A stretch of DNA of 64,000 bases. It comes from Verrucomicrobiales bacterium (GTDB lineage Bacteria > Verrucomicrobiota > Verrucomicrobiia > Verrucomicrobiales > DEV007). Position 1 is the first letter of the stretch; each line of letters starts with the position of its first letter. Below, in pieces: positions 1-64,000 of the stretch. The notes beneath the pieces were generated by a model, which had not been told where the DNA came from, ran no database searches, and saw only the letters and a list, made by a program, of their open reading frames with translations. The stretch spans positions 91,525 through 155,524 of the forward strand of contig JARGNI010000008.1 in assembly GCA_029213195.1 (NCBI GenBank). Reading direction: 5' to 3'. Both the position numbers and the translations under genes were made by a program.

Positions 1-573
1 GGCGGAGGGAAGCTCTACTTTCCGAAGTTCCTCCGAGTTGGGAAGGTCTTCGAGGTCTCTGACACCGAAGTGTTCCATGAACTCCTCGGTGGTTTCATAC
101 AGCATGGGACGTCCTGGGAGATCGGCTCGACCTCCGACGCGGGCGAGTCCTCGATCGATCAACTTGTGCAACTGACCATCCACAGAAACTCCGCGAACTG
201 CCTCGATGTCTGCCTTGGTGATGGGCTGCCGATAGGCAATGAGAGCGAGGGTCTCGAGAGCGGCAGCGCTCAGCTTCTCGGGCCGCATTTCGGGCAGAAG
301 AGCTCGGACCCACTCCGCGTAGTCCGCCCGGGTCACGAACTTCCAGCCGTTGACGCCTTCCTGCAGCTCAATGGCCTGTCCCTGGCTGGCAAGTCTTTCG
401 CCCAGCTCTGCGATGTGGGTCTCGACTTTCTTGGTGGAAATGTTGTCCCATTCCCGGGCTTCCGGGGCATCGCTTTCGTCGGCGCCACGACGAATCGCCT
501 TCGCAATTTCAGCGGAGGTGACCGGTTCGGGAGCGGCAAAAATCATTGCCTCGATGATCTGGATCAGATCCAT
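1..573 (-). CDS. scpB: Segregation and condensation protein ScpB (partial, runs off the window start)
   Basis: Reverse-strand reading from ATG at 573 gives [29 protein letters not shown]..., a ScpB-like winged-helix N-terminus; directly downstream of scpA. Confidence 0.8.
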
Positions 574-642
574 GAAAGAAGATCGTTTCGGGAGGTCGGT
601 AAGCTGGCGTGAAACGGCAAAAAGAAAAGCGGATTCTCTCGC

Positions 643-1692
643 TCAGAATTCGTTTCGTTGAAGTTCGATATCCCCGAGAATGACTTCCTGTCGGACACGG
701 AAATAGTTCAATTTCATCAGTTCGAGGACGGCGAGGAAGGTCACGATCATTTCGTGCTTGCTCGTCGCTCCCGCAAAAAGAGAGGAAAATCGGATCGAAC
801 CACCGGGATCGATAGTGGAAAGGAGATGATCGATCTTGTCACTGACGGTGTAGTGGTCGTCGACGATCTCACCCAGTCCTTCGTCCTGGAAGCGATCGAG
901 AATGTTCTGAAACGCCTTGATCAGGTCGAAGATCCCGACCTCATCCGAAAGCGGCCGCTTTTCCTCCTCATCGGTCTCGATCTTGTCGGGAACACGAGCA
1001 AAATGGGATTGTTGCTTGTCCTCTTTCTCCCCGAGGTGACGGGCCGCTTCCTTGAATTTCTTGTATTCGATGAGCTGCCGAATCAGGTCCCAGCGTGGAT
1101 CCTCCTCGTCGGCGTCTTCTTCGGGAGGCTGCACATGTTTCGGCAGCATCATGCGGCTCTTGATGTAACAGAGATTCGCCGCCATCACGAGAAACTCCCC
1201 GGCAAGGCCGATATTCAGCATCTTGAAGGTCTCGAGATACGCCATGTATTGCTTCGTGATGCTCTCGATGGGGATATCGTAGATATCGATCTCGTCTTTC
1301 TTGATGAGGTAGAGAAGAAGATCCATGGGACCTTCGAAGACATCGAGTTCCACCTTGTAGAGGTGATCGAGACCCGTCGTATCGGCTCCATCGGTTTCGG
1401 GGCGGTCCTCGGGAATCCCGGCTGCATCGGCGAGCTGGGCCTGCTGAGAGGGCTCTTCCGAGGCTGAATCCTCTGTAAGAGTAGTTTCCGAGGATTCAGG
1501 GCTCTCGGATGACGGGGAATCCTTCGCTTCCGCGTCGCTGTCCACGACGGCGTCAGGGGACGGAGAAATCTCGTCCGGATCTGGGTCTGTTTCTGTCTCG
1601 CTCACGATTGGTGTTTGCTCATCAAAGACGGTAGCGATGCTGTTTGCAAGGTGAGAGGAAATCGACGGACGAATAATTTTTATCGTTTTCAC
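643..1692 (-). CDS. scpA: Segregation and condensation protein ScpA with a long acidic N-terminal extension
   Basis: YKVELDVFEGPMDLLLYLIKKDEIDIYDIPIESITKQYMAYL is the classic ScpA N-terminus; start codon uncertain (in-frame GTG also possible). Confidence 0.9.
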   Translation of the reverse strand: MKTIKIIRPSISSHLANSIATVFDEQTPIVSETETDPDPDEISPSPDAVVDSDAEAKDSPSSESPESSETTLTEDSASEEPSQQAQLADAAGIPEDRPETDGADTTGLDHLYKVELDVFEGPMDLLLYLIKKDEIDIYDIPIESITKQYMAYLETFKMLNIGLAGEFLVMAANLCYIKSRMMLPKHVQPPEEDADEEDPRWDLIRQLIEYKKFKEAARHLGEKEDKQQSHFARVPDKIETDEEEKRPLSDEVGIFDLIKAFQNILDRFQDEGLGEIVDDHYTVSDKIDHLLSTIDPGGSIRFSSLFAGATSKHEMIVTFLAVLELMKLNYFRVRQEVILGDIELQRNEF

Positions 1693-1768
1693 GTCCTTTA
1701 CCAGCGCCGCAATCTCCGCTTTCTTTATTGTTATGTGCGCACGAGGCCGGATTTACCGAGAGTTGGGG

Positions 1769-4513
1769 ATGAAAATCAGGACAGGATTCGTGCTCGCAGC
1801 GCTTCTCCTCTTCTCCAGTGGTTCTCTCTGGGGGCAGGCGGACTACAAGCGCTACTACGACGAGGACAACATTCCCAAGGCTCGCGAGATTTTTGAGAGG
1901 GGGCGCTACGACATCGTGATCCAGTTTACGGACTACGCCCTGCGACGTGGGCAGCCATCCTGGGAATGGAGAACGCTCCGTTTCCAGGCACTCGCCAATC
2001 TCGGACGCTATGAGGAAGCCGTCGAGGAAGCCGTCGCAACAACGGAAAGTTTTCCCGGCTCGCTCGGAGCCCTGCTCGAAGCGCATGAGCTTTTTTCCTC
2101 GATGGGGTTGACCGAGAAGGCCAAGGGGATCTTTGAAAAGATCAACGCAGCTGCCGCGGCGGTGCCGCAGAAGGAACGCGATGCCGAGGACTATGTGTAT
2201 CTTGGGCGAGCCGCCCTCATCCTGGGCGCCGATCCTTCGATTGTTCTCAAGCAGTATTTCGACGTGGCCAAGGGATTCGAGGCGAAGGGGCAAATCATTC
2301 CCGAAGGATTGGTCGAAGCGTACCTGGCCTCGGGGGAACTGGCCCTGGAAAAGGACGATTATGCGCGGGCCTCGAAGGAGTTCCAGGGGGCCTACAAACT
2401 GGAGCCGACCAATCCAGCGGTCCTCTTCGGGCTCGCGAGATCCTTGCTTCCCAGCGATCGACAGGCTGGCATGGAATACATTGGGCAGGTATTGGCCGAG
2501 GTGCCTCTCCATTTTGGGGCGCTCCTGATCCAGACGGAACATGCGATCAACTTTGAGAAATTCGAAGAAGCCAAGCAGGTTCTCGAACTTGTCGAGGCGC
2601 TGAATCCCCGCCTGCCGCAGGCGGCCGCCTTTCGCGCCGTTCTCGCCGAAGTCGAGTTGAACGACCGCGAGGCATTCAATCGCTATCGGGACAAAGCACT
2701 CTCCGTCTGGAAGAACAATCCGGAAATCGATCACCTGATCGGGAGGGTTCTTTCCCGAAAGTATCGCTACGAGGAGGGAGCAGAAAGTCAGAAGCGAGCT
2801 CTCGCAATGGATCCCGATTTTCTCCCGGCCAAGCTTCAGTTGGCACTGGATTACCTCAGGCTGGGTAGAATCGAGGAAGCGTGGCCGCTTGCCAAGGAAG
2901 TGGCCGCAGCGGACGAATACAACGTTCTCGCTTTCAACCTCGAGGTCCTTCAGAAAGAGATCGAGAGCTTTGCTGCGATCGAGAGCGAGGACTTCATTAT
3001 TCGCATGCCACCCGAGGAGGCGGAGATTTATGGCGATCGGGTCCTCGAGATACTCACCGAGGCCGACGAGGTTCTCGGAAAGAAATACGGACTCGAGATC
3101 GAGGAGCCTACCCTGGTCGAGTTTTATCCCAATCAGCAGGATTTCGCGATCCGTTCGTTTGGCTCCCTCGGAGGGGAAGGACTTCTCGGCGTCTGCTTCG
3201 GCTCCGTTGTGACGATGAACAGTCCTGGGAGCGTCACCGCCGGGAAGAACAACTGGGAGGCAACCTTGTGGCACGAGTATTGTCACGTCATCACTCTCAC
3301 CGCGACAAACAACAAGATGCCACGTTGGCTCAGTGAGGGGATCTCGGTGTACGAGGAAATCCAGAAGGAGCCCAACTGGGGACAGAAGATGAGTCCGAAT
3401 TATCGGAAGATGATCCTCGAAGGCGAGGCGCTCACTCCGGTATCGGAAATGAGCCAGGCCTTCTTCCAGGCGAAGAGCGGGCAGGACATCATGTTTGCCT
3501 ACTACCAGTCGATGTTGATTGTCGAATTCCTCGTCGAAAATTACGGTCTGGATGCACTCCGAGCGATTCTCAAGGACCTCGGCGATGGGGTTCTCATCAA
3601 TGATGCCATCGCCAAGCACACCACGCCCATGCCCGAACTCGAGATCGCCTTTGCGGAGTTCGCGTTTGGTCTGGCAGAGAATTACGGCCCCGGGGTCGAT
3701 TGGACCGAGCCAAGTGAGGAAGAGGTCAATCCGCTCAGCCCGATTGCCGTTCAGCTATACCTGAAGCGCAATCCGAAGAATTTCTGGGCTCGCCAGACCC
3801 ACACCTATCGATTGCTCGATCAGCGAAGCTGGAGAGCGGCTGCCGAATCGGCAGAGGAATTGATCGGCCTTCTTCCCGACTTCACCGGGAGTGGCAATGG
3901 CTACGCCCTGCAGGCTCGAGCATGGAGAGAGATGGGCGAACCAGAGAACGAGATCGCGGTGCTCGAGCGACTCGCAGAGCGGTCGGCCGAGGCCTACACC
4001 GCATACTCTCGTCTCATGGAAGTCGAGTTCGAGGAGGAAGTCTGGGATGGAGTCGTTTCCAATGCCAAGCGCGGTAAAGCGATCAATCCCTTCTACGAGC
4101 GGTTTCACTACTGCCGGGGCTGCGCCCACCAGGCTCGGAACGAAGTCGGTATGGCGGTGACTTCCTTCGAAAAGACCTTGAAGCTGGATCCTGTGAATCC
4201 TTCCGAGGTCCGGTATCGCCTCGCCTCGCTGCACCAGGAGGAGAAACCGGAAACCGCCCGTCGGTATATCCTCGATGCGCTTGCTGATTCTCCGAGATAT
4301 CGGGAAGCCTTTTCTCTTCTTATGGATCTTTCCGGGGAAGAGCCGGAAGCCGAGGAGAATCCTGAGCCCGAACCGGCCGCGGAGAAAGGGATTCTCAAGA
4401 AGGTGATGGAAGATCCTTTTGGCGGAGGGGGAAACCCGGACGCTCCTGAGGTTGGCGAGAACGAGGGCAAGCCCAAACCGAAACCCGCCTCAGAAGGGCA
4501 GGGCGCGGAATAG
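1769..4513 (+). CDS. Secreted TPR-repeat protein with a gluzincin (peptidase MA-like) HExxH domain
   Basis: Signal peptide MKIRTGFVLAALLLFSSGSLWG, TPR-like repeats, zinc motif LWHEYCHVITL...RWLSEGISVYEE. Confidence 0.7.
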   Translation: MKIRTGFVLAALLLFSSGSLWGQADYKRYYDEDNIPKAREIFERGRYDIVIQFTDYALRRGQPSWEWRTLRFQALANLGRYEEAVEEAVATTESFPGSLGALLEAHELFSSMGLTEKAKGIFEKINAAAAAVPQKERDAEDYVYLGRAALILGADPSIVLKQYFDVAKGFEAKGQIIPEGLVEAYLASGELALEKDDYARASKEFQGAYKLEPTNPAVLFGLARSLLPSDRQAGMEYIGQVLAEVPLHFGALLIQTEHAINFEKFEEAKQVLELVEALNPRLPQAAAFRAVLAEVELNDREAFNRYRDKALSVWKNNPEIDHLIGRVLSRKYRYEEGAESQKRALAMDPDFLPAKLQLALDYLRLGRIEEAWPLAKEVAAADEYNVLAFNLEVLQKEIESFAAIESEDFIIRMPPEEAEIYGDRVLEILTEADEVLGKKYGLEIEEPTLVEFYPNQQDFAIRSFGSLGGEGLLGVCFGSVVTMNSPGSVTAGKNNWEATLWHEYCHVITLTATNNKMPRWLSEGISVYEEIQKEPNWGQKMSPNYRKMILEGEALTPVSEMSQAFFQAKSGQDIMFAYYQSMLIVEFLVENYGLDALRAILKDLGDGVLINDAIAKHTTPMPELEIAFAEFAFGLAENYGPGVDWTEPSEEEVNPLSPIAVQLYLKRNPKNFWARQTHTYRLLDQRSWRAAAESAEELIGLLPDFTGSGNGYALQARAWREMGEPENEIAVLERLAERSAEAYTAYSRLMEVEFEEEVWDGVVSNAKRGKAINPFYERFHYCRGCAHQARNEVGMAVTSFEKTLKLDPVNPSEVRYRLASLHQEEKPETARRYILDALADSPRYREAFSLLMDLSGEEPEAEENPEPEPAAEKGILKKVMEDPFGGGGNPDAPEVGENEGKPKPKPASEGQGAE

Positions 4514-5377
4514 TTCGAGAGCCGACTCCGAGAGTCGATCGAAAAAGCTGCGACCGTTTTCCCAGAGCGAAACTCCGAATCCGTGAAAAGTCGCCGTTGG
4601 AGAGGCGAGGATGAGGAGACCGCAGAGCAGGAGCAGATTGGCGAGAAAGATCACGGTGAATGAGAAGAGCTTCCCGTTCTGGTCGACATCGGGCTGCTCT
4701 CTCCGGACCATCCAGAGAGTGAAGCTGAGGTGAAAGAGCCAAGTGAACCCGAGGGCTCCGTAGAACCATCTTGGATCGAGATCGTATCGGTCGCGGAATA
4801 CCCATTGCAGCAAGCCCCAGCAGATCGCGGCGACCACGGAGTAGAACGGGAAGAAATAGGGGGAGAGCGAGATGATGAAGTTGTTCCGATTGGTCAGGAT
4901 ATGTCCCCCATCGGAGGAGATGTGAATTTTGGACACCTTCCCGCGGCAAAGAAGAACGAAGAGGGCGTGGGTGAGTTCGTGCCCAGCGACATAGATCCAC
5001 ATCAGACCTCTTGTGAGCCAGATCAGGAGTCCGCTCTTGGCCAACCAGAAAAGAAGCATCCAGAGAATGCCCCCGGCGCCGAAGGAGAGAAACTCCGGGG
5101 TGCGCCAATAGTTCCCTCCCAGGGTGTCTGCCTTGAGGAGGATGACGAATGTCTCGAGAACAATCCAGCAGACCGGGAGCAGACACAGCCCGATCGAGAA
5201 CTTGAGGATGCGGATCGAGGTCTCCGAAGAATGAAGAAGACTGCCCACCGCCGTCTCCGGGACAAAGGCAGCGAGCCCTTGTCGTGGAGCGGACCGGCGC
5301 TTTTTGGTCCGGCGGTTTGACGGTTTCTTGCGAGGCACAGCGGCCAGGGTATGCGCTGGGAAGAAAAAGGGAGGCAC
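4490..5377 (-). CDS. Multi-pass membrane protein, M50-like metalloprotease candidate (HELTH motif)
   Basis: Several hydrophobic helices and YVAGHELTHALFVLLCRGKV. Confidence 0.5.
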   Translation of the reverse strand: MPPFFFPAHTLAAVPRKKPSNRRTKKRRSAPRQGLAAFVPETAVGSLLHSSETSIRILKFSIGLCLLPVCWIVLETFVILLKADTLGGNYWRTPEFLSFGAGGILWMLLFWLAKSGLLIWLTRGLMWIYVAGHELTHALFVLLCRGKVSKIHISSDGGHILTNRNNFIISLSPYFFPFYSVVAAICWGLLQWVFRDRYDLDPRWFYGALGFTWLFHLSFTLWMVRREQPDVDQNGKLFSFTVIFLANLLLLCGLLILASPTATFHGFGVSLWENGRSFFDRLSESALELFRALPF

Positions 5378-5404
5378 GAGGCACTGGTTGCCACGCGCTG
5401 AGCG

Positions 5405-5965
5405 CTAGGCGCGGCCGACGTATTTCTTGTCCTCGCCGCTCACCTTGATCTTGTCGCCCGGATTGACGAAAAGTGGAACCTGGATCCGGAGACCGGTTTC
5501 GAGAGTGGCTTCCTTGGTCGCGGCCGTAGCGGTATCGCCCTTCACGCCGGGAGCGGACTCGGTGACTTCGAGTTCGATGTTCGAGGGGAGTTCAATCGAG
5601 ACTGCTTTTCCGTCGACAAAGAGAACCTCGACCTCAAGCCCGTCGATGAGGAGATCCTTGCTGTCTTCGATGAATTCCTCCTGGAAGGAAATCGTGTCGT
5701 AGGTCGTGGTATCCATGAAGTGATACCCGGTCTGATCCTGGTAGCTGAATTCCAGCTTCTGGCGGTCGGATTGTACGATCTCCACCTTGTCGCTGGAAGC
5801 GAAGCGAATGTCCTTCGTCTTTCCCGAGTTGAAGGACCGAATCGTCGCCATGATCAGCGCGTTTCCTTTTCCAGGCGTACGGTGCTCGAGTCCGAGAACG
5901 ACTCCGATTTCGCCTTTGTAGTTGATGCACTGTCCGCGCTTGAGGTTGGTTGCAACGATTGCCAT
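5405..5965 (-). CDS. efp: Translation elongation factor P
   Basis: KOW-like N-terminus, IELPSNIELEVTESAPGVKGDTA...TGLRIQVPLFVNPGDKIKV typical of EF-P. Confidence 0.95.
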   Translation of the reverse strand: MAIVATNLKRGQCINYKGEIGVVLGLEHRTPGKGNALIMATIRSFNSGKTKDIRFASSDKVEIVQSDRQKLEFSYQDQTGYHFMDTTTYDTISFQEEFIEDSKDLLIDGLEVEVLFVDGKAVSIELPSNIELEVTESAPGVKGDTATAATKEATLETGLRIQVPLFVNPGDKIKVSGEDKKYVGRA

Positions 5966-6091
5966 GGATACCGGGTGTTTGGTTAAGAGAACTTAAAGAT
6001 TTGGGTAAACCCGAATTTGCCATCGTTTCAGTCGATCACAAGATCGGAAATAACGATTTGAGGCGACGCCGGGCCGAGGCAGAGTGCTGGT

Positions 6092-6820
6092 GTGAGTGAT
6101 TCCAAGCCCCAGATCCAGAACAAGAACGGCCGCCGCTGGGCGGTTCTGTTGCCCGCGCTCGTGGTGCCGCTTGCGGCATCTTTCTTCTATTTTGTCGTCT
6201 ATCCCGGCACAGCATTCGGCAATGCCTTCTATGTCGTGGCCAAGCTCAACCTGTTGCTTTGGCCGATTCTCGCGACGCTCTGGATCCTGAGGGAGCCGAT
6301 GGTCGACAAGTCTTTGCCTCGTCGGCACAAGGCATCGCTGATCCAGGGAACGCTCTTTGGAATCGCAGTGACGGCTTTGTTGGTCTTCCTCGTCAAGGCC
6401 ACTCCTCTTGGAGCGGTGGTGGGGGACAATGTCGTTCGCATTTCCGAGCGCATCGTCGGTCTCGGCGTCGCGGACTACTACCTGCAGTTTGCCCTTTTCA
6501 TCTCTTTCTTTCACGCGGCGCTGGAGGAGTTCTACTGGCGCTGGTTCGTCTTCGGGAATGCCCGTCGACTGATGCCAGCCTGGGGGGCGATCACGCTCGC
6601 GGCAGTGGGATTTTCCTCGCACCACATCGTCGTCTTGAGCCAGTTCTTTCCGCTGGGTTGGGCGGTTTTTCTTGGCGCGTGTGTCGGCGTCGGAGGCGCC
6701 GTGTGGAGCTTCATCTATCACCGCACCAACAGCATGTGGGGACCCTGGGTGAGTCACATGATCATCGATCTGGCGATCATGTGGGTTGGTTGGGAGGTGC
6801 TGCAGGCGGCCGGGCTCTAG
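6092..6820 (+). CDS. CPBP family intramembrane glutamic endopeptidase
   Basis: Membrane protein with EExxxR motif (HAALEEFYWRWFVFG) and downstream HH and H/D motifs; GTG start. Confidence 0.7.
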   Translation: MSDSKPQIQNKNGRRWAVLLPALVVPLAASFFYFVVYPGTAFGNAFYVVAKLNLLLWPILATLWILREPMVDKSLPRRHKASLIQGTLFGIAVTALLVFLVKATPLGAVVGDNVVRISERIVGLGVADYYLQFALFISFFHAALEEFYWRWFVFGNARRLMPAWGAITLAAVGFSSHHIVVLSQFFPLGWAVFLGACVGVGGAVWSFIYHRTNSMWGPWVSHMIIDLAIMWVGWEVLQAAGL

Positions 6821-6843
6821 CCCTCGGTTGACCGTCTGCGGAA

Positions 6844-9024
6844 TCAGTAGCGAACTTTTTTCCGCTTCACGGGGAGTGGCTTCTCTCCAGACTCCTTCTT
6901 CAGCTTGTTGATCTGGTCTCGGATCAGGGCGGCTCGTTCGAATTCGAGCTTGCCGGCGGCTTCCTGCATTTCTTCCTCGAGTTCCCGGATCACGGTGAGG
7001 GTGTCCACGTCTTCTCCGGATTCCGCGACGAGGGAGTCTTCGACCTCTTTCCCGGCGACAAACATCCGCAGGCTGTTCTGGTCGCTTCGCTTCGTGCTGG
7101 TGGGAGTGATGCCGTGCTTTTCATTGTATTCGTTCTGCACGCGTCGCCGATATTCCGTGATATTGATCAGGTTCTGAATGGAGTCGGTGATCGTGTCTGC
7201 GAAGAGAACGGCTTCGCCATTCACGTGTCTTGCGGCTCGACCCACGGTCTGGATCAGGCTGGTTTCACTGCGGAGAAATCCTTCCTTATCGGCGTCGAGG
7301 ATACAGACGAGGCTGACTTCGGGGAGGTCGAGTCCTTCTCGGAGGAGGTTGATTCCCACGAGGATGTCGAACTCGGCAGCTCGCAGACTTCGGAGGATTT
7401 CGACCCTCTCGATGGCATCGACATCGGCGTGGATGTAGCGAACCCGGAGGCCGACATTTCGGAGGTAGTCGGTGAGGTCTTCGGCGGTTCTCTTCGTCAG
7501 AGTCGTGACGAGGACTCTTTCCTCTTTCTCGATTCGTTGACGGCAGAGTTCGATCGTTTCATCGATCTGTCCCTTGAGAGGGCGAAGGGTCAGAATGGGA
7601 TCGAGCAATCCGGTGGGTCGAATGATTTGTTCGACAATGAGATCGGTGCCTTTTTTCTCCGGATCGAAGGAGCTGACCGGTTGCTTGCTCCCGGAGATTC
7701 GGGGCAAACGTTCGGGGACGAGTTCCTCCTGACCGATTTTTTTGCGCTGGTGGGGGATGTAGCTCTTGTTTCCGGCGGTCGAGTTCTGAATCTCGAATTT
7801 CGCTGGGGTTGCGCTGACGTAGAGACGTTGCCCGGTCTCCTTCATGTATTCGTCGAACTTGAGCGGTCGGTTGTCGAGGGCGCTGGGGAGACGGAAACCA
7901 AAGTCGACAAGCGTGGTCTTTCGCGAACGGTCCCCCTCATACATCCCGCCGATCTGGGGGATGCTGACGTGGGATTCGTCGATCACGGTGAAGAAATCGT
8001 CCGGGAAAAAGTCGAGCAGGGTTCCTGGCTTGGCTCCCGGAGGACGACCGGTGAGGTGGCGGGAATAATTCTCAATCCCCTGGCAGAAACCCATTTCCTG
8101 CATCATTTCGATATCGTACTCGGTTCGCTGCTTGATACGCTGGGCCTCGAGATACTGCTGATTCTTTTCAAAGTGCTCGATGCGTTCTTTCAGTTCGATT
8201 CGAATTTCTTTGATCGCTTTCGCCATCTTGTCCTTCGGTGTCACGAACTGCTTGGCCGGATAGAATGTGAAGCCTTCGACCTGCGAGGTGGAATTTCCGG
8301 TGAGCGGATCGAACACGCTGATTCGATCGATTTCATCGCCAAAGAACTCCACGCGAACCGCTTCGTCTTCAAGGTAGGCGGGGTAAACTTCGACGACGTC
8401 TCCTCGCACGCGAAACCGCCCCCGGATGAACTCGATGTCGTTTCGCTCGTAAAGGATCCCGACGAGTTGCTTGAGAAAGTCATCCCGATCGATTTCCTGC
8501 CCCACTCGCATCGGGATCATCATGCCCTCGTAGTCTTCAGGGGAGCCCAAGCCATAGATGCAGGACACCGACGCGATGACGATGACATCCTTGCGCGTCA
8601 GCAACGAACTCATCGCGGAGAGGCGAAGTCGTTCGATCTCGTCGTTGATGGACGAATCCTTCTCGATGTAGGTATCGGTGCGAGGGATGTAGGCCTCGGG
8701 CTGATAGTAGTCGAAATAGGAAACGAAATACTCGACGGCGTTGTTCGGGAAGAAGCTCTTCAGTTCGCTGTAGAGCTGCGCCGCCAGGGTCTTGTTGTGA
8801 GACATCACCAAGGTCGGTTTCCCGAGCGCGGCAATGACGTTGGCCACCGTGAAGGTCTTTCCTGAGCCGGTCACCCCCAGCAGGGTCTGATGTTCGTTTC
8901 CTGCGAGGAGCGATTTCGTCAGCTTGGCGATGGCCTGTTCCTGATCCCCCTGGGGGCTGAATTCTGAGCTGACTTCGAACATGATTCCGGGATCGCGAGC
9001 GCTGGTGCTGGACTGCGTCGGCAA
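6844..9024 (-). CDS. uvrB: UvrABC system protein B
   Basis: LLGVTGSGKTFTVANVI Walker A, YFVSYFDYYQPEAYIPRTDTYIEKDSSINDEIERLR, C-terminal UVR domain. Confidence 0.98.
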   Translation of the reverse strand: MPTQSSTSARDPGIMFEVSSEFSPQGDQEQAIAKLTKSLLAGNEHQTLLGVTGSGKTFTVANVIAALGKPTLVMSHNKTLAAQLYSELKSFFPNNAVEYFVSYFDYYQPEAYIPRTDTYIEKDSSINDEIERLRLSAMSSLLTRKDVIVIASVSCIYGLGSPEDYEGMMIPMRVGQEIDRDDFLKQLVGILYERNDIEFIRGRFRVRGDVVEVYPAYLEDEAVRVEFFGDEIDRISVFDPLTGNSTSQVEGFTFYPAKQFVTPKDKMAKAIKEIRIELKERIEHFEKNQQYLEAQRIKQRTEYDIEMMQEMGFCQGIENYSRHLTGRPPGAKPGTLLDFFPDDFFTVIDESHVSIPQIGGMYEGDRSRKTTLVDFGFRLPSALDNRPLKFDEYMKETGQRLYVSATPAKFEIQNSTAGNKSYIPHQRKKIGQEELVPERLPRISGSKQPVSSFDPEKKGTDLIVEQIIRPTGLLDPILTLRPLKGQIDETIELCRQRIEKEERVLVTTLTKRTAEDLTDYLRNVGLRVRYIHADVDAIERVEILRSLRAAEFDILVGINLLREGLDLPEVSLVCILDADKEGFLRSETSLIQTVGRAARHVNGEAVLFADTITDSIQNLINITEYRRRVQNEYNEKHGITPTSTKRSDQNSLRMFVAGKEVEDSLVAESGEDVDTLTVIRELEEEMQEAAGKLEFERAALIRDQINKLKKESGEKPLPVKRKKVRY

Positions 9025-9073
9025 ATCTCGTTACGAAGTCCTTCGGGTGCAAGGGTTCATCTTGCCTGCCAAC

Positions 9074-9103
9074 AAAAGAGGCCCCGGAATGCGGGGCCTC
9101 TTT
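9074..9103 (-). terminator. Rho-independent terminator downstream of rpoZ
   Basis: Hairpin aaagaggccccg...cggggcctcttt followed by a T-run on the minus strand. Confidence 0.8.
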
Positions 9104-9131
9104 CGAAATTGATTTTCGGACAGAAAGACGA

Positions 9132-9428
9132 TCAGGAATCCTCGTCCTCGGAATCGACCCCGATCTTGCCTTCGATGATCTCGGTGAGAGCGATATCGGC
9201 GGCTCCCATACGATGATCTGCCTGTATCAGAGGAGAGCGTCCCAGATTCAGTTGCTTGACTCGAGCCGAGACCAAATTGATCAGGACGGGGGGTTCTGGG
9301 ATAATCTTGGATGCCTCTTCGACTAGGTCACTTCTCATAGTAATCGATCCTTTTCCGCTTGCCTGAGACGGTTTTGCCTCACTTCCCGGGCCTGGAAACG
9401 CTACAATTTTATCGGCGTCTTCAGGCAT
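9132..9428 (-). CDS. rpoZ: DNA-directed RNA polymerase omega subunit family protein
   Basis: PPVLINLVSARVKQLNLGRSPLI...ADIALTEIIEGKI resembles an omega-subunit core. Confidence 0.7.
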   Translation of the reverse strand: MPEDADKIVAFPGPGSEAKPSQASGKGSITMRSDLVEEASKIIPEPPVLINLVSARVKQLNLGRSPLIQADHRMGAADIALTEIIEGKIGVDSEDEDS

Positions 9429-9569
9429 GGGTCAATTTTGGGGAGCAATCGTTAGGGATTTGGATGGGGTTGGGGCAGACTCGCCAGAGCGAGTTGCAGA
9501 CAGTGCGGTTAGCACAATTTGAAAAAAAAGCAATGAAATAGTAAAAAACTCAGCCTGAAACGGTGGATT

Positions 9570-10031
9570 CTACTGGCTGTTTTCACCTTTCAGAGAAAGC
9601 GTGATCCTCTTGAGTCTCGCCGAGTCACTTGGGCTCCAGGTCTTGATCGAAGGGTGTTCCTTGAAATGATTGTGGACGAGGCGCCGTTGGTAGGAGTTCA
9701 TCGGCGACAGCTTGAGAGGAGTTCCCGAAGCGATGACACGCTCGGCAGCGCTCACGGCTTCTTCGATCATTTCATAATCCCGGGCCGCGCGATAGCTGTC
9801 GATATCGACCTTGATCTTGGGGGCTTTTTCCAACCGGTCCTGAACGATCCGATTGACGAGATATTGGATCTCCTCGAGCCGATCTCCGTGATGACCGATC
9901 AGCAGTTTGGCATCGCTCGTTGTGGCGACATTCAAGGAGTTGGATTCCCGATCCATATCCACGGTTACGGCAAAGCCGAGATAACCGAGGATGGTGTCGA
10001 GCACTTCGCGTCCGGTTTCCAGTGGGTCCAT
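9570..10031 (-). CDS. KH-R3H RNA-binding protein (Jag/KhpB-like, without Jag-N domain)
   Basis: KH GHHGDRLEEIQYLVNRIV and R3H SPMNSYQRRLVHNHFKEHPSI; next to yidC. Confidence 0.85.
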   Translation of the reverse strand: MDPLETGREVLDTILGYLGFAVTVDMDRESNSLNVATTSDAKLLIGHHGDRLEEIQYLVNRIVQDRLEKAPKIKVDIDSYRAARDYEMIEEAVSAAERVIASGTPLKLSPMNSYQRRLVHNHFKEHPSIKTWSPSDSARLKRITLSLKGENSQ

Positions 10032-10054
10032 CTTTCGTGAATCAAGGTTTGAAA

Positions 10055-11974
10055 TTAACGGCGCTTCTTCTTGCCCTTGGTGTGGCGATCGCCCTTCTCC
10101 CCCGGCATCCGGGTGCGGTCCTTGCTGGAGACGCCGCCGCCACCGCTGCCCTTGGCTTTCTGCGCGGCTTCCGCTTGTTCCTGCATTCTTTGCATGAAGG
10201 ATTTTTTCCCTCCAGCCCGCTTTTTCAGCTCCGGCTCCGGCATTTTATTCATAAGCCAGGTCTGGAGAATGGAGAAGGCGTTCGAAGTCGTCCAGTAGAG
10301 AGAGAGCGCTGCGGCGAAGTTGTAGCAGATCACGAGAAAGATCAGCGGCATCAGCATGAAGATCATCTGCTGGGTCTTGTCTCCGGTTTTTGGAGTGATC
10401 GCGATCTGGATGAAACTGGTCAATCCCATGAGAATGGGAAGCAGATTGAAGGGGATTCCGAGTCCCGGGATCATGAACATGGTATCGGGCATCGCAAGAT
10501 CATCCACCCAGAGGAAGGACTCGTGTCGAAGCTCGACGGCACTCCAGAGCATGCGGTAGAAGGCGAGGAAGACCGGGAGTTGGATGAACATCGGGAGGCA
10601 TCCTCCGAGAGGATTGATGTTGTAGGTTCGATACAACTTCATCGTCTCCTCGTTCATTTTCTGAGGATCGTCCTCGTACTTTTCCCGAAGTTCTTTCATC
10701 ATCGGGGTCAGCTTGGACATGCGCTTCATTGAGCGTGCCGATTTGGCATAGACTGGCCAGATGAGGAGACGAATCAGGATGGTGATGAGAATGATGGCGA
10801 GACCGAAGTTCCCGACGATTCCTTCGAGAAAAACGAGGCCCATGATGAGCCAGGAGGCGAGCGGCTTGATTGCCCATCCGAAGAGCCATCCGAAGATCGG
10901 GATCTCGTCATAGTGCATGACCCGTTCCTTGTTTTCCCCCAGGCCCTTGAGGCGGGAGAATTCCTTGGGGCCCATGTAGAAGTCGTAGGTCAGGGTGCGC
11001 GCGTCACCCGGATTGAGCGAAAACCCCGGGAGGCCCACTCCCGCTTCGGCGGCAAACATCCGCTTTTTCACAGAAGCTGCTTCGTCGTCTTCCACGATCA
11101 CTGGAAACCGGCTCCCCCAAAGCTCCGCTTCGTAGGGCTCCCTGGGAGTGACGATGGTCGCGAAAAACTGGTCATTGACCCCGGCCCAGTTCAGGAGAGG
11201 AAGAGAGAACTTGTCCGAGGGAATCTCGTTTTTCCCGAAGACACCGAGTATCTTTTTCCCACCGTAGTGATCGACTGTTTTGTATTCGAAGTCTCCAGTG
11301 CCCTCGTACCAGAACATACCGATCTGCATCGACCACTCGTTGAGGTGGAGAGGAGCTGCCGATCCGGCGTAGAGATAGCGATTCTCGAGAAGGAGTGGGG
11401 TGCTTGCCCCATTCGCAATCCGAAGATCCATCGTGACGACGTAGGGGTCTGCGGCCGTTTCATCGAGTCGGAAAGTTTTGGTCAGTTCGAACCCTTCCTG
11501 CGTTTTTGTGGTCAGGGTCACCTCTGTGGGTGTGGAGGAGGTGACTTCCCAGTTCGAAGTATCGAATTTCCCCGGGCCGCGACTGATCGCTCCGATCCCG
11601 TGGGAAGCATTCTCGTTGATCGTGATGACGTCAGCTCCTTCGATCTCTCGCTTGTGATCTTTCAGCTTGGCGAGAGAAATACCTGCACCACGAGAGGTGA
11701 TTTCGAGCGAAAGCTTCTCCGTCTCGAGCGTGGCGGTTTTTTCCTCGACAGGTTCGGTCGCGGAAACCGGGTTCCCGGAAGCGTCCGTAGCGGGCTCCGA
11801 AGGCTTTTCAGTCGGTTCCGCGACGGCGGGGTCGGCTGGCTCTACGACAGGGTTTTCGAGCGCTCTTTCTCGAGCCTCTTCGGCTCGCTTTGCCGTTTCC
11901 TTGGCATTCCACCAACCCCAACCAAAGAGGAGGGAGAGACAGACGAGGACGCCGATCCAAGAGGTACGATCCAT
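10055..11974 (-). CDS. yidC: Membrane protein insertase YidC
   Basis: MDRTSWIGVLVCLSLLFGW start, large periplasmic domain, RSMKRMSKLTPMMKELREKYEDDPQKMNEE...NPLGGCLPMFIQLPVFLAFYRML. Confidence 0.97.
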   Translation of the reverse strand: MDRTSWIGVLVCLSLLFGWGWWNAKETAKRAEEARERALENPVVEPADPAVAEPTEKPSEPATDASGNPVSATEPVEEKTATLETEKLSLEITSRGAGISLAKLKDHKREIEGADVITINENASHGIGAISRGPGKFDTSNWEVTSSTPTEVTLTTKTQEGFELTKTFRLDETAADPYVVTMDLRIANGASTPLLLENRYLYAGSAAPLHLNEWSMQIGMFWYEGTGDFEYKTVDHYGGKKILGVFGKNEIPSDKFSLPLLNWAGVNDQFFATIVTPREPYEAELWGSRFPVIVEDDEAASVKKRMFAAEAGVGLPGFSLNPGDARTLTYDFYMGPKEFSRLKGLGENKERVMHYDEIPIFGWLFGWAIKPLASWLIMGLVFLEGIVGNFGLAIILITILIRLLIWPVYAKSARSMKRMSKLTPMMKELREKYEDDPQKMNEETMKLYRTYNINPLGGCLPMFIQLPVFLAFYRMLWSAVELRHESFLWVDDLAMPDTMFMIPGLGIPFNLLPILMGLTSFIQIAITPKTGDKTQQMIFMLMPLIFLVICYNFAAALSLYWTTSNAFSILQTWLMNKMPEPELKKRAGGKKSFMQRMQEQAEAAQKAKGSGGGGVSSKDRTRMPGEKGDRHTKGKKKRR

Positions 11975-12005
11975 GTTTTTCAAAATAGCTTTGGTCCTTT
12001 CCGGT

Positions 12006-12320
12006 TTACGATTCGCTCGAAGACTCAATTGAGGGGCATGAACGACGGCCTACATAAGCGGCCTCGGGGTGTTTTGCCACATATTCTTCCCATCCGGGGG
12101 GTGGGTCGTAGCCATGTCCTCCCCAGGGGTTGCAGCGCAAGATGCGGTAGAGTCCCTGCATGCTTCCGCGAAAGGCCCCATTGGTCGTGACGGCATCGAT
12201 AAAATACTGCGAACAACTGGGAGTGAATCGGCAGCCGCTGCCTGGTCCACAAAGAAAATGAAGGGGCGCCGAAATCACGACTTGGTAGATCCGAACGAGA
12301 AAAATCAGCACGACCTTCAT
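12006..12320 (-). CDS. yidD: Membrane protein insertion efficiency factor
   Basis: IRIYQVVISAP-like start and CRFTPSCSQYFIDAV...RCNPWGGHGYDPPP. Confidence 0.93.
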   Translation of the reverse strand: MKVVLIFLVRIYQVVISAPLHFLCGPGSGCRFTPSCSQYFIDAVTTNGAFRGSMQGLYRILRCNPWGGHGYDPPPGWEEYVAKHPEAAYVGRRSCPSIESSSES

Positions 12321-12682
12321 GAGGTTTTCTCCCGTGGAAGCATCAGGTCGGCTCGATGCATCAGCCATTTCCATTCTTTCTCCAACTGCTCTGAGGTGGC
12401 GTTGGCTGCAGCATTCCGAGCGATGAGAACCATCCAGGTCTGCTCACGATATCGCTCCCCGATTCGTTGGGCGATTCCCCGAAGTCGTCTCCGGACTCGA
12501 TTTCGTGTCACGGCATTACCGAGGCGTTTCGTCGTGATCAACCCCAGTTTCCAGGGGCCGGTCAGGTTTTCGTCGCGTAGATACCCGAGGACCAGGAAGC
12601 GGCCACTCAGGGATTCTCCCTTGGTCCGTACGTGCTGAAAGTCCGCGCGACGAGTCAATCGCCGAGAGCGCGGAAATTTCAT
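12317..12682 (-). CDS. rnpA: Ribonuclease P protein component
   Basis: KLGLITTKRLGNAVTRNRVRRRLRGIAQ RNR motif; between rpmH and yidD. Confidence 0.93.
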   Translation of the reverse strand: MKFPRSRRLTRRADFQHVRTKGESLSGRFLVLGYLRDENLTGPWKLGLITTKRLGNAVTRNRVRRRLRGIAQRIGERYREQTWMVLIARNAAANATSEQLEKEWKWLMHRADLMLPREKTS

Positions 12683-12754
12683 GCGAACAAACCGGTCAGG
12701 GAAGCAACCGTCGGTTTCTCGAAGGGAAAACGTCCCAGACTTCCTAGGGCGTCA

Positions 12755-12937
12755 CTATTTTCCGTGCTGGACGGTGTGACGCTTGTAGGGAATCTCTGCT
12801 CCCTTGGGAACAAGACGCTTGCGTCCTTTCTGGCGACGACGCTTGATGAGGTCGCGACCGGCCTTGGTAGCCATGCGTGCGCGAAATCCATGCTGACGCC
12901 GACGCGTCCGCTTCGAGGGTTGGTAGGTCCGTTTCAT
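12755..12937 (-). CDS. rpmH: 50S ribosomal protein L34
   Basis: [42 protein letters not shown]. Confidence 0.97.
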
Positions 12938-13124
12938 CTGTTTTCCGGGTAAAAAAGGATTCGTGGAAGATTCTCTACGGGAAACAAAGTGCTTTCAGAA
13001 AGCCACTTTCACTCCCGGTAGGAGACCCAACAAGGGTGGATGAAGTCAACTTCACTCCGCTCTTTTTGGGGGGCGGCACGATACGTTCTCGTCCCGAAAT
13101 GTCAATGACACCTTTGCAGCGAGA

Positions 13125-14633
13125 TTAATCGAGGCGCTGGAGCTGTCCAATTCCGTACTGCTGAAGCTGCTGATTCACAAACTTCGAGGCCCGGTCTTCG
13201 ACATAGATGATCTTGGGGAAATCGGTGAATTCGATCTTGTGGATCCCATCCTCTGGGACTTCTGCCAACGCGGCGGAGAGCTCCTTGATGTTGGCGATCG
13301 ATTTTCCGTTCACCTTGGTGATGATCGCGGAATTGATGCCTTCGTATCCCAGGGTGCTCGGAGTTTTGAGGACGTTGCTGAGAAATACCAGTTTGTCTCG
13401 GCCTTCCTTCTCCCACTTTTCAGGATTCGCCTGGGCGTGAACCAGCTTGAAAGGAGCCCGGGTCTTCCATTCGTCTCCCCAGCTTTCAAGGTAGGGGAGG
13501 GTGAGTTCCTGGAAGATGAGCCCTCCAAAGATCACATACTTGGGTCCACGATCGAACATGTAGGGATCGATAAGGTAATCGGCAGGTGCCTTGCGGATCA
13601 GTTCGACTTCGATTTTTTCGGGTTTTCCCTCTCGAATAATGTCCATCGTGACCTTGTCGCCTACTGCGGCAGCGCCTCGCACGAGATGGGAAAAGCTCAG
13701 CTTGCCGTAGGTCTCGTCGGTGTAGTTTCCTCGTGAATCGATCGCCTTTCCATTCACGGCGAGAATGACGTCGCCCTTTTTCAAGCCTGCTTTTTCCGCT
13801 GAACTGTCCTTGGCCACACTTCGCAGAAAAACGCCGCCCTCCTTGTCGTCAATGCCGACAAATTCACGGAGCGTTTCGTCCAGGGTCTGGGTCACATTGA
13901 TACCGAGATTGGGAAATCCCTGGTAATCTCCGTCCTCGAGATCGTCGAGAAAGGCCTGGATGATGGGAGCAGCAAGGACGGAGGCCGTTTGTTCTTTCGA
14001 GGAATAGCTCAGCAGCATGCCAGCCAGCTTCCCGTTTTTGACCACCGGGAGTGTGAAACTGTTGACTCGAGCCTGGAGGGAGCCCTTGACCTGGTAGAGG
14101 AGAAAGACCGATCCGGGGATGAAATACCTGCCAACGTTGACCCGCAGCACATCGACGCTGGTCGAGACTCCGTCGCCATTGTCCTCAATCTGCCAGACAT
14201 CGAGAGTGTCTCCGGCCTTGGTGGACTGGTCGAGCTCGATCGGTACCAAGCCCTCGAAGACCTCGGAATTCGTATTTGCAGGTTCGAGGACGGCGAGGTT
14301 CGCCTCGTAGTCCAAACCGACAATCTTGGCGGGGACTCGGGCACCGCTGGAGGGATGCTCCAGCTCGAGGTAGGTGGAGTTGACGACGAGTTCAGAAGTC
14401 ACCAGCACCCGGTTGCCCTCGAGAACGGGCCCAAGGCCTCGTCGAGGGGTAGGGGCGCCTTTCTCCCAGGGGCGGAGAAAGTTGTATTGCTGAAGGGTCG
14501 CATTGACCCGAACGATGGAATTTTCCGGAGAAACATCCTGCGCCTGGCCTGGGAGGAGGCCTGCGGAGGTGATGGCAAGAACAGCGAGAAAAGTTCGAAA
14601 GAAATGCATGAGAATGGAAAGGTGAGAAATCAA
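13125..14633 (-). CDS. Secreted trypsin-like/PDZ protein, probably catalytically inactive
   Basis: Same layout as the downstream-coordinate HtrA-like paralog, with PDZ (GGVFLRSVAKDSSAEKAGLKKGDVILAVNGKAI), but His and Asp motifs degenerate. Confidence 0.7.
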   Translation of the reverse strand: MISHLSILMHFFRTFLAVLAITSAGLLPGQAQDVSPENSIVRVNATLQQYNFLRPWEKGAPTPRRGLGPVLEGNRVLVTSELVVNSTYLELEHPSSGARVPAKIVGLDYEANLAVLEPANTNSEVFEGLVPIELDQSTKAGDTLDVWQIEDNGDGVSTSVDVLRVNVGRYFIPGSVFLLYQVKGSLQARVNSFTLPVVKNGKLAGMLLSYSSKEQTASVLAAPIIQAFLDDLEDGDYQGFPNLGINVTQTLDETLREFVGIDDKEGGVFLRSVAKDSSAEKAGLKKGDVILAVNGKAIDSRGNYTDETYGKLSFSHLVRGAAAVGDKVTMDIIREGKPEKIEVELIRKAPADYLIDPYMFDRGPKYVIFGGLIFQELTLPYLESWGDEWKTRAPFKLVHAQANPEKWEKEGRDKLVFLSNVLKTPSTLGYEGINSAIITKVNGKSIANIKELSAALAEVPEDGIHKIEFTDFPKIIYVEDRASKFVNQQLQQYGIGQLQRLD

Positions 14634-14643
14634 CCGGCGGAAA

Positions 14644-16395
14644 TTAGGCGGCCTTTTTCTGTGGTTCGGAGGCTTTGGGTTTCTCGGATTCTTTGTCCGG
14701 TTTGGCGGAGTCTTCGTCTTTTTCCTTTTCGTCGCTCTCGCCTTCTTCCTCTGCCTCGGGAAGGAGTTCGTCCAATTGCAGGGTTTCGGGTTCTTCGATG
14801 AAGTGATCGATCCCTACATTGTATTTCGCCTTGATTCGCTCGTGGGCCAGTGCGGCATCCTTGCGATCCAGAACGAGGGGACGTCCCTCTCCGACGAGTC
14901 GGATGACATGGAATTTCTCGTGCCCGTCCTCATGCTCGTCACCATACAGCGCATCGTAGACGTCCTGGAGGAGTCGGATTTTCTTCCCGTTGATCGTATC
15001 GACTACCTTGTGAACGTAACCCCGCAGGTGGGTATTGGTGGAGTCGGGAAGCACCTCTGTGAGGACGACGACCTGGGGGCGCTCCCGGTAGATTTCATCC
15101 TGGCTGAAAAAGGAGTAGTGATAGCGAGTCTCCAGATCGGAGATCGAATGGGCTGCCATCATGTTGCGATCGATGGGTTGAAACTGGAGGCCGGCAAACA
15201 AGACGAAATTGGGTTGCTTGTCGTACTGATTCGACTGGATCAGGTAAGGGATGAATCGTTTCAACTCGACCGTGATCTGCTGCAGTTCGCCGTCGCGCCA
15301 GACTTCGAGGGCCACCGTATCGCCAGCAAATTTTCGCTCGATGATCTCGTTGAGGTCGACCCGCTCGCCCTCGATCTCGATGAAGCCATCCGAGGCAATC
15401 GCATAGCCGTCGATCGAGAGCAGGACATCCTTGGTCTTGAGGATACCGCCGGCCGATCCGGCCGCATCGGCTTCCGCGACCATCACTCCAATCCCGTCAT
15501 TGGGCAGTCCTAGTGCTCGGCGCTGGGCCGGATTCAGAATATTGAGAACGCTGGTCGCCATGTCGACGTAGTGATCGTAGGTGCCGTCCTCGACATCCTT
15601 GAGGAAACGTTCGATCACGGGGACTGGGATCATGTAGCCGGTATTCTGAGCGACGGAGCCGGAGTAGCCCTGGAAAGCGACCCCCACGACCTGGTTGTTC
15701 TGGAGGACAGGGCCTCCCGAATTCCCAGGGTTGATGGCGGCATCGACCTGAATGCTCAGGTGATTATCCACGGCGGAGTGACTGTAGGTGCGAAAGTCGA
15801 TTCGCGAGACAACTCCGCGAGTGACGGAGATTCTCTCCCCTCCAATGGGATAACCGACTGCGACGACGGTCGTGTTCAATTTTGGGATTCCCCCGATGAA
15901 CAGAGGATCGACAGCTGAGAAAGCCGCTGCGAATTCATCGGGAGATTCCAGTTCAAGAAGCGCGAGGTCGCAATCGTGAGCGACGTTGACGACTCGTGCC
16001 TTGTAGGGCTTGGGGTCGCTCATTTTTTTCAAGTAGATCAGGCGCGAGTTGCTGACCACGTGAGCATTCGTGATGAATCGGTTCGGCCCGACGAGAAATC
16101 CTGTTCCATTTCCGCTTCCCATGCCGCCGATATTCCACGGAACTCGAAAGTTGGGCTGCTTGGATTCCACTTCCACGCGCACGATCGCATCGAGATCGAC
16201 CTCGGAAATATCAGTTTGAACCGACTCGGGCGGAGGCATTTCCACTTCGGGAGCCAAAGGCGAAGTCAAGGGGCCGGGTCCAAGAGTGGGTGCACTGGGC
16301 AGGGTATCCTGGGCCTGCATTCGCACCTCCACGAAAACAATGGAAAGAAGCGTCGTCAGCGCGACAGCGGAAAGAGCAAGTCTTGGGGTGTTCAT
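14644..16395 (-). CDS. Secreted S1C (HtrA/DegP-like) serine protease with PDZ
   Basis: TNAHVV, DCDLALLEL and NPGNSGGPVLQ catalytic motifs intact; signal peptide; Lys/Glu-rich C-terminus. Confidence 0.85.
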   Translation of the reverse strand: MNTPRLALSAVALTTLLSIVFVEVRMQAQDTLPSAPTLGPGPLTSPLAPEVEMPPPESVQTDISEVDLDAIVRVEVESKQPNFRVPWNIGGMGSGNGTGFLVGPNRFITNAHVVSNSRLIYLKKMSDPKPYKARVVNVAHDCDLALLELESPDEFAAAFSAVDPLFIGGIPKLNTTVVAVGYPIGGERISVTRGVVSRIDFRTYSHSAVDNHLSIQVDAAINPGNSGGPVLQNNQVVGVAFQGYSGSVAQNTGYMIPVPVIERFLKDVEDGTYDHYVDMATSVLNILNPAQRRALGLPNDGIGVMVAEADAAGSAGGILKTKDVLLSIDGYAIASDGFIEIEGERVDLNEIIERKFAGDTVALEVWRDGELQQITVELKRFIPYLIQSNQYDKQPNFVLFAGLQFQPIDRNMMAAHSISDLETRYHYSFFSQDEIYRERPQVVVLTEVLPDSTNTHLRGYVHKVVDTINGKKIRLLQDVYDALYGDEHEDGHEKFHVIRLVGEGRPLVLDRKDAALAHERIKAKYNVGIDHFIEEPETLQLDELLPEAEEEGESDEKEKDEDSAKPDKESEKPKASEPQKKAA

Positions 16396-16680
16396 AGAGA
16401 AAGTGTCCGCAGCATCGAATTTTTTTTTGGCAGAAAATCGACGGCTGCGGGCGGAAGTGTAAAGTTCGGGGTCAGAAAGTCAATCTTCCCCCACACACGA
16501 AAGGGGAGCAGGATTAGGGATAGGAAAGCGCATGTCGGTTGCGGAGGAGGGGACGACAAAGGGGCTCGGATCATTCGTTGATGACAAGAGCGACCTGGAA
16601 ACGAGACGGCTCTTGTCTCCTGGAAAGCGGTATTCAATTTTTGTTTTGTCTGAAAAGAAGAAGCTCTCTAGCCTCTGGGT

Positions 16681-17463
16681 ATGAAAAACTATTTGGCCTA
16701 CACAGGAGCTTTCCTTTGCCTGGTTCTCGGAGCCTGGAATTCTGCTCACTCTCAGGACAAGGGCATCGAGGAGTTCGAGAAGAAGGTGGAAGAAAGGATG
16801 GCGAAGAGAATCGTCGAAGAGGCGAAAGCCGAAGCGGACGGGCGCCCGCTCACTCCGGGGATCCTGATTGTTTGTGAATTCATTGAGGTGGAAATGAAGG
16901 ATTTCAGCGATTGGGTGTTGGAGAATCCGATCAAGACCGATGCCTCTCCGTTGAGAAAAGCGGTCCAATCCTGGATCCAGTCGGAGGGAGCCGCTCTTGT
17001 CGAGACTCTTGTAGTTTCTGCGAAGAGTGGCCAACGGGCCAAAGTCGAGGCGGTAGAAGAGTTTATCTACTCAACGGAGTATGACCCACCCAACACGGCT
17101 TCTGTGAAGCCGGAAGGAGAGAGCGTGGAGTTAATCCCTCCCAATGGAACGGCCTTCGAAACGCGAAACGTGGGGGCGACGCTGGAAGTGGATCCGGTCC
17201 TCGGAGAGGATGGAACGATTGACCTGAATCTCGCGCCGGAAATCGTGATCGCGGATGATCCGGTCGATTGGGTGACGAAGCTTGGCGATGTCGAGATGAC
17301 CGTTCCCTTGCCGCGGTTCCACACGACCAAGGCGACGACTCAGATTTCCGTCCACCCTGGAGACTATGCACTGATCGGTACCAGCCGTCTCGGAATCAGC
17401 AAGATGCCCGAGGCAAAAGACCCCATCATTCTCATTTTTGTTCGTTGCGACGTTTCCGGGTAG
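16681..17463 (+). CDS. Secreted protein with a secretin-domain-like region
   Basis: Signal peptide MKNYLAYTGAFLCLVLGAWNSAHSQ; VGATLEVDPVLGEDGTIDLNLAPEIV...TTQISVHPGDYALIG resembles a secretin core. Confidence 0.5.
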   Translation: MKNYLAYTGAFLCLVLGAWNSAHSQDKGIEEFEKKVEERMAKRIVEEAKAEADGRPLTPGILIVCEFIEVEMKDFSDWVLENPIKTDASPLRKAVQSWIQSEGAALVETLVVSAKSGQRAKVEAVEEFIYSTEYDPPNTASVKPEGESVELIPPNGTAFETRNVGATLEVDPVLGEDGTIDLNLAPEIVIADDPVDWVTKLGDVEMTVPLPRFHTTKATTQISVHPGDYALIGTSRLGISKMPEAKDPIILIFVRCDVSG

Positions 17464-17538
17464 AGAATTGCCGGGAGCGTTTTCGTATGACGAGGTGCCG
17501 ATTTGCAGTCGGCAAGGGCGGAGGGTAGATATTTCCTC

Positions 17539-18168
17539 ATGTCCTATCTCGTTGTCATTGAATTCCTTGCCGTAATCGTTTCCTCGATCTACGGAGTCCT
17601 CCTCGCGGCGAGGAAAGGGATGGATGTGGTCGGGGTCTTCGCGGTGGCTTTTGCGGTCGCCTTTGGTGGAGGAACCTTGCGGGATCTCTTTCTCGACAGG
17701 ACGCCCCTTTTCTGGATTGGGAATCCGCACTATCCGATGATCACCCTGGGAATCGCCATTCTCTCGGGTCTGATCCTGAGATTTGTTCATCGCATCAAGC
17801 CGCTTCTCCTCGTTCCCGATGCACTTGGGATGGCGCTCTTCACTCTTACCGGCACGGGATTCGCGATCGAAGCCGGGGTGAACCCGTTCATCGCAGCGGT
17901 TCTCGGAGTGATTACGGGCACCTTTGGCGGAGTTCTCGGCGATGTGATCTGCAACGAAGTGCCAACCTTGTTTCAGCCCTCTCCCCTCAACGCGACCTGT
18001 TCTTTCGCAGGCGCCTGGATCTACTGGGGTGCTTTGCAGTTCGAGATCCCTGGCGGCTGGGCTCTGCTTGCGGGAGGGGCGGTCATCGTGACCCTGAGGC
18101 TCGCTTCGGTGAAATGGAACTGGTGCTTTCCGGGGATTCGTGAACCGAGTCCCTCCTCGAAGTCGTAG
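17539..18168 (+). CDS. Trimeric intracellular cation channel (TRIC/YicG, UPF0126) family protein
   Basis: Glycine-rich FGGGTLRDLFLDRTPLFWIGNPHYP and GTFGGVLGDVICNEVPTLF. Confidence 0.88.
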   Translation: MSYLVVIEFLAVIVSSIYGVLLAARKGMDVVGVFAVAFAVAFGGGTLRDLFLDRTPLFWIGNPHYPMITLGIAILSGLILRFVHRIKPLLLVPDALGMALFTLTGTGFAIEAGVNPFIAAVLGVITGTFGGVLGDVICNEVPTLFQPSPLNATCSFAGAWIYWGALQFEIPGGWALLAGGAVIVTLRLASVKWNWCFPGIREPSPSSKS

Positions 18169-18179
18169 TCTCCTGCGGG

Positions 18180-18419
18180 ATGAGAACTGACCCGCAAACC
18201 AATCGCATCATCCGGCTCGCCTGGGAAGATCGGACCACTTTTGAAGAAATCGAGGAACGAACCGGGCTGACCGAGGGCGAAGTCATCAGGGTGATGCGAC
18301 GGGAGCTGAAGCCCTCCAGTTTTCGGATGTGGCGGAAGCGGGTTTCCGGGCGGATTACGAAACACCGGAAACGCTTTGAGAAAGAAGTGCGCAATCGGCG
18401 GCGGTGGGATGAGGAATGA
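18180..18419 (+). CDS. TIGR03643-type small conserved protein
   Basis: RIIRLAWEDRTTFEEIEERTGLTEGEVIRVMRRELKPSSFRMWRKRVSGR. Confidence 0.75.
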   Translation: MRTDPQTNRIIRLAWEDRTTFEEIEERTGLTEGEVIRVMRRELKPSSFRMWRKRVSGRITKHRKRFEKEVRNRRRWDEE

Positions 18420-18557
18420 AGAAACGGGGTCGGAAATGTCGAATGGCGCCCCCAGATACTCAAAGATGTTCGAAGGGGGGGAATCCGAAATTCTCGTTTC
18501 GTGTAGAGGTTGGCGAGGGGGTCTCCTTCGAGCCTTGAGTTTCGTTACAGCCACCTC

Positions 18558-19673
18558 TTAGACGTTGAATCGGAACTCCACCACGTCCCCGTCTTTCATC
18601 ACGTAGTCTTTCCCCTCGATCCGCAGTTTCCCTGCTTCGCGAGCCTTGGCATGAGAGCCAAGCGAAGTGAGGTCGTCGTAGTGAACCACTTCGGCGGCAA
18701 TGAAGCCTCGCTCGAAATCGCCGTGGATGACGCCCGCGGCCTGTGGTGCTTTCATGCCCTCGCGAATGGTCCAGGCGCGGGTTTCTTTCTCCCCGGTCGT
18801 GAGATAGGTGCGAAGTCCGAGCAGGTGGTAGACGCCGCGGATCAGCGCGGAGACCCCGGAGTCTTTCACTCCCATGTCGGCGAGAAATTCAGCGGCTTCC
18901 TCGGGATCGAGTTCGACCATTTCCTCCTCGATGCGTGCCGAGATCACGATCGCCTCGGCTCCAAAAGTCGAAGCCGCGTAGTCGCGCACTTTCTTGACCA
19001 TGGGATGTGCATCCGGATTCTCCAATGCATCGGCAAGTTCTTCCTCGGAAACGTTGCAGGCGAAGATCGAGCGCTTCGCCGAGAGAAGAAAGAAGTCGCG
19101 CATCACCTTTCTCTCGTCATCCGTGAGGTCGGCAGTCAGCGCAGGATTTCCGCCATCGAGGTGAGGCATGATCTTGTCGATCACAGCGACCTCGACCTTG
19201 GCTTCTTTCTCTCCCTGCTTCGCCTTTTTTTCTCGAGAAGCGCGGCGCTTCTCCAGGCTCGCGATATCTGCAAGGATGAGCTCGGAGTTGATGATTTCGA
19301 TATCGCGCAGCGGATCCACGGATCCCAGTTCATGAACGATATCGTCATTCTCGAAGCATCGCACGACCTGCACGACGGCATCGACTTCGCGAATGTTGGC
19401 GAGGAACTTGTTTCCGAGACCGGCTCCCGCGGAAGCACCTTCGACCAGTCCGGCGATATCGACGAACTCGATCGCAGCGGGAATCAGCTTCTGGGAGCCG
19501 CTGAGATCGCTGAGGACCTGGAGCCGGTCATCCGGGACGGTCACGACTCCGACGTTGGGGTCGATCGTGCAGAAGGGATAGTTTGCCGCCTCCGCATTGC
19601 GGGTGCGGGTGACAGCATTGAAGAGAGTAGATTTTCCGACGTTTGGGAGTCCGACGATTCCTGCCTGTAACAT
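18558..19673 (-). CDS. ychF: Redox-regulated/ribosome-binding ATPase YchF
   Basis: [22 protein letters not shown] and C-terminal TGS domain ending [10 protein letters not shown]. Confidence 0.96.
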
Positions 19674-19838
19674 GGGCGGACGGTAGCACGAGATTGTGAG
19701 GACGCTCGGGAAAAAGATCGCGATCGATGAAGACCCATCGAGCACCCGGGTACTCGATCTTTCGATCAATCTTTGAGAGCGAGCCCTTCTTTGGGAATGG
19801 CGGAAAGAACGCAGAGCATCTAAGCGTAGGTTTCCTGC

Positions 19839-20654
19839 ATGAAGCTGGCTCGACCTTATCTCCCTCTTCTTCTCGTTCCTTTGTTGGTGATCCTTCTTCT
19901 TCTCACCAGTGGGAGCTGGCTTGTCGCGCGAAAGGTCATCGCGTTTCTCATCATGCCTGCAGGTTTCTTGTGGATAGCTGGTTTGACCGCAGCGTTATGG
20001 CCTGGGCTGAGGAAGCGGACTCGTGGCCTTCTTCTTGTCCTGTGGATAGTGTATTCCCTCGCCGGGAATCGCTATGTCGGTATTGAACTCCTGCATTCAT
20101 TGGAGGAGCCCTACCTGCGATATGAGGAAATCGCCGAGCCCCTTGATGCCGCCGTCGTTCTCGGCGGAGCAACGGTTCGGACTCCCTCAGGCAAACCTGC
20201 GCTAGGCATGCGGGGGGATCGAGTCCTGAGGCCTGCGATTCATTTTTTCGAGGGGAACATCAAAACGCTGATCTGCACGGGCCGAAGTGTCACCGAAATA
20301 GGGGAAGACCGACTCCTTTCTCGGGAAGCGTCCGAGATTTGGCAAGGCCTGGGGATCCCGAAAGATCGGATTATCGAGATATCGGAACCGAGGAATACAT
20401 CGGAAGAACTCGCTGCGGTGAAGAACTTGATCGAGTCGAATCCCCAATGGGAGCGGATCGGATTATCAACATCAGCTTCTCACATGAACCGAGCGATGGA
20501 AGAAGCGCGAAAGCACGGATTGGAGTTCATACCGGTGCCCTCGGATTTTCGTTCGTCCCCTCAGCCCTATGTATCTCACTATCTTATTCCGCAGAGTTGG
20601 GGCTTCCAGGCCGTTCAGTCCGCCCTGTGGGAAAGACTCGGGTCCCTGTTCTGA
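19839..20654 (+). CDS. YdcF/ElyC/SanA (DUF218) family membrane protein
   Basis: AAVVLGGATVRTPSGKPALGMRGDRVLRPAIHF...PRNTSEELAAVK. Confidence 0.8.
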   Translation: MKLARPYLPLLLVPLLVILLLLTSGSWLVARKVIAFLIMPAGFLWIAGLTAALWPGLRKRTRGLLLVLWIVYSLAGNRYVGIELLHSLEEPYLRYEEIAEPLDAAVVLGGATVRTPSGKPALGMRGDRVLRPAIHFFEGNIKTLICTGRSVTEIGEDRLLSREASEIWQGLGIPKDRIIEISEPRNTSEELAAVKNLIESNPQWERIGLSTSASHMNRAMEEARKHGLEFIPVPSDFRSSPQPYVSHYLIPQSWGFQAVQSALWERLGSLF

Positions 20655-20714
20655 CACACTCGGTAGGGGCATTCGGGACTGGTCAAGTCGCGTCGGGTTT
20701 GCTAGCCTCGGCGA

Positions 20715-21995
20715 ATGAAGAAAACAATCCTCTGCAGTTTTCTCGCCGTTTTCGCGTGGGAAGCGCCAGTGCAAGCGATTCCCAACAGCTTCTTTGGAAA
20801 TGGGAATGCGGTGCCGATCATTCCTGCCTTCCCCCGGTTTAACTCGGACCTGACCGAGGAGTTTCTCGACCACGGAAAGTGGCAGAACGGGGGGTTTTCC
20901 GGCCCATGGCGAGAGGAGGCATCCCTGCCGGACCTGAAGGTCAAGAGGATGACCGCGAATCCGATCGTGATGGGGGAGGTGCCCATGTCTGTGGTCGCCT
21001 ATTCCGATGGTTCCGAAACGCAGGAAATCGCGATTCACTTTCTCGATGCCGGTTTGTTCTTTGGATACCGGTTTGGCGGGGAGCAGACTGAGGCGGAGCG
21101 AGAGGCGGGGAAAGCTCGGCGGAAACAATTCTCGGAGCATATGGAGACGCTCCTGGAGAACCTCGAGGAACGCCTCGAGGATGGATGCGGGCGAGGAGTG
21201 AAGGGCACCCTGGGGCGCACTCCAGAACTCCGCACTGAATTTACCGAGTTTGCATGGGAAAATTTTGTCCTGCGACTGGTCGAGCGGGAGGACCATTCAG
21301 TCTCCCTCCATATTTTCCAGGAAGGGTCGGAGCCTCGATCGCTCGTCGATTCCAACTGGGCGGAAGCGAGTCGGAGGGATCGGCAGGAACGATTGGAGGA
21401 AGCCGTTATCGAGGAAGAAGATGGCTCTGTGCGTATCGTGGGGGTTCCGGTTTTGACCCAGGGTATGACGCCCTACTGCGGGATTCACTCGCTGGCGATG
21501 GTGAGCCGGTATATCGGGATGAAGACAAGTCCGGAAGCGCTCGCGGCTGGGGCCGAGTTCAAGAATACAGGCAGTGCCGGGGGGAGTGATATGGTCGGAC
21601 TTCACCGTGCCGTCGCCACGGAGTTGGATATGCGTGTCAGTATCGCCCCTCGCCTCGACCGGAGCCGTTTCGAGCGCTCCATTCGGGCGGGCCTCCCTGT
21701 CATCGTGTGGAGGCGGGTTTCCCAGCAGCGGGAAAATTTTCATGCTCGAGTAGCTGAGCAATCTCGGCAGGGGAAGGGCAGCCCTCTTCCGGAGCTCGGT
21801 CCAGAAGATCTTGCGCTCCTGCCTCCTCGCGGAGCGAAAGGAAGCCCTTCCCACGCGTCGGTCCTGACCGGATGGAGCGCAGATGGAGGAGAGATCTATT
21901 ATCTCGAGCCCTGGGGTAAGCTGGGGCAGGGCCGACGGATGCGTTGGGAAGAGCTCGAGGCCACCGCCTACGCGGTTTTCCATTTTAAATTGTGA
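20715..21995 (+). CDS. Secreted C39-like cysteine peptidase domain protein
   Basis: Signal peptide; GMTPYCGIHSLAMVSRYIG and SHASVLTGW...YLEPWG. Confidence 0.65.
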   Translation: MKKTILCSFLAVFAWEAPVQAIPNSFFGNGNAVPIIPAFPRFNSDLTEEFLDHGKWQNGGFSGPWREEASLPDLKVKRMTANPIVMGEVPMSVVAYSDGSETQEIAIHFLDAGLFFGYRFGGEQTEAEREAGKARRKQFSEHMETLLENLEERLEDGCGRGVKGTLGRTPELRTEFTEFAWENFVLRLVEREDHSVSLHIFQEGSEPRSLVDSNWAEASRRDRQERLEEAVIEEEDGSVRIVGVPVLTQGMTPYCGIHSLAMVSRYIGMKTSPEALAAGAEFKNTGSAGGSDMVGLHRAVATELDMRVSIAPRLDRSRFERSIRAGLPVIVWRRVSQQRENFHARVAEQSRQGKGSPLPELGPEDLALLPPRGAKGSPSHASVLTGWSADGGEIYYLEPWGKLGQGRRMRWEELEATAYAVFHFKL

Positions 21996-22017
21996 GGGGT
22001 TCGGGATACGCTGGCGA

Positions 22018-22776
22018 ATGGCGGAACTCTTCAATTTGATCGAACGTGGGAATCACTGGCTCAAGCTCGACGAAATTCCCGATTACCCACAGGCTCTGAA
22101 TGGGCTGCAGCTGGAAAACAGCGGGGAGATTCATCAGATTTTCGCGTCGGTCGATGCCTGTCTTCCGGTGATCCGACAGGCGGCCGAGAAGAAAGGGTCC
22201 CTTCTCGTTGTTCATCACGGTCTGTTCTGGCAGGGAGCGCAGAGGATCGAGGGAGCGGTCTATGAAAAACTTCGCATTGCGATGGAAAATGATCTCGCCA
22301 TCTACAGCGCCCATATCCCGCTTGATGTGCATTCTTCACTCGGAAACAACGCCCGGCTCCTCGCGGCATTGGAATTGAAGGGGGAATTCGAATCCTTCTT
22401 TCCGTGGAAGGGAATTCAACTCGGGATGCGAGCTCTCGTAAATGTGGAGCGGGAGGATCTCGTGCAGCGGGTCGAAAGAGCTACGGGCTCCTCCGCTCAT
22501 TTGTGTCCGGGCGGTCCCGAAACGATTCGGAACCTGGGAATCATCACGGGAGGCGCTGGATCAGAGGTCGCCGCCATCGCGGAATGTGGTGTGGATACCC
22601 TGATCACCGGGGAGGGCCCGCACTGGAGTTACACAGCCGCCGAAGAACTTGGGGTGAATGTGATCTACGGCGGGCACTACGCGACCGAGACCTTCGGAGT
22701 GAAAGCCCTGGCCGAGCGCTGGTCTCAAAAGTTCAACGTTCCCTGGGAGTTCATTGACCACCCTACGGGTTTGTAA
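22018..22776 (+). CDS. Nif3-like dinuclear metal center hexameric protein
   Basis: YPQALNGLQLENSGEI...LLVVHHGLFWQGAQRIEG...YSAHIPLDVHSSLGNNARL. Confidence 0.92.
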   Translation: MAELFNLIERGNHWLKLDEIPDYPQALNGLQLENSGEIHQIFASVDACLPVIRQAAEKKGSLLVVHHGLFWQGAQRIEGAVYEKLRIAMENDLAIYSAHIPLDVHSSLGNNARLLAALELKGEFESFFPWKGIQLGMRALVNVEREDLVQRVERATGSSAHLCPGGPETIRNLGIITGGAGSEVAAIAECGVDTLITGEGPHWSYTAAEELGVNVIYGGHYATETFGVKALAERWSQKFNVPWEFIDHPTGL

Positions 22777-24688
22777 CCGGGGCCGCAGCCTCCACAGCCT
22801 GCGGCTCGGGTGTTTTTGCCTGATTCCAGGGGATCGCCGCGGCAAGGGTTTTGGCATCTTCCGCGTCGCGCTCATAAACATCCCGACCGGGGACGAGGAC
22901 GATTTTTCCTCCCGGCACCGGGCGAGGGAAGGTGGTGAGGTAGATGATGTAGACGGGAATCTTCTCCTTCAAGGCGATGCTCTTGCGTTCATCCCCGGCC
23001 ATTGCTGCCTTGACCTGGTCTCGAGACCAGCCATCCGGTTGCAGAACCCATTCCCCGAGCCGGTCCGGCTTGGAGACCCGGATGCAGCCGTGGCTCAGGT
23101 CCCGTTTTCCCAAGGCGAAAAAGTTCCGGGCGGGAGTGTCATGCATGTAGACGTTGAAGGTATTGGGGAAAAGGAACTTCACGTGACCCAGCGCATTGTC
23201 CGGACCGGGCTTTTGCCGCAGGAAGAGTCTCCCCTGGGCGACCAGTTCGAGATTCTGGGGAGAAAGACGGTGGGTATTCTTGTTGTAGGGATTGAAGTCG
23301 CTCACGATTTCATATCGATTTCGGCTCAGGTAGCCCCAGTCTGCCTGTGCTTTGGGGAGAACCTCCTTGATAGCGATGCTTTTCGGAACATTCCAATAGG
23401 GGCCGAAGACAACCTCCTGCATCACATCGCGAAAGATAGGGGTGCGATGCGTGTCTTTCGAGGCCTTACCATGAACGATTCGCATGGTCTCGACGTGAAA
23501 GTCACCCTGATCAAACAAGTAGAGTTCGGCGCACGGAAGGTTCACGATGGCGTAGCGCTCTCCGAGGTTGGCTGGGAGGAGGCGGGCTCGATGCAGATTG
23601 ATGGACAGTGATCGGTATCGCTCGGCGGCATTGGAATTGAGATACCGCCAGCTGGCCGGGCCGAAGATTCCGTCGGCATCCAGTCCGTAGTCTTTCTGGA
23701 ATGCCATCAGGGCCGCCGCCAGCTCAGGCGAAATCTGCGAAAGACTGTTGAAACCTTCTGGCGGTGTGGGCAGGTATCCGCGATCTGCGAGATGCGCCGC
23801 GATGGCTGGTGCGTAGGGATAGGGCTCGCCGGGGCGGCCCACGCCGGCCTTTGCCGGATCGGGGATCGCGGGCAGACCGGAATATTTCAGGATCGCCTCT
23901 CGGTAGGCGGGGAATTGCTTGTGCAGCTCCCGGTAGATCCAGTTCTTCGGCCCCAGGATCTCAAGAACCTTCTCGGGATCGAAGGGGCGCACGGCAGTGG
24001 CAAGAACGATATCCCGTGCAATGGAATCGGGAAGGTCGCCCTCGCTCCCCGGTGTGTCGTCGAGGTTCCAGTCTGGCCACAAAGAGGCAGGATCGACCGC
24101 TCCGAATCGGCAGAGCAGGCCTGCCTCTACCAGGGCGACAGTGTAGGCCAGATCTCGGGCGTCAACGGGAGGAGCCTCGGTTTCGATCTCGGGAAGGAGG
24201 GCAAGGGGGTCCAGCGAAAAGAGAGGTGGGAAGGCGTGATTGGCCAGGGCTTTGGACAAGTCGAGGTGAAGATCCTGATTCAGGACCTCGGGATCCCAGA
24301 GAGGACGAAAGCCTCGTTCCTCATAGACCTTGGCAACCGAGTTCGCCAGAACCTCCTTATAAGGGCGCTCCTGAGGAGTGTGTTTCAAAACAAGGTCTCG
24401 GACCTTGGTAACGCGTGGGTCGGTTTCCACGACTGGCTCAGGAGCGTCGGGCTGGGATGCCTGAGGAGTCGGGCTCTCCTGCGCGAAGCTCAGCGAAGGC
24501 TTCAGCAATGTGGCGGCAAGCACGAGGGAAAGAATGGGGAAGCTGGCTCGTCGACAACAGGAGATGGAATCTACCATGGGAGAAGTAGACCGGAGCTTCT
24601 GAGAAAGGGAACCGAGTTTCATAAAGAAGAGAACGGGAAGGTAGATGAGGACAGAGGGATGTGCCACGCAGAATCGGGTTGCCTTCAC
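22763..24688 (-). CDS. L,D-transpeptidase (YcbB-like) with peptidoglycan-binding domain
   Basis: YMHDTPARNFFALGKRDLSHGCIRVSKP catalytic motif; ALMAFQKDYGLDADGIFGPASW binding domain. Confidence 0.9.
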   Translation of the reverse strand: MKATRFCVAHPSVLIYLPVLFFMKLGSLSQKLRSTSPMVDSISCCRRASFPILSLVLAATLLKPSLSFAQESPTPQASQPDAPEPVVETDPRVTKVRDLVLKHTPQERPYKEVLANSVAKVYEERGFRPLWDPEVLNQDLHLDLSKALANHAFPPLFSLDPLALLPEIETEAPPVDARDLAYTVALVEAGLLCRFGAVDPASLWPDWNLDDTPGSEGDLPDSIARDIVLATAVRPFDPEKVLEILGPKNWIYRELHKQFPAYREAILKYSGLPAIPDPAKAGVGRPGEPYPYAPAIAAHLADRGYLPTPPEGFNSLSQISPELAAALMAFQKDYGLDADGIFGPASWRYLNSNAAERYRSLSINLHRARLLPANLGERYAIVNLPCAELYLFDQGDFHVETMRIVHGKASKDTHRTPIFRDVMQEVVFGPYWNVPKSIAIKEVLPKAQADWGYLSRNRYEIVSDFNPYNKNTHRLSPQNLELVAQGRLFLRQKPGPDNALGHVKFLFPNTFNVYMHDTPARNFFALGKRDLSHGCIRVSKPDRLGEWVLQPDGWSRDQVKAAMAGDERKSIALKEKIPVYIIYLTTFPRPVPGGKIVLVPGRDVYERDAEDAKTLAAAIPWNQAKTPEPQAVEAAAPVTNP

Positions 24689-24831
24689 GCTATGGCGAAT
24701 CGCTACTATGACGAACCAGCCCGGAGAAATCTCACAGGTAAGAAGAACTGGAATTACCGCAATATTGATTGCTTGTTAGGGCGGCGTGCTCGGCGAAAAC
24801 ACTCTTTTTGAAAAAACTTTTAGAAAAGGTG

Positions 24832-24859
24832 TTGACCATCTGAAATTACCGCGTAGATT
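24832..24859 (+). promoter_or_regulatory. Candidate rRNA operon promoter
   Basis: TTGACC, 16-nt spacer, TAGATT, A/T-rich upstream sequence, about 320 nt before 16S. Confidence 0.5.
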
Positions 24860-25182
24860 CACCGCCCGCCCGAAAGAGGGTGGCTCGCCGAATCCGAGTG
24901 ATTCACAGAGAACTGATCTTTTAAAAAATCGAGCCGAGTGCTTCAAGCAATTTTTCAGGACACCCATCTGAAGGTTTTAGGCCGACAGACCGATCCTGAG
25001 GAAAGAAGAATTCGGTGTTAAGGAAAAGGCTAAATTGTGTGCTGCACGACAAGATAAGATTCGTGCAGAAGCGGTGCTCCTTTTGGAGTGCTGCAACTTG
25101 TCAATTTTTCCGTTTATTTTAAGAACAATGAAACTCTGCAAAGAGTGCCATGCGTTTCTGATTTAATGCGGGAATCAATTTT

Positions 25183-26717
<1,535 letters not shown>

Positions 26718-26932
26718 TGGAGTAATTTGCCCGAACGCAATCTCACAAGTGTGTTCATACAAATGGCAAATAGGTCGATGCCGTAACGATCGGATGAACT
26801 GATCGGTTGGCAGACGATTGGGAAACTGTCGTCACCAAAGTTATTATTAAGTCTGTATGTTTTTTATCTGTGCAGTGCACAGTTTAGCCTTTGCCTTTCT
26901 CGATGTTTTTGAGAAGCGCGAGATTAGAATTT

Positions 26933-27005
26933 GGGGGCATAGCTCAGTTGGTAGAGCGCCTGCTTTGCAAGCAGGATGTCAGGAGTTCGAATCTCCTTGC
27001 CTCCA
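26933..27005 (+). tRNA. tRNA-Ala (TGC)
   Basis: Cloverleaf GGGGGCA...CTTTGCAAG...GTTCGAATC...TGCCTCCA. Confidence 0.97.
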
Positions 27006-27044
27006 CGTATTTTACCTGGAGACAGGGTGCGCGTGAGCGCAGAA

Positions 27045-27118
<74 letters not shown>

Positions 27119-27312
27119 CTTTTCCCGATTGAGTCTCCCGTCTCGCTCTCATGATCTTTGACAACTACATAAAATTACAATGATACTACAATTGAGTTTT
27201 AAACTCAGCTACTGCCTTTGGCGGTAGCAGTAAGATAGAAAAGTTACTCTAACAGTGGGTGAAGAGATAAGCACTTCACCTGAAAGATTTTCAATTTAAA
27301 GAAAAGCTGGAA

Positions 27313-30137
<2,825 letters not shown>

Positions 30138-30255
30138 AGTTTGTTTCTTTTTTATCAGTAGTATTCATTGTATATTTTGTGTAGTTGTCAGAGATCTCAT
30201 TCGAGAGGTGAAGGTTTAACCGCCAGAACGTTGTTCTTCCGAGTGGAGCACATAG

Positions 30256-30372
30256 TTCTGGTGGCCATAGCACGGTGGAACCACCCGGTCCCATTCCGAA
30301 CCCGGAAGTGAAACGCTGTAGCGCCGATGGTAGTGTGGCGAAAGGCCATGTGAGAGTAGGTCGCCGCCAGGT
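30256..30372 (+). rRNA. rrf: 5S ribosomal RNA
   Basis: TCTGGTGGCCATAGCACGGTGGAACCACCCGGTCCCATTCCGAACCCGGAAGTGAAAC...GTAGGTCGCCGCCAGG. Confidence 0.95.
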
Positions 30373-30382
30373 TATACTAATT

Positions 30383-30412
30383 AACCGTCCCGCATTGCGG
30401 GACGGTTTTTTT
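30383..30412 (+). terminator. Rho-independent terminator of the rRNA operon
   Basis: ACCGTCCCGC-ATT-GCGGGACGGT stem followed by TTTTTTT. Confidence 0.92.
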
Positions 30413-30549
30413 GTGTCCAGCCATCGCCATTCTGGCAAGCAGGCTCAATGTCCCGGCCCAGTGACTTGGACCATTTCGTCATAGGGGACGGCCGATAGCA
30501 GGTGAGGATTCGCTTGACCTGTTAGGAAGTTTTCGGCGAAATCATTGCT

Positions 30550-31458
30550 ATGAGAATGATTTCAAGACGTGGATTTCTGACGACCTCCGCCGGCGTTTCT
30601 TTAGGGGCTACTGTTGGGGTGGGACCTTTCGCCATGGGTTCTGATAAGAAGGGTCCCTTGTCGGGGCGTTTTTTCAAGACCCTCAAGATCGGAATGATCA
30701 AAGAGGGCACGACGTTGACAGAGAAATTTTCCGCCGCAAAGAATGCGGGATTCGATGGTGTAGAACTCAATGCCCCTGGTTTCGATATCGACGAAGTGAA
30801 CCAGGCCATCGAAGCGGCCGATTTCCCGGTCGACGGATCGGTCTGTGCTGGCCACTGGGGTGTCAGGCATTCAGACCCGGATGAATCGGTTCGAGCCAAG
30901 GCTTTGGAGGCCTTGCTTGGAGCTTTGCAAACCACGCACGACGTTGGAGGACATACGGTTCTCCTGGTGGTCGGGCATGGCAAGGACGGGACAGAGGAAG
31001 AAGTCTGGTCCCGGAGTGTAGCCAACATTCGAAAGGCCCTTCCCTTAGCCTCCAGACTGGGGGTATCCATCGCAATTGAGAACGTATGGAATCACTTTGG
31101 ATATGATCATGGGGGCTCGGCAGATCAAACCGCGGAAAAATTTGTCCGCTACGTGGATGAATTCGAGTCTCCCTTTGTCGGGATGCAATTCGATATCGGG
31201 AATCACTGGAAATATGGGAGCGCCGGAGACTGGATTCGAGAGCTGGGAACTCGCATCCACAAACTCGACGTCAAAGGGTTCTCTCGTGAGGAGGGGAAAT
31301 TCAAAGGTATTGGGGAAGGGGATATTGATTTCCCTGATGTTGTCGCGGCCCTCGACGAAATTAATTTTCACGGATGGTGTGCTGCGGAAGTCGGAGGCGG
31401 CAATCTGGATCGCCTCAAGGAGATTTCCGAGCGAATGGATCGCGTGTTCCAGCTCTAG
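30550..31458 (+). CDS. Secreted (Tat signal) sugar phosphate isomerase/epimerase, TIM barrel
   Basis: SRRGFLTTSAGVSLGA Tat-like signal; GIAIENVWNHF...VGMQFDIGNHWKYG...KLDVKGFSR AP-endonuclease-2-like motifs. Confidence 0.8.
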   Translation: MRMISRRGFLTTSAGVSLGATVGVGPFAMGSDKKGPLSGRFFKTLKIGMIKEGTTLTEKFSAAKNAGFDGVELNAPGFDIDEVNQAIEAADFPVDGSVCAGHWGVRHSDPDESVRAKALEALLGALQTTHDVGGHTVLLVVGHGKDGTEEEVWSRSVANIRKALPLASRLGVSIAIENVWNHFGYDHGGSADQTAEKFVRYVDEFESPFVGMQFDIGNHWKYGSAGDWIRELGTRIHKLDVKGFSREEGKFKGIGEGDIDFPDVVAALDEINFHGWCAAEVGGGNLDRLKEISERMDRVFQL

Positions 31459-31480
31459 TGACTGACTCACCAAACGGGTC

Positions 31481-32920
31481 CTACGGCCGAAACTTTTTGG
31501 CCTCGGAGGGATATCCTCGGAACGGAACTCCTTCACGAGACCAGGTTTCGATTTCATCGAGATACCGTTTCCTCATTTGCCCAAGGGCGGAGTTGTGATC
31601 GGGGTTCAGGATCTCGTTTTTCAACTCGAGGGGATCTTCTCTCAGGAAAAACAATTCTTCTGTGGGTTGAAAACCCTTCTGGTCATAGGGCCAGCGAACA
31701 AATTTCCAGTCCTTGGTGACGATGGATAGACTATGAACTGCTTCGGGTCCCCAGACATTGATCAGGGGTAGGCGTTCTCGTATCGAACGGGTCGGCTGAT
31801 CGTAAAGCGGCAGCAGGCTCAACCCATCAATTTCTGGGGGAATAGGAATACCAGCGAGTTCCAGAAGGGTAGGATGAAGATCCACGTTTCCCGTGAGTGA
31901 ACTGCTTCGCAGATTTTTTCCCGAGTTGTCGTGTCCAGGGCGGTAGAGGATCAGGGGGGCCTTCGAGGATTCTTCGTAGGGAAGCACCTTGGATCCGTAG
32001 CCATGGGAACCACACAAAAATCCATTGTCGGACGTGAAGACAATGAAGGTCTCGTCTGCGACGTTGGCCTCCTCGAGGCTCTTCCGGATCATCCCTACCG
32101 CGACATCGATGGCGTGGACCTGCTGATGATAGATGGCCATGACTTCATCGTACCGATCTGCATAACCCCAATCGTGGAATCGGGCATATTGGCGGCCCTG
32201 CCGACTTTGTTCCGAGAAGTGTTCTCCCAGTTTTCTTCCGAAGTTGTCAGGTTTCCGAAATGCTTTCCCGGCATACGCGTCGTCGAACCTGGGATCAGGG
32301 GTGGCGGGCATGTGAGGCGCCTTGAAGCTGATGGAAAGACAGAATGGCGAGTCCGTCGCTGCTGACTCAAGAATGAAGTCCCGACCGAAGGCTCCATAGG
32401 AGAGTGTGGAATGCGGGTATTTCTTCGAATACTTCGCCATCGATGGGTTCTTTGCGGTCGAATACGAAGTCTGACCGGGACCGGCTACCCATACGTCGAA
32501 ATCATCGATCGGAAGCGTCCCTTTGCTATCCAGGGTCTCCGCCACCTCAATACCGATTTTTCCCGCAATTGCTGTGCGGTATCCTGCTCTTCTCAAGAGG
32601 ACCGGATAGCTTTTTTCCCAAGTATCTCGAAGTATCGGTCCACGACCAAAATTGCAGCCGTGGCGATACTCGAACAGTCCTGTGAAGATGGTCGCACGGC
32701 TCGCCATGCAAATGGCAGTGGTATTGTAGTGATGGTCAAAGACCATGCCGTCAGCAGCGAGCTGGTCGATATGAGGAGTCTTCACGTCCTCGTTTCCGTA
32801 GCAACCGAGAGAATAAACCGTCTGGTCGTCGGTGAGCAGTAGCACAATGTTGGGTCGCTCAGTTGCGCTGGCGAAACCGAATCCGAACGCGATGAGGAGG
32901 ACGGGGAGCTTGGAAATCAT
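31481..32920 (-). CDS. Secreted sulfatase
   Basis: RPNIVLLLTDDQTVYSLGCYGNEDVKTPHIDQLAADG; ICMASRATIFTG signature. Confidence 0.9.
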   Translation of the reverse strand: MISKLPVLLIAFGFGFASATERPNIVLLLTDDQTVYSLGCYGNEDVKTPHIDQLAADGMVFDHHYNTTAICMASRATIFTGLFEYRHGCNFGRGPILRDTWEKSYPVLLRRAGYRTAIAGKIGIEVAETLDSKGTLPIDDFDVWVAGPGQTSYSTAKNPSMAKYSKKYPHSTLSYGAFGRDFILESAATDSPFCLSISFKAPHMPATPDPRFDDAYAGKAFRKPDNFGRKLGEHFSEQSRQGRQYARFHDWGYADRYDEVMAIYHQQVHAIDVAVGMIRKSLEEANVADETFIVFTSDNGFLCGSHGYGSKVLPYEESSKAPLILYRPGHDNSGKNLRSSSLTGNVDLHPTLLELAGIPIPPEIDGLSLLPLYDQPTRSIRERLPLINVWGPEAVHSLSIVTKDWKFVRWPYDQKGFQPTEELFFLREDPLELKNEILNPDHNSALGQMRKRYLDEIETWSREGVPFRGYPSEAKKFRP

Positions 32921-33013
32921 GCTCAGGGTTACCATTTGGGAAATGAAGAAGCAAGAGACGGCCGTTCGACAGGCTTGCAGGACGAAAGCGGCAAGGCTAA
33001 GCTGCAGAGAAAT

Positions 33014-33451
33014 ATGGCTACACCTGTGCTCGAAATCGAAGAATTGCTCGCAACTTGCACCTCTGCAGGATTGCGAAAAACCGAGGCACTGAAATCGTGT
33101 CTCTCGGTTCTTCTGGCTGCCCAGCAGCCCATGACTCTTCAGCAGATTGCGGAGGACTCTCATTTCACCACCGATTGCGATCCCGCTACGGTCTACCGGC
33201 TGATCTCGCGGCTGGAGGAGCACCGGATCGTACGTCGAATCGGGTTTCATAGTCGAGCCGCGCACTACTGTTTGCGCGAGAGCAGTCATCAAGACTATCT
33301 CATCTGTCGGGACTGTGGCTCGGTCGAGGTTCTCGATATTGCCTGCCCGGTCGAGCATCTCGAAAAACAAATCGCCAACGACAGTGGCTACCGGGATCTT
33401 GAGCACGAACTCGAGTTCTATGGGCGTTGCCAAGTCTGCCAGGAAGACTGA
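33014..33451 (+). CDS. Fur-family transcriptional regulator
   Basis: RKTEALKSCLSVLLAAQQPMTLQQIAEDS...DPATVYRLISRLEEHRIVRRI, CRDC and CQVC zinc cysteines. Confidence 0.9.
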   Translation: MATPVLEIEELLATCTSAGLRKTEALKSCLSVLLAAQQPMTLQQIAEDSHFTTDCDPATVYRLISRLEEHRIVRRIGFHSRAAHYCLRESSHQDYLICRDCGSVEVLDIACPVEHLEKQIANDSGYRDLEHELEFYGRCQVCQED

Positions 33452-33714
33452 GGGACAAGGTTCCTGCAGGTCTTTGCGAAAGGCGGCGTAGTCTGAATTG
33501 TCGTTTTCGATCGGACAGCGATACCAAAATTTTTCAGAGGGAGAATCACCCTCGGTTTTCCGGCACACCGCTTCCGGAATTTGCCGTGTTCCTATCAGAT
33601 TTGCGAAAAACTTCCGAAATCGTGGGAAAATGGAATTTACGGTTGTTTGACCGTGCAGGTTTGATATACTTCCCAGGAACGCATCGCACCTGTGCGAAAA
33701 TTCTGTGACCGCCT

Positions 33715-34119
33715 ATGAAATCGACTGCCAATCGTATCGTCCTGCTCGTTGGAGCTTTCGTTCTTGCGTTGATGGCGGTTGATGGATTGATCCAGTTGAA
33801 TCAGTCGGCGCTTGCGGAGTTCGGCTATGGCGAGAGCACCTGGGTTCAGGCAGATAGTGCGATGGCGCTTTTTCTGGTCGGCCTCGTGGCAGGGATGCTA
33901 CTGGGAATCGGAATCTTTTTTGGATTCATTGTCTGGCGAGAGAAGCAATGCACTCAAGAGACAGACGATCTCGATGCACTTCTCGAGGAGGTTTCTCGGG
34001 AAGCCGATCTCGCCAATCCTCTTTTCGTCGATGAGTCTCCGAGTGGCGAAGAGATCCCTGAGCCTACCGATCCGTGGGAACGTCCTGCCGATTGGTGGAA
34101 GAACGGCGAGGACGAGTAG
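33715..34119 (+). CDS. Small two-TM hypothetical protein with acidic tail
   Basis: Two hydrophobic helices then ...DPWERPADWWKNGEDE; coding-like codon use, no recognised family. Confidence 0.6.
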   Translation: MKSTANRIVLLVGAFVLALMAVDGLIQLNQSALAEFGYGESTWVQADSAMALFLVGLVAGMLLGIGIFFGFIVWREKQCTQETDDLDALLEEVSREADLANPLFVDESPSGEEIPEPTDPWERPADWWKNGEDE

Positions 34120-34218
34120 GATATTCTTTCTCAGGAGTCCCCGCATTTCATCCCAAAAGGGGAGTCAGACGGCAACTTCTCGGCGAAATCCAAGGCGCGA
34201 AACTCAATTCGCAGGTCG

Positions 34219-35112
34219 TCAGCCCCTCGGGTGGAATTTGCGATGCACGTTTCGCAATTGCTGTTGATCTACGTGAGTATAAATCTGCGTCGTTGCAATA
34301 TCGGCATGCCCGAGAAGTTCTTGGATCACGCGGAGATCGGCCCCATTTCCGAGGAGGTGGGTCGCAAAAGAATGACGCAAGAGGTGGGGGTAGATATTGG
34401 AATCCAGGCCGGCCATTTTGGCGCGTTCTTTCACAATCTGCCAGACACGGGTCGTGGTCAGTTTTTTTCCCCATTTCGAGAGAAAGATCTCACTGCCCGT
34501 ATGCGACCTGACCAGTTGAGGACGCTCCCCCTCCAGGTAGTTCGATAGAGCTTCTCTTGCGGCAGTCCCTACTGGGACTATGCGGGTCTTGTTTCCTTTT
34601 CCGGTGACGCGAATCGCATTCTCCTCCAGCGAGAGGTTTTCCAGCCGGGCCGAGGTGACTTCTGAAACTCGAAGCCCGCTGGCATAGAGCAACTCGAGAA
34701 TGGCCCGGTCTCGTCGAGCCAGGGGACGATTGTCCTCGATGGATTCCAGAAGCTTCGATACTGAGTCGGGATCCAGCGTTTCTGGGAGGTGCTTATCCGA
34801 TTTTGGGGAGTCAATCTGCTCCGCAACATCTTCGGGGATGATTCCTTTTGCCGCCAGGTGTCTGAAAAAAATTTTCAGTGCAATTAGATTCACCCGCAGG
34901 CTTGAAGCTGCGACCCGGTCTTCCAGTCGACGAAGCCCGAGGTATTCGGTGAAATGATGAAGACTCACCTCTTTCCAGCAGCAGACTCCCTGTTCGGAGC
35001 TGAGATAATTCCGAAATGATTCGAGAGATCGCCGCACCGAAAGTTGGTAGTTTTCGGAAAGCCCTTTCTCGACTGCCAGATAGCGAAGGAATCTTTCTAT
35101 TTCGGTCTCCAT
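34219..35112 (-). CDS. Tyrosine recombinase XerD-like
   Basis: ELLYASGLRVSEVTSARLENL, PHLLRHSFATHLLGNGADLRVIQELLGHADIATTQIYTHV. Confidence 0.9.
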   Translation of the reverse strand: METEIERFLRYLAVEKGLSENYQLSVRRSLESFRNYLSSEQGVCCWKEVSLHHFTEYLGLRRLEDRVAASSLRVNLIALKIFFRHLAAKGIIPEDVAEQIDSPKSDKHLPETLDPDSVSKLLESIEDNRPLARRDRAILELLYASGLRVSEVTSARLENLSLEENAIRVTGKGNKTRIVPVGTAAREALSNYLEGERPQLVRSHTGSEIFLSKWGKKLTTTRVWQIVKERAKMAGLDSNIYPHLLRHSFATHLLGNGADLRVIQELLGHADIATTQIYTHVDQQQLRNVHRKFHPRG

Positions 35113-35218
35113 CGTGTGTGTACTATCTCTGAGTGGAGGGGCTGAAAGCCTCCCCGCTCAGAACGAACTGAAGAAGGCAAAGGCTCCTTCCGAGACGCAC
35201 CACGATGCGAGGAAAGAC

Positions 35219-38164
35219 CTAGCGGAACCAGCCTTCGGTAACGTAGTCGGTGACCACTTCATGAGTCACGCCATGAGCAAACTTCCTTTGCTCCAAGGTT
35301 ACGATTACCGCCAGGGCTTCTTCACCGAGACCCACGACTTCGTCCAATCGTTTGGCGACTTCGCTGCCCCTTTTTACAAAAGCATACTCGGAAAACTCTC
35401 CGAGATCTCCGTAGGGCGGATTGATCTGGAATACCAGGTAATCCTGCAGGTCTGTAAATTCACTCCGATCGGGACCGTAGTAGTCCGAAACCCGCTCGAT
35501 GACGACGCGGAAGGTATGAGGGCTGGCAATGGAGCCCTTGAGAAACTGGGCGAAATGCTGATCCTGAAATTCCGAATAGATCTCCCAGTCGATCTTCAGG
35601 TTGCCATTCTCGACTCGAATGATCACGGGGTAACCCTGATCCGTGTCGCTGGTCGAGACAAGGTAGACCCAGTAGGGGCCACCCATCTCGGGATCCTGTT
35701 CCATTTGGAACAGCTGCAGAGAGAAACGATCGAATGTCGTGAAGGAGTATCTCTTGTAGTATTCTTCGATCGTCGGGCGAAGACTCTCTCCCTGGTAGAT
35801 GTAAGGGATCTGCGATTCCCAGTTTGGCGCCCGGAGAAAGGCATCGAGAAGGTCATGCGTTTTCCCGAGAGGGCTGCTCTCCGTGCCATCCGGAGCAGCA
35901 AAAGCTGCCGGTGGGTTGTAATTCCTTGAACTGTTTTCGGAGCTGGCGGCAGCGACAGCTCCTCCGGCAGCTCCAAGAAGTGCCGCGTCACCGGCATCGA
36001 TCCCAGGGGTGCCGGGATCCGTGAGACTGGAACCCAAGTCGGGCTCCGACCCGCCATTGATGTTTCGCATGCTCTGATCCAGACGCTCATCGAAACTCAG
36101 GCTAGGATCCTCCCGCCCAATTCGAGGTTCGCCAGAAAAGCCTGCATCAACCGTTTCGCCTACGGGAGGGGGGGAGATCCGATCCGGAGTGGACACTGCC
36201 TCGGTGGGATTTTCAGAAATCAATGGAGAGCCTTCCATCACAGGCGAAACAATCCCGGAAGGGTTTGCTTCGACTCGCTCTCTGGCAACCGGGTCGATGA
36301 TCGCAGGAGCGTCGTCGATATCGGTTTGTATTTCCGCAGGAGTCCCCGGCCCTTGGGCAACCTCGGGAGAGGTTTCTCCGTTGGCGGGAGCAGGAGGAGG
36401 GGTAATCGTGCCCTGGGCGCGTTCTGCGATTGTCGGATTGAATCCACCAAGTGCTTTCCCGATCATGAGGACAAACACGATCGCAATAATCACGACGGCA
36501 GCAATGATCGAAAGCATCACGACCGTCGACTTCTTCATTTTCCGAGCGCCACCACTACTCCCAAACATTTCGTCGAGGACGTCGGCGTCCGTTCGTGCCG
36601 GCATCTGTTCCGGTCGTGACGGAGGGAGTGTTGTGGCCGGTTCAGAACTTGGCGAAGAGAAAGGGAAGTCAGGGGAAACGACAGGATCGTGCGCTTCAGC
36701 GACTTCCTGTTCCGCAGGAATCTCCGGTTCGATGCTCTGTGAGAGAAGATTTTCGAAAGACCCTTCCTGAAGAGCGCTTCCGTCATCACGACGGAACTCG
36801 AGAGATTCTTCGGGAGGAACTGCAGATTGGTCACTTGTTGTTTCGTCACCGAACGGGAAGTCAGGGGCGATCTCCTCCTGCGGCTCCGATTCAGCGACGG
36901 GGGCTACTGGCGATTCGATGGGCACCTCGATGCTTTCGGTAGGGAGAGAAACCTCTTCGGGAGCGGCGAGTTCATCCAGGTGCGTCCCGCTTTCAGGAGT
37001 TTCCGTGGGAAGGTGCTGGCGGCTCCAATCCTCCAGTTCACTCTCTTGCTCGGTCGCCTCCACTTCGCTGAGGGCAATCTCCGAATCTAGTTGCTCACTA
37101 TCTTCCGTCGCAATGCCAGGATCGAGATCGGGTTCGGACACGGGTGGCGCGGCCGGAGACTGCACTTCCTGCATGTTTTTCGGAACAAAAAAGTCTTCGG
37201 GAGAGAATTCCGAGCTTGATCCGACCTGCGGGAGCTGCACGCGCGTCGGAGAACTATCCGTGATCCCTGGAGTCGCGGGGGCCTGGGTAGGTTCAATGGT
37301 CTCGGCGAGATTGACATCGAGCCGGGGGAGTTCTTCCGCATCCTCCTGCCCTTCGTGTTTCGGGGGGAGGGAGTCGGAACGAGGAGTGATCCGGATGGGC
37401 TGGGTTTTTGGGACGGGCACGGTGCTGTCTGCGACGGTGGATTCCTCGAGATCCAGCTGAGACGGCGTGTTCACCGGAGGTGAGATGGGCTTGGGCTCTG
37501 GTGGGCGAAGATTGACTTCTTCGGTGACGATCAACTCGGGCTCCGCGTCGACGGGCGCTTCTACCGTTTGGGGAAGTGCTGCCGAGGGCTCGGGAAGTGT
37601 CTGTGCCGGGGGCACGGGTTCCGGCGCGACAGGCTCGGGAAGGACGGGTGCGACGGGTGCGACGGGTGCGACGGGTGCGACGGGTGCGACGGGTGCGACG
37701 GGTTCGGGCGCGACGGGCTCGGGAAGGACGGGCTCGGGAAGGACGGGCTCGGGAAGGACGGGCTCGGGAAGGACGGGCGCAATATCCTGCCGGGGAGCAG
37801 ACTGAGTTCGCGCAACCGGTATTTCGCGGACGGGAGGATCGTCAGCGCTTGTAGCGGCAGAAGGAGCCTCTCGCTGGGCCGTCAGAACGCTGCCAGAAAC
37901 TTCTCGTGTTTTCGGGGCCGTCTCTGCCGCTTTGCGAGTTCTTTGGGGCGGGGAAGATTTGCGACGCGGTGTCTCGTCGATGACATGATCGAGGTCGGTT
38001 GGAGCCGTAATGGTGGCTCCACACTTTGGGCAGGGGGCGGATACGCCGGCAAGGTGCGTAGGCACTCGAAGCTTGGCTTCACAGCTGGAACAGGTGAACT
38101 TGATCTTCTTCAAATCGATTTTCCTTTCAACGGTTTCGGAGAGATTGGGGAGTCTCGGCAGCAC
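35219..38164 (-). CDS. Large membrane protein: N-terminal zinc ribbon, Pro/Glu-rich disordered region, one TM, novel C-terminal domain
   Basis: FTCSSCEAKLRVPTHLAGVSAPCPKCGATI; PVLPEP/VAP repeats; MKKSTVVMLSIIAAVVIIAIVFVLMIG TM. Confidence 0.7.
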   Translation of the reverse strand: MLPRLPNLSETVERKIDLKKIKFTCSSCEAKLRVPTHLAGVSAPCPKCGATITAPTDLDHVIDETPRRKSSPPQRTRKAAETAPKTREVSGSVLTAQREAPSAATSADDPPVREIPVARTQSAPRQDIAPVLPEPVLPEPVLPEPVLPEPVAPEPVAPVAPVAPVAPVAPVAPVLPEPVAPEPVPPAQTLPEPSAALPQTVEAPVDAEPELIVTEEVNLRPPEPKPISPPVNTPSQLDLEESTVADSTVPVPKTQPIRITPRSDSLPPKHEGQEDAEELPRLDVNLAETIEPTQAPATPGITDSSPTRVQLPQVGSSSEFSPEDFFVPKNMQEVQSPAAPPVSEPDLDPGIATEDSEQLDSEIALSEVEATEQESELEDWSRQHLPTETPESGTHLDELAAPEEVSLPTESIEVPIESPVAPVAESEPQEEIAPDFPFGDETTSDQSAVPPEESLEFRRDDGSALQEGSFENLLSQSIEPEIPAEQEVAEAHDPVVSPDFPFSSPSSEPATTLPPSRPEQMPARTDADVLDEMFGSSGGARKMKKSTVVMLSIIAAVVIIAIVFVLMIGKALGGFNPTIAERAQGTITPPPAPANGETSPEVAQGPGTPAEIQTDIDDAPAIIDPVARERVEANPSGIVSPVMEGSPLISENPTEAVSTPDRISPPPVGETVDAGFSGEPRIGREDPSLSFDERLDQSMRNINGGSEPDLGSSLTDPGTPGIDAGDAALLGAAGGAVAAASSENSSRNYNPPAAFAAPDGTESSPLGKTHDLLDAFLRAPNWESQIPYIYQGESLRPTIEEYYKRYSFTTFDRFSLQLFQMEQDPEMGGPYWVYLVSTSDTDQGYPVIIRVENGNLKIDWEIYSEFQDQHFAQFLKGSIASPHTFRVVIERVSDYYGPDRSEFTDLQDYLVFQINPPYGDLGEFSEYAFVKRGSEVAKRLDEVVGLGEEALAVIVTLEQRKFAHGVTHEVVTDYVTEGWFR
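37643..37696 (-). repeat. Tandem repeat, 6 copies of 9 bp (gacgggtgc on plus), encoding V-A-P
   Basis: Direct count in sequence; in frame with the host gene. Confidence 0.95.
37712..37771 (-). repeat. Tandem repeat, 4 copies of 15 bp (gacgggctcgggaag on plus), encoding L-P-E-P-V
   Basis: Direct count in sequence; in frame with the host gene. Confidence 0.95.
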
Positions 38165-38269
38165 CCCTCAAACATCATACGAGTCATCAGCGCCCGGGAT
38201 TAGGTACAAATGGGACGAAAGGACAATGCCTTCTCGTTTGCGGAGCGGTTGAAAGTACCACCAAACAAG

Positions 38270-38283
38270 AAATTTGCAAATTT
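38270..38283. promoter_or_regulatory. 14-bp perfect palindrome AAATTTGCAAATTT, possible operator
   Basis: Located in the AT-rich intergenic region upstream of the 35219-38164 gene. Confidence 0.3.
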
Positions 38284-38483
38284 TTAGTTCTCATATTTTA
38301 AAATTTAACAAAACTTAACACTCAATTTTGAGAAATCAGTCTTGAGGTACTCTTGATTGTAAAATTTCGAGAACAAAGGGACTGCGTTGTCGACGCCCGC
38401 GAGCTTTCTCGTGGGCTGGCTCGAAAACGAGATCTTGAGGCTGGTAAACCGAGGAGGCTTTCTCCTTGCGAGACTGATCCGAA

Positions 38484-39812
38484 CTACGACTCCACCGCAC
38501 AAGGAACGAGGATTGCGTCTGACATGCCGTGGAGGATTTTCTTGTCCGCTGGGCAGATGGTTGCGAGCACTCCTCCAAGAATCACCTCGTCGCCCTTGGG
38601 CTGTACGAAATAGTATGGACAAAGCCGAACTCGACCTTCCATCTCTTCGATCTCACCTGTCGTTGGATTCAACCACGGGTGTCGGACAATACGACCGGAA
38701 TGGAATCGTTGGAGAACATAGGGTGCCTCTGGAAAACTTTCGATCGCTTCTTCGATGGCTGAGGACCATTCCTGCTGGGAGGAATCCTGGCCGATCGTAA
38801 CGCTGCGGCTTCCCCAGGCCCGCTCATTGAAACCACTTAGCTTGAGGACCAGTTCCCGCTCGGTCTGAGAAAAATCTTTCATTTCTCGAAACGATTGGAT
38901 TCCGAGATCCGGGATCACTGCGAAGTGCGGCGCCTCTGCTGGATCAACAATCCAGCTTTTTGGGAAGATTGCCTCCAGTCTTCTTTGGTTTCCTGAACGC
39001 AGCTCCCTTTCCCAAACTTTTCGCAAAGGATGGGAGTGAAACAATGCTGACCACATTTTTTCCTCCATCCATGGTTTGAGGGGGCTTGTCAGTTCGATTT
39101 CGCCTTTTACTGCGGCTTCGCCGGCGGCTTTCGCTCCTCCGAGGTTAGGAAGATCGAACAGTTCGAAGAAGCGATACACATTGCGGCCGGAAACCTCATA
39201 GGTCTCGGCGGACTCCACTTTCCAGGAAGATTCCATTTGGTTGGCGAGCCACTCCATTTCGGGTCGATAGTCGGAAGATTCCTCTGAAACGAGGATGTCG
39301 GCTCCTTCTCCGCCAAACAAAGAGCCAAACCCAGTCTTCATTCCACGGGGCCCACCGATCAGCTTTGCCTCCGGATTGAACTGTTGGTAGATCTCTTCCA
39401 GCCAGGCTGTGAGTCCGATTCCCCCCGGAACCGAATCCAGCTCCGTTGCTGTGAAGCCGTTGTCGGTGAGGATCAAGTCTGGCCGGATGACTCTTGGCAC
39501 TGCGTCCAGCCAGCCTGGTTGATTTGCCAACTCGAGAAGCGAGTCCGGTTTGCCTTGATCCAGATAGTTGGCGACCCAACGCGGAAGGCTACCTTTGCGG
39601 CTCCTGCGATAGATGAGATCACACGCCTTTTGAAATCGGAGAAGAAGAGGGCCGAGCCGTTCCAGCTGTTTCGCCTCGGATTTGCTGAGGCGAAAGGGTT
39701 CGGGCGAGATTCTCCATTCCTTTTCGGAAAAAAGCCCTCCTTCGGGAAGGGCCTGCAGAATGCCCTCAGCTTTCTCAATCTGTCTCTGCTCCGCACTCAC
39801 CGTCATGATCAT
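38484..39812 (-). CDS. Conserved hypothetical, possible (circularly permuted) ATP-grasp-like protein
   Basis: VIRPDLILTDNGFTATELDSVPGGIG and FNERAWGSRSVTIG...EAPYVLQRF resemble ATP-grasp-type proteins; by eye only. Confidence 0.45.
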   Translation of the reverse strand: MIMTVSAEQRQIEKAEGILQALPEGGLFSEKEWRISPEPFRLSKSEAKQLERLGPLLLRFQKACDLIYRRSRKGSLPRWVANYLDQGKPDSLLELANQPGWLDAVPRVIRPDLILTDNGFTATELDSVPGGIGLTAWLEEIYQQFNPEAKLIGGPRGMKTGFGSLFGGEGADILVSEESSDYRPEMEWLANQMESSWKVESAETYEVSGRNVYRFFELFDLPNLGGAKAAGEAAVKGEIELTSPLKPWMEEKMWSALFHSHPLRKVWERELRSGNQRRLEAIFPKSWIVDPAEAPHFAVIPDLGIQSFREMKDFSQTERELVLKLSGFNERAWGSRSVTIGQDSSQQEWSSAIEEAIESFPEAPYVLQRFHSGRIVRHPWLNPTTGEIEEMEGRVRLCPYYFVQPKGDEVILGGVLATICPADKKILHGMSDAILVPCAVES

Positions 39813-40405
39813 CCCTGAAGTAGTCGCAGGGCCGCGCGCAACATTTCATCGGATTGAGTAATTTCTGCTGGAATTTTGTCGATCGCCTTCTGTGCCTCGC
39901 TCTGTTTGTAGCCCAGGGATATCAATGCTAACAAGGCATCGTTCTTTGCAATTTGATCGGGATTGAGGCTCGATTCAGCTTGAGCCTGCCAGGCTTCCTT
40001 GACCCCGACCTTGTCGCCGAGCTCCAACACGATTCTCTCTGCCGTCTTCTTTCCGAGACCCTTGATCTTGGAAATGGTCGTGATGTCGCCTGCGACAACA
40101 GCTCTCTTGAAATCTTCGGAAGTCATTCCGCTGAGCACTGACATGGCGACCTTGGGGCCGACTCCGGAAACCCGGTTGATGAGAAGTCGAAAGAGATCGC
40201 GGGAATCTTCGCTGGAGAAGCCATAGAGGGTCTGTTCCTGTTCGCGGATATGATGATGGGTCAGAACGCGCACGGTATCTCCCATGTTTCCGAATTGGGC
40301 TTCTCCCAGCATGGGGATCACCACCTCGTAGCCTACTCCACCGGCGAGAATGACCAGTCGCCCTGGCCAGCTTTCCTCAAGGGTGCCTTGTAAAAATGTA
40401 ATCAT
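39809..40405 (-). CDS. ruvA: Holliday junction branch migration protein RuvA
   Basis: MITFLQGTLEESWPGRLVILAGGVGYEV...LLINRVSGVGPKVAMSVLSGM...IKGLGKKTAERIVLEL. Confidence 0.96.
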   Translation of the reverse strand: MITFLQGTLEESWPGRLVILAGGVGYEVVIPMLGEAQFGNMGDTVRVLTHHHIREQEQTLYGFSSEDSRDLFRLLINRVSGVGPKVAMSVLSGMTSEDFKRAVVAGDITTISKIKGLGKKTAERIVLELGDKVGVKEAWQAQAESSLNPDQIAKNDALLALISLGYKQSEAQKAIDKIPAEITQSDEMLRAALRLLQG

Positions 40406-40440
40406 CGGTCTTTAGTTTCACCCAACCCCTTCCACACCAG

Positions 40441-41082
40441 ATGGCAACCGGATTTCCCGATTCTGCAAAACAACGCCTGTTGAGATTTTGGCTCGTTTCC
40501 CTTTTGGGGTTCCTCGCAATGTCCGATCATCACAGCGAAGATGCGGCGGCTCGGAAAGTCGGCTTTCTTCTCGAGGGAAGCTTTGAGGATCATGAGATCG
40601 CAAGAATGGCGGAGGGGGCCACGAAGACGGTCGTCGTGCCTTTTTATGAATGGGACTACGGGATCAGGGCTTTCTCCGAAGCCGAGTGGAAAAAGCGTGG
40701 GCTGACCTGGGAGAAAGTCGATGAATGGACGAAAGCTTCGACAAAGGAAATCATGGAAGAGGTGAAAGCGGATGTCATCCGTGATGAGAGAGGCATCGTC
40801 GAGTATGTGATTCTAGCCGACAAAAACCCCTTCCTGACCGGGCTGATCCTTTCGCCCGTGGTTCATGAGACCTATCGGGATCTTCTCGGAGATCGCATCC
40901 ATGCCATCCCCATTGATCGAAATCGGATTTACCTTTTCCCTGCCACAGGAGGATCGTTGAAAGAGTATGGACCTGCCCTTGTCGATGAGTTTCGTCGTGC
41001 ACCTCTCCCGGTGACGCTTGAAATTTTTCTTCTCGATGACTCGGGCTATCGCGTCGTCGGGGAATTGCGGCGCGGAGGCTGA
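40441..41082 (+). CDS. Hypothetical protein (possible start at 40519)
   Basis: Coding-like ORF; no family recognised. Confidence 0.6.
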   Translation: MATGFPDSAKQRLLRFWLVSLLGFLAMSDHHSEDAAARKVGFLLEGSFEDHEIARMAEGATKTVVVPFYEWDYGIRAFSEAEWKKRGLTWEKVDEWTKASTKEIMEEVKADVIRDERGIVEYVILADKNPFLTGLILSPVVHETYRDLLGDRIHAIPIDRNRIYLFPATGGSLKEYGPALVDEFRRAPLPVTLEIFLLDDSGYRVVGELRRGG

Positions 41083-41123
41083 TCACCAAACCTGCTCCGC
41101 TCCAGATCCCTGACTGCCTGGGA

Positions 41124-42485
41124 CTATTCCCAGGTCTCGAGCACCTTCCGCTCGGTAACGGGCCACCACTCGCGGATGATTTTTGCGAGCTTGGCGACGA
41201 CTTCTGGATTGTCAGCCGCGAGGTTCTTGTTCTCGTGGGGGTCTTCCAGGAGGTTGTAGAGCTGCGGGCGTTTTTCGGTGCGGGGATGAGACCAGGCATA
41301 GCGATTGACCTCCCCATCATAGGTCAGGAGCAGTTTCCACTCCCCTTGCACCACCCAGCGGTAAAGAAGAGAGTCCTCCGGCTTATGGACATTGGCGATG
41401 TCGTGAGCAAAGCCTTCGCCGAGAACGGTATCGCGAGGGGTGTCCTCTCCCGATTTCAGGATTGGCAGGAGGTTTAATCCGGGGAGTTCCTCCGGAATTT
41501 CGGCGCCCGCTGCAGCGAGCATAGTGGGAACGATATCGATACTGGATGCCAGTTGGTTCCCGCGATCACCAGGTTCGATCACCCCAGGCCAGGAATACAT
41601 GATGGGTTGTCGAGTGCCTCCTTCATTGGGGGACTGCTTGGAGCGAGGCGCATATTTCCCATTGTCGACACTCTGGATCCAACCGTTGTCACAGACGTAG
41701 ACGAAGAGAGTGTTCTCGGTGAGCCCTTTCTCATCGACATAGTCGATCAACTCCCCACAGGTTTGGTCGAACCACTCGCACATCGCGTAGTAGCGAGCGA
41801 CAAAATCAGAATCGACTTTGGCGCGATACTTATCGAACAGCTCCTTGGGAGGGTTGTGAGGGGTATGGGGGAGAAAGGGAGCATACCAGACATAGAAGGG
41901 CTTCTCTTCGGCAATGGAGTGGTCGATGAAGTCAAAGACAGGCTTCATGCCCTCCCGACCAATCTTGAGACCATCGTCTCCATGTCGACCTCCGGGTTTC
42001 GGGAATCCCCGAGTCATCCCGTGGGTGAATCCACCACGTTGGAAACTTCCTTCCCACCATTTTCCAGACTGGTGACTGAGGTAGCCTTTCTCCCCAAGCA
42101 TCCGGCCGATCGTGGGAAGACGATCGACATTGGCGATCAGGATTTCACGAAGCTTGTCATACTCCGGTCCGGACTTTTTCCCATTCGTGAGTTTGGGTGA
42201 CGGATCGTTCCCGCTGATCATGTGCTCGTGGGTGTAGCGACCCGTCGCAAGTGTCATGAGGGAGGGCCGGCAGAGCGCCGTGGGAACGTAGCCGCGACGG
42301 AAAACCGCACTGCGCTCTGCGAGACGATCCAGATGCGGAGTCTCGATATGCTCGTGTCCCATGAAACCATAGTCGGTCCAGGACTGATCATCGGAAAGGA
42401 TCAGGACGATGTTTGGGGGAGCATCTTTGCCAAATGACCAGGAGGCTGTGAGAAAGAGCAGACCGAAAAGCAGGGGTTTGATCAT
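41124..42485 (-). CDS. Secreted sulfatase
   Basis: MIKPLLFGLLFLTASWSFG signal; PNIVLILSDDQSWTDYGFMGHEHIETPHLDRLA; ALCRPSLMTLATGRY. Confidence 0.9.
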   Translation of the reverse strand: MIKPLLFGLLFLTASWSFGKDAPPNIVLILSDDQSWTDYGFMGHEHIETPHLDRLAERSAVFRRGYVPTALCRPSLMTLATGRYTHEHMISGNDPSPKLTNGKKSGPEYDKLREILIANVDRLPTIGRMLGEKGYLSHQSGKWWEGSFQRGGFTHGMTRGFPKPGGRHGDDGLKIGREGMKPVFDFIDHSIAEEKPFYVWYAPFLPHTPHNPPKELFDKYRAKVDSDFVARYYAMCEWFDQTCGELIDYVDEKGLTENTLFVYVCDNGWIQSVDNGKYAPRSKQSPNEGGTRQPIMYSWPGVIEPGDRGNQLASSIDIVPTMLAAAGAEIPEELPGLNLLPILKSGEDTPRDTVLGEGFAHDIANVHKPEDSLLYRWVVQGEWKLLLTYDGEVNRYAWSHPRTEKRPQLYNLLEDPHENKNLAADNPEVVAKLAKIIREWWPVTERKVLETWE

Positions 42486-42608
42486 AGAGAGAAACAACCA
42501 CCGGGCTCCGGGAATTGTCAATTTCGAGCCGGGTCTCCCTGCTCCGCAATGACGGGGGAATGCTTCCGATCGAGAAAAGCCTGTTCCGGATCGGGAAACC
42601 TAACGGGA

Positions 42609-44191
42609 TGAATTTCTTGAAAAATTATCATAACTTCCATAAATTCAATAAGATGAAGCCGCATTCCTCTAAATCTGGATTTTCACCTCCAAAAGATCCT
42701 GTTGTTCATCCGCCCGTGGCGATTCCGGTGCACGACGAAACCGCGACCGCGGTTTCGCCGGTTTCGCCGGTTTCGCCGGTTTCGCCGGTTTCGCCGGTTT
42801 CGCCGGTTTCTGCTGCTTCTGAGGCGGAAGAGACGATTCGTCAACTGGAGAGGGTGGTGTCGGAGTTCATGATCAAGTATCCGTCGCACACCCAAAAGAT
42901 TCCTTCGATCCGTCCGGGTGAGCATCCGTTGATCTCGTTTGTTCGGTCCATGGCGGCATCGATGGCCGCCAAGCAGGAAGATCTCGAGGCGCTCAATGAG
43001 CAGGTCATCGAAGTGGCTGCTGAAAAGGAGCGTTTTCTAGCGAACATGAGTCACGAGGTTCGCACCCCCATGAATGGCATCTTCGGGCTCGTAAACCTCC
43101 TGCTCGAGATGGATCTGGAACCGGTGCAACGCGAATACCTGGAGACGATTCATGCGTCGAGTGAGTCTCTTCTGAACATCCTCGATGACATCCTCGACTA
43201 TGCGAAGCTGAACGCGAATGAAGTGAAGCTGCGACCGAGAAAGTTCGATATCAATAAGCTGATCCGCGACGTCCTGCTCGTCTATCAACCGACGGCGGAA
43301 AAGAAGTCGATTCGACTTTCGGCCACGATTTGTGAAACGCTGCCCGACGAATTCCTCGCCGACGATCTCCGTCTCAAGCAGGTCCTTTCGAACTTGGTGA
43401 GCAATGCCATCAAGTTCACTGACGAAGGTGAGGTCGCAGTGACGGTGCAGCCCATTGCAAAATCAGGCCGAAACCAATTGCTGTTTCGAGTCAGCGACAG
43501 CGGAATCGGGATTTCATCGGATGCCGGTAAGGATCTCTTTGCTCCGTTTCGACAGGTCGAAGAGGGGTCCGAAAGGAGATATGAAGGAACCGGTCTCGGT
43601 CTCGCTATTTCCAGCAATCTGGTCGAACTCATGGGAGGGCAGATCTGGTTTGAAAGTGAACTCGGCCGAGGCACTACCTTCTACTTTGGGATCGATTTCG
43701 AACTCCCTGCGGAGGAACCCGAAGAATTGCCGTCCTTTGTTTCTCGAGGACGCCTTGGCGACATTCGAGGCCAGGAGTCAGCGGATACCGAAAAAGTTCG
43801 TGTCCTCCTGGTCGAGGATAACAAGGTGAATCAGAAAGTCGCTTCCCTCACCTTGGAGCAGCTTGGTTGCGAGGTCACGATTGCGAATCACGGACAGGAG
43901 GCCGTCGAGTTGGCCGATGGTCCCATTCTCTTTGATCTTATCTGCATGGATGTGAACATGCCGGTGATGGATGGGATGGAGGCGTCGAAAGCGATTCGAG
44001 AGCTTGATCACGAAAACGCGTCGTGCCGCATCCTCGCCATGACCGGAATGGCCTTTGAGGAGGATCGCGAAAGATGCCTTGCCTCGGGAATGAACGAAGT
44101 CATCACCAAGCCATTCGAACTCGCCGACCTTCGCAAGGAAGTGGAAATGGTCAAGAGCGACAGAGCCGGAAGCATGGTGCTTCCGGCCTAG
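42609..44191 (+). CDS. Soluble hybrid sensor histidine kinase with C-terminal receiver domain
   Basis: FLANMSHEVRTPMNGIFGLVN H-box, HATPase motifs, LLVEDNKVNQKVASLTLEQLG receiver; start uncertain (42609 or 42654). Confidence 0.9.
42752..42805 (+). repeat. Tandem repeat, 6 copies of 9 bp (gtttcgccg), encoding V-S-P
   Basis: Direct count in sequence; in frame within the histidine kinase N-terminus. Confidence 0.95.
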
Positions 44192-44210
44192 CAAGTAGCT
44201 GCAATCCCGC

Positions 44211-47051
44211 CTATTCGGCTTTGGGTCTGATCGTTACGTTGACCTGGGTGTCGGCACCGAGGAACTCCTTGGCCAGGGCATTCACCTCATCGACGGTGAT
44301 GGCCTTGTAGTCGTCCACAAAGCTCCGGGACCACTCGAGGCGCTCCGGATATTCCTGGCTACTCTCGAGAACGCTGCCGAGCCAATAGCGATTCGTTCGG
44401 CGCATTTCCTCGATTTGCACGACCTGTGGTTTCTTGGCGCGCTCCAGCTCGTCTTCGGTGATGGATTTGCCGCTCGAAAGTTCTTTAGCGATCTCGGAAA
44501 TTACCTGGGTGACCGACTCGGCCTGATCCGGATCCACCGTAACCGAGGCGAAAAGGTATCCATAGCCGGTCCATGTATCGCTGGGAAGGTTGTGCGCGAA
44601 TGGGCTGTAGGCGTCGCCCAGCTCTTCCCGAATCTTGATGCGAAGTCGATCGTCGAGAATGGCCGAGAGCACACTGAGCCGCCGGGATTTCTTGATGTCG
44701 TAGATATCAGTGGTCGGCCAGTGGACGACCGCCATTCCCTTGGGAATCTCGGATTCAAACTCGAAATTCTTCGTGGTTGCTCCGGGGAAGGACACCTTGC
44801 GTTGTTTCGAATAGTCCGGCTTCTCGGCAGATCGATCCGGCAGCGACCCGAAGGTTTCGGCGAGCGCCTTCTTGGTCGTGTCCACGTCGATGTCTCCCAC
44901 CACACTGATTTCAAGGTAGCCCTCCTGCAATTCTGGGAGGACCCATTCGCGAGCTTGTTCGAGTGTCAGCTTTTCAACCGCTTCTCGAGGAGGATAGCCG
45001 AAGCGTGGGTCATTGCCGTGAAGAAAGGCGGCGACTTCGTCCTGCGCAAATCCTCCCGGAGTCCGCTCCAGTTGTTGATAGAGATAGTCGAGGGCTCTGC
45101 GGAACTCCGTAGCCGCCTCCGATCGAAATCCAGGATTGGTAAGATAGGCCCGCATCAGGACGAGTTGGGTGCGCAGATCCTCGGGAGTGGTCGCTCCCGT
45201 GAGGATGAAGGCGTCGTTGTCGACATCGAAACGAACGTCGACGGACTCGCCGGCAAAAAGTTGCTTGAGGTCGTCCTGGCTGTGCGCTTCCAGGCCTCCC
45301 TTGGAGAAAACGCTGGAGAGAAAGAAAGAGAGTCCTGGTGTCGGTTCATTGAGAAGTCCCGATCCAATTCGAGCCTTCACATAGACGACATTGTCTTCGT
45401 AATCAGTGGGCTTGAGACTGGCGTGAACTCCGTTGGCGAACTCGAGCTGGGTGATGTCGAGATCCTCAACCTTGGATTCGTTTTTGACCTCGCCTGCCTC
45501 CGGAAGATCATTGTAGGCAAATTCGGTGATGGCGACCTCCTCGGGAGCCGCTACGGCGACCGACTCACTGGAACGGTAAGCCTTCTCGATGGCCGCGAGG
45601 GCATCATCCTCGATTACGGCATTTCCGGAGACGAGGACCATGGTTTCATCGGTGTTGAGCCAAAGATCGCGAAGCACTTCCTGGCAGCTCTCGGTCGTGA
45701 TGCTTTCCAGCACTTTGGTGACCCGAGGGAGGTCGTCTGCGGGATTGGTGAAGACCCGGCGCTGTCCGATGCGTCGCGCAATTTCGTTGGCGAGGTCACG
45801 GGATTTCCGGGTTCCCATCTGCCGGGCCGCTTCTTCATAGAGCTTCGCGATAACGGCCTTGGATTCCTCCAGTTCATTCTCGGTGAACCCGAACTCGAGA
45901 GCACGTCGGAGTTCCTGCTCGATCAGAGCAATCGCTTCGTCCCAATTCTCCGGGGTGCAGTCCGCGTCGATCGAACCGTAGAGAGCAAATCCGAGATCGA
46001 AGAAATCTCCGACGTGCATCGATGCCGAACTGATCGGGGAATCTTCCTTCTTGGCGAGTCTTTCCAATCGTCGATTCACGATGCGGCCGGCGATCATCCG
46101 CTTGAGATCGCCCTCGCGACGGGCGCTGTCGTCCGCAGGGTCGATTCGGGACTTCAGGGCCTCGATCGAGACCGAGGTTTCTCCGGCTTCTTCTTCGTAG
46201 TGGTAGTGGGTTGCGAATTCTCGATTCGAAACCGTGCCCATCTCGGGAGCTTCGCGTTTCTCTCGCGATTCCATGTCGGCGAAGTGTTTCTGGATCAGCT
46301 CCTTGGCAGAGTCTACCTCGATATCACCGACAACCACCAACGCCATTCGATTGGCGGTGTACCAGTTCTCATAGAACTCGACGAAGCGCTCGCGGGGAGC
46401 ATTCTGAATCACCTCCTCGGTGCCGATGGGGAGACGGCGGCTGAGTCGATGTTCGGGGAAGGCGAATTTCAATTGCTCGACAAAGGTCCTCCAGCTGACC
46501 GAATCACGCGTCCGCTTCTCGCTCATGATAACCCCGCGTTCGTCTTCGATTTCGTCCGGGAGAAGCAGCATCCCGTCGGCGTAGTCTCGGAGGAGTTGAA
46601 TTCCCTCGTCGATCATTTTTTCCTCGGAGTTGGGAAGCTCGAGTTTGTAGACCGTTTCGTTGAAAGAAGTGTGTGCGTTGGTGTGGTTGCCAAAGCCCAT
46701 TCCGAGGCGCTGAAAATACTCGACCATTTCTCCAGCTGGGAAATTGGTGGTTCCGTTGAAAGCCATGTGCTCGAGGAAGTGCGCAAGCCCCTGCTGGTTG
46801 TCGGCCTCCATCAAGGATCCGGCATCGACGTAGAGGCGCAGACTGACTCGATTGGGAGGTTCTTCGTTCGGAAGGATCGCGTAGCGCAATCCGTTCTCGA
46901 GAACTCCCCAGGTCACGGCGGCATCGGTTGGAATGTCACTCCCTTCGTGGGCAAGCGGAATGGGATTGTTCGGAGCAGGGGTTTCCTGGGCGGACGCAGG
47001 GATCAGTGCTGCGGGCAGGAGCAGAGAGAAGAGCAGGGATTTACGGATCAT
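44211..47051 (-). CDS. M16 family zinc metallopeptidase (pitrilysin/insulinase-like)
   Basis: GLAHFLEHMAFNGTTNFPAGEMVEYFQRLGMGFG HxxEH motif; two M16 halves. Confidence 0.93.
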   Translation of the reverse strand: MIRKSLLFSLLLPAALIPASAQETPAPNNPIPLAHEGSDIPTDAAVTWGVLENGLRYAILPNEEPPNRVSLRLYVDAGSLMEADNQQGLAHFLEHMAFNGTTNFPAGEMVEYFQRLGMGFGNHTNAHTSFNETVYKLELPNSEEKMIDEGIQLLRDYADGMLLLPDEIEDERGVIMSEKRTRDSVSWRTFVEQLKFAFPEHRLSRRLPIGTEEVIQNAPRERFVEFYENWYTANRMALVVVGDIEVDSAKELIQKHFADMESREKREAPEMGTVSNREFATHYHYEEEAGETSVSIEALKSRIDPADDSARREGDLKRMIAGRIVNRRLERLAKKEDSPISSASMHVGDFFDLGFALYGSIDADCTPENWDEAIALIEQELRRALEFGFTENELEESKAVIAKLYEEAARQMGTRKSRDLANEIARRIGQRRVFTNPADDLPRVTKVLESITTESCQEVLRDLWLNTDETMVLVSGNAVIEDDALAAIEKAYRSSESVAVAAPEEVAITEFAYNDLPEAGEVKNESKVEDLDITQLEFANGVHASLKPTDYEDNVVYVKARIGSGLLNEPTPGLSFFLSSVFSKGGLEAHSQDDLKQLFAGESVDVRFDVDNDAFILTGATTPEDLRTQLVLMRAYLTNPGFRSEAATEFRRALDYLYQQLERTPGGFAQDEVAAFLHGNDPRFGYPPREAVEKLTLEQAREWVLPELQEGYLEISVVGDIDVDTTKKALAETFGSLPDRSAEKPDYSKQRKVSFPGATTKNFEFESEIPKGMAVVHWPTTDIYDIKKSRRLSVLSAILDDRLRIKIREELGDAYSPFAHNLPSDTWTGYGYLFASVTVDPDQAESVTQVISEIAKELSSGKSITEDELERAKKPQVVQIEEMRRTNRYWLGSVLESSQEYPERLEWSRSFVDDYKAITVDEVNALAKEFLGADTQVNVTIRPKAE

Positions 47052-47109
47052 AGTTCGAGGGGGAAAGCGAGTGAGAGAGGGGTTTTTGTCTGAGAATCTG
47101 GATCAGGAA

Positions 47110-47883
47110 TCAGCGTCGATTGAATCGGACGCAATCCGCATAGGATACGCCTCGACCCCCAAAAATGTCCAATGCACTTCCGATCGTGAGATCGACGTGA
47201 CCGCGGCTGAGACGATCGACCAGTTCGAGGTCGGAGAGGGAGGACGCTCCCCCGGCGTAAGTGAGGGGAACTCGCCCCCAGTCGCCAAGCAATTTGACCA
47301 ACTCTTCGTCGATACCGCCACACTTCCCTTCGACGTCGGCGGCGTGGATCAGGAATTCGGCACAGGAGGACGCAAGGGAGTCGAGTGTGTCGTGGGATAC
47401 GGGGACATTGGTGAGGGTCTGCCAACGGTTCATTGCGACGACCCATCCCTCGTCGACTCGACGGCAACTGAGATCGATGACCAGTCGATCGCTTCCTACG
47501 GCTTCGACGAGTCTCTTCAGCTGATCCGGTTGAAACCGTCCCTCGGAATCAAACAGGCACGAAGTGGCGATGACGTGAGAAGCTCCCGCTTCGATCCAGG
47601 ATGCGGCATTTTCCGGTCGGATGCCCCCTCCCAGCTGCAGTCCGTTCGGGTAGGCGGCCAGGGCATTCTTCGCTGCCTCTTCATTTCCGGGGCCCAGTTG
47701 GATGACGTGTCCTCCCTCGAGCTTGTCCTGCGCGTAGAGTTCGGCAAAATATTCCGGTGCCTTGTCACTGATGTGATTGGTCTCCAGCGCGGACTCATCC
47801 GAGTTGAGCGTTCCGCCCACGATCTGTTTCACCTGGCCTTCATGAAGGTCGATGCAGGGGCGAAAGCGCGTCCGGGAGCTCAT
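47110..47883 (-). CDS. hisA: Eukaryote-type (His6-like) phosphoribosylformimino-5-aminoimidazole carboxamide ribotide isomerase
   Basis: FRPCIDLHEGQVKQIVGGTL, DLSCR, VVAMNRWQTLTN, EFLIHAADVEGKCGGIDEELV, VDLTIGSALDIFGG match yeast HIS6-type motifs. Confidence 0.88.
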   Translation of the reverse strand: MSSRTRFRPCIDLHEGQVKQIVGGTLNSDESALETNHISDKAPEYFAELYAQDKLEGGHVIQLGPGNEEAAKNALAAYPNGLQLGGGIRPENAASWIEAGASHVIATSCLFDSEGRFQPDQLKRLVEAVGSDRLVIDLSCRRVDEGWVVAMNRWQTLTNVPVSHDTLDSLASSCAEFLIHAADVEGKCGGIDEELVKLLGDWGRVPLTYAGGASSLSDLELVDRLSRGHVDLTIGSALDIFGGRGVSYADCVRFNRR

Positions 47884-47916
47884 CTGGAAGAAAGAAGCGG
47901 GAAAAAAGGGGGAGAT

Positions 47917-48942
47917 TCAAGCAATCGAGAAAAAGTCCTTACCCTCGATCATTCCCGCATCGCTCGCAAGATCGCGAATGCGATCTCTTGCTCCCGGTTG
48001 ACCAGCTGCCCCAAGAACTACCCTTCGCGCGGGACAGTCCGAAATCGCCTCCGCTGGCAGCACCGGGATATCGTGAATTCTGTTTCCGATTTGTCGGGGA
48101 TTGACCTCGAGAAAGGAGTGAATACGAACTCCTTGTCCGAGAAGGAGAAGAGCGAATTCTTTTCCGATGGGACCGGCTCCACTGATGACGATTCCCTTCT
48201 CCTGGACTGCAGGAATACGAGCGAGGTAGTGTGCCTTGGCTTTCTGGAATTCGGAGAGGGCGTAGCGATCGAGATTGCGGGTGGAGCGATCGGGGGCATC
48301 GATCCAATCGAGCAGGACCTCATCGACTTTCCCCAGCTTCCACCCTCGCTCCAGGATCCGGAGCCAGAGATCGTAGTCCTCGGCCCAGGCCGGGTCCTCG
48401 TAGCCCCCGATCTTTTCCAGGGCATCACGACGTATCATCGCACTCGGGTTGGGAAGGGGGCTGTCGACAAATCTCTGGATTTCGACCTGCTTGGGAGAAA
48501 TCCGGGTATTGATCCACTTCTCATAGCGTTGGTAGCCCCCATCGGCCAGAATCAACCTCCCGCTCGAGTCCCTTTTCCGGATATGGACGAGAGAGCCGCA
48601 GGCGACGAGCTCGGGGTGTCGATCGAGAAAGTCTTTCTGCCTCTGAAGGCGCTGGGGGCGGGCCAGGTCGTCGGCATCCATTCGCGCGATGAGAGGAGCA
48701 CGAGCTTTTCGCCACGCCAGGTTCGCCGCTTCGACAAAAGTCCCTTCGCAGCGAGTGATGTGGAGATGGGGATGCGCCTGGGAAAGGGCGGACAGGATCT
48801 GTGGCGTGCGATCCGTGGAGGCGTGGTCCACCACGACCACTTCGAAGGATTCGAATTCCTGGGTCAAGACACTCTCCAGCGCTGCCTCAATGGTTTCCTC
48901 GCCGTTCCTGACCGGCATCACTACGGAGATCGCAGGATTCAT
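47917..48942 (-). CDS. Family 2 glycosyltransferase with C-terminal Rossmann-like domain
   Basis: ISVVMPVRNGEETIEAALESVLTQEFESFEVVVVDHASTD; C-terminal KGIVISGAGPIGKEFALLLLGQGVRIHSFLEVNPRQIG. Confidence 0.82.
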   Translation of the reverse strand: MNPAISVVMPVRNGEETIEAALESVLTQEFESFEVVVVDHASTDRTPQILSALSQAHPHLHITRCEGTFVEAANLAWRKARAPLIARMDADDLARPQRLQRQKDFLDRHPELVACGSLVHIRKRDSSGRLILADGGYQRYEKWINTRISPKQVEIQRFVDSPLPNPSAMIRRDALEKIGGYEDPAWAEDYDLWLRILERGWKLGKVDEVLLDWIDAPDRSTRNLDRYALSEFQKAKAHYLARIPAVQEKGIVISGAGPIGKEFALLLLGQGVRIHSFLEVNPRQIGNRIHDIPVLPAEAISDCPARRVVLGAAGQPGARDRIRDLASDAGMIEGKDFFSIA

Positions 48943-48975
48943 TCTACGGGGAAGCGACTCGATGGATCAGGAAAC

Positions 48976-49007
48976 AAAAAGGCTCCGAAGTTTCCTCCGG
49001 AGCCTTT
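48976..49007 (-). terminator. Rho-independent terminator downstream of rplY
   Basis: AAAGGCTCCG...CGGAGCCTTT hairpin with T-run on the minus strand. Confidence 0.8.
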
Positions 49008-49032
49008 CCAAATTCGGATTTCGGGGAGAAAA

Positions 49033-49695
49033 TCAGCTCTCGCTGGATTCTTCGGAAGACTCTTCGTCTTCGGCTGCTTTTTCGCCTTCGGCTTCGCCCT
49101 TTGCTCCACCGCCACCTTCGGAAGCAGCAGCACGAGTCTGGGCCACGAGAGCGACGAGGACATCTCCTTCCATTTTCGTGGTCACTCCGTCGGGAAGGTT
49201 GAGGTTCGAGACCTTGAGGCTGTCTCCGAGCTCGAGATCGCTGACGTCATTGTCGATCGCTTCGGGAAGGTCGCCGGGGCGACAGAAAACCTCGATTTCG
49301 CGGATCAGTTGTTCGAGTAGACCTCCCACTTTCACACCGGCAGGCTCGCCGTGGAGGTGAATCGGCACGGTCGCATTGATCGTGTCGTTCTCGCTGACGG
49401 CGCGGAAGTCGATGTGGATGAGAGAACCCGAGAGGGGATCGCGCTGGATGTCCTGGACGATCGCAAGCTTGGTCTTTTCTTCGGCGCCCTCGATCTCGAG
49501 GTTTACCAGGAAGTTCTGGCTTCCCTGTTTCTTGGCAACGTCGAAAAAGTTTTTCGAGTTCAGCTGGATCATGTACTCCCGCTGGCTGGCACCGTAGATG
49601 ACGGCGGGGACGATACCGGAGCGACGGAGTCTCTTGGACGCGGTCGTTCCTTTCACGTCGCGTTTCTCGGCTTGAAGTGTTTCCTGAGTTGCCAT
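49033..49695 (-). CDS. rplY: 50S ribosomal protein L25/general stress protein Ctc
   Basis: KRDVKGTTASKRLRRSGIVPAVIYGASQ..., TL5 C-domain and acidic tail; upstream of prs in coordinate order typical for ctc-prs. Confidence 0.93.
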   Translation of the reverse strand: MATQETLQAEKRDVKGTTASKRLRRSGIVPAVIYGASQREYMIQLNSKNFFDVAKKQGSQNFLVNLEIEGAEEKTKLAIVQDIQRDPLSGSLIHIDFRAVSENDTINATVPIHLHGEPAGVKVGGLLEQLIREIEVFCRPGDLPEAIDNDVSDLELGDSLKVSNLNLPDGVTTKMEGDVLVALVAQTRAAASEGGGGAKGEAEGEKAAEDEESSEESSES

Positions 49696-49771
49696 GGAGC
49701 AGTCTGGTAAATGGATTTCGATTCGCTTCGCACGAGCTGTCGGGCGAAGGGCGCGAAATTTAGGTCACACC

Positions 49772-50710
49772 TCAGGAAATGTCAAAGAGAGATGTGACAG
49801 ACTCTTCGAGGTGAATTCTTCGAATCGCCTCGGCGAGAAGTTCCGCGATGCTGACCACGGTCACTTTCTCCCCGATCGCATACGGAGTGCTGTTGGTCGA
49901 GATGAGCTCTTCGATTTCGGATTCGGCGATTCTCTGTTGCCCTTGCTCGCTGAGCACCGCGTGAGAAACCCCGGCGAAAATCCGTTTCGCCCCATGGGCG
50001 CGGAGGAGTTTGGCGGCCGAGGTCAGGGTGCCTGCGGTCTCCGAGATATCGTCGACGAGCAGGACATTGCAGCCTTCGACTTCTCCGATGAGGCTGATCG
50101 CTTCCACTTCGGTGGCGCTGACTCGATTCTTGGCAACGATCGCAAGGGGGCATTCGAGGGCTTTCGAGTAGGAGTGAGCCATTTTCATTCCCCCGACGTC
50201 GGGGGAGACGACGACGAGATTGTCCGTCAATTCCTTGTCTCTCAGGTAGCGGATCAGTACCGGTTTTGCGTAAAGGTGATCGACCGGAATGTCGAAGAAG
50301 CCCTGGATCTGTCCGGCGTGGAGATCCATCGTGAGGACCCGGTCGACCCCGGCGGCGGTGAGAAGGTTGGCGACCAGTTTCGCGGTGATGGGTACTCGTG
50401 GCTGGTCTTTTCGGTCCTGTCTTGCGTATCCGAAGAAAGGAATTACAGCCGTGATTCGTTTCGCGCTGGCCCGTTTCGCGGCATCGACCATGATGAGGAG
50501 CTCCATCAGGTTCTCGTTGGTCGGTGGCGAGGTGGGCTGGACAATGAAGATGTCGCGACCGCGGATGTTCTCGTTGATCTTCACGAACGTTTCTCCGTCG
50601 GGAAACTGCGTCACGGTCGTATCCGACTGACGCACCCCCAGGTGATCGGCAATCTCCTCGGCGAGTTCCGGATGGGACGTTCCGCTGAAAATTCTGAGCT
50701 CGTTGTCCAT
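49772..50710 (-). CDS. prs: Ribose-phosphate pyrophosphokinase
   Basis: IRGRDIFIVQPTSPPTNENLMELLIMVDAAKRASAKRITAVIPFFGYARQDRKDQPRVPITAKLVANLL. Confidence 0.97.
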   Translation of the reverse strand: MDNELRIFSGTSHPELAEEIADHLGVRQSDTTVTQFPDGETFVKINENIRGRDIFIVQPTSPPTNENLMELLIMVDAAKRASAKRITAVIPFFGYARQDRKDQPRVPITAKLVANLLTAAGVDRVLTMDLHAGQIQGFFDIPVDHLYAKPVLIRYLRDKELTDNLVVVSPDVGGMKMAHSYSKALECPLAIVAKNRVSATEVEAISLIGEVEGCNVLLVDDISETAGTLTSAAKLLRAHGAKRIFAGVSHAVLSEQGQQRIAESEIEELISTNSTPYAIGEKVTVVSIAELLAEAIRRIHLEESVTSLFDIS

Positions 50711-50880
50711 AGCAAAGCCATCCTCGCGAAATCGTCACAAAACGCCAGTGAAATATGAGAACGGGGGAAGGGTTTCTCTCCGCGAGGCCCTGGAAGGGCA
50801 ATCTCGGAGCGGCCGGTCACCAAGCGGATGAGGATCTCTCCGCAGGAGGGACACCGTCGGGCTTGCTGCTTGAAAAAAGA

Positions 50881-50924
50881 GAAAGGGTTGGAGAAGGCCA
50901 CCTACGCCAACATCCAACCCTTTC
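50881..50924 (-). terminator. Strong terminator hairpin at the end of the extended SHD1-like gene
   Basis: 12-bp perfect inverted repeat GAAAGGGTTGGA/TCCAACCCTTTC, 20-nt loop, minus-strand tail TCTCTTTTTTC; 25 nt past the distal stop. Confidence 0.75.
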
Positions 50925-50949
50925 AAAAAGTGTTTTGGATCGAATCCGA

Positions 50950-51672
50950 TCAGTTCGAGCCGGAAGAGGCAATTTTGCCATCGTCCCAAGTCGCCCGCTT
51001 CACTACCGGGTCTGAAGATTTATGTTCGGCGATCATTCGATCTCCTTTGTATACACGCAGCCAGATTCCTTTCAGTCTGCTTCCGTCTTTGTTGGTTGCG
51101 ACCGCAACCGTAGAGCCTCGTCAACTATTCGAGACGTTCTTCGTCTCGCTTCGTTCCAGGCTCAGCCCGGTAGTTTCAAACTCCTCTGTGACATTGGCAG
51201 GGATCAACTCGACTCCGTGGCTTCCTTCCTTGAAGGAGCCGCAGTCCATGTAGATGCGATATTTGACCATCGCATTGTCCAGATCGTTTCTGCCCCAGTT
51301 CTCGATGGCGACGTCGTAGAGATATGAGCGGATGTTCGTCTTCGTGTTTCCTTTCGTGACGTTTTCGGAGCCGGTCGTTTTCTTCTTGGCATCGATCCGA
51401 AGGCGGAAGGTCTCGTTCTCTTCTCCCCACTTCAGGACGTAGGCCTGGTCTTCTTCGGAGAGCATTGCGATGGGAAAGCGAACCTGACGTTGCGTCGAGT
51501 CCAGCTTTACCGTGACTTCCACATTGGTTGCCGAGACGATTTCCGCCTCCATCGTTTTCCCGTCAGCGCTGGTGAAGGTGCGACTCTCGGCAGTTGCTAC
51601 GAAGGGTAGCAATCCCAAGGTCACGACCGCGACCGCTAAGGCGGGAAGGTGGGTTCGTGAGGTCGTATTCAT
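50950..51672 (-). CDS. Secreted SHD1-like protein interrupted by one in-frame TGA (51121-51123); extended reading frame shown
   Basis: Signal peptide MNTTSRTHLPALAVAVVTLGLLPFVATAES, SHD1-like RTFTSADGKTMEAEIVSA...FPIAMLSEEDQAYV; after TGA same frame reads RGSTVAVATNKDGSRLKGIWLRVYKGDRMIAEHKSSDPVVKRATWDDGKIASSGSN*. Confidence 0.6.
51094..51123 (-). other. Candidate bacterial SECIS-like element (UGA + 11 nt + GGUUGC-GGUC-GCAACC hairpin)
   Basis: Perfect 6-bp stem with GGUC loop; spacing and loop resemble E. coli fdhF SECIS. Confidence 0.35.
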
Positions 51673-51885
51673 AATTGGTCCGTATAAGAATGGGGGCAAT
51701 TACGAGTAAGGACAACCCAAATTTCTGGCAGATTAGCAGCAGACGCGCTCCGCCTTCCGCTGATCGAGAGGGAGGATGCGATGCCGGCCCCTGTTCCTTT
51801 CGGAATCGAACAGGGTGGAGTCCGTCACCTAACAGGGTTCGATCCAGTTCGGGAGGAGAAAGATCAGGGTTCGGTCGAGCCCGGG

Positions 51886-53658
51886 CTAGTAGACGTCCCG
51901 CTGGTAGCGCTTCTCTTTGCGCAAGGCGTCGATATAGGCCTTGGCATCTTCGGGCGACTTGCCTCCGTGCTCGGCGGCGATGTCGATGAGGGCCTGGTGG
52001 ACATCCTTGGCCATGCGGGTAGCGTCCCCGCAGACGTAGAAGTAGGCGCCTTTTTCCAACCAGTCCCAGACTTCCCTGCCGCGCTCGAGAAGTCGATGCT
52101 GGACATAGATCTTGTCTTTCTGGTCCCGCGAGAAGGCAGTCGTCAGCTCACTGAGACTCCCGTCCTCGAGATAGTCGAGCCATTCGAGTTGGTAGAGAAA
52201 GTCGTAGGAGAAGTGCTGGTCTCCGAAAAAGAGCCAGTTTTCCCCCTTCGCCTCCTTGGCTGCCCGCTCTTCGACAAAGGCGCGGAACGGGGCGATCCCG
52301 GTTCCGGGCCCAACCATGATGATGGGTGTCTCGTCGTTCTCGGGAAGGCGAAAATTCTTGTTCGAGTGAAAGAAGACGCGAACCTTGTCACCCACGGCGA
52401 CATCATCTGCGACATAGCAGGAGCAGACGCCGACTCGGTCGCGGTCGAAAGTGTGATAGCGAACCGCCGCAATAGTGAGATGGACTTCATCTTCGTGCTT
52501 CTTCAGGCTGGAGGCGATCGAGTAGAGTCTCGGGTTCAGCTTGCGGAGGATCCCGGTGAAGGATTCCGGGGTCCAGTCCCGGTGTGGGTAGGCTTCGAGA
52601 AGATCGATCAGCTGACGGCCGTAGATCCACTCCTTGAGCGTGGCCTTGTCTTTTTCATCGAGCAGCTTCTGGAGGTCCTCGTTGCCGACGATCCCATTGT
52701 ATTTCATCGCGATGGCCGGACTCAGCGTCGTGATGTCAAAATCCGACTTGAGCGCTTCCGCGAGCGTTTGATCACCGAGCTTGGCGTTGGCGGTCAGGCC
52801 GGTGGCCGCGAGAACTGCCTCGATGTCAGCGGCACGATTCTCCGGGTAGATGCCGAGGGAATCACCCGGTTCGTAGCTCAGGCCCGAGCCTTCGAGAGAA
52901 ATCTCGACATGGAGAGTTTCCTTGTCCGAACCCGTTCCATTGAGGACGATCTTGTCGAGAATCTCGGCCTCGTAGGGATTCTTCTTGTCGTAGACCTGGG
53001 CTGCCGGAGCCGCTGTGACGGGTGCGGCAATCGTTGCGGCTGCTGGGGTGGGGAAAGCGTCGAGGGCACCCGCAAGCCATTTCTGGAATGCTTCCTCATA
53101 GTCCACATCGCAATCAACGCGGGCGAAGACTCTTTCTCCGCCAAGCTGGGAGAGGCGCTCGTCGAAGTCTTTTCCGATCTTGCAGAAATGCTCGTAGCTC
53201 GTATCGCCGAGAGCGCAGACCGAGAACTTCACATTGGGAAGCTGTGGCATCGTATCGGCCATGAATCCCTCGTAGTAGGAAGTCGCGGCGTCAGGCGGAT
53301 CGCCTTCTCCCCAGGTGCTCACGATGACGAGGAGATTTTCGCTCTTGGCGAGATCGGCAGGCTTGGCGTCGGCCATGTTGACGATCTTGCCTTTGAAATT
53401 CTTCTTCTCTGCCGCCTTCTTGACATCACCGGCGAGTTTTTCGGCGTTCCCGGATTCGGATCCGTAGAGGATCGTCATCGGCGATTTCTCGGTCGAGATA
53501 GCAGCGGCTGCTGGGAGTGCCGCGCCGTTGCCTGCGAAACCGATCCCGGCAAAGAATCCCGAAAGCCAGGTGGCCTGGTCGGGAGCGAGCCCCGCGGCCA
53601 GTGCCTGGGCGATCTTTTCCTGCTCGGGCTGGAGGGGGGAAAGAGGAGAGAAACTCAT
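51886..53658 (-). CDS. cysJ: Sulfite reductase flavoprotein component (CysJ-like)
   Basis: TILYGSESGNAEKLAGDV flavodoxin, RLYSIASSLKKHEDEVHLTI FAD, GPGTGIAPFRAFVEER, NADP domain ending RYQRDVY. Confidence 0.93.
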   Translation of the reverse strand: MSFSPLSPLQPEQEKIAQALAAGLAPDQATWLSGFFAGIGFAGNGAALPAAAAISTEKSPMTILYGSESGNAEKLAGDVKKAAEKKNFKGKIVNMADAKPADLAKSENLLVIVSTWGEGDPPDAATSYYEGFMADTMPQLPNVKFSVCALGDTSYEHFCKIGKDFDERLSQLGGERVFARVDCDVDYEEAFQKWLAGALDAFPTPAAATIAAPVTAAPAAQVYDKKNPYEAEILDKIVLNGTGSDKETLHVEISLEGSGLSYEPGDSLGIYPENRAADIEAVLAATGLTANAKLGDQTLAEALKSDFDITTLSPAIAMKYNGIVGNEDLQKLLDEKDKATLKEWIYGRQLIDLLEAYPHRDWTPESFTGILRKLNPRLYSIASSLKKHEDEVHLTIAAVRYHTFDRDRVGVCSCYVADDVAVGDKVRVFFHSNKNFRLPENDETPIIMVGPGTGIAPFRAFVEERAAKEAKGENWLFFGDQHFSYDFLYQLEWLDYLEDGSLSELTTAFSRDQKDKIYVQHRLLERGREVWDWLEKGAYFYVCGDATRMAKDVHQALIDIAAEHGGKSPEDAKAYIDALRKEKRYQRDVY

Positions 53659-53696
53659 GAATTGAAACGTGTCACAATGGGGAACTGCGGGAAGTG

Positions 53697-55454
53697 CTAC
53701 ACCGTCAACTGGGGCTCGACAAAGTCTTTGTGGAAGTCGCGACCGTTCTCGGTCTTCTTGACATAACCGGCGCGAATCGTGAAGTCGCCGAAGCGCTCTC
53801 CTTTCTCTCGGTTCTTGGCGTAGTCCTCGATGATGGGGCGAAGGATCTGGGCAGAGTCGGTTCCTTTCACCGAGGGAGCGTAGAGCTTGCTCAAACGCTC
53901 GCCATGGAAGCCGCCTCCAAGGTAGAGATTGTATTTTCCGGGTGCGCGGCCAACGAAACCAATCTCCGCGATGTAGGGACGGGCGCATCCATTCGGGCAA
54001 CCGGTCATTCGGATCGTGATCTCATCGTGCCGGAGGCCCGCGTCTTCGAGAACTTCCTCGATCTCACCGATCAGGCTCGGGAGATAGCGCTGGGATTCTG
54101 CGAGAGCCAATCCACAGGTCGGAAGGGAAACACAGGCCATCGAGTTCAATCGCATCGCGGAGCGCTCGTGCAGATCGATCAGCTTGTATTCCTCCATCAG
54201 CGCGGTGATCTCCTTTTTCTTCTCCGGAGAAATGTTGGAGATGATCAGGTTCTGGTTCGCCGTGAGACGGAAATCTCCCTCGTGGACCTTGGCGATCTCG
54301 CGAAGTCCGGTCAGCATCGGGAAATCGTCGGTGTCATAGACGCGACCGTTTTCAATGAAGAGGGTGAAATGCCAGTTTCCATCGTGGTCTTCGATCCAGC
54401 CGTAGCGGTCTCCGTTGTCCTCGAACTTGAACTCGCGGGGTTCTCCGAGTTTGAAACCGCAGAGCTTCTCCACCTCTTCACGAAAGGCATCGATTCCCAT
54501 CCGCTCGATGGTGTATTTGAGGCGAGCATTGGTGCGGACGTCGCGATTGCCGTGGTCGCGCTGCACGCGGACAACGGCTTCGCCCACCGTGACCGCCTGC
54601 TCCGGGGTGCAGAATCCGAGGAGATCGGCGAGTCGGGGAAAGGTCTCCTCGTTGCCATGGGTCATTCCCATACCCCCACCGACGGTCACGTTGTAACCGA
54701 CGATCTTGTCATCACCTTCGAGAATGGCGATGTAGCCGAGATCGTGCGCATAGATGTCGACGTCGTTGCTTGGGGGAACGGCGATGACGGTTTTGAATTT
54801 CCGGGGCAGGTAGTGCTTTCCGTAGATCGGCTCCTCCAGATCCGCAATGTCGTCGATCTTGGGAGGGTCGTAGGTCACCTTCACTTTCTCTCCGCTTCCG
54901 TCGTCGATCCAAATCTCGTGATAGGCCGAAGTCCGGGGGCTGAGGTGATCGGAGATCTCCGTAGCGAGTTCGAGCACCTGTCCGTGAACCTTGGACTGCT
55001 TGGGATTCGGGTTGCACATCACGTTCCGATTCACGTCACCGCAGGCGGCGAGCGTATCGAAAAGGGATTCATTGATCTCGGCAATCGTCTTTTTCAGATT
55101 GCTCTTGATGACCCCGTGAAATTGAAAAGCCTGGCGCGTTGTCAGCTTGAGCGCTCCGTTGGCGTGCTCGAGAGCGATGCGATCCATCTCGAGCCACTGC
55201 TGAGGCGACGAAACTCCCCCCGGCACCCGCACGCGGATCATGAAGGAGTAGGCCGGCTCGAGCTTTTTCTTGCGTCGTTCCTTCCGAATATCCCGGTCAT
55301 CCTGCTGGTAGATCCCGTGGAACTTCGTGAGCTGCTGGTCGTCCTTCGAGAGCGAACCGGTCGCAGAGTTGGCGAGACCTTCGAGGATGGTCCCCCGGAG
55401 GTATTGACTGGCATCCTTGATGCCTTCATTCGCGGATTTGCCCAACGTACTCAT
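53697..55454 (-). CDS. cysI: Sulfite reductase hemoprotein beta-component
   Basis: [55 protein letters not shown] siroheme/4Fe-4S motifs. Confidence 0.96.
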
Positions 55455-55540
55455 GGAAAATAGGAAAAAGGAGTAAAAGATTTTAAAGTTGCGTAGTTTA
55501 CTAATGTATTGTATCAGCGGGTTCGCAAGAAGTTTTTACG

Positions 55541-55969
55541 ATGCGTCTCCCCCTAAAGACGGAATATGCCTGCCAGGTTCTGGCGCAACTCGCCCTTACC
55601 TACGACAAAGATGGCGTTCGGCAAGTCGAGGATCTCGCTTCGGCGGAGGATCTTTCGGCCAATTATTCGGTCCAGATCCTTACGACACTGAGACAGGCTG
55701 GGCTGGTCAACAGCCGGCGGGGAAAGAACGGGGGCTACCAGTTGGCGCGGCATCCTGATGAGATCTCGCTGGCCGAGATCGCGATCGCAATGGAGGGCGA
55801 GACCCTCGTCCAGAGCAGTCCCGGCAACGAAGGCATGTCTGCCGCCCCTGTGCACGCCGCCTGGCTGCGGGTTAACGAGGCCATGCTCGAATCGTGTCGC
55901 GAGATCAGCCTTACCGAACTGATCGCCAGTCCTGCTGAAGACACCGGCGCCCAGGACTGGGTGATTTGA
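55541..55969 (+). CDS. Rrf2-family transcriptional regulator, divergent from cysIJ
   Basis: MRLPLKTEYACQVLAQLAL...QILTTLRQAGLVNSRRGKNGGYQLAR; no three-Cys cluster. Confidence 0.88.
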   Translation: MRLPLKTEYACQVLAQLALTYDKDGVRQVEDLASAEDLSANYSVQILTTLRQAGLVNSRRGKNGGYQLARHPDEISLAEIAIAMEGETLVQSSPGNEGMSAAPVHAAWLRVNEAMLESCREISLTELIASPAEDTGAQDWVI

Positions 55970-55982
55970 AAGCAGGACTTCG

Positions 55983-56369
55983 CTAGTCCTTCTGCGTGTA
56001 GTCGAACACGAAGACCTTCTCGAGGCTTGGCTTGAGAATTTCCACGAACGCCTTGTGGTCGGGGTGGGGGATGTAGACTTCGAGCCCTGCCTTGTCCTTG
56101 AAGGAGACGAGGAAGCAATGGGTGAAGTCGTCGTTCAGTCCTTCAACGCTCTCGGAGACACCCCACTCGATATCGACAATGGTTTCGATCTTCTCTTCGA
56201 GGAGAAGAAATTCGTCCACGATCCGCTGGATCTCCTTATCTGTCGCGGTTTCCTTGAACTGGAAGTAGACCGCGTGGCGGAAGAGCGGGGCCTCGTGATC
56301 GTCAGCCTGAACGGTCGCCGAGAGGAGCAGGAGTGAAAAAGCAAATGCGATGGTGTGAAAAAATTTCAT
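55983..56369 (-). CDS. Secreted Dabb (stress-responsive A/B barrel) domain protein
   Basis: MKFFHTIAFAFSLLLLSATVQA signal; FRHAVYFQFKETATDKEIQRIVDEF...HPDHKAFVE. Confidence 0.85.
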   Translation of the reverse strand: MKFFHTIAFAFSLLLLSATVQADDHEAPLFRHAVYFQFKETATDKEIQRIVDEFLLLEEKIETIVDIEWGVSESVEGLNDDFTHCFLVSFKDKAGLEVYIPHPDHKAFVEILKPSLEKVFVFDYTQKD

Positions 56370-56418
56370 GGGGAAACCTTTTGCGCATCGGCAGGATCTG
56401 TCGATCATAAAATCAGAC

Positions 56419-57987
56419 ATGAGCCATTGGGAAACGTTTCAAAAATCCGTCATTCGCTATCCAGAGCTGGGCTTTGCCCTCGATTCCAGCCGGATGGACG
56501 CGCCAGCCGGGTGGCCGGAAGAACTTCGTGAGAAAATCGATCGGGCGTTTCGCGATCGTGCGGCGATCGAGGCCGGGGAAATCATGAATCCCGACGAGGG
56601 GCGTGCTGTCGGGCATTACTGGCTTCGAAATCCGGACCTCGCCCCGGCGGAGGAAGGGGAATGGATCCGAAAAGTCCGGGCCCAGGTCGAAGAGTTTTCC
56701 CGCCAGGTTCTGAAGGGGGAAATCAAGCCTCCCAACGAGCGAACCTTTCGACATGTCCTTCTCGTCGGGATCGGGGGATCGGCCCTGGGGCCCCAGCTTG
56801 TTGCCAAGGCGCTTCTGCCTCCTCATCCCGCCGTCGATATCCATTTTCTCGACAACACCGATCCTGGTGGCATGGACGATGTCTTCGAGACACTTGGCGA
56901 TGGCTTGGCGGAAACCCTGGTCGTCGTCATCTCGAAATCCGGGGGAACCGCGGAAACCCGCAACGGCATGCTCGAAACGGAAGCCGCGTTCAAGGCTCGC
57001 AATCTCGATTTTTCCAAACATGCCGTCGCGGTTACGGGCGAGGGCAGCAAGCTCGACAACTATGCCGATAGCCAGGGATGGATCACGAGAATACCGATGT
57101 CTGATTGGATCGGAGGTCGAACCTCGGTGATGAGTGCCGTGGGACTTCTTCCGGCAGCGCTCCTCGGGCTGAATATCGATCGCTTTCTTTCCGGTGCGGC
57201 AGCGATGGATGAAAAGACCCGCGTCGATGATGTCTCGGTCAATGCCGCGATGCAGCTCGCCCTGATGTGGTATCACGCCGGGAATGGGAAAGGGGAGAAA
57301 GACATGGTCATCCTGCCCTACTGCGACCGACTCGACCTGATGAGCAAATATCTCCAGCAACTCGTCATGGAATCGATCGGCAAAGAGCATGATCTAGACG
57401 GGAATGTCGTAAACCAAGGGATTGCCGTCTACGGCAACAAGGGATCCACCGATCAGCATGCCTATGTCCAGCAACTCCGCGACGGCCTGAAGAATTTCTT
57501 CGTGACCTTCATCGAGGTCCGATCGACGCGGACCGCGGAGTCCATTGTCGTCGACGATACGGGTGCGACTTCAGAGGATTACCTCCAGGGATTTCTCCGG
57601 GGAACCCGCGGTGCTCTCTATGAAAGTGGCCGACCCTCGTTGACGATTTCTCTGAACGAACTGAATGCCTTCTCTCTCGGAATGTTGATCGGACTCTACG
57701 AACGAGCCGTTTCTTTCTACGCCAGCCTCGTGAACATCAACGCCTATCATCAGTCTGGTGTCGAAGCCGGGAAAAAGGCAGCAGGGGTCTTCCTGGATCT
57801 GTTGGAGCGAGTCCGCACCCACCTCGTTCAGACGGGGGGAGCCGGAGTCGATGCCGAGACCATGGCTGCCAACCTGGGCGAAAGCGATATCGAGGCGGTC
57901 TATCACTGTCTCAACCACCTCGCCGCCAATGGACGCGCCACCCGCAGGGAAGGTTCGGGGCCCGCAGAAGATATCTTTTCCTGCTAG
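56419..57987 (+). CDS. pgi: Glucose-6-phosphate isomerase
   Basis: VGIGGSALGPQLVAKAL, VVISKSGGTAETRNGM, GNKGSTDQHAYVQQLRDG. Confidence 0.95.
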   Translation: MSHWETFQKSVIRYPELGFALDSSRMDAPAGWPEELREKIDRAFRDRAAIEAGEIMNPDEGRAVGHYWLRNPDLAPAEEGEWIRKVRAQVEEFSRQVLKGEIKPPNERTFRHVLLVGIGGSALGPQLVAKALLPPHPAVDIHFLDNTDPGGMDDVFETLGDGLAETLVVVISKSGGTAETRNGMLETEAAFKARNLDFSKHAVAVTGEGSKLDNYADSQGWITRIPMSDWIGGRTSVMSAVGLLPAALLGLNIDRFLSGAAAMDEKTRVDDVSVNAAMQLALMWYHAGNGKGEKDMVILPYCDRLDLMSKYLQQLVMESIGKEHDLDGNVVNQGIAVYGNKGSTDQHAYVQQLRDGLKNFFVTFIEVRSTRTAESIVVDDTGATSEDYLQGFLRGTRGALYESGRPSLTISLNELNAFSLGMLIGLYERAVSFYASLVNINAYHQSGVEAGKKAAGVFLDLLERVRTHLVQTGGAGVDAETMAANLGESDIEAVYHCLNHLAANGRATRREGSGPAEDIFSC

Positions 57988-58001
57988 GGAAACCCGTGAT
58001 C

Positions 58002-58784
58002 TCAGCCCGCCTCGACGGGAGGGCGAACGGGCACATCGTGCTGCTTGAGATAAGCCTTCACATCCGAGACGGTGAACTCGCCGAAGTGAAAGATGCTTGC
58101 GGCGAGAACGGCATCCGCCTTTCCTCGATCGAGTACATCGACCATGTGATCGAGAGTTCCCGCTCCACCACTGGCAATTACCGGAATCTCCACGGCATCG
58201 CTGATGGCTGCGGTGAGCTCGAGATCGTAGCCTGCCTTGGTGCCATCGGCATCCATGCTGGTCAGCAAAATCTCTCCGGCGCCCCGCTCAAAGATTTCGC
58301 GGGCCCATTCGATGGCATCGAGGCCGGTGGGAGTCCTCCCGCCGTGGGTGAAAACCTCCCAGCCATCATCGGGCGAATCTCCCCGCCGCTTGGCGTCGAT
58401 CGCGACGACGATGCACTGCGCCCCGAAGGCCTTCGATCCATCGGAGACGACTTGCGGATTGGAAACCGCGGCGGTGTTGACCCCTACTTTGTCTGCTCCC
58501 GCCAGGAGCATCCTCCGCATATCGTCGACCGTGCGAATTCCCCCTCCCACGGTGACCGGCATGAAGCATCGCTCCGCTGTCTTGCGGACCACGTCGACCA
58601 TCGTATTCCGCTCGTCGGAGGAGGCGGTAATATCGAGAAAGACCAGTTCGTCGGCGCCCTGGCGATTGTATTCTACTGCACAATCCACCGGGTCACCGGC
58701 ATCTCTCAGATTGACGAAGTTGGTTCCTTTGACAACACGTCCGTCCGTGACATCGAGACAAGGGATGATTCGCTTGGTCAGCAT
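58002..58784 (-). CDS. hisF: Imidazole glycerol phosphate synthase subunit HisF (bacterial type)
   Basis: [68 protein letters not shown]. Confidence 0.97.
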
Positions 58785-58977
58785 GCCGAATCATAGCAGC
58801 AGTCTGGCACTTTGCGTCTCTTTGAATACTTTTTTTGTGAGAGAAAGCCCCCGTCTTTCCACGAGTTGGACCTCGAAAAGCGGTATTCCGGAAAAAAATT
58901 GGAAAAAAATTACAAAAGTTCTGGTAATTAGGAATGATTAATGGTTAACTTTTCTTAGGTAAATTTCCCGCGATCCT

Positions 58978-59394
58978 ATGGAAGCTGTTTCTCTCGACTC
59001 GTCCCCGTCCACCTCACTCTTTTTTGATGATTCTTTTGCGGTCATCCCGAGAAACTGCGACACAGCGGTGGTTTATTGGAATCTCACGAGTGAGCGACAG
59101 CCCTTTCATTCCAAGAGTCGCCTCTGCCTGCAGGTAAACGGAAAAGAGTCTGATGCGGAGGAGTTGATCATCCTCCACCGGGAGTCCGGCCACTTCATCG
59201 TGCCTCTTCTCGCAGAGGATCGCGAGTATTCGATCGCGCTGGGCTGGTCGGATGTGAATGGATTCCGCCCCATTTTCGAGCAGGCCGTCAAGCTCCCAGA
59301 CTATCCCAAGTCTTCCATCGGCGCGATGAGCAGCTCACTCAGCTTCCGCGGGGCTCATTTCTGGCCCAAGGGCTATGGTTCTTCGGTGAACTAA
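58978..59394 (+). CDS. Small conserved hypothetical (possibly DUF4912-like)
   Basis: FAVIPRNCDTAVVYWNLTSE resembles DUF4912 proteins; by eye only. Confidence 0.5.
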   Translation: MEAVSLDSSPSTSLFFDDSFAVIPRNCDTAVVYWNLTSERQPFHSKSRLCLQVNGKESDAEELIILHRESGHFIVPLLAEDREYSIALGWSDVNGFRPIFEQAVKLPDYPKSSIGAMSSSLSFRGAHFWPKGYGSSVN

Positions 59395-59417
59395 GGCCTC
59401 CCCGGAGGATTCCCATC

Positions 59418-60359
59418 GTGGCGAAACATCACGATTCCAAAGGCTCCCCAGACCCGGCGGGCAACGAGCCGGCCCCCGATCCCTCTCTTTCCGCCTTTCT
59501 GCAGTATCTTCGGGTCGAGAAGAATTCCTCGGAGAGGACCTTGGCGAACTATTCTCATGCCATCCTGAAATTCCGGGATTCATTCTCCGAGTTCCCAGGA
59601 TGGTTTACCGTCGGTGCCGACGACTTTCGAGACTACCTCTACGAATGCATGAAGAGCCAGTGGGCTCGTTCCACGATCCGGCTGCACTTTGCGGCGCTGC
59701 GAAGCTTCTACAAGTATCTCACGAGACGTGAGGGACTTTCGGTCAATCCGCTCCTCGAAGTCCAACTACCCAAGGTGGAGAAAAAACTACCGGTGGTTCT
59801 CAGCCAGGAGCAGGTCATCACCTTGCTCGAGATGCCTTTTCGTGTCGAGCAGCCGAAGCAGGCTGCTACCTGGACGGCCTATCGGGATGCCGCCATTCTC
59901 GAACTCTTCTATAGCTCCGGAGTTCGGCTTGCGGAACTGGCGGCGATCGATGTCGAGGACTTTGATCTCCATCAGGAGTGCATTCGCGTGGTGGGAAAAG
60001 GAAAGAAGGAGAGGGTCTGTCCGGTCGGGACTACCGCTGCCGAGGCGGTTCATAGCTACCGGAACCAGGCGAAGGTAATCCAGGGACCGCTCTTCATCAG
60101 CAAGCTGAGACGCCGGATGACGACTCGTGCGATCTCGGACATTTTCACGAAGTATCACGCGCTCTCGGATATTCCTGTCGATGTCAGCCCCCACAAGTTG
60201 CGTCATAGCTTTGCCACCCATCTGCTCGATCATGGAGCGGATCTCCGGAGTGTGCAGACGCTGCTTGGGCACTCGAGTCTCTCGACGACCCAGATCTACA
60301 CCCATGTCTCGATCGAGCGAATGAAGACGGTCTACGAGAAGACTCATCCACGGGCTTGA
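59418..60359 (+). CDS. Tyrosine recombinase XerC-like
   Basis: ELFYSSGVRLAELAAIDVEDFD, SPHKLRHSFATHLLDHGADLRSVQTLLGHSSLSTTQIYTHVSIERMK. Confidence 0.9.
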   Translation: MAKHHDSKGSPDPAGNEPAPDPSLSAFLQYLRVEKNSSERTLANYSHAILKFRDSFSEFPGWFTVGADDFRDYLYECMKSQWARSTIRLHFAALRSFYKYLTRREGLSVNPLLEVQLPKVEKKLPVVLSQEQVITLLEMPFRVEQPKQAATWTAYRDAAILELFYSSGVRLAELAAIDVEDFDLHQECIRVVGKGKKERVCPVGTTAAEAVHSYRNQAKVIQGPLFISKLRRRMTTRAISDIFTKYHALSDIPVDVSPHKLRHSFATHLLDHGADLRSVQTLLGHSSLSTTQIYTHVSIERMKTVYEKTHPRA

Positions 60360-60371
60360 TCCGAGACCTTC

Positions 60372-62183
60372 GTGCCCCCACCCTGCGGAGAGATCATGGA
60401 AACGGCAGGCGAATCCCAGAAAACACCAGAGGAGGACCCTGGCGATTCAACTGAGTTCGTCGAGAGAAAGCACTTCACCGAGCGAATCTATCGGCAGTTC
60501 GGCTACTCGGTTTTTGGTCTCTCTTTTCTTGCCATTCCGATCGGAGTCATCACAGCGTACGGAGCGTGGGGATTTCTCGCCACCTTCGGATTGCTGGGGC
60601 GCGTTTTGCGAGGAGAGGGGGGAGTCGACCATCGCTGGCTTTCCCTGATCGAGATTTCGCTCGGAGGTCTCCTTTTCGGGATCGTGCTGCATTTCCTGAA
60701 GTGGGAACGGTTTCGAACTCCCGCGCACGTGATTGTCGCGTCCTCGGAGAACGATGGAAAATTGCGTGCCAAGGATAGTCTTCTCACCGCCATAGCCGAT
60801 GCCCTGGCTCTTGCTCTCGCCGCTCCGGTCGGTCGCTATGGCCCTGCGGTCTACCTGGGAGCGAGCATTGGGTCCCTGATTGCCCAGCTGTTGCGACTCA
60901 ATCGAACGAGCATCCGGATCCTCCTTGGGTGTGGAGTCGCGGCCGCAATCTCCTCCGCTTTCAATGCTCCGATCGCAGGGGTAATTTTTGCTCACGAGGT
61001 CATCATCGGGCACTTCCGGCTCCGAGCTTTTGCTCCGATCACCTTGTCGTCGGTAGCGGCGGTGGCGATCACCCGGAGCCATCACATCGAGTATGTTGGT
61101 TTGAAACTCTGGAGCGTGCCGCACCCGATCTCGCTGAACGATTATCCCATCTACCTGCTCATTGGGGTCGGGGCAGCTCTCCTTTCCATGGCCTACATGT
61201 CTGGAATCGTGAACGCGATCCGGGTGGCCGAACGGGCAAGGATCCCGAAGATCATTCAGCCGATGCTGGGAGGATTGATCGCTGGAGGGATCGCCTTCGC
61301 TTTCCCGGAAATCCTGGGCCTGGGAGACAGTGTCTTTCTCTCCGTGCTCGAGCAGGATCCGGAACGGCCTGCCTATGGGATCGCCGCTTTGTTGCTTCTC
61401 TGTGGTGCCAAGCTTGTCGCCAGCGTAAGCTGCCTCGGGCTACGCTACCCAGGGGGAGCCTTCACCCCGGCTCTTTTCATTGGAGGCATGTTTGGTGCCG
61501 CGGTAGGTCTGCTGACGCCTTCGATCGATTTCCAGATCAGCGTTCTTGTTGGAATGGGGGCCCTGGTGAGTTCGGTTATCGGGGCGCCGCTCGCAGTGAT
61601 CCTGATCGTGTTCGAGTTGACGGAGAACTACCAAGCGGCCACGGCCGTGATGGTCGCGGTGGTGGCTTCAAACGCGATCGTGACCCGATATTTCGCGCGA
61701 TCCCTGTTTCATCGACAGATTCGATTCTGGGGGATCGAGATCAATCGCCTCCCCGAACAACGAATTCTCGCGAAACGGACGGTTTCCGAAGTTACGAGGC
61801 GAGAGGTGTTCTCGTTACCCCTGGATCGAACCTTCGGCGAAGTGCGCAACGATCTTGAGAAGCACTACCGGAAAGACGCATACGTGGTCGATGCTACCAG
61901 CAACTTGGTCGGCATCCTGCCTTTTCGGGTCTGGTCTGCAACAGCCGACGAGGAGAAAATCGAGGATTGGATCGAGGATGTCGATTTTGTGCTCACCCAG
62001 GAAGACAGTCTCTGGAGTGCTCTCGAGCGAGTCGAGGAAACCGATGGTCTCGTCTCCGTTCCTGTGGTGGATTCCGAAGAAGGTGGCGAGTTGGTCGGCG
62101 AAGTGTTTGCCTCCGATTTCGCGAGGGAGTACCGCAACGCGGTTCGCCAGGTTCGTCGGGAAGAGGCGAGCGAGGTCGGGTGA
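60372..62183 (+). CDS. ClC-family chloride channel/transporter with C-terminal CBS domains
   Basis: VGRYGPAVYLGASIGS, GCGVAAAISSAFNAPIAGVIFAHEVI, YPGGAFTPALFIGGMFGAAVG; CBS-like C-terminus. Confidence 0.9.
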   Translation: MPPPCGEIMETAGESQKTPEEDPGDSTEFVERKHFTERIYRQFGYSVFGLSFLAIPIGVITAYGAWGFLATFGLLGRVLRGEGGVDHRWLSLIEISLGGLLFGIVLHFLKWERFRTPAHVIVASSENDGKLRAKDSLLTAIADALALALAAPVGRYGPAVYLGASIGSLIAQLLRLNRTSIRILLGCGVAAAISSAFNAPIAGVIFAHEVIIGHFRLRAFAPITLSSVAAVAITRSHHIEYVGLKLWSVPHPISLNDYPIYLLIGVGAALLSMAYMSGIVNAIRVAERARIPKIIQPMLGGLIAGGIAFAFPEILGLGDSVFLSVLEQDPERPAYGIAALLLLCGAKLVASVSCLGLRYPGGAFTPALFIGGMFGAAVGLLTPSIDFQISVLVGMGALVSSVIGAPLAVILIVFELTENYQAATAVMVAVVASNAIVTRYFARSLFHRQIRFWGIEINRLPEQRILAKRTVSEVTRREVFSLPLDRTFGEVRNDLEKHYRKDAYVVDATSNLVGILPFRVWSATADEEKIEDWIEDVDFVLTQEDSLWSALERVEETDGLVSVPVVDSEEGGELVGEVFASDFAREYRNAVRQVRREEASEVG

Positions 62184-62192
62184 GCACGCGAA

Positions 62193-62603
62193 TCACTCGC
62201 TCGAATCGCCTTCCAGCTCGTTGGCTGGGATAAAGCGCAGCGCGGCCGAGTTGATGCAATAGCGCAGCCCGGTCGGTTCGGGCCCATCGGGAAAGACATG
62301 TCCGAGATGGGTGTCTGCTGTCTTGGAGCGAACCTCGACCCGCCGCATTCCGTAGGAAGTGTCTTCTACCTCGACGATCTCGTCCGGATTGATGGGTTCG
62401 AAAAAGCTGGGCCAGCCGGTTCCGCTGTCGAATTTGGCAGCAGAAGAGAACAAGGGTTCGCCGGAGACGATATCGACGTAGATCCCTTCCTCCTTGTGAT
62501 CCCAGTAGTCGTTGTCGAACGGGGGCTCGGTTCCGCCTTCACATGCAACGGAATATTGGCGGCTCGTCAGTTTTTCGCGGAGTTCTTCGAGAGAGTCAGA
62601 CAT
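62193..62603 (-). CDS. msrB: Peptide-methionine (R)-S-oxide reductase
   Basis: [12 protein letters not shown]...[33 protein letters not shown]. Confidence 0.95.
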
Positions 62604-62718
62604 GGCAGGATTGAGGCTAAATTTCAGGTCTCAGGGATACGTCTCTCGACAGGAGGATGCAAAGGCATCGGGCATAATTCCTCAAAGAAATCGGTTTCCA
62701 ATCCATCGAGATTCACTT

Positions 62719-63345
62719 ATGAGTCTCATTATTATGAATTTTATCAAATTGGCGGCCATTCTCCTCGTTTTTTGCGTTTCCTCGTTGGGAGCCGAGGAAG
62801 AATTCTATGATCTTGAGAGAATCAAGCTGACTAGCGGGAAGGTGTATCATGGGATTCAGATTCTCGAGGGGGACAAGCACGGATTGCTTTTTCGACACAA
62901 GGCCGGGATCGCCAAGATCCCCTTTGAATTTCTATCGATGAATCTGCGCATGCTCTACGAACCGGTGGAAGACGTGCCCGGGGGAGAAGTAGGAGCAGTT
63001 GAAGAAGAAGCGGACGAAAGCAAAGCGCCTGCCGAATCGGAATTTATGGCAACGACGCCGACGGCACCCGTCACTTGGGTGATCCGGACCCGGGTATCGC
63101 AGAATCACAGTCCCTGTGTTTCGGGGAGCGATCGCTTCGGAGTGCCCTCCCTGGGTTACCTTCCCGAGTATCGAGCGCCATGGAAACCACATTGGGGGCG
63201 GTATCCTCTGGCGCTATCCCTCGCGAATCCCAGGTTTCGCGCTCTCGCGGTAGAGGATTTCCTTTCCGTGGTGTATCCGGCCGCCTATCCATGCGCTCCT
63301 CGCGCCTATTCCGTCCCTCTTCGGACATACTACGCGTTTTACTAG
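62719..63345 (+). CDS. Secreted hypothetical protein
   Basis: Signal peptide MSLIIMNFIKLAAILLVFCVSSLGA; LTSGKVYHGIQILEGDKHGLLFRHKAGIAKIPFEFLS small beta motif common in PVC secreted proteins. Confidence 0.6.
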   Translation: MSLIIMNFIKLAAILLVFCVSSLGAEEEFYDLERIKLTSGKVYHGIQILEGDKHGLLFRHKAGIAKIPFEFLSMNLRMLYEPVEDVPGGEVGAVEEEADESKAPAESEFMATTPTAPVTWVIRTRVSQNHSPCVSGSDRFGVPSLGYLPEYRAPWKPHWGRYPLALSLANPRFRALAVEDFLSVVYPAAYPCAPRAYSVPLRTYYAFY

Positions 63346-63409
63346 GACTCAGGGGCTTGTGATCGCTGGAATCGGCATTCCGGCCCTGATCGAAATTAAA
63401 AACGCAGGA

Positions 63410-63438
63410 TTGGCTCGCTGCCGCATTTACGCTATACT
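63410..63438 (+). promoter_or_regulatory. Candidate sigma70-type promoter, nearly leaderless
   Basis: TTGGCT, 17-nt spacer, TATACT; ATG at 63448 only 9 nt after the -10. Confidence 0.55.
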
Positions 63439-63447
63439 TCCGGAATC

Positions 63448-64000
63448 ATGATGGGAACAGAGGACTGGGAAGAACGCCGCGCGACGAATTACACACCGAC
63501 GATTGCATTGGGAATCGCAGGGTTTCTGCTGCTGGTAGTGGGAGCGTTTACCTATCGCGAGCATGTGAAGAATACCTTGGAAAAGGAGTATGCCGAAAAG
63601 GAGCGGGACCTGATGCTTCGTCACGGATACGTGCCTTATCCAGCTGGACAGTCTTTCGGATACAATGGCGCGCCCGGAGCCCAGCCGCCGGGACAAACAC
63701 CCAATCCACAGAATACCCAGGCGCAGATTGGTTTCCAGGGGGCGAATACTCCGTCTGCGGCAAGCAATCCGCAGACACCGACAAATCCGAACAATCTGGC
63801 TGCTGCAGCGGCGATTGAGACCTCGCTTCCAGAGCCGCGGGATCCGGAGCTCGATTCGATCCGCGAGTCCCTGGATCAAGTGCGAGAGCAATCTCGTCGC
63901 ACGGAGCAACAGTATCGCGAGATTACAGGAGATGTGAATCGAAGCTCGCAGGACTCGACTGCGAGCGCGCCGATTCTGTCCGAGGAGGGGATTGGCGATA
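63448..64000 (+). CDS. Single-TM hypothetical protein (partial, runs off the window end)
   Basis: MMGTEDWEERRATNYTPTIALGIAGFLLLVVGAFTYREHVKN then Pro/Gln/Asn-rich region. Confidence 0.6.
   Translation, partial: MMGTEDWEERRATNYTPTIALGIAGFLLLVVGAFTYREHVKNTLEKEYAEKERDLMLRHGYVPYPAGQSFGYNGAPGAQPPGQTPNPQNTQAQIGFQGANTPSAASNPQTPTNPNNLAAAAAIETSLPEPRDPELDSIRESLDQVREQSRRTEQQYREITGDVNRSSQDSTASAPILSEEGIGD

Follow-up and report, generated by a model that had tools for sequence, protein, structure and literature searches.

The gene under study lies on the minus strand of a 64,000-nucleotide stretch of DNA (the window), with genes resembling the sulfite reductase genes cysJ and cysI (Pfam matches) upstream and prs, recognized from its translation, downstream. 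Its open reading frame starts with ATG at 51672 (minus strand), and homologous coding sequence is found on both sides of an in-frame UGA. The features of this locus are as follows.

50950..51672, minus strand: candidate selenoprotein gene of 240 amino acids, with one internal UGA (selenocysteine [Sec] 184) and a second TGA as its end (open reading frame and translation; whole-length homology to a Verrucomicrobiales family).
51589..51672, minus strand: probable N-terminal export signal (MNTTSRTHLPALAVAVVTLGLLPFVATA), read from the sequence without a signal-peptide predictor; family members have a hydrophobic leader.
51415..51585, minus strand: N-terminal SHD1-like domain, residues about 30 to 86 (AlphaFold; the SHD1 match is weak and in relatives).
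50995..51405, minus strand: C-terminal β-sandwich domain, residues about 90 to 226, split by the Sec loop (AlphaFold; weak Foldseek matches to ApaG-like and arrestin-like structures).
51121..51123, minus strand: in-frame UGA, codon 184, predicted to encode Sec, in the loop joining the last two long strands (homologs carry UGA or Cys in this loop).
51094..51109, minus strand: predicted bacterial Sec insertion (bSECIS) hairpin GGUUGC-GGUC-GCAACC, 11 nt after the UGA, with its loop after 17 nt (fold; GGUC loop common to other members).
50953..51120, minus strand: 56 codons 3′ of the UGA (LKGIWLRVYKGDRMIAEHKS...), homologous to the C terminus of the family and closing the sandwich domain in the model (translation, homology, and AlphaFold).
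50870..50924, minus strand: hairpin with a U-run, resembling a Rho-independent terminator, beyond the second TGA (folding energy, −27 kcal/mol; z = −5.06).

The original prediction held that the frame continues past the TGA at 51123-51121 for 56 open codons before reaching another TGA, at 50952-50950, that a strong terminator follows 25 nt later, and that a hairpin with a perfect 6-bp stem (GGTTGC-GGTC-GCAACC, 51109-51094) begins 11 nt past the first TGA. All three points were borne out: the translation confirms the open frame, the terminator folds at −27 kcal/mol (z = −5.1) with a U-run next to it, and the hairpin lies at exactly the distance given and folds as described. The translation reveals no frameshift or other damage 3′ of the TGA, and codon usage in this region supports the frame weakly.

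Three of the four sel genes that the original prediction proposed to look for are encoded in the same genome: selA, selB, and selD all score above the cutoffs of the NCBIfam equivalog models, while the fourth, selC, is absent from the draft. By gene content, this organism decodes UGA as selenocysteine. The three genes lie on one contig (C21, locus L050), with selD at 9143-10246, selA at 10322-11770, and selB at 15481-17424; codon 31 of selD is itself an in-frame TGA, and a hairpin with GUU as its loop comes after it. Genes judged by eye to resemble a PhnD/C/E-type ABC transporter lie between selA and selB, giving a single cluster, selD(TGA31)-selA-putative PhnD/C/E-like ABC transporter-selB (L050:9143-17424); the cargo of this transporter may be a selenium compound. 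Searches of the draft assembly for tRNA-Sec (selC) with the Rfam model, a pattern, and a sister sequence returned ordinary tRNAs only. A tRNA-Sec above the Rfam cutoff is present in 40 of the 76 genomes of the same GTDB family, sometimes near selA, and the selC of sister genomes takes the form GGAGAGAG...CTTCAAAAC.... We infer, as the simplest reason for its absence, a gap in this 95%-complete draft. Elsewhere in the genome, an array of five tRNAs (L110:1154-1728, contig C75) includes a Y-RNA-like (YrlA) match in between, below the gathering score.

Searching with the protein from the window led to a paralog in its own genome (contig C89; L032/L051) and to further homologs, with a TGA in the same loop. 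With this paralog as the query, homologs were found in 25 of the 76 genomes of the GTDB family; the strongest 24 all have a TGA, most of them within CxGG[ST]U or close variants, and the weakest (L075) has two TGAs when read to its end. Homologs were then gathered across the order by profile search of the Verrucomicrobiales, and those of 63 genomes have a TGA in the same interstrand loop. The loop itself is fast evolving and hypervariable: Sec forms include GGGUGGAPC, GGGUCGP, GSTUCRGG, GCUG, and GGUUG, in many relatives a Cys lies close to the Sec (CxGG[ST]U, CU, or UC), and several genes have two spaced Sec codons. Other homologs carry Cys in this loop (e.g., GGGCRGGSC and CETSSSCPTC). Family members begin with a hydrophobic leader, and the named matches are uncultured Verrucomicrobiales, nearly all of them metagenome-assembled genomes (MAGs). 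One candidate was rejected: in genus g10, which has no selA, the in-frame TGA proved to be an ordinary terminal stop. In another paralog from the genome under study (L035, contig C64:52353-53054), a TAG interrupts the frame near its start; this is probably a pseudogene or an error.

The TGA form of the family tracks selA. This gene is present in 62 of the 63 genomes with TGA forms, compared with 60 of 325 others (P = 3 × 10−36), and the sole exception is a MAG that is 54% complete. Only 1 of 10 genomes with Cys forms has selA (P = 1 × 10−9 versus TGA forms). These P values overstate independence because the genomes are related; the pattern spans five families of the order (f1, f2, f3, f5, and f6). 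In relatives, the protein sequence 3′ of the TGA is conserved, and dN/dS in this region is 0.04 to 0.33 (13 of 14 pairs with a value), showing that it is under purifying selection. No conserved gene neighborhood was found for the family except in one genus (g8), both genomes of which (G058 and G059; loci L056 and L057) have selB upstream of the TGA gene in the same orientation, with intervals of about 115 nt and about 1 kb. There was no plasmid match.

We compared the hairpin with that of Escherichia coli fdhF, which the original prediction had described as a UGA followed by an 11-nt spacer and a similar stem. This description was accurate: of 5,426 E. coli genomes, 5,389 contain TGA, 11 nt, and GGTTGCAGGTCTGCACC in this order, and among the records listed the annotation is fdhF. 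The gene in the window matches fdhF in its UGA, its 11-nt spacer, a stem that starts with GGUU, and GGUC in the loop. The fdhF hairpin has a bulged U, whereas the hairpin described here is simple, with a 4-nt loop closed by C-G and no bulge, and many relatives differ further from fdhF in having AGUU or GUU loops. The published bSECIS rule, a G in the first two positions of a small apical loop located 16 to 37 nt from the UGA (PMC13188914), is met as predicted, with a GGUC loop after 17 nt on a 6-bp stem.

At −9.3 kcal/mol, the hairpin does not stand out by energy, and the 60-nt stretch that contains it is ordinary in this respect (z = 0.71); the signal is in the loop and its place. When we required a GGUC or AGUU loop closed by a Watson-Crick stem of 6 bp, 12 to 33 nt downstream, the TGA under study was the only one of 4,874 TGA trinucleotides, in 161 kb of DNA from its own genome, to be followed by such a family-type hairpin. 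Across the family, a bSECIS-like hairpin (stem score of at least 5, GU-containing loop, 12 to 33 nt downstream of the last TGA per gene) follows 62 of 66 TGA genes, compared with 42 of the 1945 TGA trinucleotides of the window, which served as controls (2%). The loops follow RGUY (AGUU, GGUC, GUU, and close variants), and 18 relatives share the GGUC loop. The type of hairpin is also maintained by compensatory change: among 25 family hairpins, with that of the window excluded, both sides of a pair had changed without loss of pairing in 56 cases, compared with 21.2 in shuffled and at most 13 in slid controls. The inner stem pairs are biased because hairpins were selected for at least four pairs; the fifth pair is complete in 26 of 26 distinct family stems. 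A covariance model of the family hairpins was set aside as a detector, being too short to discriminate; neither the hairpin in the window (9.4 bits, not significant in 64 kb) nor the SelD hairpin (7.9 bits) stands out.

AlphaFold predicts a small N-terminal β domain (four strands and a helix), with a pLDDT over 90 in most blocks, and a C-terminal β-sandwich. The Sec loop is a low-confidence stretch of this model, with the last two long strands on either side, and is presumably flexible. Foldseek gave only weak matches to other sandwiches (ApaG, arrestin-like, and Amuc_1102; TM score of at most about 0.3 by query). The description of the N-terminal region as SHD1-like (SLA1 homology domain 1, PF03983) has only slender support: it is matched weakly in 5 of 20 relatives (at best E = 0.0017, Pfam), and SLA1 SHD1 is the only PDB profile match (E = 0.095), whereas the protein from the window has no Pfam match and does not reach the Pfam cutoff for SHD1.

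The gene in the window is a divergent member of this family. It has neither a neighboring Cys nor a Gly-rich motif, is distant from the CxGG[ST]U group, and encodes one Cys further upstream of its UGA, in YMDCGSF; the position of the UGA in the loop was aligned by the flanking strands and not via a shared motif. On the question of which residue occupies this site in homologs, the evidence is divided: diverse homologs have UGA or Cys in the same loop, but the nearest relatives by sequence (34 to 37% identity) have neither and carry ordinary residues. In a tree built without the loop columns, the gene falls among Sec-less paralogs (SH-aLRT, 85 to 90), although joining it to the Sec clade is not rejected (AU test, P = 0.26). 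No ortholog above about 37% identity was found among the genomes searched, and the gene is species specific. One scenario is that this loop gained Sec on two or more independent occasions, one of them in the common ancestor of the main Sec/Cys clade and another, with no Cys stage in between, in the line leading to the gene in the window; we offer this tentatively and would put it at somewhat below even odds.

If an ordinary paralog without Sec had recently acquired a nonsense mutation, leaving a truncated or dead product and a chance hairpin, this would also account for relatives that lack Sec or Cys in the loop, for a species-specific gene without an ortholog, and for a tree position outside the Sec clade, itself not significant. 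However, a chance stop would then have to fall in the one loop where relatives have Sec, upstream of a chance hairpin that is the single family-type 6-bp case among 4,874 TGAs, in a genome that uses UGA for Sec and in a gene with no frameshift or other downstream damage. We regard this explanation as unlikely. Programmed readthrough, in which a near-cognate tRNA (for Trp or another amino acid) would decode the UGA to yield mainly the short protein plus a small amount of a longer, selenium-free form, fits the frame that stays open up to a second stop with a terminator beyond, but it leaves the selA link, the exchange of UGA and Cys, and the SelB-type hairpin unexplained, and we consider it very improbable. 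A one-base sequencing or assembly error is conceivable in a 115-contig draft genome without a read-level view, yet such an error in the codon would not create the hairpin, and the same codon type, place, and hairpin recur in tens of independent genomes, so that we give it equally little weight.

The reading that we prefer is that the UGA is decoded as Sec and that the product is an exported selenoprotein, to which we assign a probability of about 0.88 in the absence of selenium or protein data. Support for it comes from selA, selB, and selD, the exchange of UGA and Cys, the tracking of selA, and the conservation of the hairpin; the combination that would have refuted it (no sel genes, an ordinary residue at the site, and a hairpin that is not kept) does not hold at the level of the family. 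That the family consists of selenoproteins is close to certain; we are less sure of the gene in the window because it is divergent, with Sec-less neighbors in the tree, no partner Cys, and no close ortholog. In the proposed mechanism, a ribosome would reach the UGA at codon 184, and SelB with GTP and Sec-tRNA(Sec) would bind the hairpin 12 to 27 nt downstream through its GGUC loop. Sec would be delivered at codon 184, yielding a 240-residue protein with Sec placed in a flexible loop flanked by the last two long strands of the β-sandwich. Sec insertion itself, export, and Sec redox chemistry are inferred.

The leader sequence suggests that the protein is exported; its likeliest function, although unproven, is thiol/selenol redox chemistry carried out by a flexible loop of the exported protein. 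Because Sec occurs with a nearby Cys in an exposed loop, as in proteins that form a selenenylsulfide, we infer that family members may act in the cell envelope, either as a redox switch based on a selenenylsulfide or in peroxide/thiol chemistry. The CU, CxxU, and UxxC selenoprotein families (PMC13188914, Table 1) likewise often have Sec near or adjacent to Cys and have Cys homologs in genomes without Sec machinery, but unlike these redox families, the family described here lacks a thioredoxin-like fold.

The family is not among the 119 selenoprotein families in Table 1 of a 2026 review (PMC13188914), which includes those of Haft and Tolstoy (2025), its members have no convincing NCBIfam or Pfam match, and full-text literature searches found no description of such a family. 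As far as these tools can see, the decoding is standard and the protein family is new. The reason that it has been overlooked so far is probably that automatic annotation ends such genes at the UGA and that the Sec loop varies too much for searches based on Cys homologs. These results add a widespread selenoprotein family, present in 63 of the Verrucomicrobiales genomes searched, that has no recognized domain and in which Sec occupies a hypervariable loop of an exported β-sandwich and not a thioredoxin-like active site. With its two-Sec, UU, CU, and UC forms, the family lends itself naturally to testing how Sec sites shift, how they increase in number, and how they return to Cys once selA is lost.

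Several individual genes have unusual loops. Mammalian thioredoxin reductase ends in a C-terminal GCUG tail, and two genes of family f6 (L214 and L228) carry Gly-Cys-Sec-Gly, likewise in a flexible stretch; the likeness is an analogy only, as the proteins are unrelated and the motif lies in an internal loop of an exported β-sandwich. Five genes (L176, L179, L181, L190, and L202) have two Sec codons 6 to 10 residues apart, with a strong hairpin mostly after the second only. In L229 (G322:C107), two consecutive TGA codons (GGUUG) are followed by a single GGUC hairpin, making this gene a candidate for tandem Sec insertion.
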